This document shows positions 1 to 64,000 of a DNA stretch of 64,000 bases, piece by piece. The number at the start of each line of letters is the position of its first letter. Position 1 is the stretch's first letter. Source of the stretch: Iphinoe sp. HA4291-MV1 (GTDB lineage: Bacteria; Cyanobacteriota; Cyanobacteriia; Cyanobacteriales; Nostocaceae); the NCBI GenBank assembly GCA_019359415.1, contig JAHHHH010000012.1, positions 1 through 64,000 of the forward strand, written 5' to 3'. Position numbers and translations under genes: made by a program. A model generated the notes under the pieces. That model saw nothing but the letters and a program-made list of their open reading frames with translations. It was not told the origin of the DNA and searched no databases.

Positions 1-341
1 AGAGAGTCAAGCATGAACTTTGCTGGTAGGACTTTCACCTACATCTAACTGAGAGTTCAACTCTAATGAGTTGGGATAAGTATTTATGGACTGGATACCA
101 AGATTCCTTATCCAACGAATCGCACTCACGTATTCATTTTGGTATTTTCCGCAAGCAAACAGGCAGATCGCTTTCTCAATTCCTATGTTTGCTAACTCAT
201 TTTAGTAATTCACGCACTCATGATAACTATAGTTGTGTAATAAAAGTTACTCAAATTTTACCGGAATTCTCTCAAGCTGATTAGCACGCAAGTTCTTTAG
301 AGTAAATAATGTTATACGTACCATATTGCAAGGTATATATC
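1..341. other. No supported gene
   Basis: A 72-codon open frame at 66-284 on the plus strand has no recognisable motif, no convincing ribosome binding site and low-complexity composition, so it is not called. I see no RNA gene, terminator or repeat here. The stretch serves as upstream sequence for the small protein starting at 342. Confidence 0.5.
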
Positions 342-719
342 ATGACTCGTAGAAAAAGAACCTCTCAGGTGTTAGAAAAAGCAGTGCGCCGTGCAGCTGG
401 CATAAACTCAATTAATCCGAATTTAGATTTAGGCAATGGACTCACCCTGCCTGCTTTCTCAAGCCTAATTGAGACGATGCGAACTAGAGAAAATGCATAC
501 AACAGTGCCCTTTCTAACCTAGATAAGTTATACCGACAAATGCTGGAAACAGAGCGCGAGTTGGGAGATATGGCAGAGCATATGCTGTTGGGAGTTGCAA
601 CTCGATATGGCAAAAGCAGTGTGGAGTACGGTATGGCGGGAGGAGTTCCTAAGAACCAGCGTCGCAAGAAACTGCGAGGCGAATCGCTAACTTCCAGTTC
701 TGATATCATGTCCGCTTAA
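342..719 (+). CDS. Small basic coiled-coil conserved cyanobacterial protein
   Basis: A 125-residue protein if started at the internal ATG at 342, which has AAGG about 8 bases upstream; an ATG at 309 would add 11 residues with no better signal. It opens with a basic stretch (MTRRKRTSQVLEKAV), has a central helical region with regularly spaced Leu/Glu typical of a coiled coil (about residues 45-80), then the segment LLGVATRYGKSSVEYGMAG, and a basic tail with NQRRKKLRG. This matches a family of short hypothetical proteins recalled from filamentous cyanobacteria; no function is known to me. The stop codon and last residues lie inside an interspersed repeat (703-782), so the C-terminus may have been altered by the repeat. 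Stand-alone gene. Confidence 0.6.
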   Translation: MTRRKRTSQVLEKAVRRAAGINSINPNLDLGNGLTLPAFSSLIETMRTRENAYNSALSNLDKLYRQMLETERELGDMAEHMLLGVATRYGKSSVEYGMAGGVPKNQRRKKLRGESLTSSSDIMSA

Positions 720-782
720 TTGCTTATAAATCCCGCACAACCCCACCCCGGTTTTGGCGCAAGACAAAACCGCCCCTCCCCG
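703..782. repeat. Interspersed palindromic repeat, copy 1 (core in orientation A)
   Basis: About 80 bp, nearly identical to 15934-16014 except that the 10-base core inside the palindrome (750-771 here, arms GGTTTT and AAAACC) is inverted between the two copies. Flanking arms contain CCCGCACAACCCCACC and CGCCCCTCCC. It supplies the stop codon of the preceding small gene. Confidence 0.8.
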
Positions 783-944
783 CGAGTTCCTACGATGTAC
801 ACACAAGTCCCAAAAACTGATTGACTGAAAATAATGGGATACAAGCCCCGTCCTTCTAGGACGGATTTTCTTGGTTTTTGATGTACTGTTTTAAAACCTC
901 TATTGGCGCACCTCCTACGGAAACAGCAAAATAGCTGGGACTCC

Positions 945-1074
945 ACAAGCTGATATCTTGCACCATTCTCAACAAGACCCAAAAAACCGGGTTTCTGAAC
1001 CAGAAATTAAGGTTTCTACGAGCAAGCATTCTCAAGAAACCCGGTTTTTAACTCAGGTGCAAGATCTGAGCAAG
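945..1074. mobile_element. MITE-like hairpin insertion A inside tnpA
   Basis: About 130 bp interrupting tnpA between codons for KEAL and WSPSYF. The ends are imperfect terminal inverted repeats (GATATCTTGCACC at 952-964; GGTGCAAGATC at 1057-1067), with a second inverted pair inside (AACCGGGTTTC / GAAACCCGGTT). CTTG occurs at both junctions and could be a target duplication. The left-end sequence ATCTTGCACCATTCTCAAC recurs at 3802-3820. Confidence 0.65.
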
Positions 1075-1199
1075 GCTTCTTTGTGAGGCTTTTTGTACCC
1101 AGCCTGTCCATATCTGCGACTTGATACACCTTTTAGTGCGTTTACTACTTGGGAAACAGACAGCTTTGGGGGATACTCAATCAGTGCGTGAACGTGGTT

Positions 1200-1430
1200 G
1201 TCGAGGGAAAAACCTGCACAAAACGCGCAACCCTTTACGGGTACTCGTTGTGCGCTCCACAATTAATCGTGAAGTGCCCCAAATCAAGCAGGATTTTTAG
1301 TATTAATTAAGAATCTCTTCTAATAAACTGCTTGATTTGGTGAGTCCAGTCCTGCAGGAGGGTTTCCCTCCGTAGGGAACTGGCGAACCCGAAGGGGGAG
1401 GGTTGCGCGTTTTGTGTCGATTAATGCGTC
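1200..1430. mobile_element. MITE-like hairpin insertion B inside tnpA
   Basis: Bounded by a perfect 17-bp inverted repeat, CACAAAACGCGCAACCC at 1217-1233 and its complement at 1400-1416. A second inverted pair lies inside (CCAAATCAAGCAG near 1274 and CTGCTTGATTTGG near 1329). It splits the tnpA frame just before the HUH motif. It contains the motif GGAGGGTTTCCCTCC, which also occurs at 9982-9996. Confidence 0.7.
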
Positions 1431-1604
1431 GTCCTCGCCGTTAAATTCGAGAATTTGAAAGTCCATTTTTTGAGCAACTTCGCGGAAGGACTTTTCAATT
1501 AATCCCAAACTTTCTGCTGTGAACACTGAGCGGCGATATTTGGTAACGCAGAGACGGGATAAGACTACTCCGGTAGCATCTGTCAACGAAGCGTCAAGAA
1601 TCAC

Positions 1605-2017
1605 CGTTGCTTCAGCACGGTGAGTATGTCAATATACCCAATTTTCACGGCAGAGCTAACCGCCTTCCGTAGATAAGCTAAGGGAGATCCAAAAAATAAA
1701 ATGTCCCGCCGTGTATTAAGTTAACGGGTTGGTGTAGAGGATCTGGGTTTGACGGCGGGACATTTTATTACTGGTAAGTGCCTAATACGCATTTAACTTG
1801 GCCTTTGTTGATTTTGGAGAAAAAGCGCGGAGGCGGAGACGCTCCGCCTCCGGTCAATCCTTCTCCCCTGCTCCTGGAGCCCCTCTGCCCCCCTGCTGTC
1901 TAAATGTGCAAATTAGGTGTTTAACAGCTTACAACGCCAGAAAGATTACTCATTAAATGCTAACTTGGGAAACTATAACTTAATTGCTCTTGTCCATTTT
2001 TCAGGAAATATCACCCC
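1605..2017. other. Intergenic region with a long perfect inverted repeat
   Basis: No gene. It holds an 18-bp perfect inverted repeat (AATAAAATGTCCCGCCGT at 1695-1712 and its complement at 1752-1769, loop about 39 bases) and a short GC-rich tract (1826-1890). The inverted repeat is AT-flanked like a bidirectional terminator but is more likely a MITE-type repeat. Nothing else recognised. Confidence 0.6.
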
Positions 2018-2941
2018 ATGCCATATCTAACTTCAGCTAGCAAAATCCGTTCTCTTGTTACTGAATATACTCAAGCTAGTACTTTGTGGATTGATACAGA
2101 AATCGCAGAATACAAAAGTCATAATCCCAGAGTATCGCTGATTCAGGTATTGGATGACCCAAAAGATTTGAGTGGCGATCGCATCTATGTTTTGGATGTA
2201 CTCGACCAGCCTGATGTTGTGGCTGAGTTTATTGACAAAATTATGGTCAATCCCCAGATTGAAAAAGTCTTTCATAATGCTAACTTTGATGTGAAATATC
2301 TAGGTAACAAAAAAGCTAAAAATATCACTTGCACTTTAGAAATGGCAAAAAAAATTCCCTACTATGCCTTACCATTACCTAACTACCAATTAAAAACTCT
2401 AGCTACAGAACTTTGTCATTTTAAGAATATAGATAAACAAGAACAAAGCAGTGACTGGGGAAGGCGACCACTAACAGAAGAACAAATAGAGTATGCTTAC
2501 CTAGACTGCATTTATCTTGCCCAAGTCCATCAACGTTTGATAGAATTAAACAAAGAAATTAACCCAGACCCTGCAACAGAAAACTTAACATCACTGAATA
2601 CAAGATATGCACAGCTTGAGCACCAGTGGAAACTGTTAGACTCAGAATTCGCAAATTTACAAGAGCGAATAAAAAAAGCTATGCTTGCTCAAAATCTATC
2701 AGAGAGCTATTATTTCAAGCTTTCTTCTTACGAGCGAAAAATGGTAAAAGTACCGTTTATAGAACTCGCAAGACTAGTACAAACCCAAAACATAGATTTA
2801 AATTTTCCCGTTACACTGACTCAGAAACTACAAAAAGATTTAGGAGAAAACCTGGAACAACTATCTGTAGATATTGAGAAAACTACTACTTGGCGACTGA
2901 CTCCTAATAATCAAGAAAGTGACGAAAACAGTAATGAGTGA
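2018..2941 (+). CDS. Ribonuclease D-like 3'-5' exonuclease (DEDDy family)
   Basis: A 307-residue protein. The DEDD exonuclease domain fills about residues 5-180: motif I is WIDTEIAEY (Asp26, Glu28), motif II is the NANFDVKYL segment, and motif III is EEQIEYAYLDCIYL with the Tyr and Asp that define the DEDDy subclass. The bacterial RNase D family trims the 3' ends of structured RNAs using two metal ions. The C-terminal 120 residues are charged and helical; I see no clear HRDC domain, and the protein is shorter than E. coli RNase D (about 375 residues). Cyanobacteria commonly have this short form. The next gene starts 32 bases downstream on the same strand, so the two could be cotranscribed, although their functions are not obviously linked. 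Confidence 0.85.
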   Translation: MPYLTSASKIRSLVTEYTQASTLWIDTEIAEYKSHNPRVSLIQVLDDPKDLSGDRIYVLDVLDQPDVVAEFIDKIMVNPQIEKVFHNANFDVKYLGNKKAKNITCTLEMAKKIPYYALPLPNYQLKTLATELCHFKNIDKQEQSSDWGRRPLTEEQIEYAYLDCIYLAQVHQRLIELNKEINPDPATENLTSLNTRYAQLEHQWKLLDSEFANLQERIKKAMLAQNLSESYYFKLSSYERKMVKVPFIELARLVQTQNIDLNFPVTLTQKLQKDLGENLEQLSVDIEKTTTWRLTPNNQESDENSNE

Positions 2942-2973
2942 TAAATGCTGCTCATAAGGATAAATGGTAAAGA

Positions 2974-3777
2974 ATGAATGCTGTCTGCATAGCTGCGCTT
3001 ACCGCATTTGTCGCCCTTGCAACCGTTTCTTGTAGTAACGGTGACGACGTATTAGTAACAGAAATTGGAGTCCGTCCCGCTGGACGTTCACCAGCACGAC
3101 CATCTCAAGCCAGAGACTTTTATATTCAGGGTCAGTATAAGCAAATTAAAGGAGATTTAGAAGGTGCGATCGCTTCTTTTTCCAAAGCAATTAGTCTCAA
3201 TCCCAACTATGGAAGTGCATATAATAGTCGGGGACTTGCTCGTTTTGATACAGGAGATCAGCAAGGGGCAATAGAAGATTATAATCAAGCGCTAAAGATA
3301 AATTCTAACGATGCTCAAGCTTATAATAATCGAGGAAATGCTCGTGCCACGCAAGGAGATAGAGACGGAGCAATAGACGATTACAGCCAAGCCATTCGTC
3401 TCAATCCTCAGTATGCCGAAGCGTACAATAATCGGGGAAATGCTCTTTCGGCAAGTGGAGATAGAAACAAGGCGATAGACGATTACAGCCAAGCTATTAA
3501 TCTTAATTCTAACTTTGCTGCTGCTTACAATAATCGGGGGAATGCCCGCGCTGCTCAAGGAGATAGAAACGGAGCGATCGCAGATTACAACGAAGCTGTC
3601 GCCCGTGCTCCTAACTTTGCTGCAGCATACAATAACCGAGGAAATGCCTACGCTGCACTAGGTGATAAACAAAAAGCTATGCAAGACTTGCAGCGAGCAG
3701 CACAAATCTTTGAGAAACAAAATAATAAACAGCTGTATCAACAAGTGATGAACAATATCAAAGAGTTGGAGCAATGA
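2974..3777 (+). CDS. TPR-repeat lipoprotein
   Basis: A 267-residue protein. It begins with a short lipoprotein signal (ALTAFVALATVSC, lipobox Cys at about residue 20), then a 25-residue linker, then about six tandem 34-residue tetratricopeptide repeats from residue 45 to the end. The repeats are marked by the recurring AYNNRGNA and GAIDDYSQAI segments. TPRs are protein-interaction scaffolds, and the lipobox predicts anchoring on the periplasmic side of a membrane. The repeats are very alike at the DNA level, suggesting recent internal duplication or gene conversion. No enzymatic domain is present, and neighbours give no functional clue. Confidence 0.85.
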   Translation: MNAVCIAALTAFVALATVSCSNGDDVLVTEIGVRPAGRSPARPSQARDFYIQGQYKQIKGDLEGAIASFSKAISLNPNYGSAYNSRGLARFDTGDQQGAIEDYNQALKINSNDAQAYNNRGNARATQGDRDGAIDDYSQAIRLNPQYAEAYNNRGNALSASGDRNKAIDDYSQAINLNSNFAAAYNNRGNARAAQGDRNGAIADYNEAVARAPNFAAAYNNRGNAYAALGDKQKAMQDLQRAAQIFEKQNNKQLYQQVMNNIKELEQ

Positions 3778-4225
3778 GCCGCTCCAATGGTTAGAACTGA
3801 GATCTTGCACCATTCTCAACAAACGTAGTAGGGTGGGCACTGCCTACCAGCGTTAGAATGAGGGTTTGCGATTTTGATGGGCAGTGCCCACCCTACAAAA
3901 ATAGCATTATTGATCTTATCTAGATTGACTTTTAGCCCTACGGGCTGTGTAGTATTTCTGTTTTGGTATCCAAAATAAATACACTCTTTAGATGAAATTA
4001 CCGTAGTATTTAGAGAGAGGAAGTGCGTTGCTCCCGTCAGCAATCTCCGGAGTCTTTTCTCCGCAAGTGGCTGGCGTTGCTACGTGAGATTCCACCAAAC
4101 TCAATAAAAATGACTTAGTACTTAAGAAAAAAAGTTGCTCAATTCATTGAATTTAATTCGTAGTATATACTTAACACTCAAAACTCAGCGCCCAGTACTT
4201 TTGAACGCAAGGATGTTTTAAAAAT
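3778..4225. other. Intergenic region with palindromic repeats
   Basis: No gene supported; a 75-codon minus-strand frame is read through repeats. It holds the left end of the MITE seen inside tnpA (3802-3820) and a hairpin repeat with 17-bp arms at 3828-3844 and 3880-3896 (GTAGGGTGGGCACTGCC and complement). A related hairpin occurs at 10085-10141. The remaining bases to 4225 are AT-rich upstream sequence. Confidence 0.7.
3828..3896. repeat. Hairpin interspersed repeat (GGGCANTGCCC type)
   Basis: Perfect 17-bp arms separated by 35 bases. The second example of the type, with partly different arm sequence (GGGCATTGCCCA), is at 10085-10141. Its ends abut the partial MITE at 3802-3820. Confidence 0.75.
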
Positions 4226-4792
4226 ATGGCTTACATCATAGCAATTGCCGGCAGTCCATCTCATCCCTCCAGAAGCTACACCCTTCTGGAACACTCTACA
4301 AAAATTCTGCAGCAAGAGGGCTTTCAAACTGATATTATCTCTGTTCGTGATGTCCCTGCGGAAGTTCTAGCCTATGGACGCTACGATAGCCCAGCTCTAG
4401 AACAGCCAAAAGCACTCATAGAAAAGGCAGATGGTATTATTATTGCCACTCCGGTTTACAAGGCAGCTTATACAGGAGTTCTCAAAGCATTTTTAGACTT
4501 GCTACCTCAAAGAGCCTTGTCAGGAAAAGTCGTGCTACCCATTGCTACTGGTGGGACGCTCGCTCATTTATTGGTAATTGATTATGCTCTGAAACCTGTG
4601 TTGTCAGAGTTAAAAGCACGGTTCATCTTAGGCGGTGTTTATGCAGTGGATAAACAGCTGCAAATACAACAAGATGGCAGTGTTAAATTTGATGAAGAAA
4701 TTGACCAAAGATTGAAAGAAGCTCTTAGTGAGTTCGCACAATCTGTGAATAATTTGCAACCCAATGTCAAAGAATTGGCTTCCGCAAATTAA
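4226..4792 (+). CDS. NADPH-dependent FMN reductase (SsuE-like)
   Basis: A 188-residue flavodoxin-like reductase. The N-terminal phosphate-binding loop is IAIAGSPSHPSRSYTLLEH, followed by the family signature ADGIIIATPVYKAAYTGVLKAFLDLLPQ around residues 72-98 and GKVVLPIATGGTLAHLLVIDYALKP. Length and order fit SsuE, which reduces FMN with NADPH to feed two-component alkanesulfonate monooxygenases in sulfur scavenging. No ssuD or ssuABC gene is in the window, so the partner is unknown here. It is a stand-alone cytoplasmic enzyme, followed by a possible terminator at 4819-4858. Confidence 0.85.
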   Translation: MAYIIAIAGSPSHPSRSYTLLEHSTKILQQEGFQTDIISVRDVPAEVLAYGRYDSPALEQPKALIEKADGIIIATPVYKAAYTGVLKAFLDLLPQRALSGKVVLPIATGGTLAHLLVIDYALKPVLSELKARFILGGVYAVDKQLQIQQDGSVKFDEEIDQRLKEALSEFAQSVNNLQPNVKELASAN

Positions 4793-5139
4793 TCCATCAC
4801 TATTTTCCTACACTTGCTAGTAGCAGGTGAAGAATTTCTGAGTTTATCTGCTACTTTTCCCCTTGGAAATTACGTGATTCTTAATATTTAATGAACCGTA
4901 AAGCTAGTCCTTGAGAGTAACTAAGGAGCACCAAGAACACAAAGAAAATATCAGAATTGCATCTGCCAAAAACCAACATTTGTAGAGCTACAGCTTGGCT
5001 GCTCAAGTATTGCAAGACCTCAACATTCATCACATTCAGTTAATGACAAAGTTCTCAGAAAGGACCGAGGTTGTGAGAGTAGAGCTTAAAAGTTGTGGAG
5101 TACATTTCCTGACTTGAATTTCTTAACTAGGAGAATGCA
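4793..5139. other. Intergenic region with a possible terminator
   Basis: No gene. The arms AGTAGCAG (4819-4826) and CTGCTACT (4848-4855) followed by TTTT form a terminator-like hairpin with a long loop downstream of the FMN reductase. The rest, up to the strong ribosome binding site AGGAGA before 5140, shows nothing recognisable. Confidence 0.5.
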
Positions 5140-5691
5140 ATGTGGTTTGAGCGCATAGAACGAGAAATGGCAGATGGTGAACCTTGGGCAGAATTTTCAG
5201 TTAACCGAATACAATGGAGTGACGAAACGAACTATTTTTGGAAAGTTAACAACAGTAGTCAAAAACAACTTTCTAGACTTTGGCTTAGAGGACAAAATTT
5301 TAAATTTTGGTATAATATTTCTTGGTTAAAAATAGAGAAGCGTCAGCAAGACTTGTTATCAGGTAAAATAATGAAAATCTACTACGTAACTCTAAATACC
5401 TCAGAAGAAGCTCGCAAGATTAGTCGAGAATTGCTGGAGAAAAAGTTAGCAGTTTGTGTCAATTGGTTTCCCATTACCTGCGTATACAGTTGGAAAGGAG
5501 AAATAACTGAAGAACCCGAAGTTGTACTGATTGTCAAAACTCAGGATGATTACCGAGAAGAAGTTGAACAAATCATTGTTCAAAACATTTCTTATACTAA
5601 TTTCATCGCTGAGATTTCTCCTACAAATGTCAATCAAGGCTTTCTAGATTGGTTAAACACAGAAGTTCCTCTGCGATCGCAAAGAGTGTAA
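5140..5691 (+). CDS. cutA: CutA-family protein with a 77-residue N-terminal extension
   Basis: The C-terminal 106 residues, from the internal ATG at 5371, are a complete CutA1 protein: MKIYYVTLNTSEEARKISRE, KKLAVCVNWFPITCVYSWKG, EEPEVVLIVKTQDD and the closing YTNFIAEI segment. CutA1 is a small trimeric ferredoxin-like-fold protein linked to divalent-metal tolerance, although its biochemical role is not settled. The upstream ATG at 5140 is chosen because it has a strong AGGAGA ribosome binding site 5-6 bases away, while 5371 has only a weak AGGT. The extension is Trp-rich (WFERIEREMADGEPWAEF) and matches no domain I know. It may be a genuine fusion or a separate small ORF run into cutA. Confidence 0.75.
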   Translation: MWFERIEREMADGEPWAEFSVNRIQWSDETNYFWKVNNSSQKQLSRLWLRGQNFKFWYNISWLKIEKRQQDLLSGKIMKIYYVTLNTSEEARKISRELLEKKLAVCVNWFPITCVYSWKGEITEEPEVVLIVKTQDDYREEVEQIIVQNISYTNFIAEISPTNVNQGFLDWLNTEVPLRSQRV

Positions 5692-5752
5692 AGCATCTAT
5701 AGCTTAGGCGGATTTGAGAAACTCAGACTTATACCAAGGTAGGTTTCGTTAG

Positions 5753-6016
5753 TTAGTCTTCTTGCTTTCCTTCATCAGTCGGTAAAGGACTTTTGCCAAT
5801 TCTTAGCTGCTTCTTGGAAAGTTTTAACTGTTCCCAAAGAGCTTCCATTTGTTGATATGCTGTTTCTGGAGTGAGTTTACCAGCAGTCTGAAGACTAACG
5901 ATGTAACCAACTTGTTGTGCAAATTTTTGCAAATTTGCGTTAAATATCAAGTCTTCCGGCTTAACCTGACCGTGGTACCGGCTACGAGGATAGAGAAATT
6001 CATCCTTGTCTGTCAT
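5753..6016 (-). CDS. Conserved cyanobacterial protein of the DUF7219 type
   Basis: An 87-residue protein opening MTDKDEFLYPRSRYHG, followed by a helical segment FNANLQKFAQQVGYIV and KLTPETAYQQMEALWEQLK. I recall this as a short cyanobacteria-restricted family, often called DUF7219, of unknown function. It has no signal peptide or membrane segment and is probably cytoplasmic. It is convergent with cutA (62 bases between stops) and monocistronic. Confidence 0.75.
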   Translation of the reverse strand: MTDKDEFLYPRSRYHGQVKPEDLIFNANLQKFAQQVGYIVSLQTAGKLTPETAYQQMEALWEQLKLSKKQLRIGKSPLPTDEGKQED

Positions 6017-6046
6017 TCTTGGTATAGCTACAGTTTCATTTGTTAA

Positions 6047-6586
6047 TTTTAACTAATTATTAACCTTTAGTTAAATAAACGTTTACATCAACTCTCATAA
6101 GTTGAGATCAAGGACTTACGCACAAACTATGACAGAATAAGGCTTTTAAAAACCACCAAGACGAGATAGGTAGAGCGCCGGCTGTCGGTGTCTGAACTGT
6201 CGTGCCAAAAACACCACGCAATGGGAAAGACTCCGTAAGCCCTAAAATAGAAACGCTGAGTTGTTTTTGAGCATATAATATTGTTTTTTCTACTGTTGTT
6301 GAAAATAAATGACCTATAGCAATTCTAAATCATAAGCCCTACGGGCACGCCAAGGGCGAACGTGAACAACAAGATTCCCGACTTCTTGGAGAAGTCGGGA
6401 ATCTGAATATACGCAATTTATGCGCTGAGTTCTTCTCCTATCCCAGAGGCTGCTTCATGTGGACACGCACTCGCGTTCGCGCAGGCTACGCCTACACAAA
6501 TCAAATAGGATTTCTATTATAATTAGGTCAAATCTTTACGCCACATGGATCTTGAAGTCATTGTTACCTTTTATATCCAGAACTCA
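6047..6586. other. Intergenic region with hairpin repeats
   Basis: No gene. It contains a perfect 15-bp-arm palindrome at 6372-6404 (AGATTCCCGACTTCT, loop TGG, complement), whose decayed relative sits between vnfK and vnfE at 55331-55364, plus short GC-rich interspersed repeat pieces near 6330-6360 and 6460-6495. It lies between convergent and divergent genes and may simply collect repeats. Confidence 0.65.
6372..6404. repeat. Perfect hairpin repeat (GACTTCT/AGAAGTC)
   Basis: Arms of 15 bases with a 3-base loop. It lacks a flanking T-run, so it is more likely a mobile palindrome than a terminator. A mismatched copy lies at 55331-55364 in the vnf cluster, and a shorter similar hairpin (CAACTTCT/AGAAGTTG) lies upstream of vnfDG at 59316-59334. 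Confidence 0.75.
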
Positions 6587-7735
6587 TTAATCAAATTTAA
6601 TCTGGATTATAGATAAATCATCATCAAAAGCTTCTTTGGAGTTTAAAGAGATTATGTAATTTAAAATCTCGTCAAGTTTACCATCAAATTGAAGCTGTGA
6701 GGTGACAAGCATCTGAATGAAAGCGTCCAAAGTCCAAATTGTGCCATCTGACTTGGTAATTTCGTAAGCACCATCACTGAAAATATAAAGAAAACTAGAT
6801 TCTTCAACATTGCAACAGTCATCTACATATTTTACCTGTGGAAACATCCCCACTGGCACACCAGGAGTTTTCAATCTTTTGACTTTAGGATTAGTTGGAG
6901 ATTTTCCGGATATTAAAACTGCTGGCGGATGACCTGCACTTGCATAAGTTAACTGGCGCGTAACCCGGTTATAAACTCCATACCAAATAGTAAAATATTT
7001 ATCGTTTTGATAATTCATTTGGAAAGTATTATTCAAAGCTTGCAAGACATCACTTGGTTGATAATAATTCAGACCTGCAAGAGCACGCGATCGCAGTATA
7101 TTTAGCACGGAAATTGAAGGGAGAGTTGCTCTGAGTCCATGTCCTGCAGTATCTAGTAGGTAAATTGCCAGATAATCAGAGTCGAGCCAGTAGTAATCGA
7201 AACAATCACCTCCCAGTTGACGCGAGGGAATGAATTGGAAATTGATGCTAAGAGGATGCGTCATTGGATTAGGCAAAAGTGAACGCACATATTCTGCTGC
7301 TTCTGCCAATTCTGCTTCTAAAATTTGCTTTTGAGTTTGTAAGTCTCTACTCAGTTGGTGCAGACGCAATCCTGCTCTTACCCTCGCTTGCAATTCATTG
7401 TGTTCAATAGGTTTAGTGATAAAATCATCGGCACCTGCATCTAGCCCCTTGACACGATCAGCTACAGAATCTAAAGATGTTAATAGAATAAAAAACGTGG
7501 TAGATAATTGAGGGTCTGTCTTGATTCGTTGGCAAACTTCTAATCCATTTAACCCTGGCATAATCCAATCACAAATAATAAGCGCTGGACAACAAGTAGT
7601 TGCCTTTGCAATTCCTTCCTCACCATTGCTGGCTACCAGGACTTTATAACCCTGCCTTTCCAGCATCCTCGTAAGAAGTATCTGTACTGCTAGGTCATCA
7701 TCAATTACTAAGATTTGAAACACACTAATCATCAA
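6587..7735 (-). CDS. Response regulator with C-terminal PP2C/SpoIIE phosphatase domain
   Basis: A 382-residue protein. Residues 1-125 are a receiver domain: the acidic pocket is VIDDDLA (residues 10-16), the phosphoacceptor is Asp56 in ICDWIMPG, and the conserved Lys is in DFITKPIE. A coiled linker follows (about 128-155, LSRDLQTQKQILEAELAEA). Residues about 165-380 form a SpoIIE/RsbU-type PP2C domain with QLGGDCFDYYWL, AIYLLDTAGHGLRA, YASAGHPPAVL and FIFSDGAYEI metal-binding motifs. The family controls anti-sigma or STAS partner switches through phosphorylation-dependent phosphatase activity. No partner kinase or STAS protein is adjacent. It is cytoplasmic and monocistronic. Confidence 0.9.
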   Translation of the reverse strand: MMISVFQILVIDDDLAVQILLTRMLERQGYKVLVASNGEEGIAKATTCCPALIICDWIMPGLNGLEVCQRIKTDPQLSTTFFILLTSLDSVADRVKGLDAGADDFITKPIEHNELQARVRAGLRLHQLSRDLQTQKQILEAELAEAAEYVRSLLPNPMTHPLSINFQFIPSRQLGGDCFDYYWLDSDYLAIYLLDTAGHGLRATLPSISVLNILRSRALAGLNYYQPSDVLQALNNTFQMNYQNDKYFTIWYGVYNRVTRQLTYASAGHPPAVLISGKSPTNPKVKRLKTPGVPVGMFPQVKYVDDCCNVEESSFLYIFSDGAYEITKSDGTIWTLDAFIQMLVTSQLQFDGKLDEILNYIISLNSKEAFDDDLSIIQIKFD

Positions 7736-7898
7736 TCAATAGTCATTCATCAATAATCATGAGTCAATAGTTAATATCCTAAGACTTTAGACTATGCGTA
7801 GATGCGTGGTGTAGACCAGTTCTGGGCAAAGGGCAATGGGCAATGGGACAAGGGGACAGGGAAGTCTTTTTGTGCTAACCAATAAATGATGGATAAGA

Positions 7899-8663
7899 TT
7901 ATGGGGGAGAAAGAGGGTTTAGCCATAGAAGGATAATGCTTTTAAGCTGGTTAAGATCACGGTAGACTTCTTGCTTGAACCACTGTCCAAAAGCATCAAA
8001 GGGCGTGAAAGATTCCCCTGTTTGCCATTTAATATCTTGTCCTAAGGGTGTGGTATGAGTGCCGTTTAGTGTCTGTATGGCGACCATTTCTGGAAAACGT
8101 TGTTTCAATAGTTCAGTTAAAGCCGTTGATTGGTCGAGGGTGTCGTTGGTAAACTTGATCAGCAGGTTACGGCGAACGTTATAGTGCTCTTGCACGAGTT
8201 TGTGAGTTTCTAACGGCGAGGGAGTAAACTCGACGGCGGCTAAGTTGAACTGTTCGATTAGGGGAATGGCATCCCGTGCAGCGTAGTTGTTAAAGGATAT
8301 GAGGATATTGCCAGCGCGTTCTGCACCAAGGAGACTCCCAATAAGCAAATGGAGTTTGCAGCCCATGCTGTGACCGATTCCATAAACGGGAAGGTAGCGC
8401 TTGCGTATTGCCGAAGCATCGTGTAACCTTTCTAGAGCGCGTTCAAAGTTTAACAATACAGATTTTGCGATCGCACTATGATCCAAAGTGTTCACAAATG
8501 GCGTAGCGATGACAACATAGCCTTTGCTTACCAGTTGTTCTAGCAACCAACGGTAGGTGAGATGAGGTGCAGTCGCAACGAATGCGCCGCCAAGGAAGTG
8601 AATGATAGCAATAGGATTTCGTGGAACAAGGACCCAGTTACCAGAGATTTCTTGCCAGTCCAT
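7899..8663 (-). CDS. DUF1350 family protein, alpha/beta-hydrolase-like
   Basis: A 254-residue protein typical of the DUF1350 family of cyanobacteria and chloroplasts. It opens MDWQEISGNWVLVPRNPIAIIHFLGGAFVATAPHL and has YGIGHSMGCKLHLLIGS, a nucleophile-elbow-like G-H-S-M-G at about residue 115. The fold suggests an alpha/beta hydrolase, but the substrate is not known. It starts with ATG at 8663 on the minus strand. Genes on either side are unrelated. Confidence 0.85.
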   Translation of the reverse strand: MDWQEISGNWVLVPRNPIAIIHFLGGAFVATAPHLTYRWLLEQLVSKGYVVIATPFVNTLDHSAIAKSVLLNFERALERLHDASAIRKRYLPVYGIGHSMGCKLHLLIGSLLGAERAGNILISFNNYAARDAIPLIEQFNLAAVEFTPSPLETHKLVQEHYNVRRNLLIKFTNDTLDQSTALTELLKQRFPEMVAIQTLNGTHTTPLGQDIKWQTGESFTPFDAFGQWFKQEVYRDLNQLKSIILLWLNPLSPP

Positions 8664-9091
8664 GTAAACAAGGTTAGAGAAAAAATTAAAAGTTAATACT
8701 TCTTCATGGTAAGACTTGTTGATTGTTCTTGTGGAATAGTGCTCTCCTGAATAGCTCGTTATACCAATTTTGTATGAAGATGCGCTAAATCAATTTGCTT
8801 CTTTAAGTTGTGCTGCAAGTTTTTCTCCAGAATAAAGTTTGGCGCAGCTTCACAAAGAAACAGTATTGTAAAACTTCGCTCAGTTTATAGTCATTCGTTT
8901 CCTTTTATAGACATTTATTAAACTATATCAAGTTAGCAAATTCTGGAGTGGAAAACTCCTAATCTTCACTTCTCCTGTCTCTGAGGCTGCGCCAACGTGA
9001 CGCTGCGCGTTAGCGCAGCTCCTCCACAGGAGGCACAATGCGTGAATTTTGTTAGTGCAGCGGGACGCAGTCCATTTTGAATTTTGAATTG
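8664..9091. other. Intergenic region with short GC-rich repeats
   Basis: No gene supported; an 80-codon minus-strand frame (8928-9170) overlaps the permease C-terminus and reads through repeats. A short interspersed repeat (GCTGCGCGTTAGCGCAGC palindrome near 9002-9019) is followed by TTTTGAATTTTGAATTG tandem text. Confidence 0.55.
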
Positions 9092-9883
9092 TTAAGCTCC
9101 CATCCCGGAATATCGTTTCAATCCCCATCGCCACAGCAAACGATTCCAACCCAAAAATATCAAAATCCAACCCACCATTGACAAAAATCCCCGCGCCAAA
9201 TCCACAGGTAGCCCAACCACAATACTTGCAGGGAAATCAATCATATAAGGAAATGGTGTCCAAAGTACTATTGATCGCACAGATTCAGGAAAAACTTCCA
9301 GAGGTGCAATCATTCCTGATAAAAATAAATAAAATAAAAACCAAAAATTTTCTACAGCATTAGCCCGTTCAGTCCAAAAGGCAAGCATCGCAAATGAGTA
9401 TTGCATGACAAAGCGTAACGCAAAAGCTAGCACCGCTGCCAATACAAATAGTAAAAGATTTGCTAAACTTGGCAACCAAAAAGCTTGCGGATAAAGAAGA
9501 AAAAAGACAACTAACAGTAACAATGCAAAAGGCAAACGAGCCGCTCTTTCAGAAACATGGGAAGCAATATGATGCCACACTGGATCAATAGGCTGTAACA
9601 AGCGAGGTGAAAGTTTTCCTTCTACAATTTCCTTTTCAAAGTCCCAAACGACCCAAACAACTGTAATTTGCCTAATGATGAAAACTGTAATAAAGTAACG
9701 AGCAAAATCCACAGGTGACAGATTGAACCGCCCTCCTTGCGCTGCCTGTATCCACACTCCCATTAAAATAATTGGCAGAGAGTTTGCCAGTATCCATAAA
9801 ATGAGTTCCGCCCGATACTCAAGCATATAGGCGTAGTATACTGACAAAAATGCCAAGACTTTTCTGAAAGTTCGCTTCATCAT
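9092..9883 (-). CDS. ABC-2 type exporter permease
   Basis: A 263-residue integral membrane protein with about six hydrophobic segments: ILWILANSLPIILMGVW, ITVFIIRQITVVWVVW, PFALLLLVVFFLLYP, LANLLLFVLAAVLAF, NFWFLFYLFLSGMIAP and a C-terminal LSMVGWILIFLGWNRLL. The motif DFEKEIVEGKLSPRLLQPIDP in the first cytoplasmic loop is typical of the ABC-2/DUF990 permeases of cyanobacterial multidrug or polysaccharide-type exporters. Its likely ATPase is at 11033-12061 on the same strand, but a methyltransferase in the opposite orientation separates them, so the original operon seems to have been interrupted. The second permease that usually accompanies this type is not seen. Confidence 0.85.
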   Translation of the reverse strand: MMKRTFRKVLAFLSVYYAYMLEYRAELILWILANSLPIILMGVWIQAAQGGRFNLSPVDFARYFITVFIIRQITVVWVVWDFEKEIVEGKLSPRLLQPIDPVWHHIASHVSERAARLPFALLLLVVFFLLYPQAFWLPSLANLLLFVLAAVLAFALRFVMQYSFAMLAFWTERANAVENFWFLFYLFLSGMIAPLEVFPESVRSIVLWTPFPYMIDFPASIVVGLPVDLARGFLSMVGWILIFLGWNRLLWRWGLKRYSGMGA

Positions 9884-10222
9884 AAAAATTAGTTACAGCG
9901 CTTATTCTTATGATTAGACCACAAATTGTAGGGGAGCCAGTGCGTTGGACGGGTTTCCCGGCAGTCCCGCATCTGGTGAGACCAGCGCTACAGGAGGGTT
10001 TCCCTCCCTAGGCGACTGGCGAACCCGTAAGCGCAAAGCGCAGGCTCCGCCAACGCGCAGCGTCTCCCTTAGGAGAAGGGCGTTGGGCATTGCCCATAAA
10101 AGCCTATATGATGGAATTTGAGATATTAGTGGGCAATGCCCACACTACAGAAAACCTCATTATAAAGAGTACTTAATAGTCAATAGTCAATAGTCATTAA
10201 AAAATTGCAAACGAGGTCAAAG
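9884..10222. other. Repeat-rich intergenic region splitting an ABC operon
   Basis: Holds an interspersed repeat block (9939-10085, including GGAGGGTTTCCCTCC and CAGCGTCTCCCTTAGGAG), a hairpin repeat with arms at 10085-10096 and 10130-10141 (GGGCATTGCCCA), and a tandem heptamer AGTCAAT run (about 10173-10196) just before the methyltransferase. Confidence 0.7.
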
Positions 10223-10966
10223 ATGGCACCCGTGTATGACAGCATAGCCGAGCAGTTTAAAAAAGTTAACTCTTTGCCATTTATCCAGTATGTTACGACG
10301 TATACATACCTCAATCTAATCGGAGATGTTGCCGGAAAATCAATCCTTGATTTAGCTTGCGGAGAAGGATTTTACACAAGATTGCTCAAGCAAAATGGCG
10401 CTGCACGCCTGGTGGGTGTAGATATTTCCTCGGAAATGATCAAACTCGCAAGACAGGAAGAAGAGAAAGAACCGCTCGAAATTGAATATATTATCGCTGA
10501 TGTCATGGAAATTGGCTTCATTGAAAACTTTGATCTTGTCGTTGCCTCCTTTCTTCTGAATTATGCTTCAACGAAAGACCAACTACTCAGAATGTGTCAA
10601 ACCATATTTGCTAACCTAAAACCAGGGAGTAGGTTCGTCACTCTAAATAATAATTTAGAGCTACCCCCAGAGTTCTATCATAAAAATGAAAAATATGGTC
10701 TTGCTAAGAGCTGTGCCGGGTCGCTTCAGGAAGGTACTCCTTTAACCATAACATTGACAATTTCCGACGATGGCGAGAAAGTTAGCTTTGACAACTACTA
10801 CCTTAGCAAGGCAACGTATGAATGGGCATTGAGAAGTGTTGGTTTTAAGGAGATTTGTTGGCACCCTCTGATAGTCTCTCCCCAAGGCGTGCAGAAATTT
10901 AGTCAGGAGTTCTGGCAGGATTCCATTGACTATCCTTATACGATAGGCATTACCTGCCTAAAATAA
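10223..10966 (+). CDS. Class I SAM-dependent methyltransferase
   Basis: A 247-residue protein. The ATG at 10223 is chosen because GAGG lies 6 bases upstream; an in-frame ATG at 10205 lacks a site. It has the Rossmann-type motif I SILDLACGEGFYTRLL (about residues 40-55), motif II LVGVDISSEMI and the post-motif FDLVVASFLLNYAS. The C-terminal part resembles small-molecule methyltransferases (UbiE/Tam-like). The substrate is unknown. It sits in opposite orientation between an ABC permease and its ATPase and is bordered by repeats, suggesting insertion into the transporter operon. The 3' end is followed by a near-exact tandem copy of its last 27 bases. Confidence 0.8.
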   Translation: MAPVYDSIAEQFKKVNSLPFIQYVTTYTYLNLIGDVAGKSILDLACGEGFYTRLLKQNGAARLVGVDISSEMIKLARQEEEKEPLEIEYIIADVMEIGFIENFDLVVASFLLNYASTKDQLLRMCQTIFANLKPGSRFVTLNNNLELPPEFYHKNEKYGLAKSCAGSLQEGTPLTITLTISDDGEKVSFDNYYLSKATYEWALRSVGFKEICWHPLIVSPQGVQKFSQEFWQDSIDYPYTIGITCLK

Positions 10967-10993
10967 TACGATAGGCATTACCTGCCTAAAATA
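10940..10993 (+). repeat. 27-bp tandem duplication at the methyltransferase stop
   Basis: The unit beginning ATACGATAGGCATTACCTGC occurs twice head to tail. The first copy contains the final codons and stop of the methyltransferase; the second is untranslated. This looks like a replication-slippage duplication. Confidence 0.85.
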
Positions 10994-11032
10994 GCTAGTC
11001 AATACCAGCCAAACAGACAAATCAAATATTTC

Positions 11033-12061
11033 TCAATTGACAACCCCCGCTTGGAAAACTCGCCCAATCACTTCTTCAACAGGCGGTTGTGTCACTGTTA
11101 AATCTACGACATCCAAATCTGCTAAAATTCTCGATACAGTGCGGGTGAGTGCCTCTTGCGGTACCATAAAACACACGGTTCGCCCTTCTATTTGTCGTAC
11201 ATCACCATATAATACCAGTTTTTCTTTGGGCAGAGCATTGGTTAACTCCAAATGAACTTCCCGGTAAGGAGCAAAACGTTCCCGCAGACCATCTAGACTA
11301 CCGTCATAGATTAACTGTCCTTGGTGAATCAACAGGACTCGCTGACACAAAGCTGTAATATCTGCCATGTAATGGCTTGTCAACAGCACTGTTGCCAGAT
11401 ATCGCTGATTGTACTCACGCAAAAAATCACGCACTCCCACCTGAGCATTCACATCTAACCCCAGTGTCGGTTCATCTAAAAACAGGACTTGTGGACGGTG
11501 CAAAAGTGCTGCTAACAGTTCCGCCTTCATTCGCTCACCTAGAGACAGCTTCCGCACGGGTTGTGTCAGTTTTCCTTCCAGCAAGAGCATTTCGGTTAAC
11601 TCCCCCAACCGTTGGCGGAACTCTTTATCAGAGATGTTGTAAACAGCAGCATTAATCTTGAGAGAATCTAGAGCAGGTAAGTCCCAAAGCAGTTGCTGTT
11701 TTTGCCCCATCACCAGGGTAATTTTTTGCAAAAACGCTTCCTGACGACGATACGGAATATGTCCAGCCACTCTAACTTGACCTTTAGAAGGATAAATCAG
11801 CCCTGTAAGCATTTTCAGTGTCGTGGTTTTACCCGCGCCATTTGGTCCCAAAAATCCCACCACCTCACCAGGTGCAATTTCAAAAGAAACATCTTGAACT
11901 GCTTTGATTTCTCGGTAAGTGCGGCGGAAAAAGTGGGTAATTGTTCCGACAATTCCTGGTTCTTTAACAGCGACAGGATACAATTTGCTCAGGTTTTGGA
12001 CTGATATTATACTATAACTACTTGGACTAGAATCACGGTATACAGCAGATTCTGGAGACAT
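11033..12061 (-). CDS. ABC-2 exporter ATP-binding protein
   Basis: A 342-residue ATPase: Walker A GFLGPNGAGKTTTLKML (about residues 70-86), Q-loop VMGQKQQLLWDLPA, signature VRKLSLGERMKAELLAALL, Walker B VLFLDEPTLGLDVNA and the switch His in VLLTSHYMADI. The C-terminal 90 residues resemble the DUF4162-like tail of NatA/CcmA-type exporters. It should energise the ABC-2 permease at 9092-9883, which follows on the same strand but now lies 1.1 kb away with an oppositely oriented methyltransferase between. Minus strand, ATG at 12061, 32 residues before the ABC domain core. Substrate unknown. Confidence 0.9.
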   Translation of the reverse strand: MSPESAVYRDSSPSSYSIISVQNLSKLYPVAVKEPGIVGTITHFFRRTYREIKAVQDVSFEIAPGEVVGFLGPNGAGKTTTLKMLTGLIYPSKGQVRVAGHIPYRRQEAFLQKITLVMGQKQQLLWDLPALDSLKINAAVYNISDKEFRQRLGELTEMLLLEGKLTQPVRKLSLGERMKAELLAALLHRPQVLFLDEPTLGLDVNAQVGVRDFLREYNQRYLATVLLTSHYMADITALCQRVLLIHQGQLIYDGSLDGLRERFAPYREVHLELTNALPKEKLVLYGDVRQIEGRTVCFMVPQEALTRTVSRILADLDVVDLTVTQPPVEEVIGRVFQAGVVN

Positions 12062-12883
12062 AAGCCGTCACCCCTTCGCTTAATTAAAAATTCAAAGTTC
12101 AAAATTAAGAACCCCACGGATGAATCCGAAGGCTTGGATATAATGTTGCAAAGCATTTTTATCCCTCCATTAATAAAATTAAGGGGCTTGAAACCGTTAC
12201 TCAAATTCAACTAAAATTAAAAATTCAAAGAATTTAAAATTTTTCAATTCAAAATTTCTTAATTATTTTTGAATTTTGAATTTGAGCGTTCGCCCTTCGC
12301 CCTTCGCACTTCGCCCAAGGGGCGACGCCAGAGGCGAACGCGCAGCGTCTCCCTTAGGAGAAGGGGCGACGCCAGAGGCGTTGGCGCAAGCCTGTCCGCA
12401 GGACTTACAAAGCAGCGTCTCCCTTAGGAGAAGCGAGGGTCATATAGAGACGATTCGCCTTTAACTTTAACATTTTTGTCACTTGCTAGATGGGAAAGAT
12501 TAGGTAGCGAAGCGAAGGGAATTCAACCAGGTTAAGATTCACGCCTTTCTAGAAGAGAATGGGGTAGTTAAATTTGATAGCTTTGAGCGCGAAATTCCAC
12601 GACATCGCGTTTGATAAGCTTAAACAATTTGTTGTCATATATTTCTTTAGTAAGGTAGAATTTCCTTTCTTCGTGATAGAGGTGTATGTAACATTACAAA
12701 AAAATTTACTTCTCAAATAAGTGGTTTAGCTGGTGTATGCTAATCGAAACATGACTTCAGTAATATTGCTGGTAAATAAAAGTAACATTATATTAGCCGT
12801 TACAAATGATCATAAGCCCCAAATTTCTGTGGATTAGATTGTCGCGTCATTGTAGTCAATAGTAAAACTCAGGGGCAATAGTA
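12062..12883. other. Intergenic region with a large interspersed repeat block
   Basis: No supported gene. At 12290-12435 lies a GC-rich repeat block containing CAGCGTCTCCCTTAGGAG twice and GGGCGACGCCAGAGGCG twice. The same elements form the in-frame insertion in the regulator at 33285-33509. The 62-codon frame through it (12276-12464) is repeat translation. From 12480 to 12883 the sequence is AT-rich with nothing recognised. Confidence 0.7.
12290..12435. repeat. GC-rich interspersed repeat block
   Basis: Composed of reiterated modules (TTCGCCC, GGGCGACGCCAGAGGCG, CAGCGTCTCCCTTAGGAG, GCCTGTCCGCAGGACT). Related copies occur at 9939-10085, 33300-33460 inside a coding sequence, and 63056-63108. 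Confidence 0.8.
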
Positions 12884-13468
12884 ATGATGAACAAAGTTAT
12901 GAAATCCAGCAAAAAATATGTTGTTTCGTTTGTTATTGTAATAATAGTTACCAGCCTGAGCAGTTGTCGTATTGATCCGACCTCTCGTCATCTTGAAAGT
13001 ACAACGCCAGCACCAGGTACAAAAACAAATAGCAAAACACCTGCATCTACTGCACAAACACCAACTGAAGAAACCCCAACCCAAAATCAAGCTTCCTCAA
13101 GTTCTGGCGCTGTTACGAAACAAAATGTCAACATCACTCTATTCACAAGTGATACTCAATGTCAGGAACTCATTCCACAACAAGTTTCAGTGCCAGCTGA
13201 AGCTCCTGTAACAGGTGCAGTAGGTAAAATCATAGAACAACGTGACGGCGCTGATTTTAGCCTGTCTGGGTATCGTGTCACCGTCAAAGATGGAGTCGCA
13301 ACCATTGATTTACGAATATCCCCTAATTCCCAGCGTCAGTTCACTTCTCTTTCCAGTTGTGAGCAGTTTGCTCTTTTTGGAAGTCTTCGCAAAACTTTAT
13401 TAAGTAATTCTCAATGGAGTATTAAGCAAGTCCGTTTTACAGAACGAGGAGAAGAAATAATTCTGTGA
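12884..13468 (+). CDS. GerMN-domain lipoprotein
   Basis: A 194-residue exported lipoprotein. The signal is KKYVVSFVIVIIVTSLSSC with the lipobox Cys at about residue 28, then a Thr/Pro/Ser-rich low-complexity linker (30-75), then a GerMN domain (about 82-194): VNITLFTSDTQCQELIPQ, VGKIIEQRDGADFSLSGY, VKDGVATIDLRISP and the closing TLLSNSQWSIKQVRFT. GerMN domains bind peptidoglycan or partner proteins in spore germination and in other cell-envelope proteins; the cyanobacterial role is unknown. Stand-alone, ending 84 bases before the trailer end of CRISPR array 1. Confidence 0.8.
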   Translation: MMNKVMKSSKKYVVSFVIVIIVTSLSSCRIDPTSRHLESTTPAPGTKTNSKTPASTAQTPTEETPTQNQASSSSGAVTKQNVNITLFTSDTQCQELIPQQVSVPAEAPVTGAVGKIIEQRDGADFSLSGYRVTVKDGVATIDLRISPNSQRQFTSLSSCEQFALFGSLRKTLLSNSQWSIKQVRFTERGEEIIL

Positions 13469-13551
13469 GACCAATACTGTGTGTTGAATCAAAAGACAAA
13501 GTTTTTGAGCGGAAGAGGTTAGTGATGAGGTGGGTTGCTACTGACAAAGCT

Positions 13552-14587
13552 TCTCCACTATTTTAATGGAGACTTGCGATCGCCAAACTTTACGATCATC
13601 ACTTACTTAGTTTCCATTAATTCGTCTCCACTATTTTAATGGAGACTTTTTTCTAGGTATTCATAGTAATCTTCGGCTGCGTGTTTCCATTAATTCGTCT
13701 CCACTATTTTAATGGAGACGCTGAGGTGTATGCAGTTGAAATGAATTCACATCGAGTAGGTTTCCATTAATTCGTCTCCACTATTTTAATGGAGACGGTT
13801 TTTTGGAAAAGGATCGCGGTTACAACTAACAGGTTTCCATTAATTCGTCTCCACTATTTTAATGGAGACGTTTTTAGTGCATTCACGGAAGAATCATTCA
13901 GTGGGTTTCCATTAATTCGTCTCCACTATTTTAATGGAGACACCAAGAGCTTTTGAATGATTCCGATCTGTTTGATGTTTCCATTAATTCGTCTCCACTA
14001 TTTTAATGGAGACAACCTTATCTGACGCTTCCTTGGAGGTATCTTTGTTTCCATTAATTCGTCTCCACTATTTTAATGGAGACTTTTATCTAACCCTGCA
14101 CGAGGCAATGGGTTTCCTGTTTCCATTAATTCGTCTCCACTATTTTAATGGAGACCACTAGAATCGCCAAAAACAAAAGAATTAATCCTTGTTTCCATTA
14201 ATTCGTCTCCACTATTTTAATGGAGACTTCATTATCACCAAATTTCATGATTAGTTTAGAAAGTTTCCATTAATTCGTCTCCACTATTTTAATGGAGACT
14301 TGGGTCTTAATTGCACTTCTTTAGCTTGAAAATTTGTTTCCATTAATTCGTCTCCACTATTTTAATGGAGACCCATATCTTAGAAATCTAATTAATCCTT
14401 TTCCAAGTTTCCATTAATTCGTCTCCACTATTTTAATGGAGACATTTGATATGTGAAAGTTTTTATTTAAAAGAAATTGTTTCCATTAATTCGTCTCCAC
14501 TATTTTAATGGAGACATTTTTATTCCAAAGGAGATTGATATAAATGCTTCGTTTCCATTAATTCGTCTCCACTATTTTAATGGAGAC
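13552..14587 (-). CRISPR. CRISPR array 1 (15 repeats, 14 spacers)
   Basis: Fourteen identical 37-bp repeats plus a truncated repeat at 13552-13573. Full repeats start at 13610, 13683, 13760, 13833, 13905, 13977, 14047, 14119, 14191, 14263, 14336, 14407, 14479 and 14551. Spacers are 33-40 bases. Read on the minus strand the repeat begins GTCTCCATTAAAATAGTGGAGAC (stem) and ends in GAATTAATGGAAAC, the same 3' tag as arrays 2 and 3. The array is therefore transcribed on the minus strand, with the leader on the right. The degenerate repeat lies at the left (trailer) end, as expected. The ATGGAAAC tail would give the 8-base crRNA 5' handle used by type III systems. Orientation is inferred from the shared tag, not from transcription data. 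Confidence 0.95.
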
Positions 14588-14842
14588 AGCGGGGAACCAG
14601 AAGGCTTTAAAAGCCTCGGTTTTGAGACTCGTTTGCGCGGGTCTAAAGTCAAAGTACTGTTTGAGCATCTTCTTGTCAAGATGTGTGTTGAAAAAAATCG
14701 CCTCAAAAGCAACACCAGCAAGCTTTTCAGCATTTGCGCGGACCCCCTATAGAAGAAAAATGTCCCAAAACCAGTGTGGATAAGTTCTTCAGACTTCCAA
14801 AATGACTATTTCTGAAAAACAGCCAGTGGTCCGCGCAATCTT
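14588..14842 (-). promoter_or_regulatory. Leader of CRISPR array 1 with triplet motif
   Basis: On the minus strand the leader carries three copies of a short motif: TTGCGCGGACC (14838-14828), then its complement GGTCCGCGCAA (14744-14734, perfect 11-bp inverted pair), then a variant GACCCGCGCAA (14643-14633) about 46 bases before the first repeat. Arrays 2 and 3 have the same inverted-direct-direct layout with different core bases. It probably contains the array promoter and spacer-integration signals. Confidence 0.65.
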
Positions 14843-15271
14843 TCATTGATCATACACCTCAACAATACCTCTACCAATCTCCTTCACCTTTTCCACCAAT
14901 TGCAACGGTTCTACTACCTTCACATATCCACCAAAACCAATAATCCACCGCCACAAATCAAAATCATTTAAAGACCACTTCGGTAATATAACCTGAAAGC
15001 GATTGGGAAACTGCTTGTCCCCCGTTTTCTTCAAGCAGAATATTGTCTCAGGAAGATTCACTCTTACGCTTGAGGCTGGACGAGTCATTTTCATTTGTGC
15101 AAAGCGCTTCGTTCCCTCAACAATAAACCGATAAATTATATCATCAAACCAAAGCTCCACCGTCACACACACTTGCGATCGCTCGTAGGTAGACAAGCTG
15201 TGGTATCCCCTTGACTGTCGCGCTTGGCGCACTCTTTCCCCATCATCAACACCTCCACAGGGCGATCGCAT
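14843..15271 (-). pseudogene. Truncated WYL-domain regulator (C-terminal part)
   Basis: A 142-codon frame. From about residue 30 it resembles the C-terminal half of WYL-domain proteins: VELWFDDIIYRFIVEGTKRFAQ, FCLKKTGDKQFPNRFQVILP and the C-terminal DLWRWIIGFGGYVKVVEPLQL...GIVEVY. The N-terminal HTH and the WYL core itself are absent; the first 25 residues (RSPCGGVDDGERVRQ) look like read-through of unrelated DNA. WYL regulators are frequent beside cyanobacterial CRISPR loci (for example Sll7009 of Synechocystis represses a CRISPR locus). It lies directly against the leader of array 1 and 5 bases downstream of the nuclease-like gene. Probably a non-functional remnant. Confidence 0.65.
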
Positions 15272-15276
15272 TTTCG

Positions 15277-15894
15277 CTACAAACCTACCATGTAAATCAA
15301 TCGATTTAAAATGGACTCAACTGGAGGAAGTGGATATTCAGTCAAGTCAATGGTGATAGTATTATCTTGCAGCCGTAGAAACCGCCAAAGTGTACCTGTA
15401 GTCACAGTTCCATAAATTATGTCTACAGGATTTTTAGCTTGCTGGTTAAACTTCCACGCTGCTACCATTTCTGCAACACACTGTCCCAAACCACCTTTGA
15501 GGTCTTCTTTTTTCGCTTCTACCACCACCGCCACGGGTGCCTTGACAAATAACTGCTCTGGTGACAAGCTGAGAATAAAGTCGCACACTCCTGTTAAACC
15601 AGCTTCTGCATCGACGTTAAATTCTTCACCAGAAAACAAGCTGATACGATTTTGCAGCGCTTCTTTGACTGCTAACAGCACCGGACAGATGATTAACTCT
15701 GATCTGGCTTTTTCCGTGTTGAGCGCAACTGCTAACTGGAGGTTGCGGTTAAGAAACTCCGCGAGGTATGGACTGGGTGTGACAGTCCTTTCACCAAGGG
15801 ACAGAAATGACCCACCTTCGATAAGAGTAAGGTTAAAATCTTGGATAACTTTAGGTAAGGTAAATTGACTGTACGGCATAAAGTTAAAAGGCAC
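15277..15894 (-). CDS. PD-(D/E)XK-like cyanobacterial protein (paralogue of 39995-40597)
   Basis: A 205-residue protein from a GTG at 15894, or 200 from the ATG at 15879 (MPYSQFTLPKVI), which matches the start of the paralogue and may be the true start. Conserved elements suggest a restriction-endonuclease-like fold: Glu in EKARSELIICPVL, Asp in GVCDFILSLSPEQ and the EAKK motif in VVVEAKKEDLKGGLGQ. The last part, IIYGTVTTGTLWRFLRL, is the family hallmark. Many cyanobacterial genomes carry several copies annotated only as hypothetical. A function as a nuclease is inference from the motif spacing. It sits just upstream of the WYL remnant and CRISPR array 1. Confidence 0.7.
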   Translation of the reverse strand: MPFNFMPYSQFTLPKVIQDFNLTLIEGGSFLSLGERTVTPSPYLAEFLNRNLQLAVALNTEKARSELIICPVLLAVKEALQNRISLFSGEEFNVDAEAGLTGVCDFILSLSPEQLFVKAPVAVVVEAKKEDLKGGLGQCVAEMVAAWKFNQQAKNPVDIIYGTVTTGTLWRFLRLQDNTITIDLTEYPLPPVESILNRLIYMVGL

Positions 15895-15933
15895 TCATAA
15901 TAAATCCCTCTTTCTTCTTACCTTAGACTTTTT

Positions 15934-16014
15934 ATATCATGTCCGGTTAATTGCTTATAAATCCCGCACAACCCCACCCCGGTTTTGTCTTGCGCCAAAA
16001 CCGCCCCTCCCCTT
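15934..16014. repeat. Interspersed palindromic repeat, copy 2 (core in orientation B)
   Basis: Matches 703-782 closely, but the core between GGTTTT and AAAACC (15981-16002) is the reverse complement of that in copy 1. It terminates the reading frame of the adjacent HTH remnant. Confidence 0.8.
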
Positions 16015-16390
16015 ACGACTACCCACGCTCACAGATTTTTCATAACGACTAGGAGTTCGCCAATTCCAACCGAGTGTTTCTTCTTTGACTAAGACTAATC
16101 CCATTTGTTCGGTGGGGGAACCTAGTGTTTGAAGTTGCTCCCAAAGTTCGTCGAGGGGTGTCAGTTGTTGGGTTTCCTCTTCTTGTGCAAATGGTTGAAC
16201 GATATCTTGCCAGTTTATGTCAAGGAATTTACAAATTTCTTCAAAATTTGTGCGATCGATAGGTTTGTTGTTGAAGAAATTGTTAACTGTTGACCAACTA
16301 AGTCCTATTTCTGAGGTGAAGGCTTTTTGAGTTAAACTTCGGCGTTCTAAGGCTCGCTTTGCAATTTTTATGCCTGCTTCTGATGCTACA
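16012..16390 (-). pseudogene. N-terminal HTH fragment, possibly of a STAND/NACHT-type protein
   Basis: An open minus-strand frame of about 125 codons without a start. It reads IKIAKRALERRSLTQKAF, IGLSWSTVNNFFNNKPID and FEEICKFLDINWQDIVQPF, a helix-turn-helix of the kind found at the N-termini of many cyanobacterial NACHT/NB-ARC-like proteins. A segment QMGLVLVKEETLGWNWRTP follows before the frame runs into the repeat at 15934-16014. The 5' end is cut by the 29-base repeat at 16391-16419 that also truncates cas1. Parent family is inference. Confidence 0.5.
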
Positions 16391-16419
16391 AGCGATACCT
16401 TCGGTAAGCTTCGCTAACG
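16391..16419. repeat. 29-base repeat at the cas1 C-terminal breakpoint
   Basis: Begins AGCGATACCTTCGGTAAGC. An identical 29-base copy is at 19727-19755, immediately after the cas1 N-terminal fragment, in the same orientation. The shorter core GATACCTTCGGTAAGC also occurs near 19650. Confidence 0.85.
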
Positions 16420-16426
16420 TCACACC

Positions 16427-16779
16427 CACTTTGGTAATTTACATGTTCCCCGTGACAATCATCCAGCTTTGGTATCTGACTTGATGGAGGAATTTCGCGC
16501 TCAAATTGTTGATTCGTTTGTCGGGTATTTGGTAAACAAGAAAATTTTAACTCCCGAAGATTTTACTCCTCCCGACGAACGTGGAGGTGTATACTTACAA
16601 GCAAGCGCACTGAAAAATATCTCAAGCACTGGGAGGAAAAGTTACAAACCGAGACGACGCATCCTCACACGGGTTACAAGGTTAGTTATCGTCGCTGCAT
16701 TGAGTTACAGGTGCGGGAGTATATTGCTTGTTTGATGGGTGAGGTGGAAGTGTATCGTCCGATGATTTGGAAAGTGTAA
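16427..16779 (+). pseudogene. cas1: cas1 C-terminal fragment, frameshifted
   Basis: Encodes the C-terminal third of a Cas1 integrase: FGNLHVPRDNHPALVSDLM, EEFRAQIVDSFVGYLVNKK and EDFTPPDERGGVYLQA. After a frameshift near 16605 it continues EKYLKHWEEKLQTETTH, YRRCIELQVREYIACLM and VEVYRPMIWKV, ending at 16779. The His and Asp of the active site (NHPALVSDLMEEFR) are visible, but the N-terminal two thirds, including the catalytic Glu, are absent. The 5' edge is the repeat at 16391-16419. The array 2 leader follows the stop directly, with no cas2. Non-functional. Confidence 0.85.
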
Positions 16780-16983
16780 CATAGCTATACCATTTGTGGG
16801 ATAGACATAATCGCCCAAACCCTGATTCTTTCGTTCTATCCCACAAATGACTTTCTCTGTAAGGTTTTGAAGCCTCTCAGTTCTGAGCTTACCAGGAAGA
16901 GCTTGCATTAATTTCGCAATAATTTTCTATCCCACAAAATTTTGCTGTAGACTGTGGTCAGGGCAATGCTTCTAGAGGCTAGG
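16780..16983 (+). promoter_or_regulatory. Leader of CRISPR array 2 with triplet motif
   Basis: Contains ATTTGTGGGATAGA (16792-16805), its perfect complement TCTATCCCACAAAT (16835-16848) and a third copy TCTATCCCACAAAA (16926-16939), 45 bases before the first repeat. Between copies 1 and 2 the text AATCGCCCAAACCC...ATTCTTTCGTTCT is also conserved in the array 3 leader. Confidence 0.65.
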
Positions 16984-17307
16984 CTTTAAACTTCTTCGGA
17001 AGTTGAATTAATGGAAACTGTCCGTTGACACGGAATGAAACTTTTTTACCCGATGGCTTTAAACTTCTTCGGAAGTTGAATTAATGGAAACCTGTGCTTT
17101 CTCTGCGACGAGATCTGACAACACCACTTTAAACTTCTTCGGAAGTTGAATTAATGGAAACTGGAATTTCCCCAACGGTTCTAAGGCATACCCGGCAATC
17201 CTTTAAACTTCTTCGGAAGTTGAATTAATGGAAACAGAAAGGCACTGCGAACCTCGTTGGGGCAAACCAACGCTCTAAACTTCTTCGGAAGTTGAATTAA
17301 TGGAAAC
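16984..17307 (+). CRISPR. CRISPR array 2 (5 repeats, 4 spacers)
   Basis: Repeats of 35 bases start at 16984, 17057, 17127, 17201 and 17273. The last has one change (CTCTAAAC for CTTTAAAC), as expected at the trailer end. Spacers are 38, 35, 39 and 37 bases. The repeat has a stem AACTTC-TTCG-GAAGTT and ends GAATTAATGGAAAC, so it is transcribed on the plus strand from the leader at 16780-16983. The small size and linked broken cas1 suggest it no longer acquires spacers by itself. Confidence 0.95.
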
Positions 17308-17388
17308 TATAGACATTCAATTGAAAATGGGCTATAGTTTTTTTATATTTTTTTAGACTCTTGAATTACTGTTTAAAAAACAAATTGA

Positions 17389-18282
17389 ATGACGCGATTT
17401 ATTCACGACCAGTTTGCAAAAGACTATCTTGAAGAATTACTAAAACCTTATGGGGAAGTGCAAGCACCCAGCCGCGTTGCAGGAGAAGTTCGAGAAATTG
17501 ATGTTTTATTTTCTCCTTCAAGAAAACAAGACGCTAAGTTAGAAACGCTAGGATTGTTAGGAAAATTTACAACTCATCCTGCTATCTTTGAGCCATTTCG
17601 CAACGCTGCATCGAAAGAAGAAATTTGTGATTGTCTCCTGAAATTATTAGAAGTAAGAGGTGAATGGCAACGAGAAGCTAATCGAAATAACACCATCATT
17701 CAAGAATTAGCAGTACCAAAATTATGGATTCTTACACCAACAGCATCCACAAAGCTATTATCAGGATTCGGCGCTACTCAAGGCGTCGATTGGTTACCTG
17801 GAGTACATTTTCTCGCAGAGTATTTACGAACAGCTATCATTGCCATCCATCAGTTACCACGTACTCAGGAAACGTTGTGGCTAAGAATTCTCGGTCGAGG
17901 AACAGTGCAAAAACAAGCAATTGACGAATTAGAAATACTGCCATCAAATCATCCATTTCGGAAAGCAACGCTAGAATTGCTGTACAACTTGCAAAAGAAC
18001 TTAGTAATGACTCAAAATAGAGAAGAAGATGATAGGGAATTAATTATGCGATTAGCACCACTTTATCAGCAAGACCGGGAACAAGCTATACAGGAAGGAA
18101 ATAAACAAGGGGAACAACGTCTAATTATACGTCAGCTAAATCGGCGCTATGGCGAGATTGATTCATTATTAGTTGAGCAGGTTCGGGGATTATCTATTGA
18201 ACAATTAGAAGCATTGGGAGAGGCGTTGTTGGATTTTTCGGAAATTTCTGATCTAGTCGCTTGGTTACAACAGCGAACCTGA
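17389..18282 (+). CDS. DUF4351-domain cyanobacterial protein
   Basis: A 297-residue protein. The N-terminus MTRFIHDQFAKDYLEELL and VREIDVLFSP suggest an Rpn/PD-(D/E)XK-like nuclease-type region, and the C-terminal 55 residues (LIIRQLNRRYGEIDSLLVEQ, LSIEQLEALGEALLDF, ISDLVAWLQQ) are the DUF4351 domain common in cyanobacteria. Between them is a charged linker. These proteins are often mis-annotated as flagellar assembly protein H; the real function is unknown. It begins 81 bases after CRISPR array 2 and is followed 21 bases later by a second DUF4351 protein, a likely operon. Position between two CRISPR arrays may be incidental. Confidence 0.75.
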   Translation: MTRFIHDQFAKDYLEELLKPYGEVQAPSRVAGEVREIDVLFSPSRKQDAKLETLGLLGKFTTHPAIFEPFRNAASKEEICDCLLKLLEVRGEWQREANRNNTIIQELAVPKLWILTPTASTKLLSGFGATQGVDWLPGVHFLAEYLRTAIIAIHQLPRTQETLWLRILGRGTVQKQAIDELEILPSNHPFRKATLELLYNLQKNLVMTQNREEDDRELIMRLAPLYQQDREQAIQEGNKQGEQRLIIRQLNRRYGEIDSLLVEQVRGLSIEQLEALGEALLDFSEISDLVAWLQQRT

Positions 18283-18303
18283 CATGTAGAAAGGATCTCA
18301 ATT

Positions 18304-19125
18304 GTGCAATTTGACAATGTTTGTAAGTTTTTAGCCGAACAATATCCCACAGAATTTGTTCGTTGGTTACTGACAACTGAACCAACAGAAGTTAAAATAC
18401 TCAAAACAGAACTTTCCCTAGAACCAATTCGTGCAGATTCCGTCACCTTCCTGCAAACAGCTAATCGAATTTTACATATAGAATTTCAAACCTTAACTAT
18501 CTCTAATCCTCCGCTTCCTTTTCGGATACTGGATTATTCAGTCAGGTTAAAGCGACAAAATCGATGTCCTGTCACACAGGTAGTCATCTTTTTACAGGAG
18601 ACAAGTAACGAAATTGCCTTTACTGAAAAATATCAAGACGAGACAACAACTCATCGCTATCGAATTGTTCGCCTGTGGGAGCAAGATTCAGCCTTATTTC
18701 TTGATAATCCCGCACTGTTACCTCTTGCACCTTTAACCAGAACCGACTCGCCCGAAGCTTTGTTAACCCAAATCGCCCAAAGAGTCGCTAGAATCCCAAT
18801 AAGAGATGAGCGACAAAACATTGCGGGCTGTACAGAGATTTTAGCAGGATTAAGATTTAAAAAAGACATAATTCATCAATTTCTCAGGGAGGATATTATG
18901 CAAGAGTCAGTAATTTATCAGGATATTTTGCAGAAGGGAGCTTTTAATTTGATTAAAAGTCAGGTTAATAGCCGTTTTGGTCAAATTGATGCATCTATAA
19001 TTGAACGGATTCGGAGATTATCTGCTCAACAGTTAGAAGCATTAGGAGTGGCTTTTTTAAATTTTTCAGATGTAGCTGATTTAGTCGCTTGGTTAGACAC
19101 GCAAACAGCAAGTTCAACCATGTAG
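18304..19125 (+). CDS. Rpn-family putative nuclease with C-terminal DUF4351
   Basis: A 273-residue protein starting at GTG 18304 (AAGGA about 10 bases upstream). The Rpn (recombination-promoting nuclease, PD-(D/E)XK) signature is FVRWLLTTEPTEVKIL, ELSLEPIRADSVTFLQ, LHIEFQT and FRILDYSVRLKRQ, with candidate catalytic residues Asp in RADS and Glu/Gln in HIEFQ. The segment EDIMQESVIYQDIL and the DUF4351 tail (QVNSRFGQIDASIIER...DVADLVAWL) follow. E. coli Rpn proteins are DNA endonucleases linked to recombination. It pairs with the upstream DUF4351 gene; a third relative is at 51513-52289. Confidence 0.85.
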   Translation: MQFDNVCKFLAEQYPTEFVRWLLTTEPTEVKILKTELSLEPIRADSVTFLQTANRILHIEFQTLTISNPPLPFRILDYSVRLKRQNRCPVTQVVIFLQETSNEIAFTEKYQDETTTHRYRIVRLWEQDSALFLDNPALLPLAPLTRTDSPEALLTQIAQRVARIPIRDERQNIAGCTEILAGLRFKKDIIHQFLREDIMQESVIYQDILQKGAFNLIKSQVNSRFGQIDASIIERIRRLSAQQLEALGVAFLNFSDVADLVAWLDTQTASSTM

Positions 19126-19162
19126 GTAGGATGCATTAGGAGTTGTCCTAAATATATACAAC

Positions 19163-19196
19163 CAAAGGTCGGAAATCATAACATCCGACCTTTTTT
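19163..19196 (+). terminator. Intrinsic terminator after the DUF4351 pair
   Basis: Stem AAGGTCGGA / TCCGACCTT with an 11-base loop followed by a T-run (19191-19196), 38 bases after the Rpn stop codon. Confidence 0.8.
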
Positions 19197-19355
19197 CATG
19201 AACTAATATAACTCATATACAAAGTCATATACACCAATTTTGTACTCATACACGTACTCATATAACCCTCTGAGAACATAGAGATAAGACAAAAGAAGAA
19301 GTCCAATGAAAACTTCTTTTGCCTTTTACCTTTTACCTTCTTACTTAATTTAATT

Positions 19356-19760
19356 ATGTCCACAATCTACATCACCGAGCAAGATGCATCGCTCAAAATC
19401 CAACATCATTACTTAAAGGTGTTTCATCAACAAAAGCAATGCATCTGTATTCGGATTCGCAACGTCAGTCAAATCATCCTCTTTGGTAACATACATCTAC
19501 TAAAGGAAGTCATGAAAATCGTGCTTTCTCATCAAATTCCCGTCTTGTATTTAACCCCAGATGGCGAATTTTTAGGAAGGTTAGAGAACACATCACAACT
19601 AAAACGCAAATATCTAACCAACCAACGCCAACACACACGCGATGTTGAAGTGATACCTTCGGTAAGCGAACTTGTATTTCACCCCAAAATCGGGGTTGCC
19701 GCCAGGCAACACACACGCGATGTTGAAGCGATACCTTCGGTAAGCTTCGCTAACGCCTAG
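19356..19760 (+). pseudogene. cas1: cas1 N-terminal fragment
   Basis: A 134-codon frame whose first 96 residues are the beta-sheet N-terminal domain of Cas1: MSTIYITEQDASLKIQHHYL, ISQ-like NVSQIILFGNIHLLKEVM and IPVLYLTPDGEFLGRLENT. After QRQHTRD the frame enters a tandem repeat (CAACACACACGCGATGTTGAAG at about 19628 and 19708) and stops at 19760. The middle and C-terminal domain with the active site are missing. A C-terminal cas1 fragment lies 2.9 kb upstream at 16427-16779, also bounded by the same 29-base repeat. The two pieces together still lack roughly 115 central residues. Non-functional. Confidence 0.85.
19727..19755. repeat. 29-base repeat at the cas1 N-terminal breakpoint
   Basis: Identical to 16391-16419 and in the same orientation; it marks the point where cas1 homology is lost. 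It forms part of a local tandem repeat that also occupies about 19628-19668. Confidence 0.85.
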
Positions 19761-20052
19761 CCATAACAAGTAAAAAGTAAAAAAAGAGTGTTAGTTAAGT
19801 CATATACTAAGTCATACACCTACGTTAATATAGCGGTTTTTTCCTTTCTTTGTCTGCCATTTGCGCGGAAGATCAGGAATCGCCAAAAGCCTTATTCTTC
19901 CGTTCTCTTCCGCGAACGTCCTACAGATAAGGGTTTGAGGCTTATTGATGCGGTAATTATTGAGAAATGATTGCAGTTATTTTGGCAAAATTTGACGTTC
20001 CGCGCAAGTCGGCTTTAGACTCATTATTAGGCAAGGCTTTGAGAAGCTTGCT
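19761..20052 (+). promoter_or_regulatory. Leader of CRISPR array 3 with triplet motif
   Basis: Contains TTGCGCGGAAGA (19861-19872), the near-complement TCTTCCGCGAA (19906-19916) and a third copy TTCCGCGCAA (about 19998-20007), about 45 bases before the first repeat. Layout and the intervening AATCGCC...ATTCTTCCGTTCT text match the array 2 leader although the motif core differs. Confidence 0.65.
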
Positions 20053-20740
20053 CTGTTAAACTTCCCCGGAAGTTGAATTAATGGAAACTATCCTAAAAGA
20101 AAGTCGCCGCAACACTGCTTGATCTGTTAAACTTCCCCGGAAGTTGAATTAATGGAAACTTAATTATTTCGTCGCGAGGCTCGCAACCCAGCAACTGTTA
20201 AACTTCCCCGGAAGTTGAATTAATGGAAACCTTTACATCTACAATATGAACTTTACCTGCGATACCCTGTTAAACTTCCCCGGAAGTTGAATTAATGGAA
20301 ACCTTCGGAAAAATTATCGCTTTATGCTACTCGGTACTGTTAAACTTCCCCGGAAGTTGAATTAATGGAAACGCTCCCAGCACTTTGCTGGTGTCGGCTC
20401 TATCGCGCTGTTAAACTTCCCCGGAAGTTGAATTAATGGAAACACAGCATGCCGCATCTCGGAAGCGCTCCAATTGCAAGCTGTTAAACTTCCCCGGAAG
20501 TTGAATTAATGGAAACTTACACAGCCTCCACCACGGCTACGCTGGGGAACAAGCGTGAACTGTTAAACTTCCCCGGAAGTTGAATTAATGGAAACCCTTC
20601 TCTTACTCCCTCATTTTGATTACCCGCACCCACTGTTAAACTTCCCCGGAAGTTGAATTAATGGAAACAAGAGAGGCAGCTTAATTGTTGCCTCTCTTTT
20701 TTAACTGTTAAACTTCCCCGGAAGTTGAATTAATGGAAAC
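20053..20740 (+). CRISPR. CRISPR array 3 (10 repeats, 9 spacers)
   Basis: Ten identical 36-base repeats start at 20053, 20124, 20195, 20267, 20337, 20408, 20481, 20560, 20633 and 20705. Spacers are 34-43 bases. The repeat begins CTGTTAAACTTCCCCGGAAG (stem) and ends GAATTAATGGAAAC, so transcription is on the plus strand from the leader at 19761-20052. The ninth spacer (20669-20704) is itself a perfect intrinsic terminator. The array is convergent with the Cmr/CHAT-SAVED operon, which ends 256 bases downstream, and is the array nearest the effector genes. Confidence 0.95.
20669..20704 (+). terminator. Terminator-like hairpin carried as a CRISPR spacer
   Basis: The last spacer of array 3 consists of a 10-bp stem (AAGAGAGGCA / TGCCTCTCTT), a 10-base loop and a T-run, spanning the whole spacer. 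In the predicted transcription direction it would end the pre-crRNA before the final repeat. Confidence 0.75.
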
Positions 20741-20996
20741 CCAAAACTACCATCCAAGAGTCGCACCCAAATAATTTTAGGGGATTTAAATCAGTGAACA
20801 GTTATCAGTGAGCAGGCGCATGGTGAGGAATTTAAACCTGCAACCAACGCCTGCAACTTTCTTTGTAGGGACTTAAACCCAAGTGATGAAACTGATAACT
20901 GTTTATCTTCTTTTGCATAAATAAATTCACTGACTCTCAGTCGAATTTTATTCTTCTTTCTTTTACCTTTTTACTTTTGCCTTATTTGCTAAAATA

Positions 20997-21722
20997 TTAA
21001 CAGGTAGAAAGTTTTAGTGAGGGTTGGTAATTTTTATCAGCAACAAACTCATAACAAACTACATCACCAATAACACGCGATCGCTGTCCTAAAAATAAAC
21101 AAAAACCAACAGGTGCAAATAAAATTAGGTGTATGCAAGTTGCACCATACTGTTGACGATACTGACGAATCAGGGCTTTCGCGTGAATAGCCAGTGCTAC
21201 AGCATCCGCATTGGAAGTAATTGCTTTATCTCCAACTCCCGACTCTGGTTCTACGTAGATCATCGAACTATATTTTACTGGTGAATCATTATACAAATCT
21301 TCTACGTATGTTGAGGCATCACCAGCAATAGCGAAAGCAAATAAAAGATGCTCTCCTACTTCACCTTGTTGCTTGGGGACTTTAAACTTAGCATCAGAAG
21401 CGGTGACATCAGAACGCCACAATTCGTCTTTTCCTTGAGTTCTTTGCTCAACTTGGAGAGTATATCCCTCGGTATCTTGGAATCTATAACCGATCGCAAA
21501 TGCCGCACTCAAAGGCAATCTACCCCTGATATCAACAGTCAATGCACTTTTTCCCTGAGTTAAATCGTTACGTGCTTTTTCTAGACTTGGAAGTAATATA
21601 TTATCCCAAGTTTCTTGGCTGGCAATCCGACGAGGTTTAGCCTTGATGTCAAAATGCTCTGTCCAGTCAAGTTCAAGCGTTGGTGTATTGCCATAATTTG
21701 CTTTAACCAACCATGTATCCAC
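20997..21722 (-). CDS. SAVED-domain protein (probable C-terminal half of a CHAT-SAVED effector)
   Basis: A 241-codon frame from a GTG at 21722. The C-terminal part is a SAVED domain: SSMIYVEPESGVGDKAI, ALAIHAKALIRQYRQQYG, CIHLILFAPVGFCLFLGQR and a closing YEFVADKNYQPSLKLS. SAVED domains bind cyclic oligonucleotides and act as sensors in CBASS and type III CRISPR effectors. There is no ribosome binding site before the GTG. Reading one base shift upstream fuses it to the CHAT ORF through LKKESRSQSSCKSVDTWLVK, and family members of the CHAT type normally end TPVLKK, so the two ORFs were probably one protein. It ends the Cmr operon, facing array 3. Confidence 0.8.
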   Translation of the reverse strand: MDTWLVKANYGNTPTLELDWTEHFDIKAKPRRIASQETWDNILLPSLEKARNDLTQGKSALTVDIRGRLPLSAAFAIGYRFQDTEGYTLQVEQRTQGKDELWRSDVTASDAKFKVPKQQGEVGEHLLFAFAIAGDASTYVEDLYNDSPVKYSSMIYVEPESGVGDKAITSNADAVALAIHAKALIRQYRQQYGATCIHLILFAPVGFCLFLGQRSRVIGDVVCYEFVADKNYQPSLKLSTC

Positions 21723-21757
21723 AGACTTGCAGGAAGATTGGGATCTGCTTTCTTTTT

Positions 21758-22330
21758 TTAAACCGGGGTATCTGCTTCCGGAATTCCAGCCAAGCGGATG
21801 CTGCTACAGCCATGCTTGTAAGCCAACTCATAATCCAACTCATAATCCTTAGCTGCACCAACTGCGTCGTAAAAACCAACAGCAAATTCGATCGCAGCGC
21901 GATCGCCAATTGGTTGATTCATGCCAATGACATAATCAATGTGCTGCTTAATTACTTCGGCTTGGATCTCTGCATAACAAGCGTTCAATACCACACATTT
22001 TACATGGTCTGTAAATAATTCAAACAATCCTGCTAATGCTTCCCCGTTGACTAACTGAACTTGACCGATTTCGTTTTCCAGCGCCAGTCCTTCTTCCCCA
22101 ACTCCATGACCAGAAAAATGGACGATTTCGGGAGTTTCTTCTAGAATAGCCCGTTGTAGCTCTCTGGGAGTAACAGCCCAGCGCTGGATTAATTCAAAGC
22201 GATCGCGTTTTTGAGCGCGTCGTAATGCTTTGTCAATTTCGCGCACTTCTTCGTCTAGACGCAACTTGCTGGTTAGCTTGGGGTTGGCGGTGAGGATAAG
22301 GATACGTTTTTTGGGATTTTTGCGAGTCAT
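21758..22330 (-). CDS. CHAT-domain caspase-like protease (N-terminal half of a CHAT-SAVED effector)
   Basis: A 190-residue frame from the ATG at 22330 (MTRKNPKKRILILTANP), 11 bases after the cmr6-cmr1 stop; an earlier in-frame ATG overlaps that gene. The catalytic dyad is intact: His75 in EIVHFSGHGVGEEG and Cys118 in CVVLNACYAEIQ. The IGMNQPIGDRAAIEFAVGFY segment is typical of CHAT. A 12-base tandem duplication (21823-21846) adds four residues (DYELDYELAYK). The frame stops at TPV in a GTTTAAAAAAAG tract; one extra base would read on into the SAVED ORF. CHAT-SAVED proteins in type III-B loci are cyclic-oligoadenylate-activated proteases, so this is the likely ancillary effector of the Cmr complex. 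Genuine mutation versus homopolymer sequencing error cannot be told. Confidence 0.85.
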   Translation of the reverse strand: MTRKNPKKRILILTANPKLTSKLRLDEEVREIDKALRRAQKRDRFELIQRWAVTPRELQRAILEETPEIVHFSGHGVGEEGLALENEIGQVQLVNGEALAGLFELFTDHVKCVVLNACYAEIQAEVIKQHIDYVIGMNQPIGDRAAIEFAVGFYDAVGAAKDYELDYELAYKHGCSSIRLAGIPEADTPV

Positions 22331-22341
22331 TGTAATTTTTT

Positions 22342-24192
22342 TTAATCTTGAATGGGGAAGATTTGAGCGTAGCAATCAAAATTATTTGGAGAATTTGTAA
22401 CTGAGTGCTTTATGGTGTTTAAATATTCTTTACGAGGGTCTTGATTTGCACCGAATACTGTAATAACTTGATATTTCTGTAAATTAGCGATCCAGATGGG
22501 AGAAGCTATTACATCACGGTCTATCTCATCACGCTTTTTTATAGATTCTTTTTTAATTCCTCCACATAAACTTTTTGCAGTTGTATAATTACTAGATTCT
22601 AAATTATGAAATTGGTTGTGTAAAACTTCGAGAGGATAAGGCTTATTTACAGGATTTGCATCTCTAGTAGCTTTACGAATTACTAAAATTTCACAATTAA
22701 TATCTACCGCTTCCAGCCAAGTATGTGCAGTCGCTGGGATAACATCTTGTAGTGGTTGACGATAATCAATATTTATTTGTGAGAATACACCTAAAGCCGA
22801 ATAAAATCTTTGTAATTGTTGTTGAAATAATATCTGAAACTCTTGAGGTGTTCGAGGTAATGTCCAATGATTTTGTAAAATATCAGGTTTAATTTCTTCG
22901 CGTTTTGGTATTAAATCTACTCCTCGACGTGCAGGATTTCCTTGACGTTTATAATAAGGTCGTCTTGCACCTTGTCCGACTCCACCTAAATGAAACATTA
23001 GCCAAGTTAAACTATTCAATAGCTTGGAAACTGAGCTTTTAAGTCTATCCTCTGTGAAAAGAGACTGACGCAGAATTAAAATACCATCTTGAAGGTTATC
23101 ATTTTGAGAGGTATTACCATTAATAACTTCTATTTGAAATAACCCATTTTTGGCTTTTGGTTCAATTCCACCAAATATAAATGTCTCTAACTCACGTACT
23201 TGCTTTTTTGGTAAAACACCCAAAGCAAATGCTCTAAACCAGTAGCGCAACATAGAGCGAAATGCTATTGGACGGACTTCCGCTACTGCTTGAGGTTTTG
23301 CTTCCCAGTTGTTTTCTTTTTCTTCCCAATTCCAATTAATTCGTTGATACCCATGAATTAATTGTCCTTGTAGTTCAAATGGAACTCGTAGAATAATCGT
23401 ACTTTTTTTGGGACGCTTTTCTGGTGGAAGAGAATTTAAATCTTTTCTTCCCAACTTTAATTCTCCATAACCACTATTGATGCGCGAACCAATTCCTTGA
23501 ACTAATCCTTTAAGTAACCATTGTTTTACTTTTTGTAGTGTATCATCATCACAATCTACACCCTTACGCAAGCCAATCACAAAATTTGGTTTTAATAAAG
23601 ATAAAAATACATTTGGATTAGGCTTATACTGTGGTTGATTATTTTTATCCCATGTCCAAATAGCATTCGCCATATCTGGTTTTAGTCCTCCCTGTTTATC
23701 TTCACCAGGAAGTGGGTAAGCATCCAAAAAGGTGACTATCCCCATGCTAGTTTCAGGGTTGATATCGCCGAATATTCTTCTAATTTCTTTTGCACATATC
23801 CCTTCGCGTTTTGCTACTGCTCTTGCAACACCTTTGAATGTGCTGCTAGGAATATAAGGCATACCTAAACTATCAAATGCTGGTAACAACATTGACTCTG
23901 GTGCTGTGCTTCCACCTACTCTAATTCGCCAAGGACATTCGACTACAAACCAGTCATGAGCTAATTTTTTTGTCCTGGCAGTGAGTTTTTCTAAGTTGAC
24001 AGAATAATCTCCCTTGTCGATACGTTGTAGCAGTTCCAACATTTTGGCACTATCGAGCGCATTCTGCGATTTATTTGGAGATTGTAACCGCATCCAGCGC
24101 AAATACTCAATAAAACTTGCATCGCTAGAAGGATTAGGTTCGCCAATTGAATTCAGCCAAGGTGAGGGAGGATTATTGTTACTATATACCAT
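22342..24192 (-). CDS. cmr6-cmr1: Fused type III-B RAMP protein, Cmr6-like plus Cmr1-like
   Basis: A 616-residue protein. The N-terminal part (about 1-255) resembles Cmr6: VECPWRIRVGGSTAPESML, LGMPYIPSSTFKGVARAVA, IFGDINPETSMGIVTFLDAY and the glycine-rich GLVQGIGSRINSGYGELKL. The C-terminal part (about 265-616) resembles Cmr1: AEVRPIAFRSMLRYWFRAFA, LETFIFGGIEPKA and SLTWLMFHLGGVGQGARRPY. Both are Cas7-type RRM proteins that cap the Cmr backbone next to the target RNA. Separate cmr1 and cmr6 genes are absent, which supports the fusion. It starts 17 bases after cmr5 and is followed 11 bases later by the CHAT ORF, all on the minus strand. Confidence 0.8.
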   Translation of the reverse strand: MVYSNNNPPSPWLNSIGEPNPSSDASFIEYLRWMRLQSPNKSQNALDSAKMLELLQRIDKGDYSVNLEKLTARTKKLAHDWFVVECPWRIRVGGSTAPESMLLPAFDSLGMPYIPSSTFKGVARAVAKREGICAKEIRRIFGDINPETSMGIVTFLDAYPLPGEDKQGGLKPDMANAIWTWDKNNQPQYKPNPNVFLSLLKPNFVIGLRKGVDCDDDTLQKVKQWLLKGLVQGIGSRINSGYGELKLGRKDLNSLPPEKRPKKSTIILRVPFELQGQLIHGYQRINWNWEEKENNWEAKPQAVAEVRPIAFRSMLRYWFRAFALGVLPKKQVRELETFIFGGIEPKAKNGLFQIEVINGNTSQNDNLQDGILILRQSLFTEDRLKSSVSKLLNSLTWLMFHLGGVGQGARRPYYKRQGNPARRGVDLIPKREEIKPDILQNHWTLPRTPQEFQILFQQQLQRFYSALGVFSQINIDYRQPLQDVIPATAHTWLEAVDINCEILVIRKATRDANPVNKPYPLEVLHNQFHNLESSNYTTAKSLCGGIKKESIKKRDEIDRDVIASPIWIANLQKYQVITVFGANQDPRKEYLNTIKHSVTNSPNNFDCYAQIFPIQD

Positions 24193-24209
24193 TAATTATC
24201 TCCTCAAAT

Positions 24210-24638
24210 TCATGATTCAGGATTATTAGTTGGTTTTTCTTTAGGGTAAAGAGCTTCAGCCCAAAATGCAAATTCACGAGCAACTTGTAACGCAATTCCA
24301 GTTAATCCCAGATATGCTGATGAGCCTAGTTGTTGTTGACTGCTTAAATTTTGTAAGGCATTTGCACCACCAAGAAAATCAGTATTATCTGGATAAATTA
24401 ATTCACCTAATGTCTCAAAAAAACACTTGATGACGCTTTGCTTATTAGGCTTATTTTCTAAGGCATATTCTTCTGCTTTTAATCGCAACAATCCCCAAGT
24501 TGCAGCATAAGTATAAAGTTCTACAATCTGAGTTTTTTGCTCTTTCTGTGCATCTTTATCACCATTGACTGTTTGTTTAAGCTGACTAAGTTTTTCGTAC
24601 ACTTTAGCAGAAATACTTCGGGAATCATAAGTTAACAT
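24210..24638 (-). CDS. cmr5: Type III-B small subunit Cmr5
   Basis: A 142-residue, mostly alpha-helical protein, the usual size for Cmr5. Recognisable stretches are EKLSQLKQTV, LYTYAATWGLLRLKAEEYAL, LGGANALQNLSSQQ and the near-C-terminal LGLTGIALQVAREFAFWAEA. Cmr5 lines the backbone filament opposite Cmr4. Its start overlaps the end of cmr4 by 7 bases, indicating translational coupling. Assigned largely by position in the operon and helical composition. Confidence 0.8.
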   Translation of the reverse strand: MLTYDSRSISAKVYEKLSQLKQTVNGDKDAQKEQKTQIVELYTYAATWGLLRLKAEEYALENKPNKQSVIKCFFETLGELIYPDNTDFLGGANALQNLSSQQQLGSSAYLGLTGIALQVAREFAFWAEALYPKEKPTNNPES

Positions 24639-25483
24639 ATAGCTGCTTCCTCTTGATTGTTTTGAGTGTTCACCAATTGTTCTTCAGGATAATCTGTCCA
24701 GATTTCTACAAATCCTCTGCCTAAACTTTCTTGTCCGCCAATTTGTTTAATGTTATCTTCTAACAAACTTTGAAATCCATTACACGCTGTTTTCACTTCA
24801 TCATCTTTGAGAGTTGTAGTTGTTCCCCAAGGGAAAAACATTAAGGTTTCTGGAGGAATTGCTTCTTCATAGCGAAAAGCATCTGCTTCTTTTTTATCAT
24901 TTAAATTTACTCGCACTTGTCGCCATAAGCTAGACTCAATCAGTACTTTACAATCATGTTCAGATAAGACAAGTGCTTGTGAGATATTTTGAGTTTCTTC
25001 GCTACCTTGAGGAATATAATAACTCCACTCATCCCATTCTTTTAATTCATTAGATTTAAAAATAGTATCCCGCAAGTAGAGATTATCTGAATTTCCCCTG
25101 CTAAAACTTCCTACTTCTGGCAGGGTTAAATTATTATTAGTTAAACGTATCCAACGACGGAGTAAAAAGGGAGAAGTTACCCAAACAACACCGTGACTCA
25201 AGCTAGAGATGGGAAAATATAAAATTCCTGCATCTCCCACCCATAAAGCGCCCTGTGTAAGATTTTCTGCACTTCCAGATGTAATATCTTCAATTGTATT
25301 ACCCCAGAGAAATTTCTGGTTTTCCTTTGTGTCAGCCCGTAATCTACCGCGAATTGTACTGGAAGGTAAGTATGGTAAATCTGTATGCGATTCTTTGGCA
25401 ATACCAACTAAATTTCCTTCCTGACTTGTACCTCCTGTATGCAAAGGAGAAAGTAGATATAAATAAGCGTTAAACATTTTCAT
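24632..25483 (-). CDS. cmr4: Type III-B backbone subunit Cmr4 (Cas7)
   Basis: A 283-residue RAMP protein: the N-terminus FNAYLYLLSPLHTGGTSQEG and DLPYLPSSTIRGRLRADT are the RAMP strand and the glycine-loop region, and the C-terminal GGQESLGRGFVEIW is the family end motif. Cmr4 polymerises along the crRNA and in studied systems uses an Asp near residue 26 (VVDLP in Pyrococcus) to cut target RNA. At the equivalent place this protein reads GNLVGIAKESHTDLP, with no clear Asp, so target-cutting activity may be reduced or use another residue. Adjacent to cmr3 with no gap, and overlaps cmr5. Confidence 0.9.
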   Translation of the reverse strand: MKMFNAYLYLLSPLHTGGTSQEGNLVGIAKESHTDLPYLPSSTIRGRLRADTKENQKFLWGNTIEDITSGSAENLTQGALWVGDAGILYFPISSLSHGVVWVTSPFLLRRWIRLTNNNLTLPEVGSFSRGNSDNLYLRDTIFKSNELKEWDEWSYYIPQGSEETQNISQALVLSEHDCKVLIESSLWRQVRVNLNDKKEADAFRYEEAIPPETLMFFPWGTTTTLKDDEVKTACNGFQSLLEDNIKQIGGQESLGRGFVEIWTDYPEEQLVNTQNNQEEAAIC

Positions 25484-26632
<1,149 letters not shown>

Positions 26633-26753
26633 CTAAAAGTCAAAACAAAGATGAAAGATGAAAATCAACTGCAAGTACAGCTTGGTGGAAATAAACAGAC
26701 TATTTGAGGTAGGTAAAAAGCTCGTAGCATAGAAGTTCTTACTTTTTACTTTT

Positions 26754-26781
26754 GTAGAGACGCGATGAATCGCGTCTCTAC
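26754..26781. repeat. Perfect palindromic repeat between cmr2 and cmr3
   Basis: GTAGAGACGCGAT followed by GA and the exact complement, 28 bases. This is a common cyanobacterial interspersed palindrome. The cmr2 stop codon (26778-26780) lies inside it, so insertion may have set the present C-terminus of Cmr2. Confidence 0.85.
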
Positions 26782-29700
26782 TTTTGCCTTATTTTTCTCC
26801 AGTTATAACGCTCTACTCGCTTATCGAGCCAAAAAGCAGTAAATCGCAGTAATTTTCCTAAATCTTCAGGCTGAGTACCCAAAGCATCAGAATCATCTTG
26901 ATACTTGTTCACCCAGTCTTCCCATGCATCCAACCATGCTGCAACTTGGGGAAACACATCTAACTGCTTGTTGCTATCCCGTCGCGTCATGATCACCTTG
27001 GCTGCTTGGGAAAATAATCTACTAGTTGGTGTCACACAAGCACGTTGGGGTAATTCTTCCGCCAAGCGATACAATAACGGACTCAGATCATCCCCATAAT
27101 TTTCATAGTCCTGCACCCAGTCCCACCATCTCTGCAATAATTCAGCTTTCATCAATGCTTCCAATTGGTTTCCACCTCCGTAGATGACTCGAAAGCAGAT
27201 ACCATCTTTACCAGGCATTTCTTTAGCTCGTTTTCCTTCAGCATCCCAGAGACTTTCTAGGACAGTAGGGAGGGGGACACTTTTGTGGGCAATCACTACA
27301 CCCATGCTGATGGTTGCACCTGCTCCCATCGTAAAATGGGGGCGTGGCGGTATTCCTTCTAAATCACCGCGAGGATGCCAGTAACCTGTAGTATGGGAAG
27401 AAGTGCGATCGCGTGAAGTGCTAAATTCGGGTTCTTTGTAAGGATCTTCTTCACCACACCATGCAGCACGCAGCGATAATATATATTCTGGCAAATCTTC
27501 CAGCGGCAGTACTGCCATGACATCATCACCACCACTATAAATCACTCGACCGCAGAATCGTTTTTCGGTTAAATAAGGTACGAGACGGTTAGAAAAATCA
27601 AGTAAAGCTCGGTTAAGTCCAACGTGGGTTGCTGGCCCCATCCGCTTTCGAGTATTGCGTAATGCTGCTAATTCTGGAATATTGTTTGCATCTGCGATCG
27701 CTGAATCAACAAAATATTTGTTATATGGATGTAATTTCTCTCCAGAAATATAGCTACCCATCCCATCCCCATCAGCCAGGACTATTACCCACCAATCTGC
27801 GGGACTACCATTAACAAAACCAGTAGCGCGATGTGCTTGCTCAACTAAATCTCTGAGAGTATTGAGTTCTTCTTTTTCCAATCCCATATCATCCGCAAGC
27901 CATTTGCTGGAGAACATCACACCGTTGTAGTTGCGTCCCTGGCGATTTTTGGGATTAATAGTTTTATCTGTTTTTGGTACATGGGAAGAACGAAATCGAG
28001 TCAGAAACTCAAAAAATCTCCGATGTTTTGGAAGATGATTTTTGATTTCTTGGTTGAGATGCTCCCAATATTTACGAGTTAATTCGTAGTTATCGCTAAC
28101 AAATCTGGCTGATGCAATAGAACTTAAATTTGGGAAGCGCAAAAGTCGTTCGTAAATAATTTGATTTCGTTTAATAATTTTGACTTGATTGCTTTCATCT
28201 GCTTTCAAGAACTTAATTTGCTTAATAATTTTTTCCACATCAATGCCAAAACTTTCGGCAACACCTCCATAAACCCACGCCATTCTCTTAGTTACCTCCA
28301 ACGCATTCAATCTTTCAGAACCGTTGAATAAACCTGGATAAGCCTCAGACATAATTAACCAAAATAACCGCATCGAACCTGCTGATACACCACCCCCCTC
28401 TTGAAATTTTGCGTAGTTGAATAAGGGATGTAATGCAGTAAATTGACCAGAAATAGTTGAACGTTCTCCAGGTGCAGATGGTATTTGCCAATTGCGGGTA
28501 TTCTTCACAGATTGCAGAGCTAACCGCAAGCGTTGTTGCAAACTTCCCCACCACGTACCAACATTCAGCGATTCATATAATAGTACTTCTGCTGGTGCTG
28601 GTAATTCATCTGGTGGTTCAGTAATATTATTTAAATCCTTTATCCATTTTTGATTAAATAAATCGTTAATTTTAAGAATACTTAAATCATTACCAGGTAT
28701 TCCCAAGGGAACTGCAGTCCAATAGGGTTCCCAACTATGATTTAATTGTGCTTCCCAAAGACTTTTCCACTCCCAACAGCCGTGTTTATTTTCATCTTTA
28801 AGCTTGCGTATTTCATCACGATAAGGTTCTAAAAGATTTTGGCTATCTTCAGATGCAAATAACTCAGGAAATGCTGCTTTTAACAGTTCATCTTCATTTG
28901 TCTCTGGCTGGTTGAGAAATTTTACAATCTCCTGTCTAATATGCTTTCTAACTTTTTCTCCTATACTTACCCACTCTTCGGTAATTTTTTCTGACAGTTT
29001 CTTTCCCCATTCATTCGCCGCTTCTTTCCCTGGAACCAAAACCGTAATCACGTTAGGAAAACCAGCAGTACTCAAGCTAGTTGATGTTTTCTCGTTAAAC
29101 CGACTTACCGGATTTTTACCATTCTCAAAACGCTCAAAATCAACAGCAAACTCTGGATATTCTTTAAGCATCAACGCATCAAAAACTTCCTGACTCCATA
29201 GAGATGGTACGATTACAGCATCAGGGCCGAGTTCTGTCGCAACTTCCCAGCACAATTTGACGCTGAGATAGTGTAGCAAATAGGAACCAGACCAAAAATC
29301 TAAAAACTTCCGCGAAGCCTTAATAAACTCCTGCACTGGGGAAAAGGAGAATATTAATAAATAAGGTGTTTCAGGCTTTGATGAATCACCAGAATCGGGA
29401 AACATTGCACCAGATAACGCAGACACCGTACTTTGGTAGCTATGCAACGGACAATCTGGAATCACTTTATATGCTGGATACAGCAACGCATCCGGTTGCT
29501 GAGTTTGTAGCACCTCCGGATAAAATCGCCAAAACCACCAAAATACCTTTTTTTCATCAGTTTCACTAGTAATCCAGTCAAGAATATCAGCTATGCTGTT
29601 GTTGACATTCCTCTCATCAATTTGTTGCTCCTGTCCGCTAATGGGATGCTTGACAGTGATTTTTGGCTGTTGAGTGGGATTCTCCGACAGGTTTATACAG

Positions 29701-29894
29701 TCAGAGGAAGCAGCGATTTGTTCTGCAATGTTGTCTGGTTGAGTGTTGCTCCCGTTTTGTCCCCACCATTGGCTGAGTTCTGTTTTATCTGACTTAAGAC
29801 ATGACAGGTGGTGTAAAATATTTTGCTGTTGATTTGGTAGGATGGGCGATCGCAGTAGTGCGTATAACTTACGGTGGTAAAGACTAATTTTCAT
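26778..29894 (-). CDS. cmr2: Type III-B Cas10 subunit Cmr2 with intact GGDD cyclase motif
   Basis: A 1038-residue Cas10 protein, first gene of the operon. The Palm1 region has FSPVQEFIKASRKFLDFWSG (about residue 185-205). The second palm domain has VLADGDGMGSYISGEK (metal-binding Asp) and IYSGGDDVMAVL with GGDD at residues 788-791, so cyclic oligoadenylate synthesis is predicted. GAGATISMGVVIAHKSVPL is another GGDEF-like block. I see no HD nuclease motif at the N-terminus (KISLYHRKLYALLRSP), so DNA cleavage by this subunit is unlikely. No cas6 is present nearby, so crRNA processing must be provided from elsewhere. Confidence 0.95.
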   Translation of the reverse strand: MKISLYHRKLYALLRSPILPNQQQNILHHLSCLKSDKTELSQWWGQNGSNTQPDNIAEQIAASSDCINLSENPTQQPKITVKHPISGQEQQIDERNVNNSIADILDWITSETDEKKVFWWFWRFYPEVLQTQQPDALLYPAYKVIPDCPLHSYQSTVSALSGAMFPDSGDSSKPETPYLLIFSFSPVQEFIKASRKFLDFWSGSYLLHYLSVKLCWEVATELGPDAVIVPSLWSQEVFDALMLKEYPEFAVDFERFENGKNPVSRFNEKTSTSLSTAGFPNVITVLVPGKEAANEWGKKLSEKITEEWVSIGEKVRKHIRQEIVKFLNQPETNEDELLKAAFPELFASEDSQNLLEPYRDEIRKLKDENKHGCWEWKSLWEAQLNHSWEPYWTAVPLGIPGNDLSILKINDLFNQKWIKDLNNITEPPDELPAPAEVLLYESLNVGTWWGSLQQRLRLALQSVKNTRNWQIPSAPGERSTISGQFTALHPLFNYAKFQEGGGVSAGSMRLFWLIMSEAYPGLFNGSERLNALEVTKRMAWVYGGVAESFGIDVEKIIKQIKFLKADESNQVKIIKRNQIIYERLLRFPNLSSIASARFVSDNYELTRKYWEHLNQEIKNHLPKHRRFFEFLTRFRSSHVPKTDKTINPKNRQGRNYNGVMFSSKWLADDMGLEKEELNTLRDLVEQAHRATGFVNGSPADWWVIVLADGDGMGSYISGEKLHPYNKYFVDSAIADANNIPELAALRNTRKRMGPATHVGLNRALLDFSNRLVPYLTEKRFCGRVIYSGGDDVMAVLPLEDLPEYILSLRAAWCGEEDPYKEPEFSTSRDRTSSHTTGYWHPRGDLEGIPPRPHFTMGAGATISMGVVIAHKSVPLPTVLESLWDAEGKRAKEMPGKDGICFRVIYGGGNQLEALMKAELLQRWWDWVQDYENYGDDLSPLLYRLAEELPQRACVTPTSRLFSQAAKVIMTRRDSNKQLDVFPQVAAWLDAWEDWVNKYQDDSDALGTQPEDLGKLLRFTAFWLDKRVERYNWRKIRQK

Positions 29895-30079
29895 GAAATT
29901 TATACGTTCATATCAAGATAAATAGCCCTGTCAATCATGTTTGAAAGTGCTTCGTACTTTAATATATGGTATTTTAAAGCACCACGATCATAATCACAAG
30001 AGAACATCTCTATTCCGGAAAATTACAGAAAAATTTCCGAGATTCATTCCCAGATTTAAGGTAAACACATATCTCGTCT
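29895..30079. promoter_or_regulatory. Divergent intergenic region upstream of cmr2
   Basis: A 185-base AT-rich gap between the cmr2 start and an antitoxin-like gene going the other way. It must hold the Cmr operon promoter; I do not recognise a specific operator. Confidence 0.4.
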
Positions 30080-30397
30080 ATGAATCTTCAAGCCGTCGCC
30101 AATTTAAATAAAATGTCTCTTCATATTCTGGTTGAACGGGTTGAGTCGGGGTATTTTATGGCATCGGTGCCAGAGTTGGCAGATTGTGTGGCCGAAGCTG
30201 AAACCCGTGAGGCGGTGATCGCGGCTGTACAGTCCAAGGTTAGGGTGAGGCTGGCGAATATTGAGGTTTTGACGCTAGAAGTTGCAAATAATCCCTGGAC
30301 AGAATTTATTGGGATGTTTGAAGGAGATAAAGAGTTTGCGGATCTGGCGGCAGAACTGCGGACGGAACGTGAGTTAGATATAAATGGTACTGCATGA
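30080..30397 (+). CDS. HicB-like/UPF0150-type antitoxin
   Basis: A 105-residue protein with a HicB-type fold: LHILVERVESGYFMASVPELADCVAEAETREAVIAAVQ, then LRTERELDI near the end. Proteins of this type in cyanobacteria precede PIN-domain toxins. Its stop overlaps the ATG of a truncated PIN ORF at 30394, so this is an antitoxin whose toxin has decayed. An internal ATG at 30113 (MSLHILVERV) is an alternative start. Confidence 0.7.
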   Translation: MNLQAVANLNKMSLHILVERVESGYFMASVPELADCVAEAETREAVIAAVQSKVRVRLANIEVLTLEVANNPWTEFIGMFEGDKEFADLAAELRTERELDINGTA

Positions 30398-30483
30398 GTC
30401 TTTGGTTGTTAGATCCGGATCATGTATCGCTGTTATTAGAGCGTCATCCACAGGTGATCCGTAGGGTTTTTGTGCTTTTATAA
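30394..30483 (+). pseudogene. PIN-domain toxin fragment (VapC N-terminus)
   Basis: 29 codons, MSLWLLDPDHVSLLLERHPQ, typical of the first strand and helix of cyanobacterial VapC toxins (usual form LDTDHVSL; here the second acidic context has Pro in place of Thr). A stop codon follows and the remaining PIN domain is missing. Overlaps the antitoxin stop. Confidence 0.7.
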
Positions 30484-30508
30484 TTATGGATATTTGGGAG
30501 AGAAAACT

Positions 30509-30706
30509 GTGCCACTAATCAAAATACCAAGACATTATCTTGTGTCTCAGGATGAAGATTCAATTACGGTAGATGTGCCAGAGTCAATCCTGTTACATTG
30601 GAAAAGGGATTATGAAAAAATCACTAAAGCCAAAGGTATTTTAAAGGATAAGAAAGAAGCAATACTGACTCACTTAGACACTCTTCGCCAGGAGTGGGAT
30701 GAATGA
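30509..30706 (+). CDS. Small antitoxin-like protein
   Basis: 65 residues from a GTG at 30509 with GAGAG upstream (an ATG at 30470 gives 78 residues but starts within the preceding remnant). It reads PLIKIPRHYLVSQDEDSITV, DVPESILLHWKRDYEKITKA, and overlaps by four bases a truncated PIN ORF at 30703, the classic antitoxin-toxin arrangement. Family not recognised beyond that context. Confidence 0.55.
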   Translation: MPLIKIPRHYLVSQDEDSITVDVPESILLHWKRDYEKITKAKGILKDKKEAILTHLDTLRQEWDE

Positions 30707-30831
30707 GATATATTTACGATACAAATATTTTCATCTACTATCTTGCTGGTGAGCCAATAGTTGATTCATTGTTTGCAGAAGATTTTTTGAATTTACATGC
30801 GATTCAAATATACTCAGGATTTTTTGAGTAG
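30703..30831 (+). pseudogene. PIN-domain toxin fragment
   Basis: 42 codons beginning MRYIYDTNIFIYYLAGEPIV, a typical PIN N-terminus with the first catalytic Asp (YDTN), then stopping after GFFE. The rest of the PIN domain is absent, so it is a dead toxin. Overlaps the antitoxin by four bases (ATGA). Confidence 0.75.
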
Positions 30832-30883
30832 ATGGAACTTTTTCTTTGTTGACAACTCTCTATTTATCCTTGTCTCCCCTAAG

Positions 30884-31744
30884 TTATTGCTTCCAAGCAT
30901 GAGCAACATAAGCGGAATCTACCACAACTCCCATCAAATTTACAGGTGTATTAGCAGAAGCATAGTATTTAACTTTTTGTGATAGTTCATCGATCGCATT
31001 GATTCTTTGTTTCCCAGGACGAATATAAACAACAAGAACAGCTTGAGGAGGAAGCCTATTAATAATTTTGTTGAGTTGTTCAGCGACTCTTGTTTCAAGA
31101 GGTGGAGCAATTTCTCTCTCTGAAAGTTTATTTTTTTCTTCATCTTCCACTAATGTGTAGTTTACTAAATCTAAAACGATAACATCTCCCAAAAATTTGA
31201 CTTTTTTAGACGCGTCTAAAGGACGAGTTGCTTTAAATCCCCTTGTTGCTAATAATTGATACTCTTCGGGATAATCTTCAGGTAAGACAGGCTGCTGCCA
31301 AGGTAGAAAGTAATCTACATTAATTCCACCAATCACCTTTTCACGGTCTAAAACTGTCTTTAAGTTGCTAACTTCATCTCCTACCGCTTCATCTACCACT
31401 GCTTGTAGTCTTCTTTCTACTTCATTCCTAATCAATTGTCTTGCTTCTTTGAGACTTTGATTAAATAGATAAACACTGATAGCTCCGGCAACTCCCAGAA
31501 TAATACCTAACACAATAAATGAAAGATTAATTGCACTTACAAAAGTCCCAAAACTATTATTAAGGCGTGTGTGGGCATCTTGTAAAAACTGAATTTGACT
31601 TTTTAGTAACTCAACCTCAACTGATGGAGATGGAGACACATAAGGTTTAGGAATTGGGCTTGCTGTAGGAGATGGCGTACTCTGAGCAATCAAAAACATC
31701 CCAACTTTGAATAACCACATTTGAGATACATTTAATAAATGCAA
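30884..31744 (-). CDS. Membrane-anchored protein of unknown function
   Basis: 286 residues. An N-terminal hydrophobic segment (WLFKVGMFLIAQ), a Pro/Ser-rich stretch (STPSPTASPIPKPYVSPSPS), a short coiled coil and a strong membrane helix (LSFIVLGIILGVAGAISVYL, about residues 72-92) are followed by a charged helix (EARQLIRNEVERRLQAVVDE). The C-terminal globular domain contains VIVLDLVNYTLVEDE, VLVVYIRPGKQRIN and NLMGVVVDSAYVAHAW. I do not recognise the domain. It is convergent with the toxin remnants and is probably monocistronic. Confidence 0.6.
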   Translation of the reverse strand: MHLLNVSQMWLFKVGMFLIAQSTPSPTASPIPKPYVSPSPSVEVELLKSQIQFLQDAHTRLNNSFGTFVSAINLSFIVLGIILGVAGAISVYLFNQSLKEARQLIRNEVERRLQAVVDEAVGDEVSNLKTVLDREKVIGGINVDYFLPWQQPVLPEDYPEEYQLLATRGFKATRPLDASKKVKFLGDVIVLDLVNYTLVEDEEKNKLSEREIAPPLETRVAEQLNKIINRLPPQAVLVVYIRPGKQRINAIDELSQKVKYYASANTPVNLMGVVVDSAYVAHAWKQ

Positions 31745-32073
31745 CTAATACATATTAACGGGGATTGGGGACTAAATAAGTCGGCACGATCAAACCAATG
31801 TATGTTGAGTTTTGTAAAAGCTGTGGAATTTTGACTCATTTCTAAGCTGCTTGCTGATTTTACATTTTGTTACATAGGTTGATTTTTTAACATCGACTTA
31901 CTTAGTACCGTTACCGAGTCAGTCAAAAGCATGCCCTTGAGCCGAACGCGAGTGCGTGTCCTTTGGACATAGCTGCGAGGCGTCCCTTGCGCGTTTCAAA
32001 ACGCAAGCACGAGTCTCTATACCATCCGCTCCACTGTGTTGTTAACCTGCTGGTCGACAAGGGAAGTTGCCGT
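31745..32073. other. Intergenic region with a GC-rich repeat
   Basis: No gene. A short interspersed repeat (about 31938-32015, GCGCGTTTCAAAACGC palindrome included) lies in otherwise AT-rich sequence. Confidence 0.55.
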
Positions 32074-32526
32074 CTAGTTCATCAACAAACCTGTCGTTAA
32101 GTACAACATGATGATACTACTGGTTGATGAGGCGATAAGTCTAACACTATTGTATCGAATGAGTCCACGAATCCCAGCTTTGTCAGAGTAACCCTGACGA
32201 TCAAGCCGACTATGGATCGGAACAGCAAAGACAAGACTCACGACCATAATAGACGCATTCAGTATAAGCAACATGAACACCCACCCAAGTCGGATTTCTG
32301 CTGGACGGAAGAATATCAGGAGAAGTGTACTGAACATCAATAGCGTATAGGGTGCATAAATACTAAGCGGCAGTCTACGCTCATACTCTTTATGGAACGA
32401 TACAAACTCTGCTTGCCCAACCCAACTTAAGAGTGGATAAGTCGTGACTTGTGTATACCAATGCAGGGCATTATTGAAGAATGTTGCAAAAGCTGCAACT
32501 AGGAAAACAATGATTTCTGTAGTCAT
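32074..32526 (-). CDS. Small integral membrane protein, function unknown
   Basis: About 150 residues from the ATG at 32526, which has AGAGG 10 bases upstream; the longer frame to 32580 has no site. Four hydrophobic segments are visible: IIVFLVAAFATFFNNALHW, LSIYAPYTLLMFSTLLLIFF, GWVFMLLILNASIMVVSLVF and ASSTSSIIMLYLTTGLLM. Size and topology resemble DUF1772-type membrane proteins, but this is only an impression. It lies upstream of, and divergent from, the vnfR-like regulator. Confidence 0.6.
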   Translation of the reverse strand: MTTEIIVFLVAAFATFFNNALHWYTQVTTYPLLSWVGQAEFVSFHKEYERRLPLSIYAPYTLLMFSTLLLIFFRPAEIRLGWVFMLLILNASIMVVSLVFAVPIHSRLDRQGYSDKAGIRGLIRYNSVRLIASSTSSIIMLYLTTGLLMN

Positions 32527-32746
32527 GGCGTTTGTACCTCTTGTATTGTTTATCTGAGAGGACTTGCTGAAATAAGTCACAAACCCGTAAATTTTCTGTA
32601 GTTATAAATACACTATTTGCAAAAAATCTAAGGAGAAAAATTTTTCCTTAAGGCAATTATTTTTGCGTTATGTATGATAATCTTGCTATAGGGGGGGGAA
32701 TAAAAAAGCAGTCATACACTCACAAACAGTCAGACACAAACAATCA

Positions 32747-32809
32747 GAAATACTTGCTGCAAAAATAAAAATCTTGCAGGTATTTTAGTAATATGTATGC
32801 AATATTACA
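32747..32809 (+). promoter_or_regulatory. Operator-like motifs upstream of the first vnfR-like gene
   Basis: Contains GGTATTTTAGTAATATGTAT (from 32779) followed by GCAATATTACA, and an inverted partner AAATACTTGCTGCAAAAAT (about 32748-32766). Similar motif copies occur upstream of the second vnfR-like gene at 62581-62880, so they are candidate binding sites for the VnfR regulators. Shared use is inference. Confidence 0.5.
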
Positions 32810-32921
32810 AAACCATTAACAGGTCTTCCAGCAGAAAAAGCACACACTAAAAGACCTTACTATTACCTCGTCAGATTAACTGTGTCCGCTGCAGCTTTTT
32901 GTAACGGAGAGATACAGCCTC

Positions 32922-34277
32922 ATGAAGCTGGATATGAATATTTGCAACAACTTGAAGTCTATTAGAACTCGCTTGGGCATGAGTCAGCAAGATCTGGCTA
33001 ATCTGGCTGGTGTTACCCGTCAGAGTATTGGTGGTGTGGAATCGGGACAATATGCTCCTTCTGTTACCATTTGCCTACGTTTAGCCAAAGCGCTTGGCTG
33101 CCAAGTCGAGGACTTATTCTGGCTAGAGGAGGATTTACCCAAAGTTGAGGCAATTCTTGCTAAACCAGTCCCTAAAGGACGGCAATCACGAGTTAGTCTA
33201 GCGCGGGTTGGGGATCAATGGATAGCTTATCCTCTTATTGGGAACAATGCTTTTCGCATTGATATAATTCCAGCGGATGGTGAGGTGGTTACAGTGGTGA
33301 GGCAGTCCGATCTTCTCCCAAGGGGAGACGCCTTCGCCCTTCGCGCAGCGTCTCCCTTAGGAGAAGGGGCGACGCCAGAGGCGTTGGCGCAGCCTGTCCG
33401 CAGGACTCACGCGCAGCGTGTCGCAGACAAGGGCGATGGGGGTTTCCCCCAGGAGGAACTGCCGAAAGGCTTCCCCAGCACAAGCAAGCTGCCAAACCTG
33501 GAGGGTGAAGCACGGAATCAAACAGGTACAAATAAAGTCCTAGTTCGGCTTCTGGATGATATAGATAAATTGCACAATACAGTTGTGATAGCTGGTTGTA
33601 CGCCTGTGCTTTCCCTCTTGGCAAGAGCAACTGAACGTTGGCATCCACAATTGCGAGTTCATTATCATTTTGCCCATAGTATGGCTGCATTGCGTAGTCT
33701 AGAGCGAGGTGAAGTACATATTGCAGGGATGCACTTGTATGATCCTCAAACTGGGGAACATAACATTCCTTTTGTGCGAGAAGCCGTCAGAGGTAAGAAT
33801 GCCATCTTGATCACTCTTGGGGTTTGGGAAGAGGGATTATTAGTTGCACCGGGAAACCCAATGGGAATCAAAACAGTTTCTGACTTAGTAGAATTTGGAG
33901 CAACTATTGTCACTCATGAAGCGAGTTCTGGCAGTCGGATGCTTTTGGAACGAAAACTGCAAGAGGAACGGGTATCATTCCACACTCTCAAAGGATTTGA
34001 CCATGTCGTCCACAATCATCAAGATGTCGCTTTATCTATAGTCTCAGGAATTGCTGATGCAGGTATCAGTACGGCATCTATAGCTGCTGCTTTTAACTTG
34101 GGATTTATCCCCCTGCATCAATCGCGATACGACTTGGTGATTCTCAAGGAATACTTGGAAGAAGCACCAGTACAGCAGTTTCTCAGTATTTTGGGACATC
34201 GGCTCGTGCGATCGCAATTAGAACTTCTCGGTGGCTATGACATCAGCAATATTGGGCAAGTTGTAGCAAATATTTAG
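32922..34277 (+). CDS. vnfR1: VnfR-like repressor: XRE HTH plus molybdate-binding-like domain, with a repeat-encoded insertion
   Basis: 451 residues. Residues about 8-62 form an XRE helix-turn-helix (IRTRLGMSQQDLANLAGVTR, SIGGVESGQYAPSVTICLRL). From about 200 to the end is a periplasmic-binding-protein-like domain of the molybdate type (HNTVVIAGCTPVLSLLARA, GEVHIAGMHLYDPQTGEHNI, GADAGIS-like IADAGISTASIAAAFNL). In A. variabilis two such regulators, VnfR1 and VnfR2, repress vnf genes with molybdate. Codons 122-196 (33285-33509, 225 bases, in frame) are an interspersed-repeat insertion absent from the paralogue at 63239. The 5' leader before the ATG is almost identical to that paralogue. nifV follows after 22 bases. 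Confidence 0.8.
   Translation: MKLDMNICNNLKSIRTRLGMSQQDLANLAGVTRQSIGGVESGQYAPSVTICLRLAKALGCQVEDLFWLEEDLPKVEAILAKPVPKGRQSRVSLARVGDQWIAYPLIGNNAFRIDIIPADGEVVTVVRQSDLLPRGDAFALRAASPLGEGATPEALAQPVRRTHAQRVADKGDGGFPQEELPKGFPSTSKLPNLEGEARNQTGTNKVLVRLLDDIDKLHNTVVIAGCTPVLSLLARATERWHPQLRVHYHFAHSMAALRSLERGEVHIAGMHLYDPQTGEHNIPFVREAVRGKNAILITLGVWEEGLLVAPGNPMGIKTVSDLVEFGATIVTHEASSGSRMLLERKLQEERVSFHTLKGFDHVVHNHQDVALSIVSGIADAGISTASIAAAFNLGFIPLHQSRYDLVILKEYLEEAPVQQFLSILGHRLVRSQLELLGGYDISNIGQVVANI
33285..33509 (+). repeat. In-frame interspersed repeat inserted in the vnfR-like gene
   Basis: 225 bases, 75 codons, no stop. It contains CAGCGTCTCCCTTAGGAG, GGCGACGCCAGAGGCG and GCCTGTCCGCAGGACT, as in the intergenic block at 12290-12435. 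The paralogue reads straight across this point (ADGE then TKTGTNKV). GGTGAG precedes and GGTGAA ends the insert, a possible short target duplication. Confidence 0.85.
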
Positions 34278-34299
34278 AGTCATAAATTATAACTTCATT

Positions 34300-35418
34300 A
34301 TGAACAACCATACCATTGGGATTAACGATACGACCTTGCGAGATGGCGAACAAGCCGCAGGTATAGCTTTTAATGTTGAGGAAAAAATTGCGATCGCCAC
34401 TCTTCTTGATTCTATTGGTGTTCAAGAACTGGAAGTTGGCATTCCGGCAATGGGGCAAGAAGAAGCAGAGTCAATCCGAACGATTGTTAATCTGGGATTA
34501 AACACTAAATTACTTGGCTGGAACCGTGCTAACTTGTCCGATATTCAGGCATCAATCAATTGTGGTTTGCAACGGGTGCATGTTTCCGTTCCTGTCTCGG
34601 AAATTCAGATAGCAGCAAAGTTTGGGGGGAAATGGCAACTGATGCTGGATCGTCTGCGGGATGCGATCAATTTTGCCTGCGATCGCGGTTTATCTGTATC
34701 TGTTGGCGGCGAAGATTCTTCCAGAGCCGATGAGTCTTTTCTACTGGATGTGGCACTTTCTGCTCAAGAGTGGGGAGCTTTCCGGTTTCGCTTCTGTGAC
34801 ACTGTAGGAATTCTCGATCCTATCACCACTTACAACAAAGTTCGCCACCTTGTCTCTCACCTATCCATTCCAGTTGAAATGCATATGCACGATGACTTTG
34901 GACTAGCAACTGCGAACACGCTGGCTGGTATAAAAGCAGGAGCGCTATCAGTCAACACCACGGTAAACGGAATGGGCGAACGGGCAGGTAATGCAGCGCT
35001 AGAAGAAGTTGTGATGGGACTCAGATGCATCTATGGTATCGAAATGGGCATTGATACAAAACGGCTGCTGGAACTGTCACGGTTAGTTGCCAAAGCTACC
35101 AACTATCCGGTTCCTCCCTGGAAGGCAATCGTGGGTGAAAATACCTTCGCACACGAATCGGGCATTCATGCTCATGGTGTATTACAAAACCCAGTGACTT
35201 ACGAACCATTCGCGCCGGAAGATGTTGGTTGGGAACGTCGCTTGGTTGTAGGGAAACATTCCGGTCGCCATCTGCTGCTTAGTGTACTGCAACAACATGG
35301 AATCAATCTCAGTGGCGTAGAAATCCAATCAGTGCTGGATGCTGTGCGGCATAAGTCAGTACAAACCAAGCGTAGTCTCACTGTTGAAGAACTCCTGAGT
35401 TTAGTTCCTCAAGGATAA
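34300..35418 (+). CDS. nifV: Homocitrate synthase NifV
   Basis: 372 residues of the alpha-IPM/homocitrate synthase family. The N-terminal motif [18 protein letters not shown], the metal-binding [16 protein letters not shown] (about residue 195) and [18 protein letters not shown] are intact, as is the [16 protein letters not shown] segment. NifV condenses acetyl-CoA with 2-oxoglutarate to give homocitrate, the organic ligand of FeMo- and FeV-cofactor. Its position between a VnfR-like regulator and vanadate-uptake genes suggests dedication to the V-nitrogenase. ATG at 34300; likely cotranscribed with vnfR1 and vupA. Confidence 0.9.
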
Positions 35419-35466
35419 ACACACAATACGACTCACTTTACACTAGATTATTTTATTACTCTGTCA

Positions 35467-36375
35467 ATGCGTAAATCCTACATTTTCAGAAGCTCTATGA
35501 TTCGGAGAATTTTCATTGCATGTTTGACGTGTAGCTTGGTAACTCTGAGTTCTGAAACTAGTGATATGCTGCTCAAGCAAAAGCCAGCTACTGCACAGTC
35601 CCCAAAAAATAAAAATGTCATAGTAGCAATGACAACCAGTATTGAGGATAGTGGTTTGCTAGATGATTTAGTTCCAGCAATTGAAAAGAAAACAGGATAT
35701 AAGCTAAAAAAGATTGCAGTTGGTACTGGACAAGCTTTGGCTCTGGCTGAAAAAGGTGAAGTTGACGCGCTGTTCGTCAATTCACCTAAAGCTGAAGGCA
35801 AAGTTTTGGCAGGCGGTGCGGTGATTAATCGCCACTTGGTAATGCATAATGATTTTGTGATTGTCGGATCAGATGCTGATAAGGCAAAGATCCGAGGGAA
35901 AAAGAATGCTGTAGAAGCATTCTCCCTGATTGCTAAAAATCAAGCATTATTTGTATCGCGGGGTGATGACTCAGGTACTAATAAACTGGAGAAAGATTTA
36001 TGGAAACAGGCAAATGTCACACCATCTGGCGCTTGGTATCAGCAAACAGGTGCTGGGATGGCGCAAACTTTGCAAGTCGCTAATCAAAAACTGGGATACA
36101 CCCTAGTGGATCGGGCAACATACATATTTCAGAAGAAAAACCTGTCTTTGCCAATACTAGTTGAAGGAGACAAGAAACTGTTGAATCTTTATCATGTGAT
36201 GGAAGTGAATTCCCAGAAATTTCCCAGAGTCAATGGTGCAGGGGCTAAAGCGTTTATTAATTATGTCTTATCTCCTGAAGGACAAAAACTGATTGCAGCC
36301 CACGGAAGAAAACAGTTTGGACAACCGCTATTTTATGTTGATGGCGGTAAAACGGAAAAAGATTACGGTTTTTAG
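35467..36375 (+). CDS. vupA: Vanadate/tungstate-type ABC substrate-binding protein VupA
   Basis: 302 residues with a signal peptide (IRRIFIACLTCSLVTLSS, followed by a TAQS-like cleavage region) and a TupA/WtpA-type binding domain: VIVAMTTSIEDSGLLDDLVP, GTGQALALAEKGEVDALFV, VGSDADKAKIRGKKNAVEAF, FVSRGDDSGTNKLEKDLW. The Thr-Ser after the first strand and the SRGDDSGT loop are the oxyanion-binding signatures of this family. In A. variabilis vupABC imports vanadate for the V-nitrogenase. ATG at 35467, with an internal ATG at 35497 as an alternative. Periplasmic, first of three transporter genes. Confidence 0.85.
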   Translation: MRKSYIFRSSMIRRIFIACLTCSLVTLSSETSDMLLKQKPATAQSPKNKNVIVAMTTSIEDSGLLDDLVPAIEKKTGYKLKKIAVGTGQALALAEKGEVDALFVNSPKAEGKVLAGGAVINRHLVMHNDFVIVGSDADKAKIRGKKNAVEAFSLIAKNQALFVSRGDDSGTNKLEKDLWKQANVTPSGAWYQQTGAGMAQTLQVANQKLGYTLVDRATYIFQKKNLSLPILVEGDKKLLNLYHVMEVNSQKFPRVNGAGAKAFINYVLSPEGQKLIAAHGRKQFGQPLFYVDGGKTEKDYGF

Positions 36376-36479
36376 ACGGCTTTTAGGTTGCTCTGCACCA
36401 CACAAATTGTGATCAGTTTATGGTGTACTTGCAGTGATTCTATTAATCTATACGTTTACACAGGTTTAGAAAAAGATTT

Positions 36480-37178
36480 GTGGATACTTTCATTCAAGGA
36501 GCTATAAAAGCTTTTGAACTATTAACCAGTGGCAATAGTGACGTTTTCCAAGTGATGACCATGACATTGTTGGTATCTGGAACAGCTACAGCTATTAGTG
36601 TGTTTCTTGGCTTACCATTAGGGCTATGGCTAGCTTTAGCGGATTTCGTCGGCAAGCAAGTATTAACTAGCTTGGTTAACTTTGGTATGGGATTACCGCC
36701 AGTCGTAGTCGGCTTAATAGTTAGTCTGTTTTTGTGGCGGTCTGGGCTGTTAGGAAACCTTGACTTGATGTATACGCCCACGGCTATGATCATAGCCCAA
36801 GCAATCATTGCTTTGCCAATTGTAGCTGGCTTCAGTTTTGCGGCAATTCTCACTATTAATCCGAAACTGCGCTTGCGACTGCTATCAATGGGTGCGACAC
36901 AGTGGCAAGCCAATTGGTTGCTGATCAAGGAAGCACGGTTAGGGTTAATAGCTGCCATCATCGCTGGTTTTGGTCGCGTCATCTCCGAAGTTGGCGCATC
37001 CATGATGGTGGGGGGCAATATCAAGGGGCAGACAAGAGTGCTGACCACGGCGATCGTCACGGAAGTGGAGAAAGGGAATTACGATGTCGCTATGGCGATC
37101 GCCTTCATTCTACTCATCATCGCATACAGCATTATAGTATCGCTGACTCTGTTGCAATACGATAAGAAAATTTTATGA
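36480..37178 (+). CDS. vupB: Vanadate ABC permease VupB
   Basis: 232-residue TupB-type permease starting at GTG 36480. Five or so membrane helices are clear (VMTMTLLVSGTATAISVFLG, VVVGLIVSLFLWRSG, AMIIAQAIIALPIVAGFSFA, LIAAIIAGFGRVISEVGAS, VAMAIAFILLIIAYSIIVSL). The EAA-type coupling loop region is EARLGLIAAIIAGFGRVISE. The end overlaps the vupC start by four bases (ATGA), showing translational coupling. Specificity for vanadate over tungstate or molybdate rests on the vnf context. Confidence 0.85.
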   Translation: MDTFIQGAIKAFELLTSGNSDVFQVMTMTLLVSGTATAISVFLGLPLGLWLALADFVGKQVLTSLVNFGMGLPPVVVGLIVSLFLWRSGLLGNLDLMYTPTAMIIAQAIIALPIVAGFSFAAILTINPKLRLRLLSMGATQWQANWLLIKEARLGLIAAIIAGFGRVISEVGASMMVGGNIKGQTRVLTTAIVTEVEKGNYDVAMAIAFILLIIAYSIIVSLTLLQYDKKIL

Positions 37179-38329
37179 ACATGATGACTCAGTTTCAGCC
37201 ATTTGTTAATTTGCAATCCTATCCTGTAGCACGACAGGAAAATCTGAGGAGCATGAACGAGTATGTTCTGAATATGCAGCAAGTTAACGTCGATAGCAAA
37301 ACACGTAAAAATATCCTATCAATTGAAAATTTTACAGTCCGTCCTGGAGAACTTATAGCGGTGCTTGGTCCTAATGGCGCTGGTAAAAGCACCCTGATAA
37401 GAACAATCAATTTGTTGCAGCCTTACCGTGGTCAAATGCAACTATTTGGACAAGATGTTTGCCATGCCAATAAAACATTGTTGCGTCGTCGTTCTGCCCT
37501 AGTCTTTCAGGAGACATTACTACTGAATGATACTGTGTTTAATAATGTTGCCAAAGTCTTAGAATTTCGAGGCACACCAGCAAACAAGATTAAGCAAAAG
37601 GTACATACAGCACTCGCCACTTTTGGCTGCGAACATCTGGCTAATCGCTCAGCTCGCTCGCTGTCTGGTGGTGAAGCAAAGCGAGTTTGTATTGCTTGCG
37701 GGTTAGTCGCTGATTCAGAATTGCTGCTTTTAGATGAGCCTTCTGCCTCTTTAGATGTGGGAATACGCGCCCAAATCATCGAGAAAATTAGACAATGGGC
37801 ACAAGCGAGGGGAGCGGCAGTCATATTAGTCAGTCATAACTTTACCGATATACTGCATTTTGCAGAAAGGGCGATCGCCCTGTTTGACGGTTGTATCATA
37901 CAGGATGATAAGTTGGAAATGCTCATACGCCGACCAGCGAATGAGCAACTTGCAAGACTCGTAGGGATGGATAATATTATTGCGTGTCGGGTAGAACGGG
38001 TCAGCCGTGGTTATTTGATCAAGCTCGCAAATAGTATAGAGTTTTTATATCCTGGTGAAGTGAAAACGCCAATCACTGCCTGTTGTCTGTCCGGTGATGC
38101 TTTCTATCTTGGTGATACAAGTTCTTCAGTGCCATATCAGCCAGGAGTGGTGACTATCAAAGGGTGGGTGGAACGGATTGTACGTGGCATAGGGACTTAT
38201 ACTATTTGGGTTAAGGTGGGGGAACAAACTTTAATCGCCAGACTGCCTCAAAGTCATATATCTGGCAATGTCTATCAACATGAAATGATTAAACTAGCAT
38301 TCAATCCTAGAGATGCACATTTTGTTTAG
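37175..38329 (+). CDS. vupC: Vanadate ABC ATP-binding protein VupC
   Basis: 384 residues. Walker A AVLGPNGAGKSTLIRTI (about residue 65), Q-loop LVFQETLLLNDTV, signature RSLSGGEAKRVCIACGL, Walker B ELLLLDEPSASLDVG and the switch His in VILVSHNFTDIL. A C-terminal domain (about 265-384) with LVGMDNIIACRVERVSRGY resembles the regulatory TOBE/MOP-type domains of oxyanion importers. ATGA overlap with vupB. The 3' end overlaps the convergent TetR gene by 23 bases. A 47-base relic of this gene lies at 43485-43531. Confidence 0.9.
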   Translation: MNMMTQFQPFVNLQSYPVARQENLRSMNEYVLNMQQVNVDSKTRKNILSIENFTVRPGELIAVLGPNGAGKSTLIRTINLLQPYRGQMQLFGQDVCHANKTLLRRRSALVFQETLLLNDTVFNNVAKVLEFRGTPANKIKQKVHTALATFGCEHLANRSARSLSGGEAKRVCIACGLVADSELLLLDEPSASLDVGIRAQIIEKIRQWAQARGAAVILVSHNFTDILHFAERAIALFDGCIIQDDKLEMLIRRPANEQLARLVGMDNIIACRVERVSRGYLIKLANSIEFLYPGEVKTPITACCLSGDAFYLGDTSSSVPYQPGVVTIKGWVERIVRGIGTYTIWVKVGEQTLIARLPQSHISGNVYQHEMIKLAFNPRDAHFV

Positions 38330-38909
38330 AATGTGATGCAGTCTGAATTAGCATTGCTGCTGCCTTTTTCGCCTGTGATGCAGTTGACCAACTTCCTTCC
38401 ATCATCGCAACCACAATCGCACCTTGTACAAGCAGAAGCAGTTGTCGAGCTAACTGTTCGGGTGACGAAATTTCTGCGGCTTGAGCGAGGCTCTTGATGT
38501 AATGGTAGATCGATTGTTGATGCTCCAATGCTACTCGATGTCCAGGATGGTCAGGATTGGCTAATTCCACTGAGGCATTTATGAATGCACAACCTCGAAA
38601 ATCTGGTCCCTCAAACCATTCCCGCAGGGCATCAAATATTACTAGCAGTTGTTGGGCTGGATCAGAAGCTTGTTGCTCAATCCTAGTTTTGAGCCATTTG
38701 CACCATTGTTCATCCTGTTGTCGTAACCATGCTTCAATCAATGCATCTTTTGATTTGAAATGATTATAGAGCGACATTTTAGCAACGCCTGATTCGGCAA
38801 TGATTCTGTCAATGCCAACGTTCCGGATTCCCTCTCGATAAAACAAGTCTGATGCCGTATTCAGGATGCGTTCGTGGACAGACTTACGGATTGCTCTCGG
38901 TTTAGTCAT
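38307..38909 (-). CDS. TetR/AcrR family regulator
   Basis: 200 residues. The N-terminal HTH is ERILNTASDLFYREGIRNVG, IDRIIAESGVAKMSLYNHF and KSKDALIEAWL, followed by a C-terminal ligand domain with RGCAFINASVELANPDHP. This type controls nearby redox or efflux genes. It is divergent from the nitroreductase at 38970 across a 60-base gap, so it probably regulates that gene and itself. The 3' end overlaps vupC. Confidence 0.85.
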   Translation of the reverse strand: MTKPRAIRKSVHERILNTASDLFYREGIRNVGIDRIIAESGVAKMSLYNHFKSKDALIEAWLRQQDEQWCKWLKTRIEQQASDPAQQLLVIFDALREWFEGPDFRGCAFINASVELANPDHPGHRVALEHQQSIYHYIKSLAQAAEISSPEQLARQLLLLVQGAIVVAMMEGSWSTASQAKKAAAMLIQTASHSKQNVHL

Positions 38910-38969
38910 TTAATCACATCCTTTCTATCTTTGAAATCGTAAAGAAGCTTTGGAGTTCAAAAGTTAACT

Positions 38970-39791
38970 ATGACTAATCCTATAGAACTAATGCGATCGC
39001 GCTATGGTGAGATTCCTTTCAATTGCGATATTCTCTGGAACGACTTCCTTAGTACAATAATATCTCATCGTTCAGTTCGATCTTATCTATCTGACCCTCT
39101 ACCGCCCTTAACCCTAGAGTTGTTAATTGCAGCTGCTCAATCTGCTGCGACTTCTGCCAATCTCCAATCCTGGAGTGTGGTAGCAATTGAAGATCTACAG
39201 CGCAAAGAAGAATTATCCAGACTGGCAGGAGAACAAGCCCATATTAAAGAGGCTCCTTTATTCTTGGTTTGGTTAGCAGATTTGGCTCGTGTAGCTCGTG
39301 TGGCTGACAGTCGCGGACTATCTCATCATGCTCTAGAATACTTGGAACTGTTGATTAAGGCAATAGTTGATGCCTCGATAGCAGCGCAAAATGCCACTCT
39401 TGCTGCTGAGTCCCTTGGTTTGGGAACGGGATATATTGGCGCAATCCGCAAAAGTACGTCAGAAGTAGCAGCACTATTGAATTTACCACCTTTGGTATTC
39501 CCTGTGTTTGGGTTGTGTGTGGGTTATCCAAATCCTGAAGTACAAACAGCTATTAAGCCACGGTTACCTCAGTCCGCTGTACTGCATCGAGAAACTTATA
39601 AATTGGCAGAGCAAGATGAGGCGATCGCTCACTACAACGACATCATCAAAAATTTTTATACTGAACAAAAGATGAATGTCGCTGGTGATTGGTCACAACA
39701 CTCAGCCGAGCGCATCGCCACTTTAGAATATCTCAAAGGATGCAAGTACTTGCGTGAGGTTCTGAATAACTTAGGCTTCAAGCTACTATAA
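38970..39791 (+). CDS. NfsA-type flavin nitroreductase/oxidoreductase
   Basis: 273 residues of the nitroreductase fold. The FMN-binding HRSVRSYLSDPLPPLTLELL opening, AAQSAATSANLQSWSVVAIE, AAQNATLAAESLGLGTGYIG and VFPVFGLCVGYPNPE are the NfsA/FRP signatures. The family reduces nitroaromatics, chromate or flavin with NADPH. It is divergent from a TetR regulator that probably responds to its substrate or a xenobiotic. Cytoplasmic, monocistronic. Confidence 0.85.
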   Translation: MTNPIELMRSRYGEIPFNCDILWNDFLSTIISHRSVRSYLSDPLPPLTLELLIAAAQSAATSANLQSWSVVAIEDLQRKEELSRLAGEQAHIKEAPLFLVWLADLARVARVADSRGLSHHALEYLELLIKAIVDASIAAQNATLAAESLGLGTGYIGAIRKSTSEVAALLNLPPLVFPVFGLCVGYPNPEVQTAIKPRLPQSAVLHRETYKLAEQDEAIAHYNDIIKNFYTEQKMNVAGDWSQHSAERIATLEYLKGCKYLREVLNNLGFKLL

Positions 39792-39802
39792 AAGGTGCCA
39801 AT

Positions 39803-39936
39803 TGCTAAAATGACTTTATCTCCTTCATTCTCTAGAGATTGATTATGGTGTTGCAGCAGCCTGCTCGTTCTATCCCTATTCCACCCTCGTGCTGAGTTTG
39901 AGCGCCGCTATGAAGCAGCCTATGATTTTTGGCTGT
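39803..39936 (+). pseudogene. Truncated duplicate of the Uma2 gene 5' end
   Basis: Repeats the upstream region and first codons of the Uma2 gene at 40641 (CTCTAGAG...TTGATTATGGTGTTGCAGC, then CCTATTCCACCC), lacks about 23 bases (including the HIP1 site), resumes at CGTGCTGAGTTTGAGCG and ends after GCTATGAAGCAGCC. The intact gene lies 0.8 kb downstream, after an intervening nuclease-like gene. Confidence 0.8.
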
Positions 39937-39994
39937 GAGCTGAGCGCGTAAAATAGTTTTACTAGAGGTTAAAACCAGGTGAAACTAGTGATTT

Positions 39995-40597
39995 ATGCCA
40001 TATAGTCAATTTACTATCGAACAAATCAAAAATAACTTTGGGATAATTATATCTGAGCAATTTGGAATTTTTGCTGATATACCAGAGATAAATTACAGCG
40101 ATTTTTTTGCCCAATCTCTTAAAGAATATTTACCTCTAGCATTGGCGATCGACACAGAAAAAGCCCGTTCTGAGCTGATTGTCATGCCTATTTTGGTAGA
40201 GATTAAAAGACAACTAGCATCACAAATCAGTATATTTTCTGGCAAAGATTTTACTGTAGATGTTACAAAAGGATTAAATGGATTTTGTGATTTCTTAATT
40301 AGTCTTTCTTCAGAGCAAATTTTTATAGAAGCACCAGTTGTAACTCTAGTGGAAGCAAAAAATGACAATATTCAATCTGGTTTGGCACAATGTATGGCAG
40401 AAATGATAGCTGCTCAAATTTTTAATGAAGTTAAAGAAAACCAAATTAGTACAATTTATGGTGTAGTAACGACTGGAACTAACTGGAGATTTTTGCGTTT
40501 GGAAGGGAAAACTATAGAGATAGATTTTAATGAATATTTTATCAGTCAGGTGGGGAAAATATTGGGAATTTTGAAAAGTACAGTAATGGTTGACTAA
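39995..40597 (+). CDS. PD-(D/E)XK-like cyanobacterial protein (paralogue of 15277-15894)
   Basis: 200 residues: MPYSQFTIEQIKNNFG, EKARSELIVMPILVEI, LNGFCDFLISLSSEQ, VVTLVEAKNDNIQSGLAQ and the terminal IYGVVTTGTNWRFLRLEG. The E...D...EAK arrangement resembles a restriction-endonuclease fold but with EAKN in place of EAKK. It lies between the truncated and intact copies of the Uma2 5' region, so it or the duplication arrived by a local rearrangement. Function unknown. Confidence 0.7.
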   Translation: MPYSQFTIEQIKNNFGIIISEQFGIFADIPEINYSDFFAQSLKEYLPLALAIDTEKARSELIVMPILVEIKRQLASQISIFSGKDFTVDVTKGLNGFCDFLISLSSEQIFIEAPVVTLVEAKNDNIQSGLAQCMAEMIAAQIFNEVKENQISTIYGVVTTGTNWRFLRLEGKTIEIDFNEYFISQVGKILGILKSTVMVD

Positions 40598-40640
40598 AAG
40601 CTAAAATGACTCTATCTCCTTCATTCTCTAGAGGTTGATT

Positions 40641-41324
40641 ATGGTGTTGCAGCAGCCTGCCCGTTCTATCCCTATTCCACCCTTAGAGAGTGGCGATCGC
40701 TTAACTCGTGCTGAGTTTGAGCGCCGCTATGAGGCAACCCCGGAAAAACTCAAAGCGGAATTGATCGAAGGAGTGGTTTACGTGGCATCCCCTGTACGAG
40801 TCTTTCATGGCAATCCTCATTTCAATTTAATTACCTGGCTGGGGGTATACAGCACGGCTACTCCGGGTGTAAGCGGCTCGGATAACGCCACAACCCGTCT
40901 GGATTTGGACAATGAACCTCAACCGGATGCCTTGCTGCGGATTGAAATTGATGGTACCTCGACTATCAGTGAAGATGGCTACATCGAAGGAGCACCGGAA
41001 TTAGTGGCGGAAATTGCAACCAGCAGTGCGGCAATTGACTTAGGGACCAAGCGAAACGTCTACCGCCGCAATGGTGTTCAGGAATATTTGGTGTGGCAAA
41101 CCTTTGAAAATCGCTTCAGTTGGTTCCGGTTACAAGCTGAGGAATTTGTATTAATTGAACCCGATGCTGATGGGATGATTCGCAGTAGCGTGTTTCCAGG
41201 GTTGTGGCTGGCGGTGTCAGCATTATTGGAGGGCAACATGATGGAAGTGCTAAATGTGCTGCAAGCAGGGATTGATGACTCGAAACATCAGGCGTTTGTT
41301 CAGGAGTTGGCAGGGCGATCGTAA
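40641..41324 (+). CDS. Uma2 family putative endonuclease
   Basis: 227 residues from the ATG at 40641. Uma2 signatures: RLTRAEFERRYEATPEKLKA, ELIEGVVYVASPV, NEPQPDALLRIEI, GAPELVAEIATSSAAIDLGTK and NVYRRNGVQEYLVWQ. The PD-(D/E)XK-like residues Glu (ELIEG), Asp (PDALL), Glu (LVAEIA) and Lys (TKRNVYR) are present. The family is greatly expanded in cyanobacteria, and its role is not established. Stand-alone. Confidence 0.85.
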   Translation: MVLQQPARSIPIPPLESGDRLTRAEFERRYEATPEKLKAELIEGVVYVASPVRVFHGNPHFNLITWLGVYSTATPGVSGSDNATTRLDLDNEPQPDALLRIEIDGTSTISEDGYIEGAPELVAEIATSSAAIDLGTKRNVYRRNGVQEYLVWQTFENRFSWFRLQAEEFVLIEPDADGMIRSSVFPGLWLAVSALLEGNMMEVLNVLQAGIDDSKHQAFVQELAGRS

Positions 41325-41897
41325 GCTGATATCAAACTGCGATCGCCGTTCGCGGAGCGTGCGCTTTGCGCTCAGGCGGGGCGAAAGCCCATCGCGCTTG
41401 CAGCCCAAGCTACCTTAAAACACTACAGTCGATGCCTTGATCGCAGCGCAAAATAGTCACCCGACTTTCATTTCCCTTTGTATCACGGACAATAATTTGT
41501 TGTTGAGCAAAATAATCTTCCTGTAAAGGGTGGTTATACGGAAAAAATCGGTATAATACCCCAAGACCTTCGCCAATTTAAAAAATTCCTTCAAGGTTTC
41601 CCGCAAGGGTTTTTTAACGTATTGCCCGTATGATAAAGGGTTTGAGCCTCCAAGCTACCTTGTAAGTTAAACGCCTATGTATGGGTCATTTTGCCAGTGC
41701 AAGCCAAAATTTTTGTAGGCTCTTATTTTGGCAAAGGTATTGTAACTCCAACAATATTCCTCAAAGACTGATGCAGCGATTCGCTGATAATCTTGGCTCA
41801 AATGTTGTTGCTGTTTGAAATACTGATGCGGCATAACGATTCTTTTGGACATGACTCGCTATTCTTTAGATAGTAAGGATTAATTAGGGAAACTCAA
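41325..41897. other. Intergenic region with a recombination-site-like palindrome
   Basis: Holds a GC-rich repeat (about 41340-41400) and the palindromic site TTATACGG...CGGTATAA at 41534-41556 within a 40-base block repeated at 47012-47051. A 61-codon minus-strand frame at 41667-41852 (SKRIVMPHQYFKQQQHLSQ) has no recognised family and is not called with confidence. Confidence 0.55.
41520..41559. repeat. Direct repeat with tyrosine-recombinase-like core, left copy
   Basis: CCTGTAAAGGGTGG then TTATACGG-AAAAAAT-CGGTATAA, i.e. 8-base inverted arms with a 7-base centre. Matches 47012-47051 in the same orientation with few changes. It could be an attachment site flanking a 5.5-kb accessory segment. 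Confidence 0.6.
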
Positions 41898-42110
41898 ATG
41901 GCAACTAACACTTCTTTGGAGGAACGGCTTGCAGCAGTAGAAGCAGCGATCGCTGAGTTGCAGAAGCAAATTGCGGCTCCTCAACCGACAAATTGGCTGC
42001 AACAAATTACAGGATCTTTCAAAGATGAACCTGCTTTTGAGAAGGTACTTGCTTACGGACGAGCCATCCGACAAGGGGATGAGTCTCTTCTCGAAGCGCA
42101 AGACGAGTGA
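41898..42110 (+). CDS. Antitoxin of a VapBC-type pair
   Basis: 70 residues: TNTSLEERLAAVEAAIAELQ, a coiled-coil start, then PTNWLQQITGSFKDEPAFEK and VLAYGRAIRQGDESL. This antitoxin type regularly precedes PIN toxins in cyanobacteria. Stop and toxin start overlap (TGATG). It presumably binds and neutralises the toxin and autoregulates the operon. Confidence 0.75.
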   Translation: MATNTSLEERLAAVEAAIAELQKQIAAPQPTNWLQQITGSFKDEPAFEKVLAYGRAIRQGDESLLEAQDE

Positions 42111-42538
42111 TGAAATATTTATTGGATACAGATCATCTAAGCATTCTTCAGCGTCAAGTAGGGAAGGACTACAACAACCTTTCGACCCGCATGTCTCACT
42201 ACCCCCTATCAGATTTTGCTGTATCAACTGTGACATTTCATGAACAGATGCTTGGCAGTCACGCTTATATTAATCGTGCTCGTAATCTGAATGACGTAGT
42301 GAAAGGATATGAAATGATGGTGCGGCTTGTCAGCGATTTCAAAGTGCTGCCCCTCGTCTCATTTGATGCAGGTGCAGCCACGATATTTGATCAATTACAA
42401 TCACAACGGATTCAACTGGCAAAGATGGATGGGCGGATTGCTGCAATTGCGCTGTGCCGTGGGTTGATTCTGTTGACCCGCAATCACCGAGATTTTGGTA
42501 AAGTGTCGGGATTATTGATCGAAGATTGGACAGTTTGA
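42110..42538 (+). CDS. vapC: VapC-type PIN-domain toxin
   Basis: About 142 residues. PIN motifs: MKYLLDTDHLSILQRQ (first Asp), SDFAVSTVTFHEQMLG (conserved Glu), LAKMDGRIAAIALCRG (Asp) and LILLTRNHRDFGKV (Arg/Asp). VapC toxins are Mg-dependent RNases acting on tRNA or rRNA. All acidic residues look intact. It forms an operon with the antitoxin that overlaps its start. Confidence 0.9.
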   Translation: MKYLLDTDHLSILQRQVGKDYNNLSTRMSHYPLSDFAVSTVTFHEQMLGSHAYINRARNLNDVVKGYEMMVRLVSDFKVLPLVSFDAGAATIFDQLQSQRIQLAKMDGRIAAIALCRGLILLTRNHRDFGKVSGLLIEDWTV

Positions 42539-42808
42539 AGCATCAATAGAAGTAGTCGCGCTGGTCGCGGCATAACAACCCCAATGCAGCTGTTGAATAA
42601 CCAATGATACTACCATAGTAAAGTGATCGCCCTTCATCATAATAAGCGAAGAGCGATCGCTTAAAATCATCGGGTAATAAAGAAGGCGATCGCGCAAAGC
42701 GCCCGCCTCAAAGAGGTGATGCTCTCAAAGAGAGCCGCCCCTTGGGTGATCGCCTAAAATCATCTGTAAAATTAAGCAAGAGCGATCGCGCATAGAAGCA
42801 CAAAACTA

Positions 42809-43039
42809 ATGACACGGATTCCATTAACAGAAGCCCAACTTCGTTTACCAGAACTGATTGCAAGTCTGCAACCGGGTGAAGAAGTGCAGATTTTTTCCGG
42901 CGATCGCACCGTCGCCAGACTGATTGGCGAACCCCAACCACCCCGCAAGCCTCGCCAGCCCGGTAGTGCAATCGGAACCCTAATCATTCTGTCTGAAGAC
43001 GAAACCCACTTGGAAGACTTTCACGACTATATGCCATGA
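42809..43039 (+). CDS. Phd/YefM-type antitoxin
   Basis: 76 residues, MTRIPLTEAQLRLPELIASL then GEEVQIFSGDRTVARLIGEP, a Phd-like DNA-binding fold, with an acidic C-terminal tail (EDETHLEDFHDYMP) that would wrap the toxin. It overlaps the next ORF by 4 bases (ATGA), so toxin and antitoxin are translationally coupled. A HIP1 site lies inside. Confidence 0.8.
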   Translation: MTRIPLTEAQLRLPELIASLQPGEEVQIFSGDRTVARLIGEPQPPRKPRQPGSAIGTLIILSEDETHLEDFHDYMP

Positions 43040-43422
43040 AGTTTCTGCTCGATACTCAGGCATTCCTCTGGTTTGTACTCAATGATAGCGCTCTTAGTCA
43101 AGTCGCCTGTAATTTGATTGTCGATCCTCTCAATGACATCTTGCTCAGCCCTGCTTCCTATTGGGAAATTGCGATCAAAGTTAGTATTGGTAAGTATCAA
43201 ATTCCTGGAAATTTTGAAACATGGATGGGGCATCAAATCCAAGTTAACGAATTGGAAATATTACCAATTAAAGTTACCCATGCAGCCGCGATCGTGACTC
43301 TGCCATTCCATCATAAAGATCCTTTTGATCGGCTTTTAGTTGCCCAAGCACTCACAGAAAAGATCCCGATCATCAGCGTGGATGCAGTGCTAGACAATTA
43401 TGCAGTCACTCGTTATTGGTAA
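43036..43422 (+). CDS. vapC: PIN-domain toxin (VapC-like)
   Basis: 128 residues: MKFLLDTQAFLWFVLNDSAL, LSPASYWEIAIKVSIGKY, LPFHHKDPFDRLLVAQAL and IPIISVDAVLDNYAV. All four acidic positions of the PIN active site are present. This subtype (LLDTQAFLW) pairs with Phd-like antitoxins. Follows its antitoxin with a 4-base overlap. Confidence 0.9.
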   Translation: MKFLLDTQAFLWFVLNDSALSQVACNLIVDPLNDILLSPASYWEIAIKVSIGKYQIPGNFETWMGHQIQVNELEILPIKVTHAAAIVTLPFHHKDPFDRLLVAQALTEKIPIISVDAVLDNYAVTRYW

Positions 43423-43484
43423 GTGTAGGAACTGTAAACATAAACACTCAAAACTGCTTTCCAAGCCAAAATCTGACAACAACT

Positions 43485-43531
43485 CAGCGAACAAGCAACT
43501 TGCAAGACTAGTAGGAACGGATAATATTATT
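43485..43531 (+). pseudogene. vupC: Relic of vupC (47 bases)
   Basis: 42 of 47 bases match vupC at 37935-37981, same orientation (CAGCGAACAAGCAACTTGC, then GGATAATATTATT; codes for ANKQLARLVGTDNII). The flanks are unrelated. It ends three bases before the stop codon of the PEP-CTERM gene. Confidence 0.8.
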
Positions 43532-43533
43532 CC

Positions 43534-44142
43534 TTATTTTTTCAACCCTTTTCGCTTATACAGCAGTAAAGTTATACCACCTGCGACTAACATGGCAGGT
43601 ACTGAATCAGATTCAGGAACTGGTACAATTTGGCCAGAACCAGTAATTGTGTTGCTAAAAGCACCAAAATCACTTACTCGACGACCTGTTGTTACTAAAA
43701 AGTAATCTTGCCCAGCTGTCAGTTGTTGACTGAATGTAACAGTACCAGCATTAGTAGTAGTATTAGCTATCAAAACATGAGTTAATTGTTGATTGGGATT
43801 GAAACTGTCTTGATATAAAGCTAAAAAAATGTCCCATGTTTTATTGCTAGGTGGCGTAGCTTCAGATACACCACTTATAGTATATAAACCTGATTGATCA
43901 ACAGTAAAATCGAAGACACTGTATGGTACACTCATTCCTAATGTTCCATCGTTTTCACCAGAGATCAGAGTGGGAAGATTCCCTGGTGCCACACGCCGCC
44001 AAATCGGTTGATTTGTGGTGTCTCCTTGATAAGTAAAAACGGCAGCTTGAGAAGGTTTAGCGGTACTAAAAGCAGCTAACGCTAACCCCACAACAATCAT
44101 TAATGACTTTTGAGCGAACTGTGTTGTTAACATCCAATTCAT
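43534..44142 (-). CDS. PEP-CTERM-type exported protein
   Basis: 202 residues. A signal peptide (SLMIVVGLALAAFSTAKPSQAA), a beta-rich pre-peptidase-like domain (SGLYTISGVSEATPPSNKTW, VTFSQQLTAGQDYFLVTTGR) and a C-terminal sorting tail (VPESDSVPAMLVAGGITLLL, then YKRKGLKK). The PExP motif, hydrophobic helix and basic end define exosortase substrates. It is probably processed by an exosortase and exported to the envelope or extracellular matrix. Its 3' end abuts the vupC relic. Confidence 0.85.
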   Translation of the reverse strand: MNWMLTTQFAQKSLMIVVGLALAAFSTAKPSQAAVFTYQGDTTNQPIWRRVAPGNLPTLISGENDGTLGMSVPYSVFDFTVDQSGLYTISGVSEATPPSNKTWDIFLALYQDSFNPNQQLTHVLIANTTTNAGTVTFSQQLTAGQDYFLVTTGRRVSDFGAFSNTITGSGQIVPVPESDSVPAMLVAGGITLLLYKRKGLKK

Positions 44143-44368
44143 GGTTTCCCAAATGCAAACTGTTAAAGATTTATGTCTACTGATTTAATTAGTTTTTTCT
44201 CTGCAATATTATCTATATTTAACGCTACTAACAGTAAATCTTCTGTAAATTTACAGAGTATTTATATAAAAATTAACTTTTTAGGCATCTTCGGCACCCC
44301 AACTGCCACAATCGGTAATTACTGAGTTGACACTCCCCGTCTCTTTAGACCTTTACGTCAGAGGTACC

Positions 44369-44491
44369 ATGAGAAATCATTGTCTGCACCTTTATTCTTA
44401 AAGATTTTAACGTCTGGGTTATCCAGTGCAAATCAGCCCACCAAGTGGGATTCACATTTGCCTGTGGTGCAATGATGTTTACAATTCTCGG
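44369..44491 (-). pseudogene. vnfN: Relic of vnfN, internal segment (copy A)
   Basis: About 120 bases closely matching vnfN at 53051-53174 in the same orientation (shared TTCTTAAAGATTTTAACG and CCACCAAGTGGGATT), changes scattered. It breaks off exactly where an HTH antitoxin fragment begins. Not translated in the vnfN frame to any length. Confidence 0.85.
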
Positions 44492-44945
44492 CTAGAACAG
44501 CGTACTGATTTATGCTGTCAACTTTGCGGAAGTATATTGCAGCAATGGGGGGAGAATTACGCATTTCCCAACCGTCCACCTGTCACCCTAGTAGGTTTTT
44601 CAGAAATCGAAGAATCAGAGGAGGGAGCGATCGCTTCGGAGTGAGTTGGAGTCTACGACAGAAAAAAATTAGGATAAGGTAGGTTGGGTTAAGCGTAACG
44701 CAACCCAACAATAAATGTTTTGTGTTGGGTTTCGTTGTTTTTTAGGATAAATACTCATTATTGTTCAAATCAAGCATTAATACTCATAAATAATAAAACT
44801 TCGATCTTTGCTGTTTTGTACTTTAGCCTCCCAAACTTCCAGCACCAGTTAAGCGATCGCCTTCCCTCATATCCGAAGAGCGATCGCTAAATCCTAAGTC
44901 CAATGAATATGTTTGCAATGAAAAGCTCTATCCCAACGGATAAAT
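44426..44945. repeat. 520-bp duplicated segment, copy A
   Basis: Nearly identical to 46219-46737. Includes part of the vnfN relic, the XRE fragment, a GTTGGGTTAAGCGTAACGC repeat and, at 44898-44937, a 40-base relic of the vnfN 3' end (matches 52335-52374). Copy A differs by small deletions and contains an extra stretch at about 44862-44884. Confidence 0.85.
44490..44644 (+). pseudogene. C-terminal XRE antitoxin fragment, copy A (degraded)
   Basis: Corresponds to copy B at 46279-46449 but has lost one base after ACTGATTTA and 13 bases after GAATTACGC, destroying the frame. The last residues (FPNRPPVTLVGFSEIEESEE) still read through. The sequence downstream is also duplicated at 46450-46737. 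Confidence 0.75.
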
Positions 44946-45000
44946 TCTGGATATTTTAACAAAGTTATAATCAGACCATGTCCATATCTGTTAAATCCTT

Positions 45001-45288
45001 ATGAGCCAAATTTTGACTTTAGAAATAAGTGAATAGGTGTTTGCTGCCATTCAGCGACAAGCTCAAACAATTGGGATTTCTCCAGAACAGTTAGCAGCAA
45101 CCTTGCTAGAGCGGCAGTTCACTCAAGCTTTCAAGTTACTTCTAGACAAAGCACAGAGGAATGCAGCACGGGCAAGATTTGAGCGGCATTTTGGAACTTT
45201 AGAGTTAAATGATTCTGTAGGTGTAGATAACGAGAGTATTGATGCTGAGTTAGTCAGAGAATATGCCAGTACCCATGAGGAAGAATAA
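45001..45288 (+). pseudogene. Antitoxin gene with an early nonsense codon
   Basis: The ATG at 45001 reads MSQILTLEISE, then TAG at 45034-45036, then GTG and VFAAIQRQAQTIGISPEQLA to EEE. A single C-to-T change (CAG to TAG) explains the stop. Translation could restart at the GTG at 45037 (83 residues). It overlaps the following truncated toxin by one base. Typical of cyanobacterial antitoxins that pair with PIN toxins. Confidence 0.75.
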
Positions 45289-45405
45289 TGCTCCTCGATA
45301 CGTCTGGATTACTTTGTCTACACTTCTCAACTGAACCGCTTCATACACAAGCTTGTGTTGAGTATCAAAAAGCGACAGTTCGATTGACGAAAAGCTATAA
45401 TTTGG
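45288..45405 (+). pseudogene. vapC: vapC N-terminal half, split by a 1.3-kb insertion
   Basis: MLLDTSGLLCLHFSTEPLHT then ACVEYQKATVRLTKSYN, the first third of a PIN toxin. Homology stops near 45405 and resumes at 46739. The ORF runs on to 45500 in unrelated sequence. Confidence 0.8.
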
Positions 45406-45557
45406 AGGTGTTTTCTAGTGGAATCCAAAACGTCTTCTATGGAGACTTTGGGCGACATTTGAGCCAGTTACGAGCAAAGGTACGGAGGAACGCTGCGTAA
45501 CAGTGGCTTGAAAAGGGAGGAAGTGAGAAAATAGAGTAGAACGCCAAAGTAATATTC

Positions 45558-45782
45558 ATGCCCAGGAAGATTCGAGAGTTGAAAGCTCAAATTGCGCGCG
45601 AAGGATTTGTTTACTTGCCCAAGCGCGGCAAGGGCAGTCATGAGCGTTGGCGACATCCTTCAATTGGAAAAACACTAACGATACCAGGCAAGGATGGAGA
45701 TGATGTGCCACTTTACCTAGAAAAACAACTAGCAAAACTGCTTACTGAATTGGAAGAGTTGAGGGAGGATGGGGATTCATGA
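45558..45782 (+). CDS. hicA: HicA-type mRNA interferase toxin
   Basis: 74 residues with the HicA dsRBD-like fold: IRELKAQIAREGFVYLPKRG, KGSHERWRHPSIGKTLTIPG with the catalytic His in the GSHERW motif. HicA cleaves mRNA and is neutralised by HicB. The 4-base overlap with hicB indicates coupling. It lies inside the insertion that splits vapC. Confidence 0.9.
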   Translation: MPRKIRELKAQIAREGFVYLPKRGKGSHERWRHPSIGKTLTIPGKDGDDVPLYLEKQLAKLLTELEELREDGDS

Positions 45783-45997
45783 ATCGATACAGCATGGTTG
45801 TTCAATGGTCTGATGAAGATCAGCTTTTCCTGGTCACGATCCCAGAGTTTTCTGATCTTGTCGTGATGCCTTGTACTCACGGAAAAACTCGTGAAGAAGC
45901 TATTCGCAACGGTGAAGAAGTGATTGAAATGTATCTGGAAGCTTGGCAGGCAGAAGGTGAAGTGATTCCTGAACCCAGAACACTTCAGGTTGCTTGA
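45779..45997 (+). CDS. hicB: HicB-type antitoxin
   Basis: 72 residues, YSMVVQWSDEDQLFLVTIPE, then MPCTHGKTREEAIRNGEEVI and MYLEAWQAEGEVIPEP: the partial RNase H-like fold of HicB without a C-terminal DNA-binding domain. It follows hicA with a 4-base overlap, forming a compact TA module that appears complete. Confidence 0.9.
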   Translation: MNRYSMVVQWSDEDQLFLVTIPEFSDLVVMPCTHGKTREEAIRNGEEVIEMYLEAWQAEGEVIPEPRTLQVA

Positions 45998-46210
45998 TGC
46001 TCTTGGTGATTCCGGCAGCATAACAACGCCCATGCACCCGACCGTACAGAGGTTGTTTGTTGAGTTCAAGAAATTTCTGCGGCGGGTGATGGGCAACGTT
46101 ACAACGATATTATGAAAGAGTTCTACGCTTGTTACTGGAACAAGCGATCGCTAGACACACCCTATTGTATATTTGATTTTTTGGCAGTATCTTACCAAAG
46201 AGCGATCGCT

Positions 46211-46282
46211 GTTACCCATTGCAAATCAGCCCACCAAGTGGGATTCACATTTGCCTGTGGTGCAATGATGTTTACAATTCTC
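46211..46282 (-). pseudogene. vnfN: Relic of vnfN, internal segment (copy B)
   Basis: About 72 bases matching 53101-53174 of vnfN, joined at the same point to an XRE antitoxin C-terminus. Shorter on its left than copy A. Confidence 0.85.
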
Positions 46283-46737
46283 GGCTAGAACAGCGTACTG
46301 ATTTAATGCTGTCAACTTTGCGGAAGTATATTGCACCAATGGGGGGAGAATTACGCCTAGTTGTGGAATTTCCCAACCGTCCACCTGTCACCCTAGTAGG
46401 TTTTTCAGAAATCGAAGAATCAGAGGAGGGAGCGATCGCTTCGGAGTGAGTTGGAGTCTACGACAGAAAAAAATTAGGATAAGGTAGGTTGGGTTAAGCG
46501 TAACGCAACCCAACAATAAATGTTTTGTGTTGGGTTTCGTTGTTTTTTAGGATAAATACTCATTATTGTTCAAATCAAGCATTAATACTCATAAATAATA
46601 AAACTTCGATCTTTGCTGTTTTGTACTTTAGCCTCCCAAACTTTCAGCGCCAGTTAAGCGATCGCTAAATCCTAAGTCCAATGAATATGTTTGCAATGAA
46701 AAGCTCTATCTCAACGGATAAATTCTGGAGATTTTAA
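46219..46737. repeat. 520-bp duplicated segment, copy B
   Basis: Duplicate of 44426-44945. It ends at the exact base where the C-terminal half of the split vapC resumes, so arrival of this copy is the likely cause of that split. It ends with a second relic of the vnfN 3' end at 46676-46715. Confidence 0.85.
46279..46449 (+). pseudogene. C-terminal XRE antitoxin fragment, copy B
   Basis: Reads SRLEQRTDLMLSTLRKYIAP, MGGELRLVVEFPNRPPVTL, the C-terminal part of a HigA-like/XRE antitoxin family common in cyanobacteria. The HTH itself is missing; instead vnfN-derived sequence is fused upstream, giving a 76-codon chimeric frame from 46219. Confidence 0.7.
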
Positions 46738-46738
46738 C

Positions 46739-46975
46739 GTTCTTAATTTTGTAGTTGCTCTGTTGAGCAGCCCCGACATAGAGACTGTATGGGTCGATGA
46801 ACCGATACATTGAGCAGCAGTTGAGTTGCTAATTCTGTGGCAAGACAAAACTTATTCACTTTGTGATGCTGTCAGTTTCATTTTGATGCGCCAACGGGAA
46901 GTTTCCAAAGCATTGACAACTGATCGACATTTTGAACAGGAAGGATTTGTACGGTTGTTACAGCCAGCCAGCTAA
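46739..46975 (+). pseudogene. vapC: vapC C-terminal half
   Basis: Reads VLNFVVALLSSPDIETVWVD, EPIH-stop, then [20 protein letters not shown] and [20 protein letters not shown], ending at 46975. It completes the PIN domain begun at 45288 and has one nonsense codon (TGA, probably from CGA). Contains the Cys-Asp-Ala and Thr-Asp motifs of the active site. Confidence 0.85.
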
Positions 46976-47435
46976 CACCAAGGGATATACGAAACAATTC
47001 TATATAATTCTCCTGTAAAGGGTAGTTATACGGAAAAATTCAGTATAATATCCAAATAAATAAGGATGTAAAAAAGAAGTTTTCCGTATATTCAGACAGG
47101 AGTTCGTTGTAATGCTTGATATATCAAGATTGAGAAAAAGATTATACGGGAACTTTCCGTATAATAAATAATTAGGCATACATAGCTGCTGTATTAGGGG
47201 AAAAATGCAGCCCTGTCTTTATGCCGACAATCTGATAAGTTAAGCTTATGTAATGTCTTTGCTACGGTGAAAGTTATTGAGCAAATGATATTTCGTAGCT
47301 TCCTATACAGTTTCAGTAATGGATTTAGAAAAATCAGAAAAACTGCAACCATTTTTGACTAAAGGCTGCCAACTAGATTTTTAAGCGGCTAGAATCAAGC
47401 AAGAACAATGTCTAGATTTAGAAAGGAATAAATTC
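46976..47435. other. Region with three recombination-site-like palindromes
   Basis: No gene. Sites: TTATACGG...AGTATAA at 47026-47049, a half site TTTCCGTATA at about 47081-47090, and ATTATACGG-GAACTTT-CCGTATAAT at 47141-47165. The first belongs to a 40-base direct repeat of 41520-41559. The remainder upstream of 47436 shows only a plausible ribosome binding site (AAAGGAA). Confidence 0.6.
47012..47051. repeat. Direct repeat with tyrosine-recombinase-like core, right copy
   Basis: Matches 41520-41559 (CCTGTAAAGGGTAG, then TTATACGG arms). A stronger palindrome of the same type lies at 47141-47165 with 9-base arms and a 7-base centre. Confidence 0.6.
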
Positions 47436-47858
47436 ATGGAACCTGAAGTATTGGAGATAACTTCCAGTCTTTTAGAAGGGCTAGGATTAGTATCTAATCA
47501 ACCAGCGGTAGAAGCCGCAGGAGCATTTCTTTCAGCCCTGAGTGGATATATTGAGATGGTCAATCAACCTGATGAAAGCACGCAAGCGTCTACTGAACTT
47601 AATGCATCCACAGGTGATTCAAATGTTTTACCTGTAGACGCAGATAAGTGGCAAAATTTAGAAAATCATTTGCAGGACTTTCAAAATACAGCCACTGATG
47701 TAAATGGAAATCACGTTGGGGGAAATACCTTTATTGAACAAGGAGACAGTACTTTTATTCCCGAAGGTACCGGTCATGTTTTGGAACATCCGAACATCCA
47801 TCATCATGCTCCAACTGACTCGACACTACATGGCTATCCTTTCGGGCATATCATCTAA
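47436..47858 (+). CDS. Hypothetical acidic protein, first gene of a three-gene module
   Basis: 140 residues. A helical N-terminus (ITSSLLEGLGLVSNQPAVEA, AGAFLSALSGYIEMV) is followed by a polar, Asn/His-rich region (VNGNHVGGNTFIEQGDSTF, HPNIHHHAPTDSTLHGYPF). No signal peptide or known domain. AAAGGAA precedes the ATG. It is 70 bases upstream of the membrane GTPase-like gene. The His-rich end could bind metal; this is speculation. Confidence 0.55.
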   Translation: MEPEVLEITSSLLEGLGLVSNQPAVEAAGAFLSALSGYIEMVNQPDESTQASTELNASTGDSNVLPVDADKWQNLENHLQDFQNTATDVNGNHVGGNTFIEQGDSTFIPEGTGHVLEHPNIHHHAPTDSTLHGYPFGHII

Positions 47859-47928
47859 TCTGCTGAGTTCGATTTAATTCATGGGTGCCTAGTGAGAGTG
47901 CTGTTCTAGTTCTAGTGAATTAAACCTA

Positions 47929-48717
47929 ATGGAACCAATTACAACTTTTCTCTTGTTATCAGTAGTAGCGGGTATGATATCGGGAACCTATCTGTTTTTC
48001 TTAAACAACTATGGAAAACGGGTTATAGGTGTTGCAGTTAACAATATAAAACAGCGATATCAAAATATTTTTGCAAAACGGAATATTGCTATTTTAGGAT
48101 ATAAAGGATCAGGTAAAACCTCTTTAATCTTCTATCTTCAAAGCGGAAAGCCATTGGCAATCAAAAACAACGAAGTTCATCGACCGGAACCGACAGTTGG
48201 TTCTGTAGTGATTGATTCCACTGTGAGAACGTACAACGAGTCAGATAAGAAAAGATTGGCAAAAATTATTGCAGATGTGTCAGGTGACAAAGCATTTAGA
48301 CACTTATGGAAGGAGCTTATAAAAGATATTGATCCACATGGCATAATTTACATGCTGGATGGCAAATTAGGGAATACCCAAGAAAGTATCACAACTGCTC
48401 TTGAACCAATATTTAATGATATATTTTCTTACTACACAGAGAACATCAATTATAAGAACGTGAATTCTTATAGACTACAAGTATTTCACATATTCATATC
48501 ATTTTCTGATCATTGGGCAACTTCAAAAAGTACTATTGCCATCAAAGAAAGTATGGTGAAGATGGCTTTCTTGAAGGAATTTGAACAAGCAAAGTTTAAA
48601 CATCTAGAAAGTATACGCTTTAATGTTTCTACGATGAATTTGTCTCCTAATGCAAATGAATGGAAAGAAACAGATCGAGCATTGAACCAATTTGGTGCAG
48701 ATTTAAATGATGGATGA
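47929..48717 (+). CDS. Membrane-anchored P-loop GTPase-like protein
   Basis: 262 residues. One N-terminal membrane helix (ITTFLLLSVVAGMISGTYLF), then a basic linker, then a G-domain: Walker A/G1 AILGYKGSGKTSLIFYL (about residue 57), a G2-like Thr in RPEPTVGSVVID, G3 IIADVSGDKAF (DxxG), and IIYMLDGKLG plus FHIFISFSDHWATSK where G4/G5 would fall. No canonical NKxD is seen. This topology resembles SRP-receptor-beta/Arf-like small GTPases. It overlaps the next gene by 11 bases. Function unknown; probable membrane switch. Confidence 0.65.
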   Translation: MEPITTFLLLSVVAGMISGTYLFFLNNYGKRVIGVAVNNIKQRYQNIFAKRNIAILGYKGSGKTSLIFYLQSGKPLAIKNNEVHRPEPTVGSVVIDSTVRTYNESDKKRLAKIIADVSGDKAFRHLWKELIKDIDPHGIIYMLDGKLGNTQESITTALEPIFNDIFSYYTENINYKNVNSYRLQVFHIFISFSDHWATSKSTIAIKESMVKMAFLKEFEQAKFKHLESIRFNVSTMNLSPNANEWKETDRALNQFGADLNDG

Positions 48718-49435
48718 TATTAATGTAAGTCCAAAACAAAAGGCAACCAATGATCTGAGTAGCAGTATAGCGATTTATAATCTCCTCAGTAATTATTTTC
48801 TCGGTGATGCAGGATATGTTCTAGAAGTAGATAGAGACGACGACGATTCGTACACATTCAGATTTGACAGAGTAAAAACGATTTCCTCTGGTTTGCTTGC
48901 TAGGAATGATGCTATGAGTATCATTCCAACAGGAAGTTATTGGTCTTATTTTCTAGGATGGCGCGATATCTTTGGGATACCAATTCCCTCCGACAACTCG
49001 AAATGGTTAGCTTTAGGTATTGAAACTGCTCTCAAACACAAAACCAGAGGATCATATCTTTACTTAAAAGCGCTGTTTTTACCTTTACCGCTGAATGACT
49101 CAGTCCTGCAAAAGCTTGAAGACTTTGTGAATGGCTTATCCTATTCTATTGAAAGAAAACAAATTAATAGATTAAAAGCATTAGAATTGAAGGCTCGTGG
49201 CTCGGAATTGAATATTCGTGGCTCAACAGTATTAGATACTAATAGTAAATCAATCTCTGAATATGGCTTCATTGAAAGTTGGATAATTCGTCAAGCCTGT
49301 TGGCAGTATCAAAAAGGGGAAATCCTCACATTCAGAACCTCAGCGATGAAAGAGTCACAACTATCTCTTCGAGGTAAACCTCACATCATAGGTAGGATAA
49401 AATGTGTATCTCAAAGTTCAGCCTTTCAAGATTAG
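48707..49435 (+). CDS. Hypothetical protein, partner of the GTPase-like gene
   Basis: 242 residues from ATG 48707 (a second ATG follows immediately). Segments: IAIYNLLSNYFLGDAGYVLE, YTFRFDRVKTISSGLLARND, IIPTGSYWSYFLGWRDIFGI, RLKALELKARGSELNIRGST. No known domain or membrane helix. The 11-base overlap with the upstream GTPase-like gene indicates coupled translation and a shared role. Confidence 0.55.
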   Translation: MMDDINVSPKQKATNDLSSSIAIYNLLSNYFLGDAGYVLEVDRDDDDSYTFRFDRVKTISSGLLARNDAMSIIPTGSYWSYFLGWRDIFGIPIPSDNSKWLALGIETALKHKTRGSYLYLKALFLPLPLNDSVLQKLEDFVNGLSYSIERKQINRLKALELKARGSELNIRGSTVLDTNSKSISEYGFIESWIIRQACWQYQKGEILTFRTSAMKESQLSLRGKPHIIGRIKCVSQSSAFQD

Positions 49436-49733
49436 CAAGTTGGAAGTTCTGAATCTATGCTCCCTTGTATGCCTAACAAATCGTTGCAGCGGCGGAATAA
49501 AAGTTGATGCAAAATTAATCTGCCGCCGCTGAACTCAATCGTTGCTTAGGTATTAGGTATTCGTGCGCTTGATTCCAAATTAATGGCGATCGCTTTCACT
49601 CACATTATGATTAGTTTTTCCTTGTCAGCACTGACCAAAAGTACGATCGCATTTAAGACTGTGACCGTGGATGTGATCGCAAAATTGTACTAAATAAATT
49701 AATTCATCCTTTTATTCAGCAACGTCAAATATT
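49436..49733. other. Intergenic region between convergent genes
   Basis: Two HIP1-like octamer neighbourhoods and the palindrome-like text CAGCGGCGGAATAAAAG...CTGCCGCCGCTG (about 49488-49531), which could act as a bidirectional terminator. Nothing else seen. Confidence 0.45.
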
Positions 49734-50102
49734 TTATATGTACTCTAATGTAACTCTATTTTGACTATAGTCAGCAACTAAAATAAATGCTTTTAACCAT
49801 CGAGAACCTAATAAAATTTCCTGTATTTCATCTCCAGCAAATACAGGAATTTCCCATTCTCGATTATCTATTATGACTCTACCGCTATAAACATCAAATT
49901 CAGTTTCTCCTTGAGCAGTTCTTAATTTATTCTGCCGCAAAAAAGACCAATCAAGACTTTGTACATCTTGTTTGTTCATAGCTAAAAACTCAGTAAATCC
50001 TGTATCTAACATTGTTTCTACAGGAAAACTCAAGCCATCCCCGCCAATTAAATCTATTTCAAAGTAAATTTGTTCTTTATCTCCAAATCTTCCCTCAATC
50101 AT
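49734..50102 (-). CDS. Retropepsin-like (clan AA) aspartic protease family protein
   Basis: 122 residues with the single-domain retropepsin signature LSFPVETMLDTGFTEFLAMN (DTG at about residue 33) and the second psi loop near IQEILLGSRWLKAF. Cyanobacteria have many such small proteins, expected to be active as dimers; the substrate is unknown. Start overlaps the stop of the upstream gene by four bases. A fragment of this gene is duplicated at 51290-51352. Confidence 0.8.
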   Translation of the reverse strand: MIEGRFGDKEQIYFEIDLIGGDGLSFPVETMLDTGFTEFLAMNKQDVQSLDWSFLRQNKLRTAQGETEFDVYSGRVIIDNREWEIPVFAGDEIQEILLGSRWLKAFILVADYSQNRVTLEYI

Positions 50103-50416
50103 ATTCTGCCACTAACACCTGTTTCGTTAATGCCAAAAATATGATGAATCACATGAGGGTGTTTTTCTCTAGCCATTTTACTGGCAACTTCTTGATCCTG
50201 GTCAATAAAATAATCGCCACTATCAGGTTCAATAGCAATGTACCAGCCAGAATATTTATCTAATATTTCTGGTTTTAAACGCTCAAAAATCACCCAACAA
50301 CGCTCATAAAATGCCTGTCTCCTGGCTTTGTCTTCAGCTTTTTGTGCTTCTGTCCATTGAATTTCAGGAAATACTCTACCGCGCCTGACAATTCTTTCAG
50401 GTGAAGAATGTGTCAT
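50099..50416 (-). CDS. DUF5678-like small protein, operon partner of the aspartic protease
   Basis: 105 residues: a basic start, EIQWTEAQKAEDKARRQAFY, RLKPEILDKYSGWYIAIEPD, SGDYFIDQDQEVASKMAREK. The YSGWYIAIEPDSGDYFIDQD segment resembles DUF5678-type proteins that precede clan AA proteases in cyanobacteria, possibly as a substrate or regulator. Four-base overlap with the protease. Confidence 0.7.
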   Translation of the reverse strand: MTHSSPERIVRRGRVFPEIQWTEAQKAEDKARRQAFYERCWVIFERLKPEILDKYSGWYIAIEPDSGDYFIDQDQEVASKMAREKHPHVIHHIFGINETGVSGRI

Positions 50417-50536
50417 ATTTTTGACATGATGAAAATTGATGTTTCATCTTTGATTATAAAGCGATCGCCCTACCTCATTCCCCAAGAGCGATCGCCCAGA
50501 TTAAAATGAAAGGGCGATATTTAAGGTATTTCTCTT

Positions 50537-50785
50537 ATGAGTGTTGTCATCTCAGATGAAATTCTGCAAGCCTCTCAACTGACACCAAGCGAGTTTCGCC
50601 AGGAAATTGCCATATATCTGTTTCAAAGTGGTCGCTTAACACTTGGCTACGCTAGCCGTTTAGCAGATATGCCACTCAACGCGTTTCGCCAACTTCTGAA
50701 ACAGCGAAAAATTGCGCTGTATACCTACGATGTTGAAGATTTTGAGTTGGATTTGAAAAACTTACAGGAGTTGGGGCGATTGTGA
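50537..50785 (+). CDS. UPF0175-type antitoxin
   Basis: 82 residues, SVVISDEILQASQLTPSEFR, QEIAIYLFQSGRLTLGYASR, LADMPLNAFRQLLKQRKIAL: the UPF0175 family of HTH antitoxins. It overlaps the next gene by 4 bases and pairs with a DUF3368 PIN-like toxin. Confidence 0.9.
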   Translation: MSVVISDEILQASQLTPSEFRQEIAIYLFQSGRLTLGYASRLADMPLNAFRQLLKQRKIALYTYDVEDFELDLKNLQELGRL

Positions 50786-51282
50786 TTGTCATTAGTGACA
50801 TATCAGCAATCACGAATTTGGCAGCAATAGACCAGCTAAAGCTCCTGCCTCTTCTCTACGAGCAAGTCATAATTCCAGAGGCAGTGTATCGTGAACTTGT
50901 AGACATCGATCCGCCCGTACCAGGAAGTGCTGAAGTCCAAACAGCTACTTGGTTAAAAGTCAAATTAATTGCTAACCGTGAGGTTGTTGAACGACTTCAA
51001 AGTGAGGTGAGATTAGATCCTGGGGAGTCTGAAGCAATTGCGCTAGCTTTGGAACTTAAAGCAGATTTACTACTGATTGATGAGCGTCGCGGCAGAGCAG
51101 AAGCCGACCGTTTAGGAATCAAAATTACTGGGCTACTGGGTATTTTGGTTGAGGCAAAACGGAAAAATTCAATTTTAGCTGTGAAACCTCTGATGGATGC
51201 TTTGATTGCTACCTCAGAGTTTCGAGTATCTTCAGCCCTGTACAACCAAATTTTGATTATAGTCAACGAAACTTATAATTGA
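50782..51282 (+). CDS. DUF3368 PIN-like toxin
   Basis: 166 residues from a GTG at 50782. MIVISDISAITNLAAIDQLK (first Asp), EQVIIPEAVYRELV (Glu), LDPGESEAIALALELKADLL (Glu) and LLIDERRGRAEADRLG (Asp) are the DUF3368 acid motifs. Such proteins are PIN-related RNases paired with UPF0175 antitoxins. Complete-looking toxin. Confidence 0.9.
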   Translation: MIVISDISAITNLAAIDQLKLLPLLYEQVIIPEAVYRELVDIDPPVPGSAEVQTATWLKVKLIANREVVERLQSEVRLDPGESEAIALALELKADLLLIDERRGRAEADRLGIKITGLLGILVEAKRKNSILAVKPLMDALIATSEFRVSSALYNQILIIVNETYN

Positions 51283-51289
51283 GGATGAG

Positions 51290-51352
51290 AGCCTGTATCT
51301 AACACTGTTTCTAGAGGAAAACTCAACTCATCTTGGCCAATTAAATCTATTT
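51290..51352 (-). pseudogene. Fragment of the clan AA protease gene
   Basis: About 60 bases matching 50000-50057 (CCTGTATCTAACA, AGGAAAACTCAA, CCAATTAAATCTATTT), a relic of a second copy 1.2 kb from the intact gene. Confidence 0.75.
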
Positions 51353-51512
51353 TGATTATAAAGCGATCGCTCCTCCTCATTCCCAAAAAGCGATCGCTAA
51401 CCCCTAATACCAATTCTCTGTGAAGCTGCATATTATTTTTACCCCTCCTAACCTCCCCTTGCTAAGGCGGTGGGGTTCTTTCTATGCATCTTCATATGGA
51501 AACGGTATAAGT

Positions 51513-52289
51513 CTATGGAGATTCGGTAATCTGCTGTTGTAGTTGTTGCACCTCCTCAATCGACAAGCCTGTTGCAGAAGCAATAATGTTGATTGTTACT
51601 CCTTGGCGCAAAAGATTAACAGCAATCTCTCGTTGCTTTCTTGCTTCTGCCCTTGCTTCTGCCTCTTCTTGAATAGAACGATAAATCACAGATTCCTGCA
51701 TGATGTCCCTCCGCAATAAGCGATAAATAACATCTTCTTCTAATTTTATCCCAGCTAAAATTGCTGAGGCAGCGGTCAAATTGGCTTGGGTTATTGGGTC
51801 TGAAATTTGGTCGATGGTTTGTGCAACAGAACGCAATGTTGCCTCTGGATCAGTTGTTTGACTGAGGGTAGCAAAGGGAAGCAGTCCAGGGTATTGTAGG
51901 AAAAAGGTTGCGGGTTGCTCCCACAGGCAAACTGCATCGAATTCATGACGAGTGCGCTCTAGGGAAAAACTGGTTTGCCGAACGCGCTCAGATTTAGTGG
52001 GCTGAAGATACACCACAACTTGTCGCATTGTTTTGTCAGGATAACGTCTGTAAACTCGCACGCGATAATCCAACATGCGGAACGGAATATCCCGTTTGGG
52101 ACGGGTTTGAAATTCCAGGTGTAGGACGGAATCATCAGACTCAAGTAGAATTAAGGCATCTGCACGAATGGGTTCAAGGGAGAGTTCGGAGGGTTTTAGC
52201 TCCGTCAGCGTCATGGACTCTCCCAGCAGCCAACAGGCAAAGTCGGCTGAAAAGTTTTCGGCAAGGAATCGACAGGTATCGTCATACAT
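51513..52289 (-). CDS. Rpn-family putative nuclease
   Basis: 258 residues: CRFLAENFSADFACWLLGES, ELSLEPIRADALILLES, VLHLEFQTRPKRDIPFRMLD, YRVRVYRRYPDKTMRQVVVY and RRDIMQESVIYRSI, the same family as 18304-19125 but without a DUF4351 tail. The end (NLLRQGVTINIIASATGLSIEEVQQLQ) resembles the C-terminal helix of this group. It ends the accessory island next to vnfN. Confidence 0.85.
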   Translation of the reverse strand: MYDDTCRFLAENFSADFACWLLGESMTLTELKPSELSLEPIRADALILLESDDSVLHLEFQTRPKRDIPFRMLDYRVRVYRRYPDKTMRQVVVYLQPTKSERVRQTSFSLERTRHEFDAVCLWEQPATFFLQYPGLLPFATLSQTTDPEATLRSVAQTIDQISDPITQANLTAASAILAGIKLEEDVIYRLLRRDIMQESVIYRSIQEEAEARAEARKQREIAVNLLRQGVTINIIASATGLSIEEVQQLQQQITESP

Positions 52290-52331
52290 GGATAGATTGT
52301 ACGACTTTGTGATACCTTAGCGAAGACTTCT

Positions 52332-53729
52332 CTATGTCCAATGGATATGTTTTGAACGAAAAGCTCTATCCCAATCGTTGGCAATCACCTCCATCATATT
52401 GATCATTCCTTCATAACCAAAATATGGCTTGTCAAGATAAGTCTCTCTGTTAGTAGGACTGAATACATCAAAAGCAATTTTTATGCCCAATTCCTCTGCC
52501 ATGTATTTTTCCCATGCCGAGCCAAGAACGGCATCAGTGTCAATTTCTGTTAAGGCTTGTTTTATCTGATATCCATCTGCTGAAAATGCCACACGCGGAG
52601 AAAGACCAAGACTTTGCAGTTCTCGCTCCAGAATTGAACGAGATTCACGCATTGCTGAGCGAAACAACAAGACTTCGGGAATCATCTCCAATTCTTCAAA
52701 GAGCATTCTCACCAGTCCAATGCCGAGCGTTCCATCTACAGATACAGCAACTCTACAGTTACGATATCGGGGAATAATCATTAATGCTCGTCGGCGAAGC
52801 GTATCTACAACCATTTCTTCGCCTTGTTTGATGAGCGGTTCTACTCTTTCTTCTATTTTGAAATGTGCTGCTAATGCCTGTAACCACCGCGTAGTGTTTT
52901 TGACACCTATTGGTAAAGGTATGTCATCAAGGATAAGAGGAATGTCATGGGTTTGTTGCATTTTCCGAGCAAACTTATACCCGACATCATGACTGAGAAG
53001 AATATTGGCGGTTGCGTCACCAGCTTGTTCCAGTTCTGCGAACGAGGTATTGTGGGAAAATACCGTCTGCACCTTAATTCTTAAAGATTTTAACGTCTGG
53101 GTTACCCAGTGCAAATCAGCCCACCAAGTGGGATTTACATTTGCCTGTGGCGCAATGATATTCACAATCCTTGGCTTCCTTCCCCTTCTCTTGGTCTGCC
53201 TTTTTTTGATGAAAGGAAGTAAAGCCTCCAAACCCATTTCTAAGCCATCATAAGCATTGCCCCGAAACCCACCAGCAAGTATAGGAACGAGTTTAGCATT
53301 AACCTGTGGCTGAATATTTTTGCATAATCCCTCAATATCCTCACCAATAATGTCCGCTGCGCAAGTGCCAACGACAAACATCACCTTAGCATGAAAAGAT
53401 TGATCCGCCTCTTTAATCATACCTTTGAGTTTCTCAGACGCTCCCATGACAATGTCTGACTCAAAAAGACGAGTACAACCTACTTTCCGCTTTGTAAAAT
53501 CAACCTCATGGTTATCATAGCCAGCTGCAACAGTTGACGCGCAACCTTGGGGAGAATGAATCACAATACTGACATCTTTAATACCAGCAACCATATTTGC
53601 AATACCTTCCAAAGCACAGCCGACAATTGGGTCTTTACTGTGATCACAATTGTCAAAAGTTAGTTGTTCTTTCTGGGAAGATATTACATTGAGTACCTGG
53701 GAGTTTTCGCTTGTTATTGCTGAGAGCAT
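52332..53729 (-). CDS. vnfN: Nitrogenase V-cofactor scaffold VnfN
   Basis: 465 residues of the nitrogenase component 1/NifN superfamily: SIVIHSPQGCASTVAAG with a P-cluster-type Cys, VVGTCAADIIGEDIEGLCK, VGYKFARKMQQTHDIPLILD, and PYFGYEGMINMMEVIANDWD at the end. In A. variabilis VnfE and VnfN, downstream of vnfDGK, are essential for V-nitrogenase and are only weakly similar to Azotobacter VnfEN; this gene has that position. It would form the VnfEN scaffold with the 509-residue protein upstream. 45 bases separate the two genes. Two relics of this gene lie in the accessory island. Confidence 0.8.
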   Translation of the reverse strand: MLSAITSENSQVLNVISSQKEQLTFDNCDHSKDPIVGCALEGIANMVAGIKDVSIVIHSPQGCASTVAAGYDNHEVDFTKRKVGCTRLFESDIVMGASEKLKGMIKEADQSFHAKVMFVVGTCAADIIGEDIEGLCKNIQPQVNAKLVPILAGGFRGNAYDGLEMGLEALLPFIKKRQTKRRGRKPRIVNIIAPQANVNPTWWADLHWVTQTLKSLRIKVQTVFSHNTSFAELEQAGDATANILLSHDVGYKFARKMQQTHDIPLILDDIPLPIGVKNTTRWLQALAAHFKIEERVEPLIKQGEEMVVDTLRRRALMIIPRYRNCRVAVSVDGTLGIGLVRMLFEELEMIPEVLLFRSAMRESRSILERELQSLGLSPRVAFSADGYQIKQALTEIDTDAVLGSAWEKYMAEELGIKIAFDVFSPTNRETYLDKPYFGYEGMINMMEVIANDWDRAFRSKHIHWT

Positions 53730-53774
53730 TTTCCTTTTCTCTTCTTTGCATATACGGTAAAATTGCGTAAGTTA

Positions 53775-55304
53775 TTACTCGTTAAAACATTTGCCCCGCT
53801 TCTTCCCTGCATATACAGTACAGTCGGGTAAGTCTTGGGCTAATTTTCCTGTCAGTGATTGAGCAGATGCTAACCCTGAGTTTTTGGGAAATACCATTTG
53901 CTTGGTTAACGAACTGCGAGGTCTAAAGCCGTATTGAAGTGCAGTTTTAATACATTTAGCTACCTTTAAGGCTCCGCGATAGCCGAATCTAGGACGATTT
54001 AAGATAGCATTTAAATCGACAACGGGAATGTGTGGGAAACTCAAGGAAGAACCAAAATATACCACCGAATCTGCATCAAGACTGCCAATAAAATTCAGTA
54101 ATTCGTCTTCAGTTTGTTTCATCGACTCATACTTACCAAAAGCAAGCGTTCCCTTCGTAATCAAGATTTCTGGGTCTAATCCAGTTTCTAACAAGTAGTC
54201 TACACTGGTTTCCCGTGCCTCCGTGCTCCAAGGATGGAAGTTATAGATAACCGCACGCATCCCAAAATCACGTTCCAACATATGGGCAATGGACAAGCAC
54301 TTAATAGCATCATGCCCTTCGATAATCGCTAACTTCCCTTCTATATATTTTTTAGCTTCTTCAAATTCTGTCTTGATTGCGGCATATTCCTGCTTCATCA
54401 AGGCATCCGCCTGTTCTTCCATCCCTAAATATTTTGCAGCTCCTTGGAGCCATTTTTCTGTAGCGCTAATACCATAAGGAAGGATAGTAGAATTCAGCGG
54501 AGTACCGAACTTGTCTGACATGGCTTTGCCGATAGTATAGCCAAGATCCAAACATAAGGTACAGTTGACTGCCGCACTCGGTGCTTGTTTGAGTTCATCT
54601 AATGTACAGTCACCAGCAATTACGCTGTGAACCCTTGCACCCATTCCTTTGATCAGTCGTTTCAATTCCTTGACATCACCTTCCACTTCTGTCCTTTCAG
54701 GACCCATCTTCGCACCCACAATATTGACAGAATCGGCTAGTTGTGCTTTCCGTTCTGGAGTAGGCGGCTCCATAAAGTCTACGATTTGCCGAAATACAAT
54801 ATCAAATCCACTACGATATTCCCCTGCGAATCCTTCACAATGTATCGTCATGATCTCAGACTGGATTTCGCTGCGTGCTTTATTCACCACGTCATCAACA
54901 CAGTCCCCAATAATTCCAGATGCACAACTCGTTGCCACAACGATCGCATCAGGATGATATTTTTTATCTACTTCTAGAATCGCGCCTCGTAATTCTTTTT
55001 CCCCACCAAAAATAACTGCTTTCTCACTCATGTTTGTAGTGACTACAGGTTCATAAGGGGAACCACTATTGCGGCTGTTGGTCAGCTTATATGCTCGCTT
55101 GACTCCATAAGCACAACCACTCGGACCGTGAGAAATTACGATCGCATCTTTAATCCCACTTAAAATCTTCGTTGCAGTCCAAAATTTGCAGGGACGGGTA
55201 TGACTACCTTGTAAGCTAGTCTTAATCTTACCCTCTTTTGCTAAACGATACAGTTCGCTTAAATTTCCGTAAAATACAACGTTCGCATCTATACTCGTAG
55301 CCAT
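53775..55304 (-). CDS. vnfE: Nitrogenase V-cofactor scaffold VnfE
   Basis: 509 residues of the NifD/NifE superfamily: AIVISHGPSGCAYGVKRAYK, KAVIFGGEKELRGAILEVDK, VVATSCASGIIGDCVDDVV, IHCEGFAGEYRSGFDIVFRQ and NRPRFGYRGALKVAKCIKTA. It resembles NifD-type proteins as much as NifE, matching the description of the divergent A. variabilis vnfE. The C-terminal extension (about 30 residues ending KKRGKCFNE) has extra Cys. With VnfN it should host FeV-cofactor maturation. 185 bases downstream of vnfK. Confidence 0.8.
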   Translation of the reverse strand: MATSIDANVVFYGNLSELYRLAKEGKIKTSLQGSHTRPCKFWTATKILSGIKDAIVISHGPSGCAYGVKRAYKLTNSRNSGSPYEPVVTTNMSEKAVIFGGEKELRGAILEVDKKYHPDAIVVATSCASGIIGDCVDDVVNKARSEIQSEIMTIHCEGFAGEYRSGFDIVFRQIVDFMEPPTPERKAQLADSVNIVGAKMGPERTEVEGDVKELKRLIKGMGARVHSVIAGDCTLDELKQAPSAAVNCTLCLDLGYTIGKAMSDKFGTPLNSTILPYGISATEKWLQGAAKYLGMEEQADALMKQEYAAIKTEFEEAKKYIEGKLAIIEGHDAIKCLSIAHMLERDFGMRAVIYNFHPWSTEARETSVDYLLETGLDPEILITKGTLAFGKYESMKQTEDELLNFIGSLDADSVVYFGSSLSFPHIPVVDLNAILNRPRFGYRGALKVAKCIKTALQYGFRPRSSLTKQMVFPKNSGLASAQSLTGKLAQDLPDCTVYAGKKRGKCFNE

Positions 55305-55330
55305 AATACCTCTCCAATCTCTGGGTGATG

Positions 55331-55364
55331 AGATTCCCGACTTCGCAGAAGTTGTCAGGAATCT
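55331..55364. repeat. Imperfect hairpin between vnfK and vnfE
   Basis: AGATTCCCGACTTC / GAAGTTGTCAGGAATCT, a mutated relative of the perfect hairpin at 6372-6404. It could attenuate readthrough from vnfK to vnfE, but it is probably a dispersed repeat. Confidence 0.6.
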
Positions 55365-55489
55365 AGCTAATTATTACTCCCTTCCCGCACAAAGAATACC
55401 TATTTAAAAAACCGCGAAGGACGCTAAGGAAGAAAAAAGAAGATAGGTAATTTTATAGCGGGAAGGAAGTAAGTGTCCTTTTTAGCCTC

Positions 55490-59542
<4,053 letters not shown>

Positions 59543-59944
59543 TTATTCTTCATCATGGGAATATGCTAAATTCTTCTCTACCAGTTGCAGGGCTTTACGT
59601 AACATTGGTGGGGCATCACCGTTTAAACTTTGTACTAGCATATATAGAATATCGGGTATGGTATCATATTCTTGTGCTCTAATCGGAGTTACACCCTCCT
59701 TCATCAACTTGTTTCCTGCTGGTTTGCCAATAGCTTTAACATATACAATTTTGCAATCAAGAACTGCTTCCATTTTTGGTGTAATCTTATCCTCATGGGC
59801 AGCCTCTTCTAAGTCGCCTTCAAAGGTTAAAGTCTCAACAAAATTAAATCCATCCTTAGAGACTTCATACACATCAATTTCTTTTGCCAAGCCAAAGTGA
59901 GTGTTAACGTGGGTTCCGTCGCTTGTGGTAAAGGCTACTTTCAT
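59543..59944 (-). CDS. vnfX: NifX/VnfX-type cofactor-binding protein
   Basis: 133 residues of the dinitrogenase Fe-Mo cofactor-binding family: MKVAFTTSDGTHVNTHFGLA, KEIDVYEVSKDGFNFVETL, EAVLDCKIVYVKAIGKPAGN, KLMKEGVTPIRAQEYDTI. These proteins hold cofactor precursors between NifB, NifEN and the apo-enzyme. Located between the NifE-like gene and vnfDG, it is named VnfX by context; the sequence alone does not separate NifX from VnfX. Confidence 0.8.
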   Translation of the reverse strand: MKVAFTTSDGTHVNTHFGLAKEIDVYEVSKDGFNFVETLTFEGDLEEAAHEDKITPKMEAVLDCKIVYVKAIGKPAGNKLMKEGVTPIRAQEYDTIPDILYMLVQSLNGDAPPMLRKALQLVEKNLAYSHDEE

Positions 59945-59995
59945 TTATTGACTCCATAAATTTGGTAATTGTTCTTTGTACTTTGTCAAAAACTA

Positions 59996-60136
59996 GGGGT
60001 GTAAGGGGGTAAGGGTGTAGGGGTAAAAAACTAAAGCTTCTTTTCTTCTTTCTAACTCTTGCTTCTCCAAAGACTTCGTAACCAACGCGCTAATCTCTTT
60101 CCCCTTATACCCCTACACCCTCATACCCTTACACCC
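59996..60136. repeat. Inverted GGGTGTAAGGG heptamer-type repeats
   Basis: GGTGTAAGGGGGTAAGGGTG near 59998-60025 and its complementary type (CCCTACACCCTCATACCC) at about 60110-60136 flank the 3' end of the NifE-like gene. These are short tandem repeats typical of heterocystous cyanobacteria, and the stop codon lies within one. Confidence 0.65.
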
Positions 60137-61555
60137 GCCCGAAGGAGCTTGGTCGATTTTTTCATTCCACCAAGGAGCAGGTTTTCTGACTTGTTCCCAC
60201 ACAGGACTATACAAGGCTTTATACAATTCCTGTGCCATTTTCAGCATCCCTGCATAACCAGCGTAGGCATGATGACGTTCATGGTTAACATCCAAAAAAG
60301 GAATTCGTGCTTTCAGTGCTGTGTATTGATTGCTAGCCCCGGCAACCAACATATCAGCTTTTGTATCCTTCAGCACCTGTAGTAATACATTGGGGCTTCC
60401 CTTTGACAAAACCATGCCATCTTGACCAAGCAATTGCTTAATTTTGGCTTTCTCTTCTTCTGTACTCTTTCTGTCACTGGTAGCAACAACTTCCATTCCC
60501 AAGTCTCTCGCAGCTAAAATAATCGACCAACTTTTTACGCCACCACTATAAAGAACAATGCGTTTACCTTTTAACTGGGAACGGTAGAAAGCCAAGGCAA
60601 TATCTAGCGCTGCTGTTTCTTCTGCAATTAACCATTCTGTGCGTTCTTGAAGATAGTGTGGAGTGAAGCTATCCCCAAGAGACTCACAAAATATTGCTGC
60701 TATATTACGCAAGCAACGATTTATGTTTTCTACACCGTAGAAAGATTCTTCAATGTAAGGAATTCCATAACGTTCCTTCATTGTTTGTGCTATTCCTAGT
60801 GATACATTCGAGCAAATCACTACATTTAACTTGGCGCGATGAGCATAGCAAATTTCTTGATAGCGAGCATCACCCGTCATTTTGGAGAGAACACGAATAC
60901 CCAATCTATTGAACAGTGGCAAAACATTCCATATTTCACCAGCAACATTGTAATCACCAATGATATTGATATCAAATGGTGTGGTAAATTCTGGTTCTGC
61001 AGTTCCAACTACATGTTCCAATAAAGCTTTACCACCGATGCGGTTACCTAAATTTTTACTACCAAGAAATCCTGGTGAATCTATATAGACTACTGGAATA
61101 CCAGTTTTCTTTGCAGCTGTTTTACAGATACTATCCATATCATCACCAATCAAAGCGGTGACACAGGTAGCATAGACAAAAACAGCTGCAGGATTGTAGC
61201 GTCGAGCGATATCGAGAATAGCTTGATAAAGCTTCTTTTCACCACCAAAAATGACATCATTCTCACCCAAGTCAGTGGTGAAGCCGATTTTATATAATTC
61301 AGAACCTGAGGAGAGGCTACCACGATTTTCCCACGGGTTACGAGTACAAGCAGCGGGACCATGTACTAAATGAGCAACATCAGTAATTGGTACAAGAGCA
61401 ACCATCGCCCCCTCAAAAGAACAATTTCCTTGGGCTGCACCTGGTTGTGGTGGTTTTTTGCAAGACTTCTTTTTCTTGTCCTCCAATTTCTTCTGGTTAT
61501 GTTCGCAGGCTGTCTCGTTGAGTAGTTTGTTGATTGTTACAGATGTGTTTTTCAT
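60113..61555 (-). CDS. Canonical NifE-like scaffold at the head of the vnf cluster
   Basis: 480 residues with classic NifE text: ACEHNQKKLEDKKKKSCKKP, QPGAAQGNCSFEGAMVALVP, AHLVHGPAACTRNPWENRGS, LSSGSELYKIGFTTDLGEND, VYATCVTALIGDDMDSICKT, and NINRCLRNIAAIFCE. It is much closer to standard NifE than the 509-residue vnfE downstream, so the cluster carries two NifE-type proteins but only one NifN-type. It could be a second VnfE, or serve FeV-cofactor synthesis with chromosomal NifN. The C-terminal codons and stop fall in a GGGTGTAAGGGTATGAGGG tandem repeat. The ATG at 61555 is followed by a Lys-rich N-terminus. Confidence 0.85.
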   Translation of the reverse strand: MKNTSVTINKLLNETACEHNQKKLEDKKKKSCKKPPQPGAAQGNCSFEGAMVALVPITDVAHLVHGPAACTRNPWENRGSLSSGSELYKIGFTTDLGENDVIFGGEKKLYQAILDIARRYNPAAVFVYATCVTALIGDDMDSICKTAAKKTGIPVVYIDSPGFLGSKNLGNRIGGKALLEHVVGTAEPEFTTPFDINIIGDYNVAGEIWNVLPLFNRLGIRVLSKMTGDARYQEICYAHRAKLNVVICSNVSLGIAQTMKERYGIPYIEESFYGVENINRCLRNIAAIFCESLGDSFTPHYLQERTEWLIAEETAALDIALAFYRSQLKGKRIVLYSGGVKSWSIILAARDLGMEVVATSDRKSTEEEKAKIKQLLGQDGMVLSKGSPNVLLQVLKDTKADMLVAGASNQYTALKARIPFLDVNHERHHAYAGYAGMLKMAQELYKALYSPVWEQVRKPAPWWNEKIDQAPSGGCKGMRV

Positions 61556-62580
61556 GTCCCTGGCTTGTGCTGAATAGGATGAGGTGAAAGAAAGCAGTGT
61601 AGAATTTGAATTTGATCCATTATGGATCTTAATGCCGTACCTTATGAATGAGCGAATTTTGAATTGTTAATGTGGGCATCTCAAAATTCCTCATTGTTGT
61701 AGCAACTGCCGTCATAAATGCGTTTTTAGTATGAAGAGGAAAGATAGGGAAGTGGACAGTAAAAGGAGTAACTAACTGGAGAGTCAGAAGGTGTTCTATA
61801 GCGTATTTACCCCACATCCCCCTATCGGCAGAAAAACTGTCAAATAGCAATTTCCAACTCCTGGGAGGACACACTGTCGGTCAGTTTTTTCTCTAGTGTA
61901 TAAGTCATAATCTTCCTTGTCGTTGATTGATTATAAATATCGGACAGTGTGACGCATTGTCCCCTGAAATTGAGCCTTAGCGCAGCAGCTCCCCTAGGGA
62001 GCTTCCTTACTATAATGAGTACCTAACTACGCCGACAGAGTGTCCGGAGGACACGCTACACGAACAGCAAAATAGAACGCTCGCGCTCAATTTCTACGTG
62101 TTAGACCCCGTGACCAGAAGTGGTATCTTGGTGAAAGTATTCAAAACTTTATTGGGAGTTCTCTAAAAGCGTGGGAATTAGAGGAAATGGGAAAGGGAAA
62201 TTTCCCTTTCCCCAAGTTAGATACACCTAACCCAGCAAAGTTAGATGCACCTCATCCAGCAAGCTTTTATATTCAGTGAGAAGTCACAAAACTAATTATT
62301 TAGCCAAGCTAAACAAAACTTTCCAATGTCACATGAAGTCAATTACAGTAAGTGAAATTGCTTAAGATATTACGATTGTCCAAGACCACAGACTAACTGT
62401 AAAAAGATAAAAATTTCATCTTCATCAAGAACTATGATCTGTCAAATACCTCAAGAATAGAGTTACAAAAAATCGTAACTGATTCAATAGCACCTTCAAT
62501 AGAAATAGCTAAGTCTTCTAACGTTCTCCGTTTCTGTAGGAAGACTTGTTAATGCTTTCGCTATTTTTATCCCCTTGATG
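61556..62580. other. Upstream region of the NifE-like gene, no gene
   Basis: No supported CDS; an 81-codon frame at 61629-61874 has no recognised domain. It has a GC-rich repeat at about 61975-62090, a 24-base tandem repeat (AGTTAGATACACCTAACCC type) at about 62214-62262, and AT-rich sequence that should contain the promoter of the vnf operon. Confidence 0.5.
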
Positions 62581-62880
62581 CAAGTATAGCATACATATCG
62601 CAAAAGTATTTGCTGTTTTTTCATTTTTTTTTGCGGCACCGATATCATGTATCTTGCAAAAATACTTACTAAGGCACATAGCGCGTAAATAAATCGACCG
62701 CCTGGATTAAAACGAATAACCGATTACGTCCACGATCAACCATGTTCGGCTCTGCTGTGTCCTCTTACTTGCTGTAAAAAAGCAAAATTTAGACAAGTAT
62801 TTTAGCAATTAGTATACTATTTCTGCTGCAGGTAATCAAAAAATGGCAAGTATTTCAGCTAAATGTATGCTATTTTTGCA
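62581..62880. promoter_or_regulatory. Cluster of VnfR-operator-like motifs
   Basis: Four related motifs of about 30 bases: CAAGTATAGCATACATATCG (from 62581), TATCATGTATCTTGCAAAAA (from 62643, inverse type), CAAGTATTTTAGCAATTAGT (from 62794) and CAAGTATTTCAGCTAAATGT (from 62848), the last two followed by ATxCTATTTxTGC. They lie between the divergent NifE-like and second vnfR-like genes and resemble 32747-32809. Likely binding sites for VnfR proteins; inferred. Confidence 0.55.
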
Positions 62881-62940
62881 GTAAAATAATTGAAATTGTC
62901 AAAGTACTAGCAGGGTTGGGTGAAACCATGACAAAACAGG

Positions 62941-63062
62941 ACTTCCTTCCCCCACGAGTACTCCTTAAGGTCCCACAGATATCTGTGGTGGGGGCAAAAA
63001 AGGCGGTAATTCTCAATTACTCGTGCTTCTTGAAAGATTTACCCGCCTTTTTTGCCTTCGCC
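62941..63062 (+). other. Tandem hairpins upstream of the second vnfR-like gene
   Basis: A stem CCCCCAC (62949-62955) / GTGGGGG (62987-62993) encloses the perfect palindrome CCACAGATATCTGTGG (62973-62988), followed by an inverted repeat GGCAAAAAAGGCGG (62994-63007) / CCGCCTTTTTTGCC (63043-63056) that looks like a terminator. The block could be a small structured RNA with terminator or a pair of dispersed repeats. It does not occur before the first vnfR-like gene. Confidence 0.45.
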
Positions 63063-63108
63063 CAAGGGGCGACGCCAGAGGCGAACGCGTAGCGTGTCGC
63101 AGACAAGG
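63056..63108. repeat. GC-rich interspersed repeat piece
   Basis: CGCCCAAGGGGCGACGCCAG and GGCGAACGCG, the same family as 12290-12435 and the insertion in the first vnfR-like gene; here it lies upstream of the second. Confidence 0.75.
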
Positions 63109-63238
63109 TTGTCCGGTTTTGTCTAGGAAAAATGTAGCGTCTTCCAACGCAAAACAGCGTAGACTAGAAGATCTTGCTATTGCCTCGGTAGATGAAGTTT
63201 GTCCGCTGCGGCTTTTTGTAACGGAGAGATACAGCCTC

Positions 63239-64000
63239 ATGAAGCAGGACGGAAGTCTTTGCAACAACTTGAAGTCGATTAGAACTCGCTTGGGTATGAG
63301 CCAACAAGATTTGGCTAATATAGCTGGCGTAACTCGTCAGACTATTAGTGGTGTGGAATCGGGACAATATGCTCCTTCAGTTGCCGTGTCACTGCGTTTA
63401 GCCAAAGCGCTTGGCTGCCAAGTCGAGGACTTATTCTGGTTTGAGGAAGATTTACCGGAAGTTGAGGCAGTGCTTGCCAAACCTGTCGCCACGGGACGGC
63501 AATTGCGAGTTAGTCTAGCACGGGTTGGCGGTCAATGGATAGCTTATCCCCTCGTTGGAAACGATGCTTTTCGCATCGAAATGATTCCAGCGGATGGTGA
63601 GGCACAAACTAAAACAGGTACAAATAAAGTCCAAGTCAGGCTTTTAGATGACATGGACAAACTGCACAATACAGTCGTGATAGCTGGTTGTACACCTGTG
63701 ATTTCCCTCTGGGCGAAAGCCACCGAACGTTGGCATCCTCAGTTGCGAGTTCATTACAATTTTGCTAATAGCATGGCAGCATTGCGTAGTCTAGAACGAG
63801 GTGAAGTACATATTGCAGGGATGCACCTGTATGATCCGCAAACAGGGGAATATAACATTCCCTTTGTGCGGGAAGCTTTAGCAGGTAAGAATGCTGTCTT
63901 GATTACCATCGGAGTTTGGGAAGAGGGATTATTAGTTGCACCAGGAAACCCAATGGGAATTAAAACAGTTTCTGATTTGGTGGATTTAGGAGCAACTATT
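63239..64000 (+). CDS. vnfR2: Second VnfR-like repressor, 3' end outside the window
   Basis: 254 codons are visible, open to the window edge. It starts MKQDGSLCNNLKSIRTRLGM, then SQQDLANIAGVTRQTISGVE; the HTH is followed by VAGCTP-type binding-domain text (TVVIAGCTPVISLWAKATER, EVHIAGMHLYDPQTGEYNI). It is very close to the protein at 32922 but lacks the 75-residue insertion: after PADGE it continues directly with AQTKTGTNKVQVRLLDD. The 40 bases upstream, with GTAACGGAGAGATACAGCC, are nearly identical in both genes. Function as a molybdate-responsive vnf repressor is inferred from A. variabilis VnfR1/VnfR2. Confidence 0.85.
   Translation, partial: MKQDGSLCNNLKSIRTRLGMSQQDLANIAGVTRQTISGVESGQYAPSVAVSLRLAKALGCQVEDLFWFEEDLPEVEAVLAKPVATGRQLRVSLARVGGQWIAYPLVGNDAFRIEMIPADGEAQTKTGTNKVQVRLLDDMDKLHNTVVIAGCTPVISLWAKATERWHPQLRVHYNFANSMAALRSLERGEVHIAGMHLYDPQTGEYNIPFVREALAGKNAVLITIGVWEEGLLVAPGNPMGIKTVSDLVDLGATI

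Follow-up and report, generated by a model that had tools for sequence, protein, structure and literature searches.

We analysed a window of 64,000 nucleotides (the whole stretch of DNA under study, contig C21) from the draft genome of Iphinoe sp. HA4291-MV1, which comprises 7.36 Mb in 140 contigs and is 95% complete. A type III-B operon runs leftward in the order cas10/cmr2, cmr3, cmr4, cmr5, a cmr6-cmr1 fusion; behind it come a CHAT ORF and SAVED, and then a CRISPR array. On the minus strand, cas10/cmr2 (26778–29894), cmr3 (25484–26617), cmr4 (24632–25483) and the fused RAMP gene cmr6-cmr1 (22342–24192) were assigned by profiles and tblastn, and cmr5 occupies 24210–24638. Cas10 lacks the HD dipeptide throughout and keeps its GGDD motif, as the initial annotation had observed; this motif and the presence of cmr2 to cmr6 identify a type III-B CRISPR locus. 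The array (20053–20740, plus strand) was found by a repeat search and holds 10 exact 36-bp repeats. Five further matches to the 17-base 3′ part of the repeat lie at 17002–17307 on the plus strand, with the main array some 3 kb away. Profile matches place cas1 on the plus strand in two displaced pieces, an N-terminal fragment at 19356–19760 (also delimited as 19356–19691) and a C-terminal fragment at 16612–16773. The first fragment ends in a repeated RQHTRDVE.IPSVS stretch. Beyond cas10, a minus-strand gene at 30884–31744 encodes a Cam2-like protein (PADLOC C3a55/Mem_02).

The CHAT half is an ORF of 190 codons (21758–22330, minus strand), supported by Pfam (CHAT, E 1e-10) and by its relatives. 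It contains His75 and Cys118, which we take to be the CHAT His-Cys dyad, and it terminates with TPV and a TAA (21758–21760) within GTTTAAAAAAAG, exactly as first described. The SAVED half (20997–21698, minus strand; Pfam SAVED E 2e-28, and relatives) carries neither an internal stop nor a frameshift. It lies in the -1 frame relative to CHAT, where the nearest upstream stop is a TAG at 21806. No ATG precedes the SAVED domain, and the sole candidate starts are GTG at 21722 and TTG at 21710. The -1 frame and the missing ATG had both been pointed out before, together with the lack of a ribosome binding site. The latter holds true by eye but is not diagnostic: intact relatives show no Shine-Dalgarno-like stretch at their own CHAT ATGs either, and we dropped it as evidence of breakage.

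The two ORFs had been proposed to be one Cmr-linked effector that was broken, a proposal that would fall if homologues were consistently encoded as two ORFs. Comparison with homologues bore the proposal out and makes the pair, at the 3′ end of the operon, the halves of what was ancestrally a single ORF, since all seven distinct relatives encode a fused protein in a single ORF of 434–444 amino acids and none is split. Full-length matches were found in seven genomes besides the genome of origin, among 218 genomes of the family, each as one stop-free ORF; G524 and L002 carry the same sequence and were counted once, with seven distinct relatives in all. Their CHAT halves are 57–68% identical to that of the window. 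In five of the seven (L046–L050) the gene sits directly behind cmr6-1; in L052, cmr6-1 is about 3.5 kb off on the opposite strand, and around the L051 gene we found no match to the window cmr genes within the 20 kb examined. A search of a phylum sample of 386 genomes at E ≤ 1e-100 returned three matches: the window copy itself, a TIR-SAVED protein (G579) and Nostoc sp. TCL26-01 (G274). The Nostoc copy (WP_179051909.1, annotated as 'SAVED domain-containing protein') lies on plasmid pTCL26-01_B, which is typed as mobilizable. In each of seven congeners the best match (E 5e-66 to 7e-69) was confined to CHAT positions. Weaker SAVED matches share 23–27% identity and have open frames of 451–524 amino acids, with one of 224 amino acids at a contig end (L008). 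Viral contigs gave 56 pattern matches and no relatives. The structure of a full-length relative, predicted from 7 rows, had a mean pLDDT of 53.8 and was left unused.

How the window copy was broken can be read from its alignment with these relatives. When the seven proteins were compared with the window by tblastn, a CHAT-frame segment crossed the TAA in every case and ran on to 21701–21695, followed by a SAVED-frame segment. For four of the seven (L002 with its duplicate L017, L020, L021 and L022) the SAVED-frame segment reaches back to 21767, because the frame is open there. The 20 codons behind the stop (21698–21757, minus strand, KKKADPNLPASLWIHGWLKQ) resemble the linkers of the relatives when read in the CHAT frame, with scores of 50–71 that none of 2000 shuffles equalled for any of the seven. 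Read in the SAVED frame, the same span scores only 13–22, and 310–1729 of 2000 shuffles do as well. The family HMM likewise covers 21698–22327 at its positions 2–208 with one TAA within, at a position where all seven distinct relatives have a leucine codon, directly followed in six of them by two or three lysines. The frame change itself lies about 60 nt downstream of the TAA, near 21,698, and tblastn locates it to 21690–21705 (minus strand), where WLKQ in the CHAT frame gives way to NYGNTP in the SAVED frame. Given that the CHAT frame continues to match past the TAA and the SAVED frame there does not, we distinguish the nonsense codon from a second, separate lesion, the -1 change. On this comparative reading at least two distinct mutations disrupt the CHAT-SAVED gene, and a single missing base is ruled out. 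The initial annotation had blamed a single base, and the join that it proposed, one added base at the TPV stop, is possible on paper because the SAVED frame is by chance free of stops back beyond the TAA; nonetheless, it would leave 20 codons that match nothing in that frame. An exact 12-bp tandem duplication in the CHAT part, first noted there, was confirmed (21824–21835 and 21836–21847, minus strand). It is in frame, adds four residues and is absent from all seven relatives, and by this comparison it is a third change private to the window copy.

The geometry of the lesions also bears on whether a fused protein could still be made by programmed frameshifting or transcriptional slippage. An A7 run does adjoin the stop, and slippage on this homopolymer had been suggested as a source of two products. 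However, the TAA is 5′ of the run, so that gain or loss of an A leaves the stop in place, and with the frame change about 60 nt downstream a fused product would require readthrough of the stop as well as a second shift. No in-phase X XXY YYZ site was seen by eye, and none of the seven relatives uses two frames, so that a conserved two-frame layout is absent. We therefore regard recoding of any kind as extremely improbable. Slippage on the A7 run and a single homopolymer error were both rejected, since the stop precedes the run and homology to the relatives carries on in the CHAT frame beyond this stop.

A sequencing or assembly error deserves more attention, considering that the genome is a draft in 140 contigs and that the second lesion adjoins a short A run. 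The single-base error envisaged earlier fails, because a single miscalled base cannot account for the nonsense codon and, at another place, the frame change; two unlike errors within about 60 nt would be required, plus the 12-bp duplication. As a control of the reading frame, proteins of relatives were aligned to the window by tblastn (13 alignments; cmr5 was left out). The genes cas10, cmr3, cmr4, cmr6-1 (24054–22408 only) and the Cam2-like gene each stayed in a single frame over about 7.5 kb aligned. Four of the 13 alignments contained one stop (that of L049 cmr4 and those of three Cam2-like queries), in all cases upstream of the listed start codons, and no stop fell within the listed ORFs. 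The chance that two random lesions over these genes would both hit CHAT-SAVED is about 2%. Two unlike lesions, next to some 7.5 kb of neighbouring genes without a frameshift or internal stop, make an error very unlikely.

The two halves are otherwise well preserved. Departures from invariant columns number 4 of 66 in the CHAT part, compared to 1–8 of 63–70 for intact copies, and 5 of 80 in the SAVED part, compared to 2–9 of 77–84 (the duplicate L017 was removed beforehand); in the relaxed-selection test for dating the loss, the window copy fell inside the spread shown by intact ones. Loss of the effector looks recent, since no additional stop or frameshift has arisen in either half and the share of conserved residues retained lies within that of intact copies. 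The same openness and conservation would also fit continued selection on two separate proteins, which speaks against a pseudogene. So does the GTG at 21720–21722 (minus strand), the earliest possible start in the SAVED frame, which lies between both lesions and would yield a whole SAVED domain. A 190-residue CHAT protein and a separately started SAVED protein might then join upon cyclic nucleotide synthesis; reinitiation some 36 nt beyond the stop is one way in which the latter could be started. The absence of a Shine-Dalgarno stretch is no obstacle, as intact relatives show none by eye at their own ATG. Against this stand the seven undivided relatives, the loss of the linker between protease and sensor, and the first eight codons from the GTG (VDTWLVKA), which lie in the span that is unmatched to relatives in the SAVED frame; moreover, recent decay explains the same conservation. 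We consider a split but working effector unlikely. Quite unlikely, too, is the specific scenario in which the mutations themselves did the splitting, giving two chains that assemble only with cyclic oligoadenylate and that derive recently from a fusion with reversed domain order.

Our preferred explanation is that the window very probably holds an inactivated type III-B effector, a pseudogene for a fusion of a caspase-like CHAT protease, at the N-terminus, with a SAVED cyclic-nucleotide sensor at the C-terminus. By analogy with characterised SAVED-CHAT, the Cmr complex of the intact relatives would recognise target RNA, upon which Cas10, through its GGDD motif, would make cyclic oligoadenylate. 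The SAVED domain would bind this messenger and assemble, and CHAT would then be switched on and cleave a protein. In the window copy, the nonsense codon ends the protein after CHAT and the separate frame change severs SAVED from it. As the sequence shows, normal translation cannot yield the complete effector in this genome. Nor was a SAVED sensor found that could act in trans, as the only Pfam-SAVED match in the draft genome (95% complete) is the window copy. Because the cmr genes are intact, the Cmr complex is probably still able to act and to signal.

With CHAT-SAVED lost, the Cam2-like protein may serve as the effector that is left. According to PMC11229360, Cam2 is a REC-domain membrane protein that is proposed to be activated by cA3 and is found beside SAVED-CHAT in two loci. 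The product of 30884–31744 has N-terminal helices followed by a REC-like C-terminal domain in a model of moderate quality; it fits the Cam2 description weakly, the likeness being one of description and model. Related genes, also identified by PADLOC (C3a55/Mem_02), occur at L046:13480-14385, L048:5985-6884, L051:5503-6348, L052:13584-14441 and L053:9341-10090. They lie at most 0.3 kb from CHAT-SAVED in four of the seven relatives, and about 1.9 kb from a TIR-SAVED gene in L053. Members of the family occur in 7 of 8 genomes with CHAT-SAVED and in 18 of 210 others (Fisher p 8e-7, uncorrected for kinship), which makes the CHAT-SAVED/Cam2-like pair worth testing. Just upstream of the TTG start of the window gene, at 31744–31753 (minus strand), the sequence reads ATG-TAT-TAG, and relatives read on from the ATG; this is possibly a further nonsense codon that the TTG bypasses. 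As to other effectors or signal sources, a Csm6-HEPN search gave no match in the genome, and none in its controls either. A Cas10-palm model gave further matches on C127 and C69, with C100 below the cut-off. Since the model also matched 5 of 14 controls, including E. coli, these are only candidates.

Taken together, the locus is partly decayed, with cas1 in pieces, the Cmr genes intact and a probable second effector that is Cam2-like. Decay is also seen in other genomes. In G384 (L014/L058, G384:C136:133431-133523) a SAVED relic of 31 codons, interrupted by a TAG, shares 71% identity with the SAVED of the window, and no match to the window cmr genes was found within the 17 kb examined around it. 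In Nostoc sp. TCL26-01, an ISKra4 family transposase gene lies inside cas10 on pTCL26-01_B (L068:272-4743), and the operon's CHAT-SAVED gene is intact. The cas1 pieces, the G384 relic and this insertion are single cases and give no rate. The effector family is unusual; its copy in the window is an ordinary case of gene decay. This copy serves mainly as an example of a CRISPR system whose sensor genes are still intact although an effector has been lost, and the intact relatives are of greater importance.

The closest characterised system is SAVED-CHAT (PDB 8tl0), which PMC11229360 describes as a cA3-binding type III-B effector that acts via a proteolytic cascade; the survey given there counts it as rare, with three loci. 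The window family shares with it a SAVED sensor, the linkage to type III and a CHAT domain with a His-Cys dyad, which aligns with that of 8tl0 including the GHG and NAC motifs (E 1.5e-13). A single polypeptide is encoded in all seven relatives but not in the window, where the TAA and the -1 frame change break the copy. The order of domains is different: in 8tl0, CHAT occupies residues 287–471 of 496, which leaves no room for SAVED behind it, whereas the window family has CHAT first and SAVED last. Indeed, the PADLOC SAVED_CHAT model matched through its CHAT part (positions 285–440 or 287–443 of 498), and SAVED_PDDEXK matched the SAVED half of the window (E 1.5e-70) and the SAVED part of all seven relatives. 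The literature covered, outside which most subscription papers fell, contained no report of CHAT-SAVED, nor of SAVED-CHAT in cyanobacteria. The protein of Nostoc sp. TCL26-01 (WP_179051909.1) sits in the same place behind cmr6-1 and is 68% identical in CHAT and 61% in SAVED; there the effector is intact but cas10 is interrupted. CBASS effectors of the Cap4 type and TIR-SAVED (found also in L053 by Pfam and in L003 by eye) likewise have the effector domain in front of SAVED, which comes last, and the SAVED at the C-terminus of Cap4 structures aligns; unlike them, the family has CHAT instead of a nuclease or TIR and is linked to a Cmr operon. With the family profile, the Cap4 structures 7yia and 6vm6 were matched through their SAVED domain, and 8tl0 through CHAT only. 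Judged by domain order, the CHAT-SAVED family is a variant that reverses the solved SAVED-CHAT, and a protease activated by cyclic nucleotides seems to have been assembled separately here, from CHAT and a Cap4-like SAVED placed behind it.
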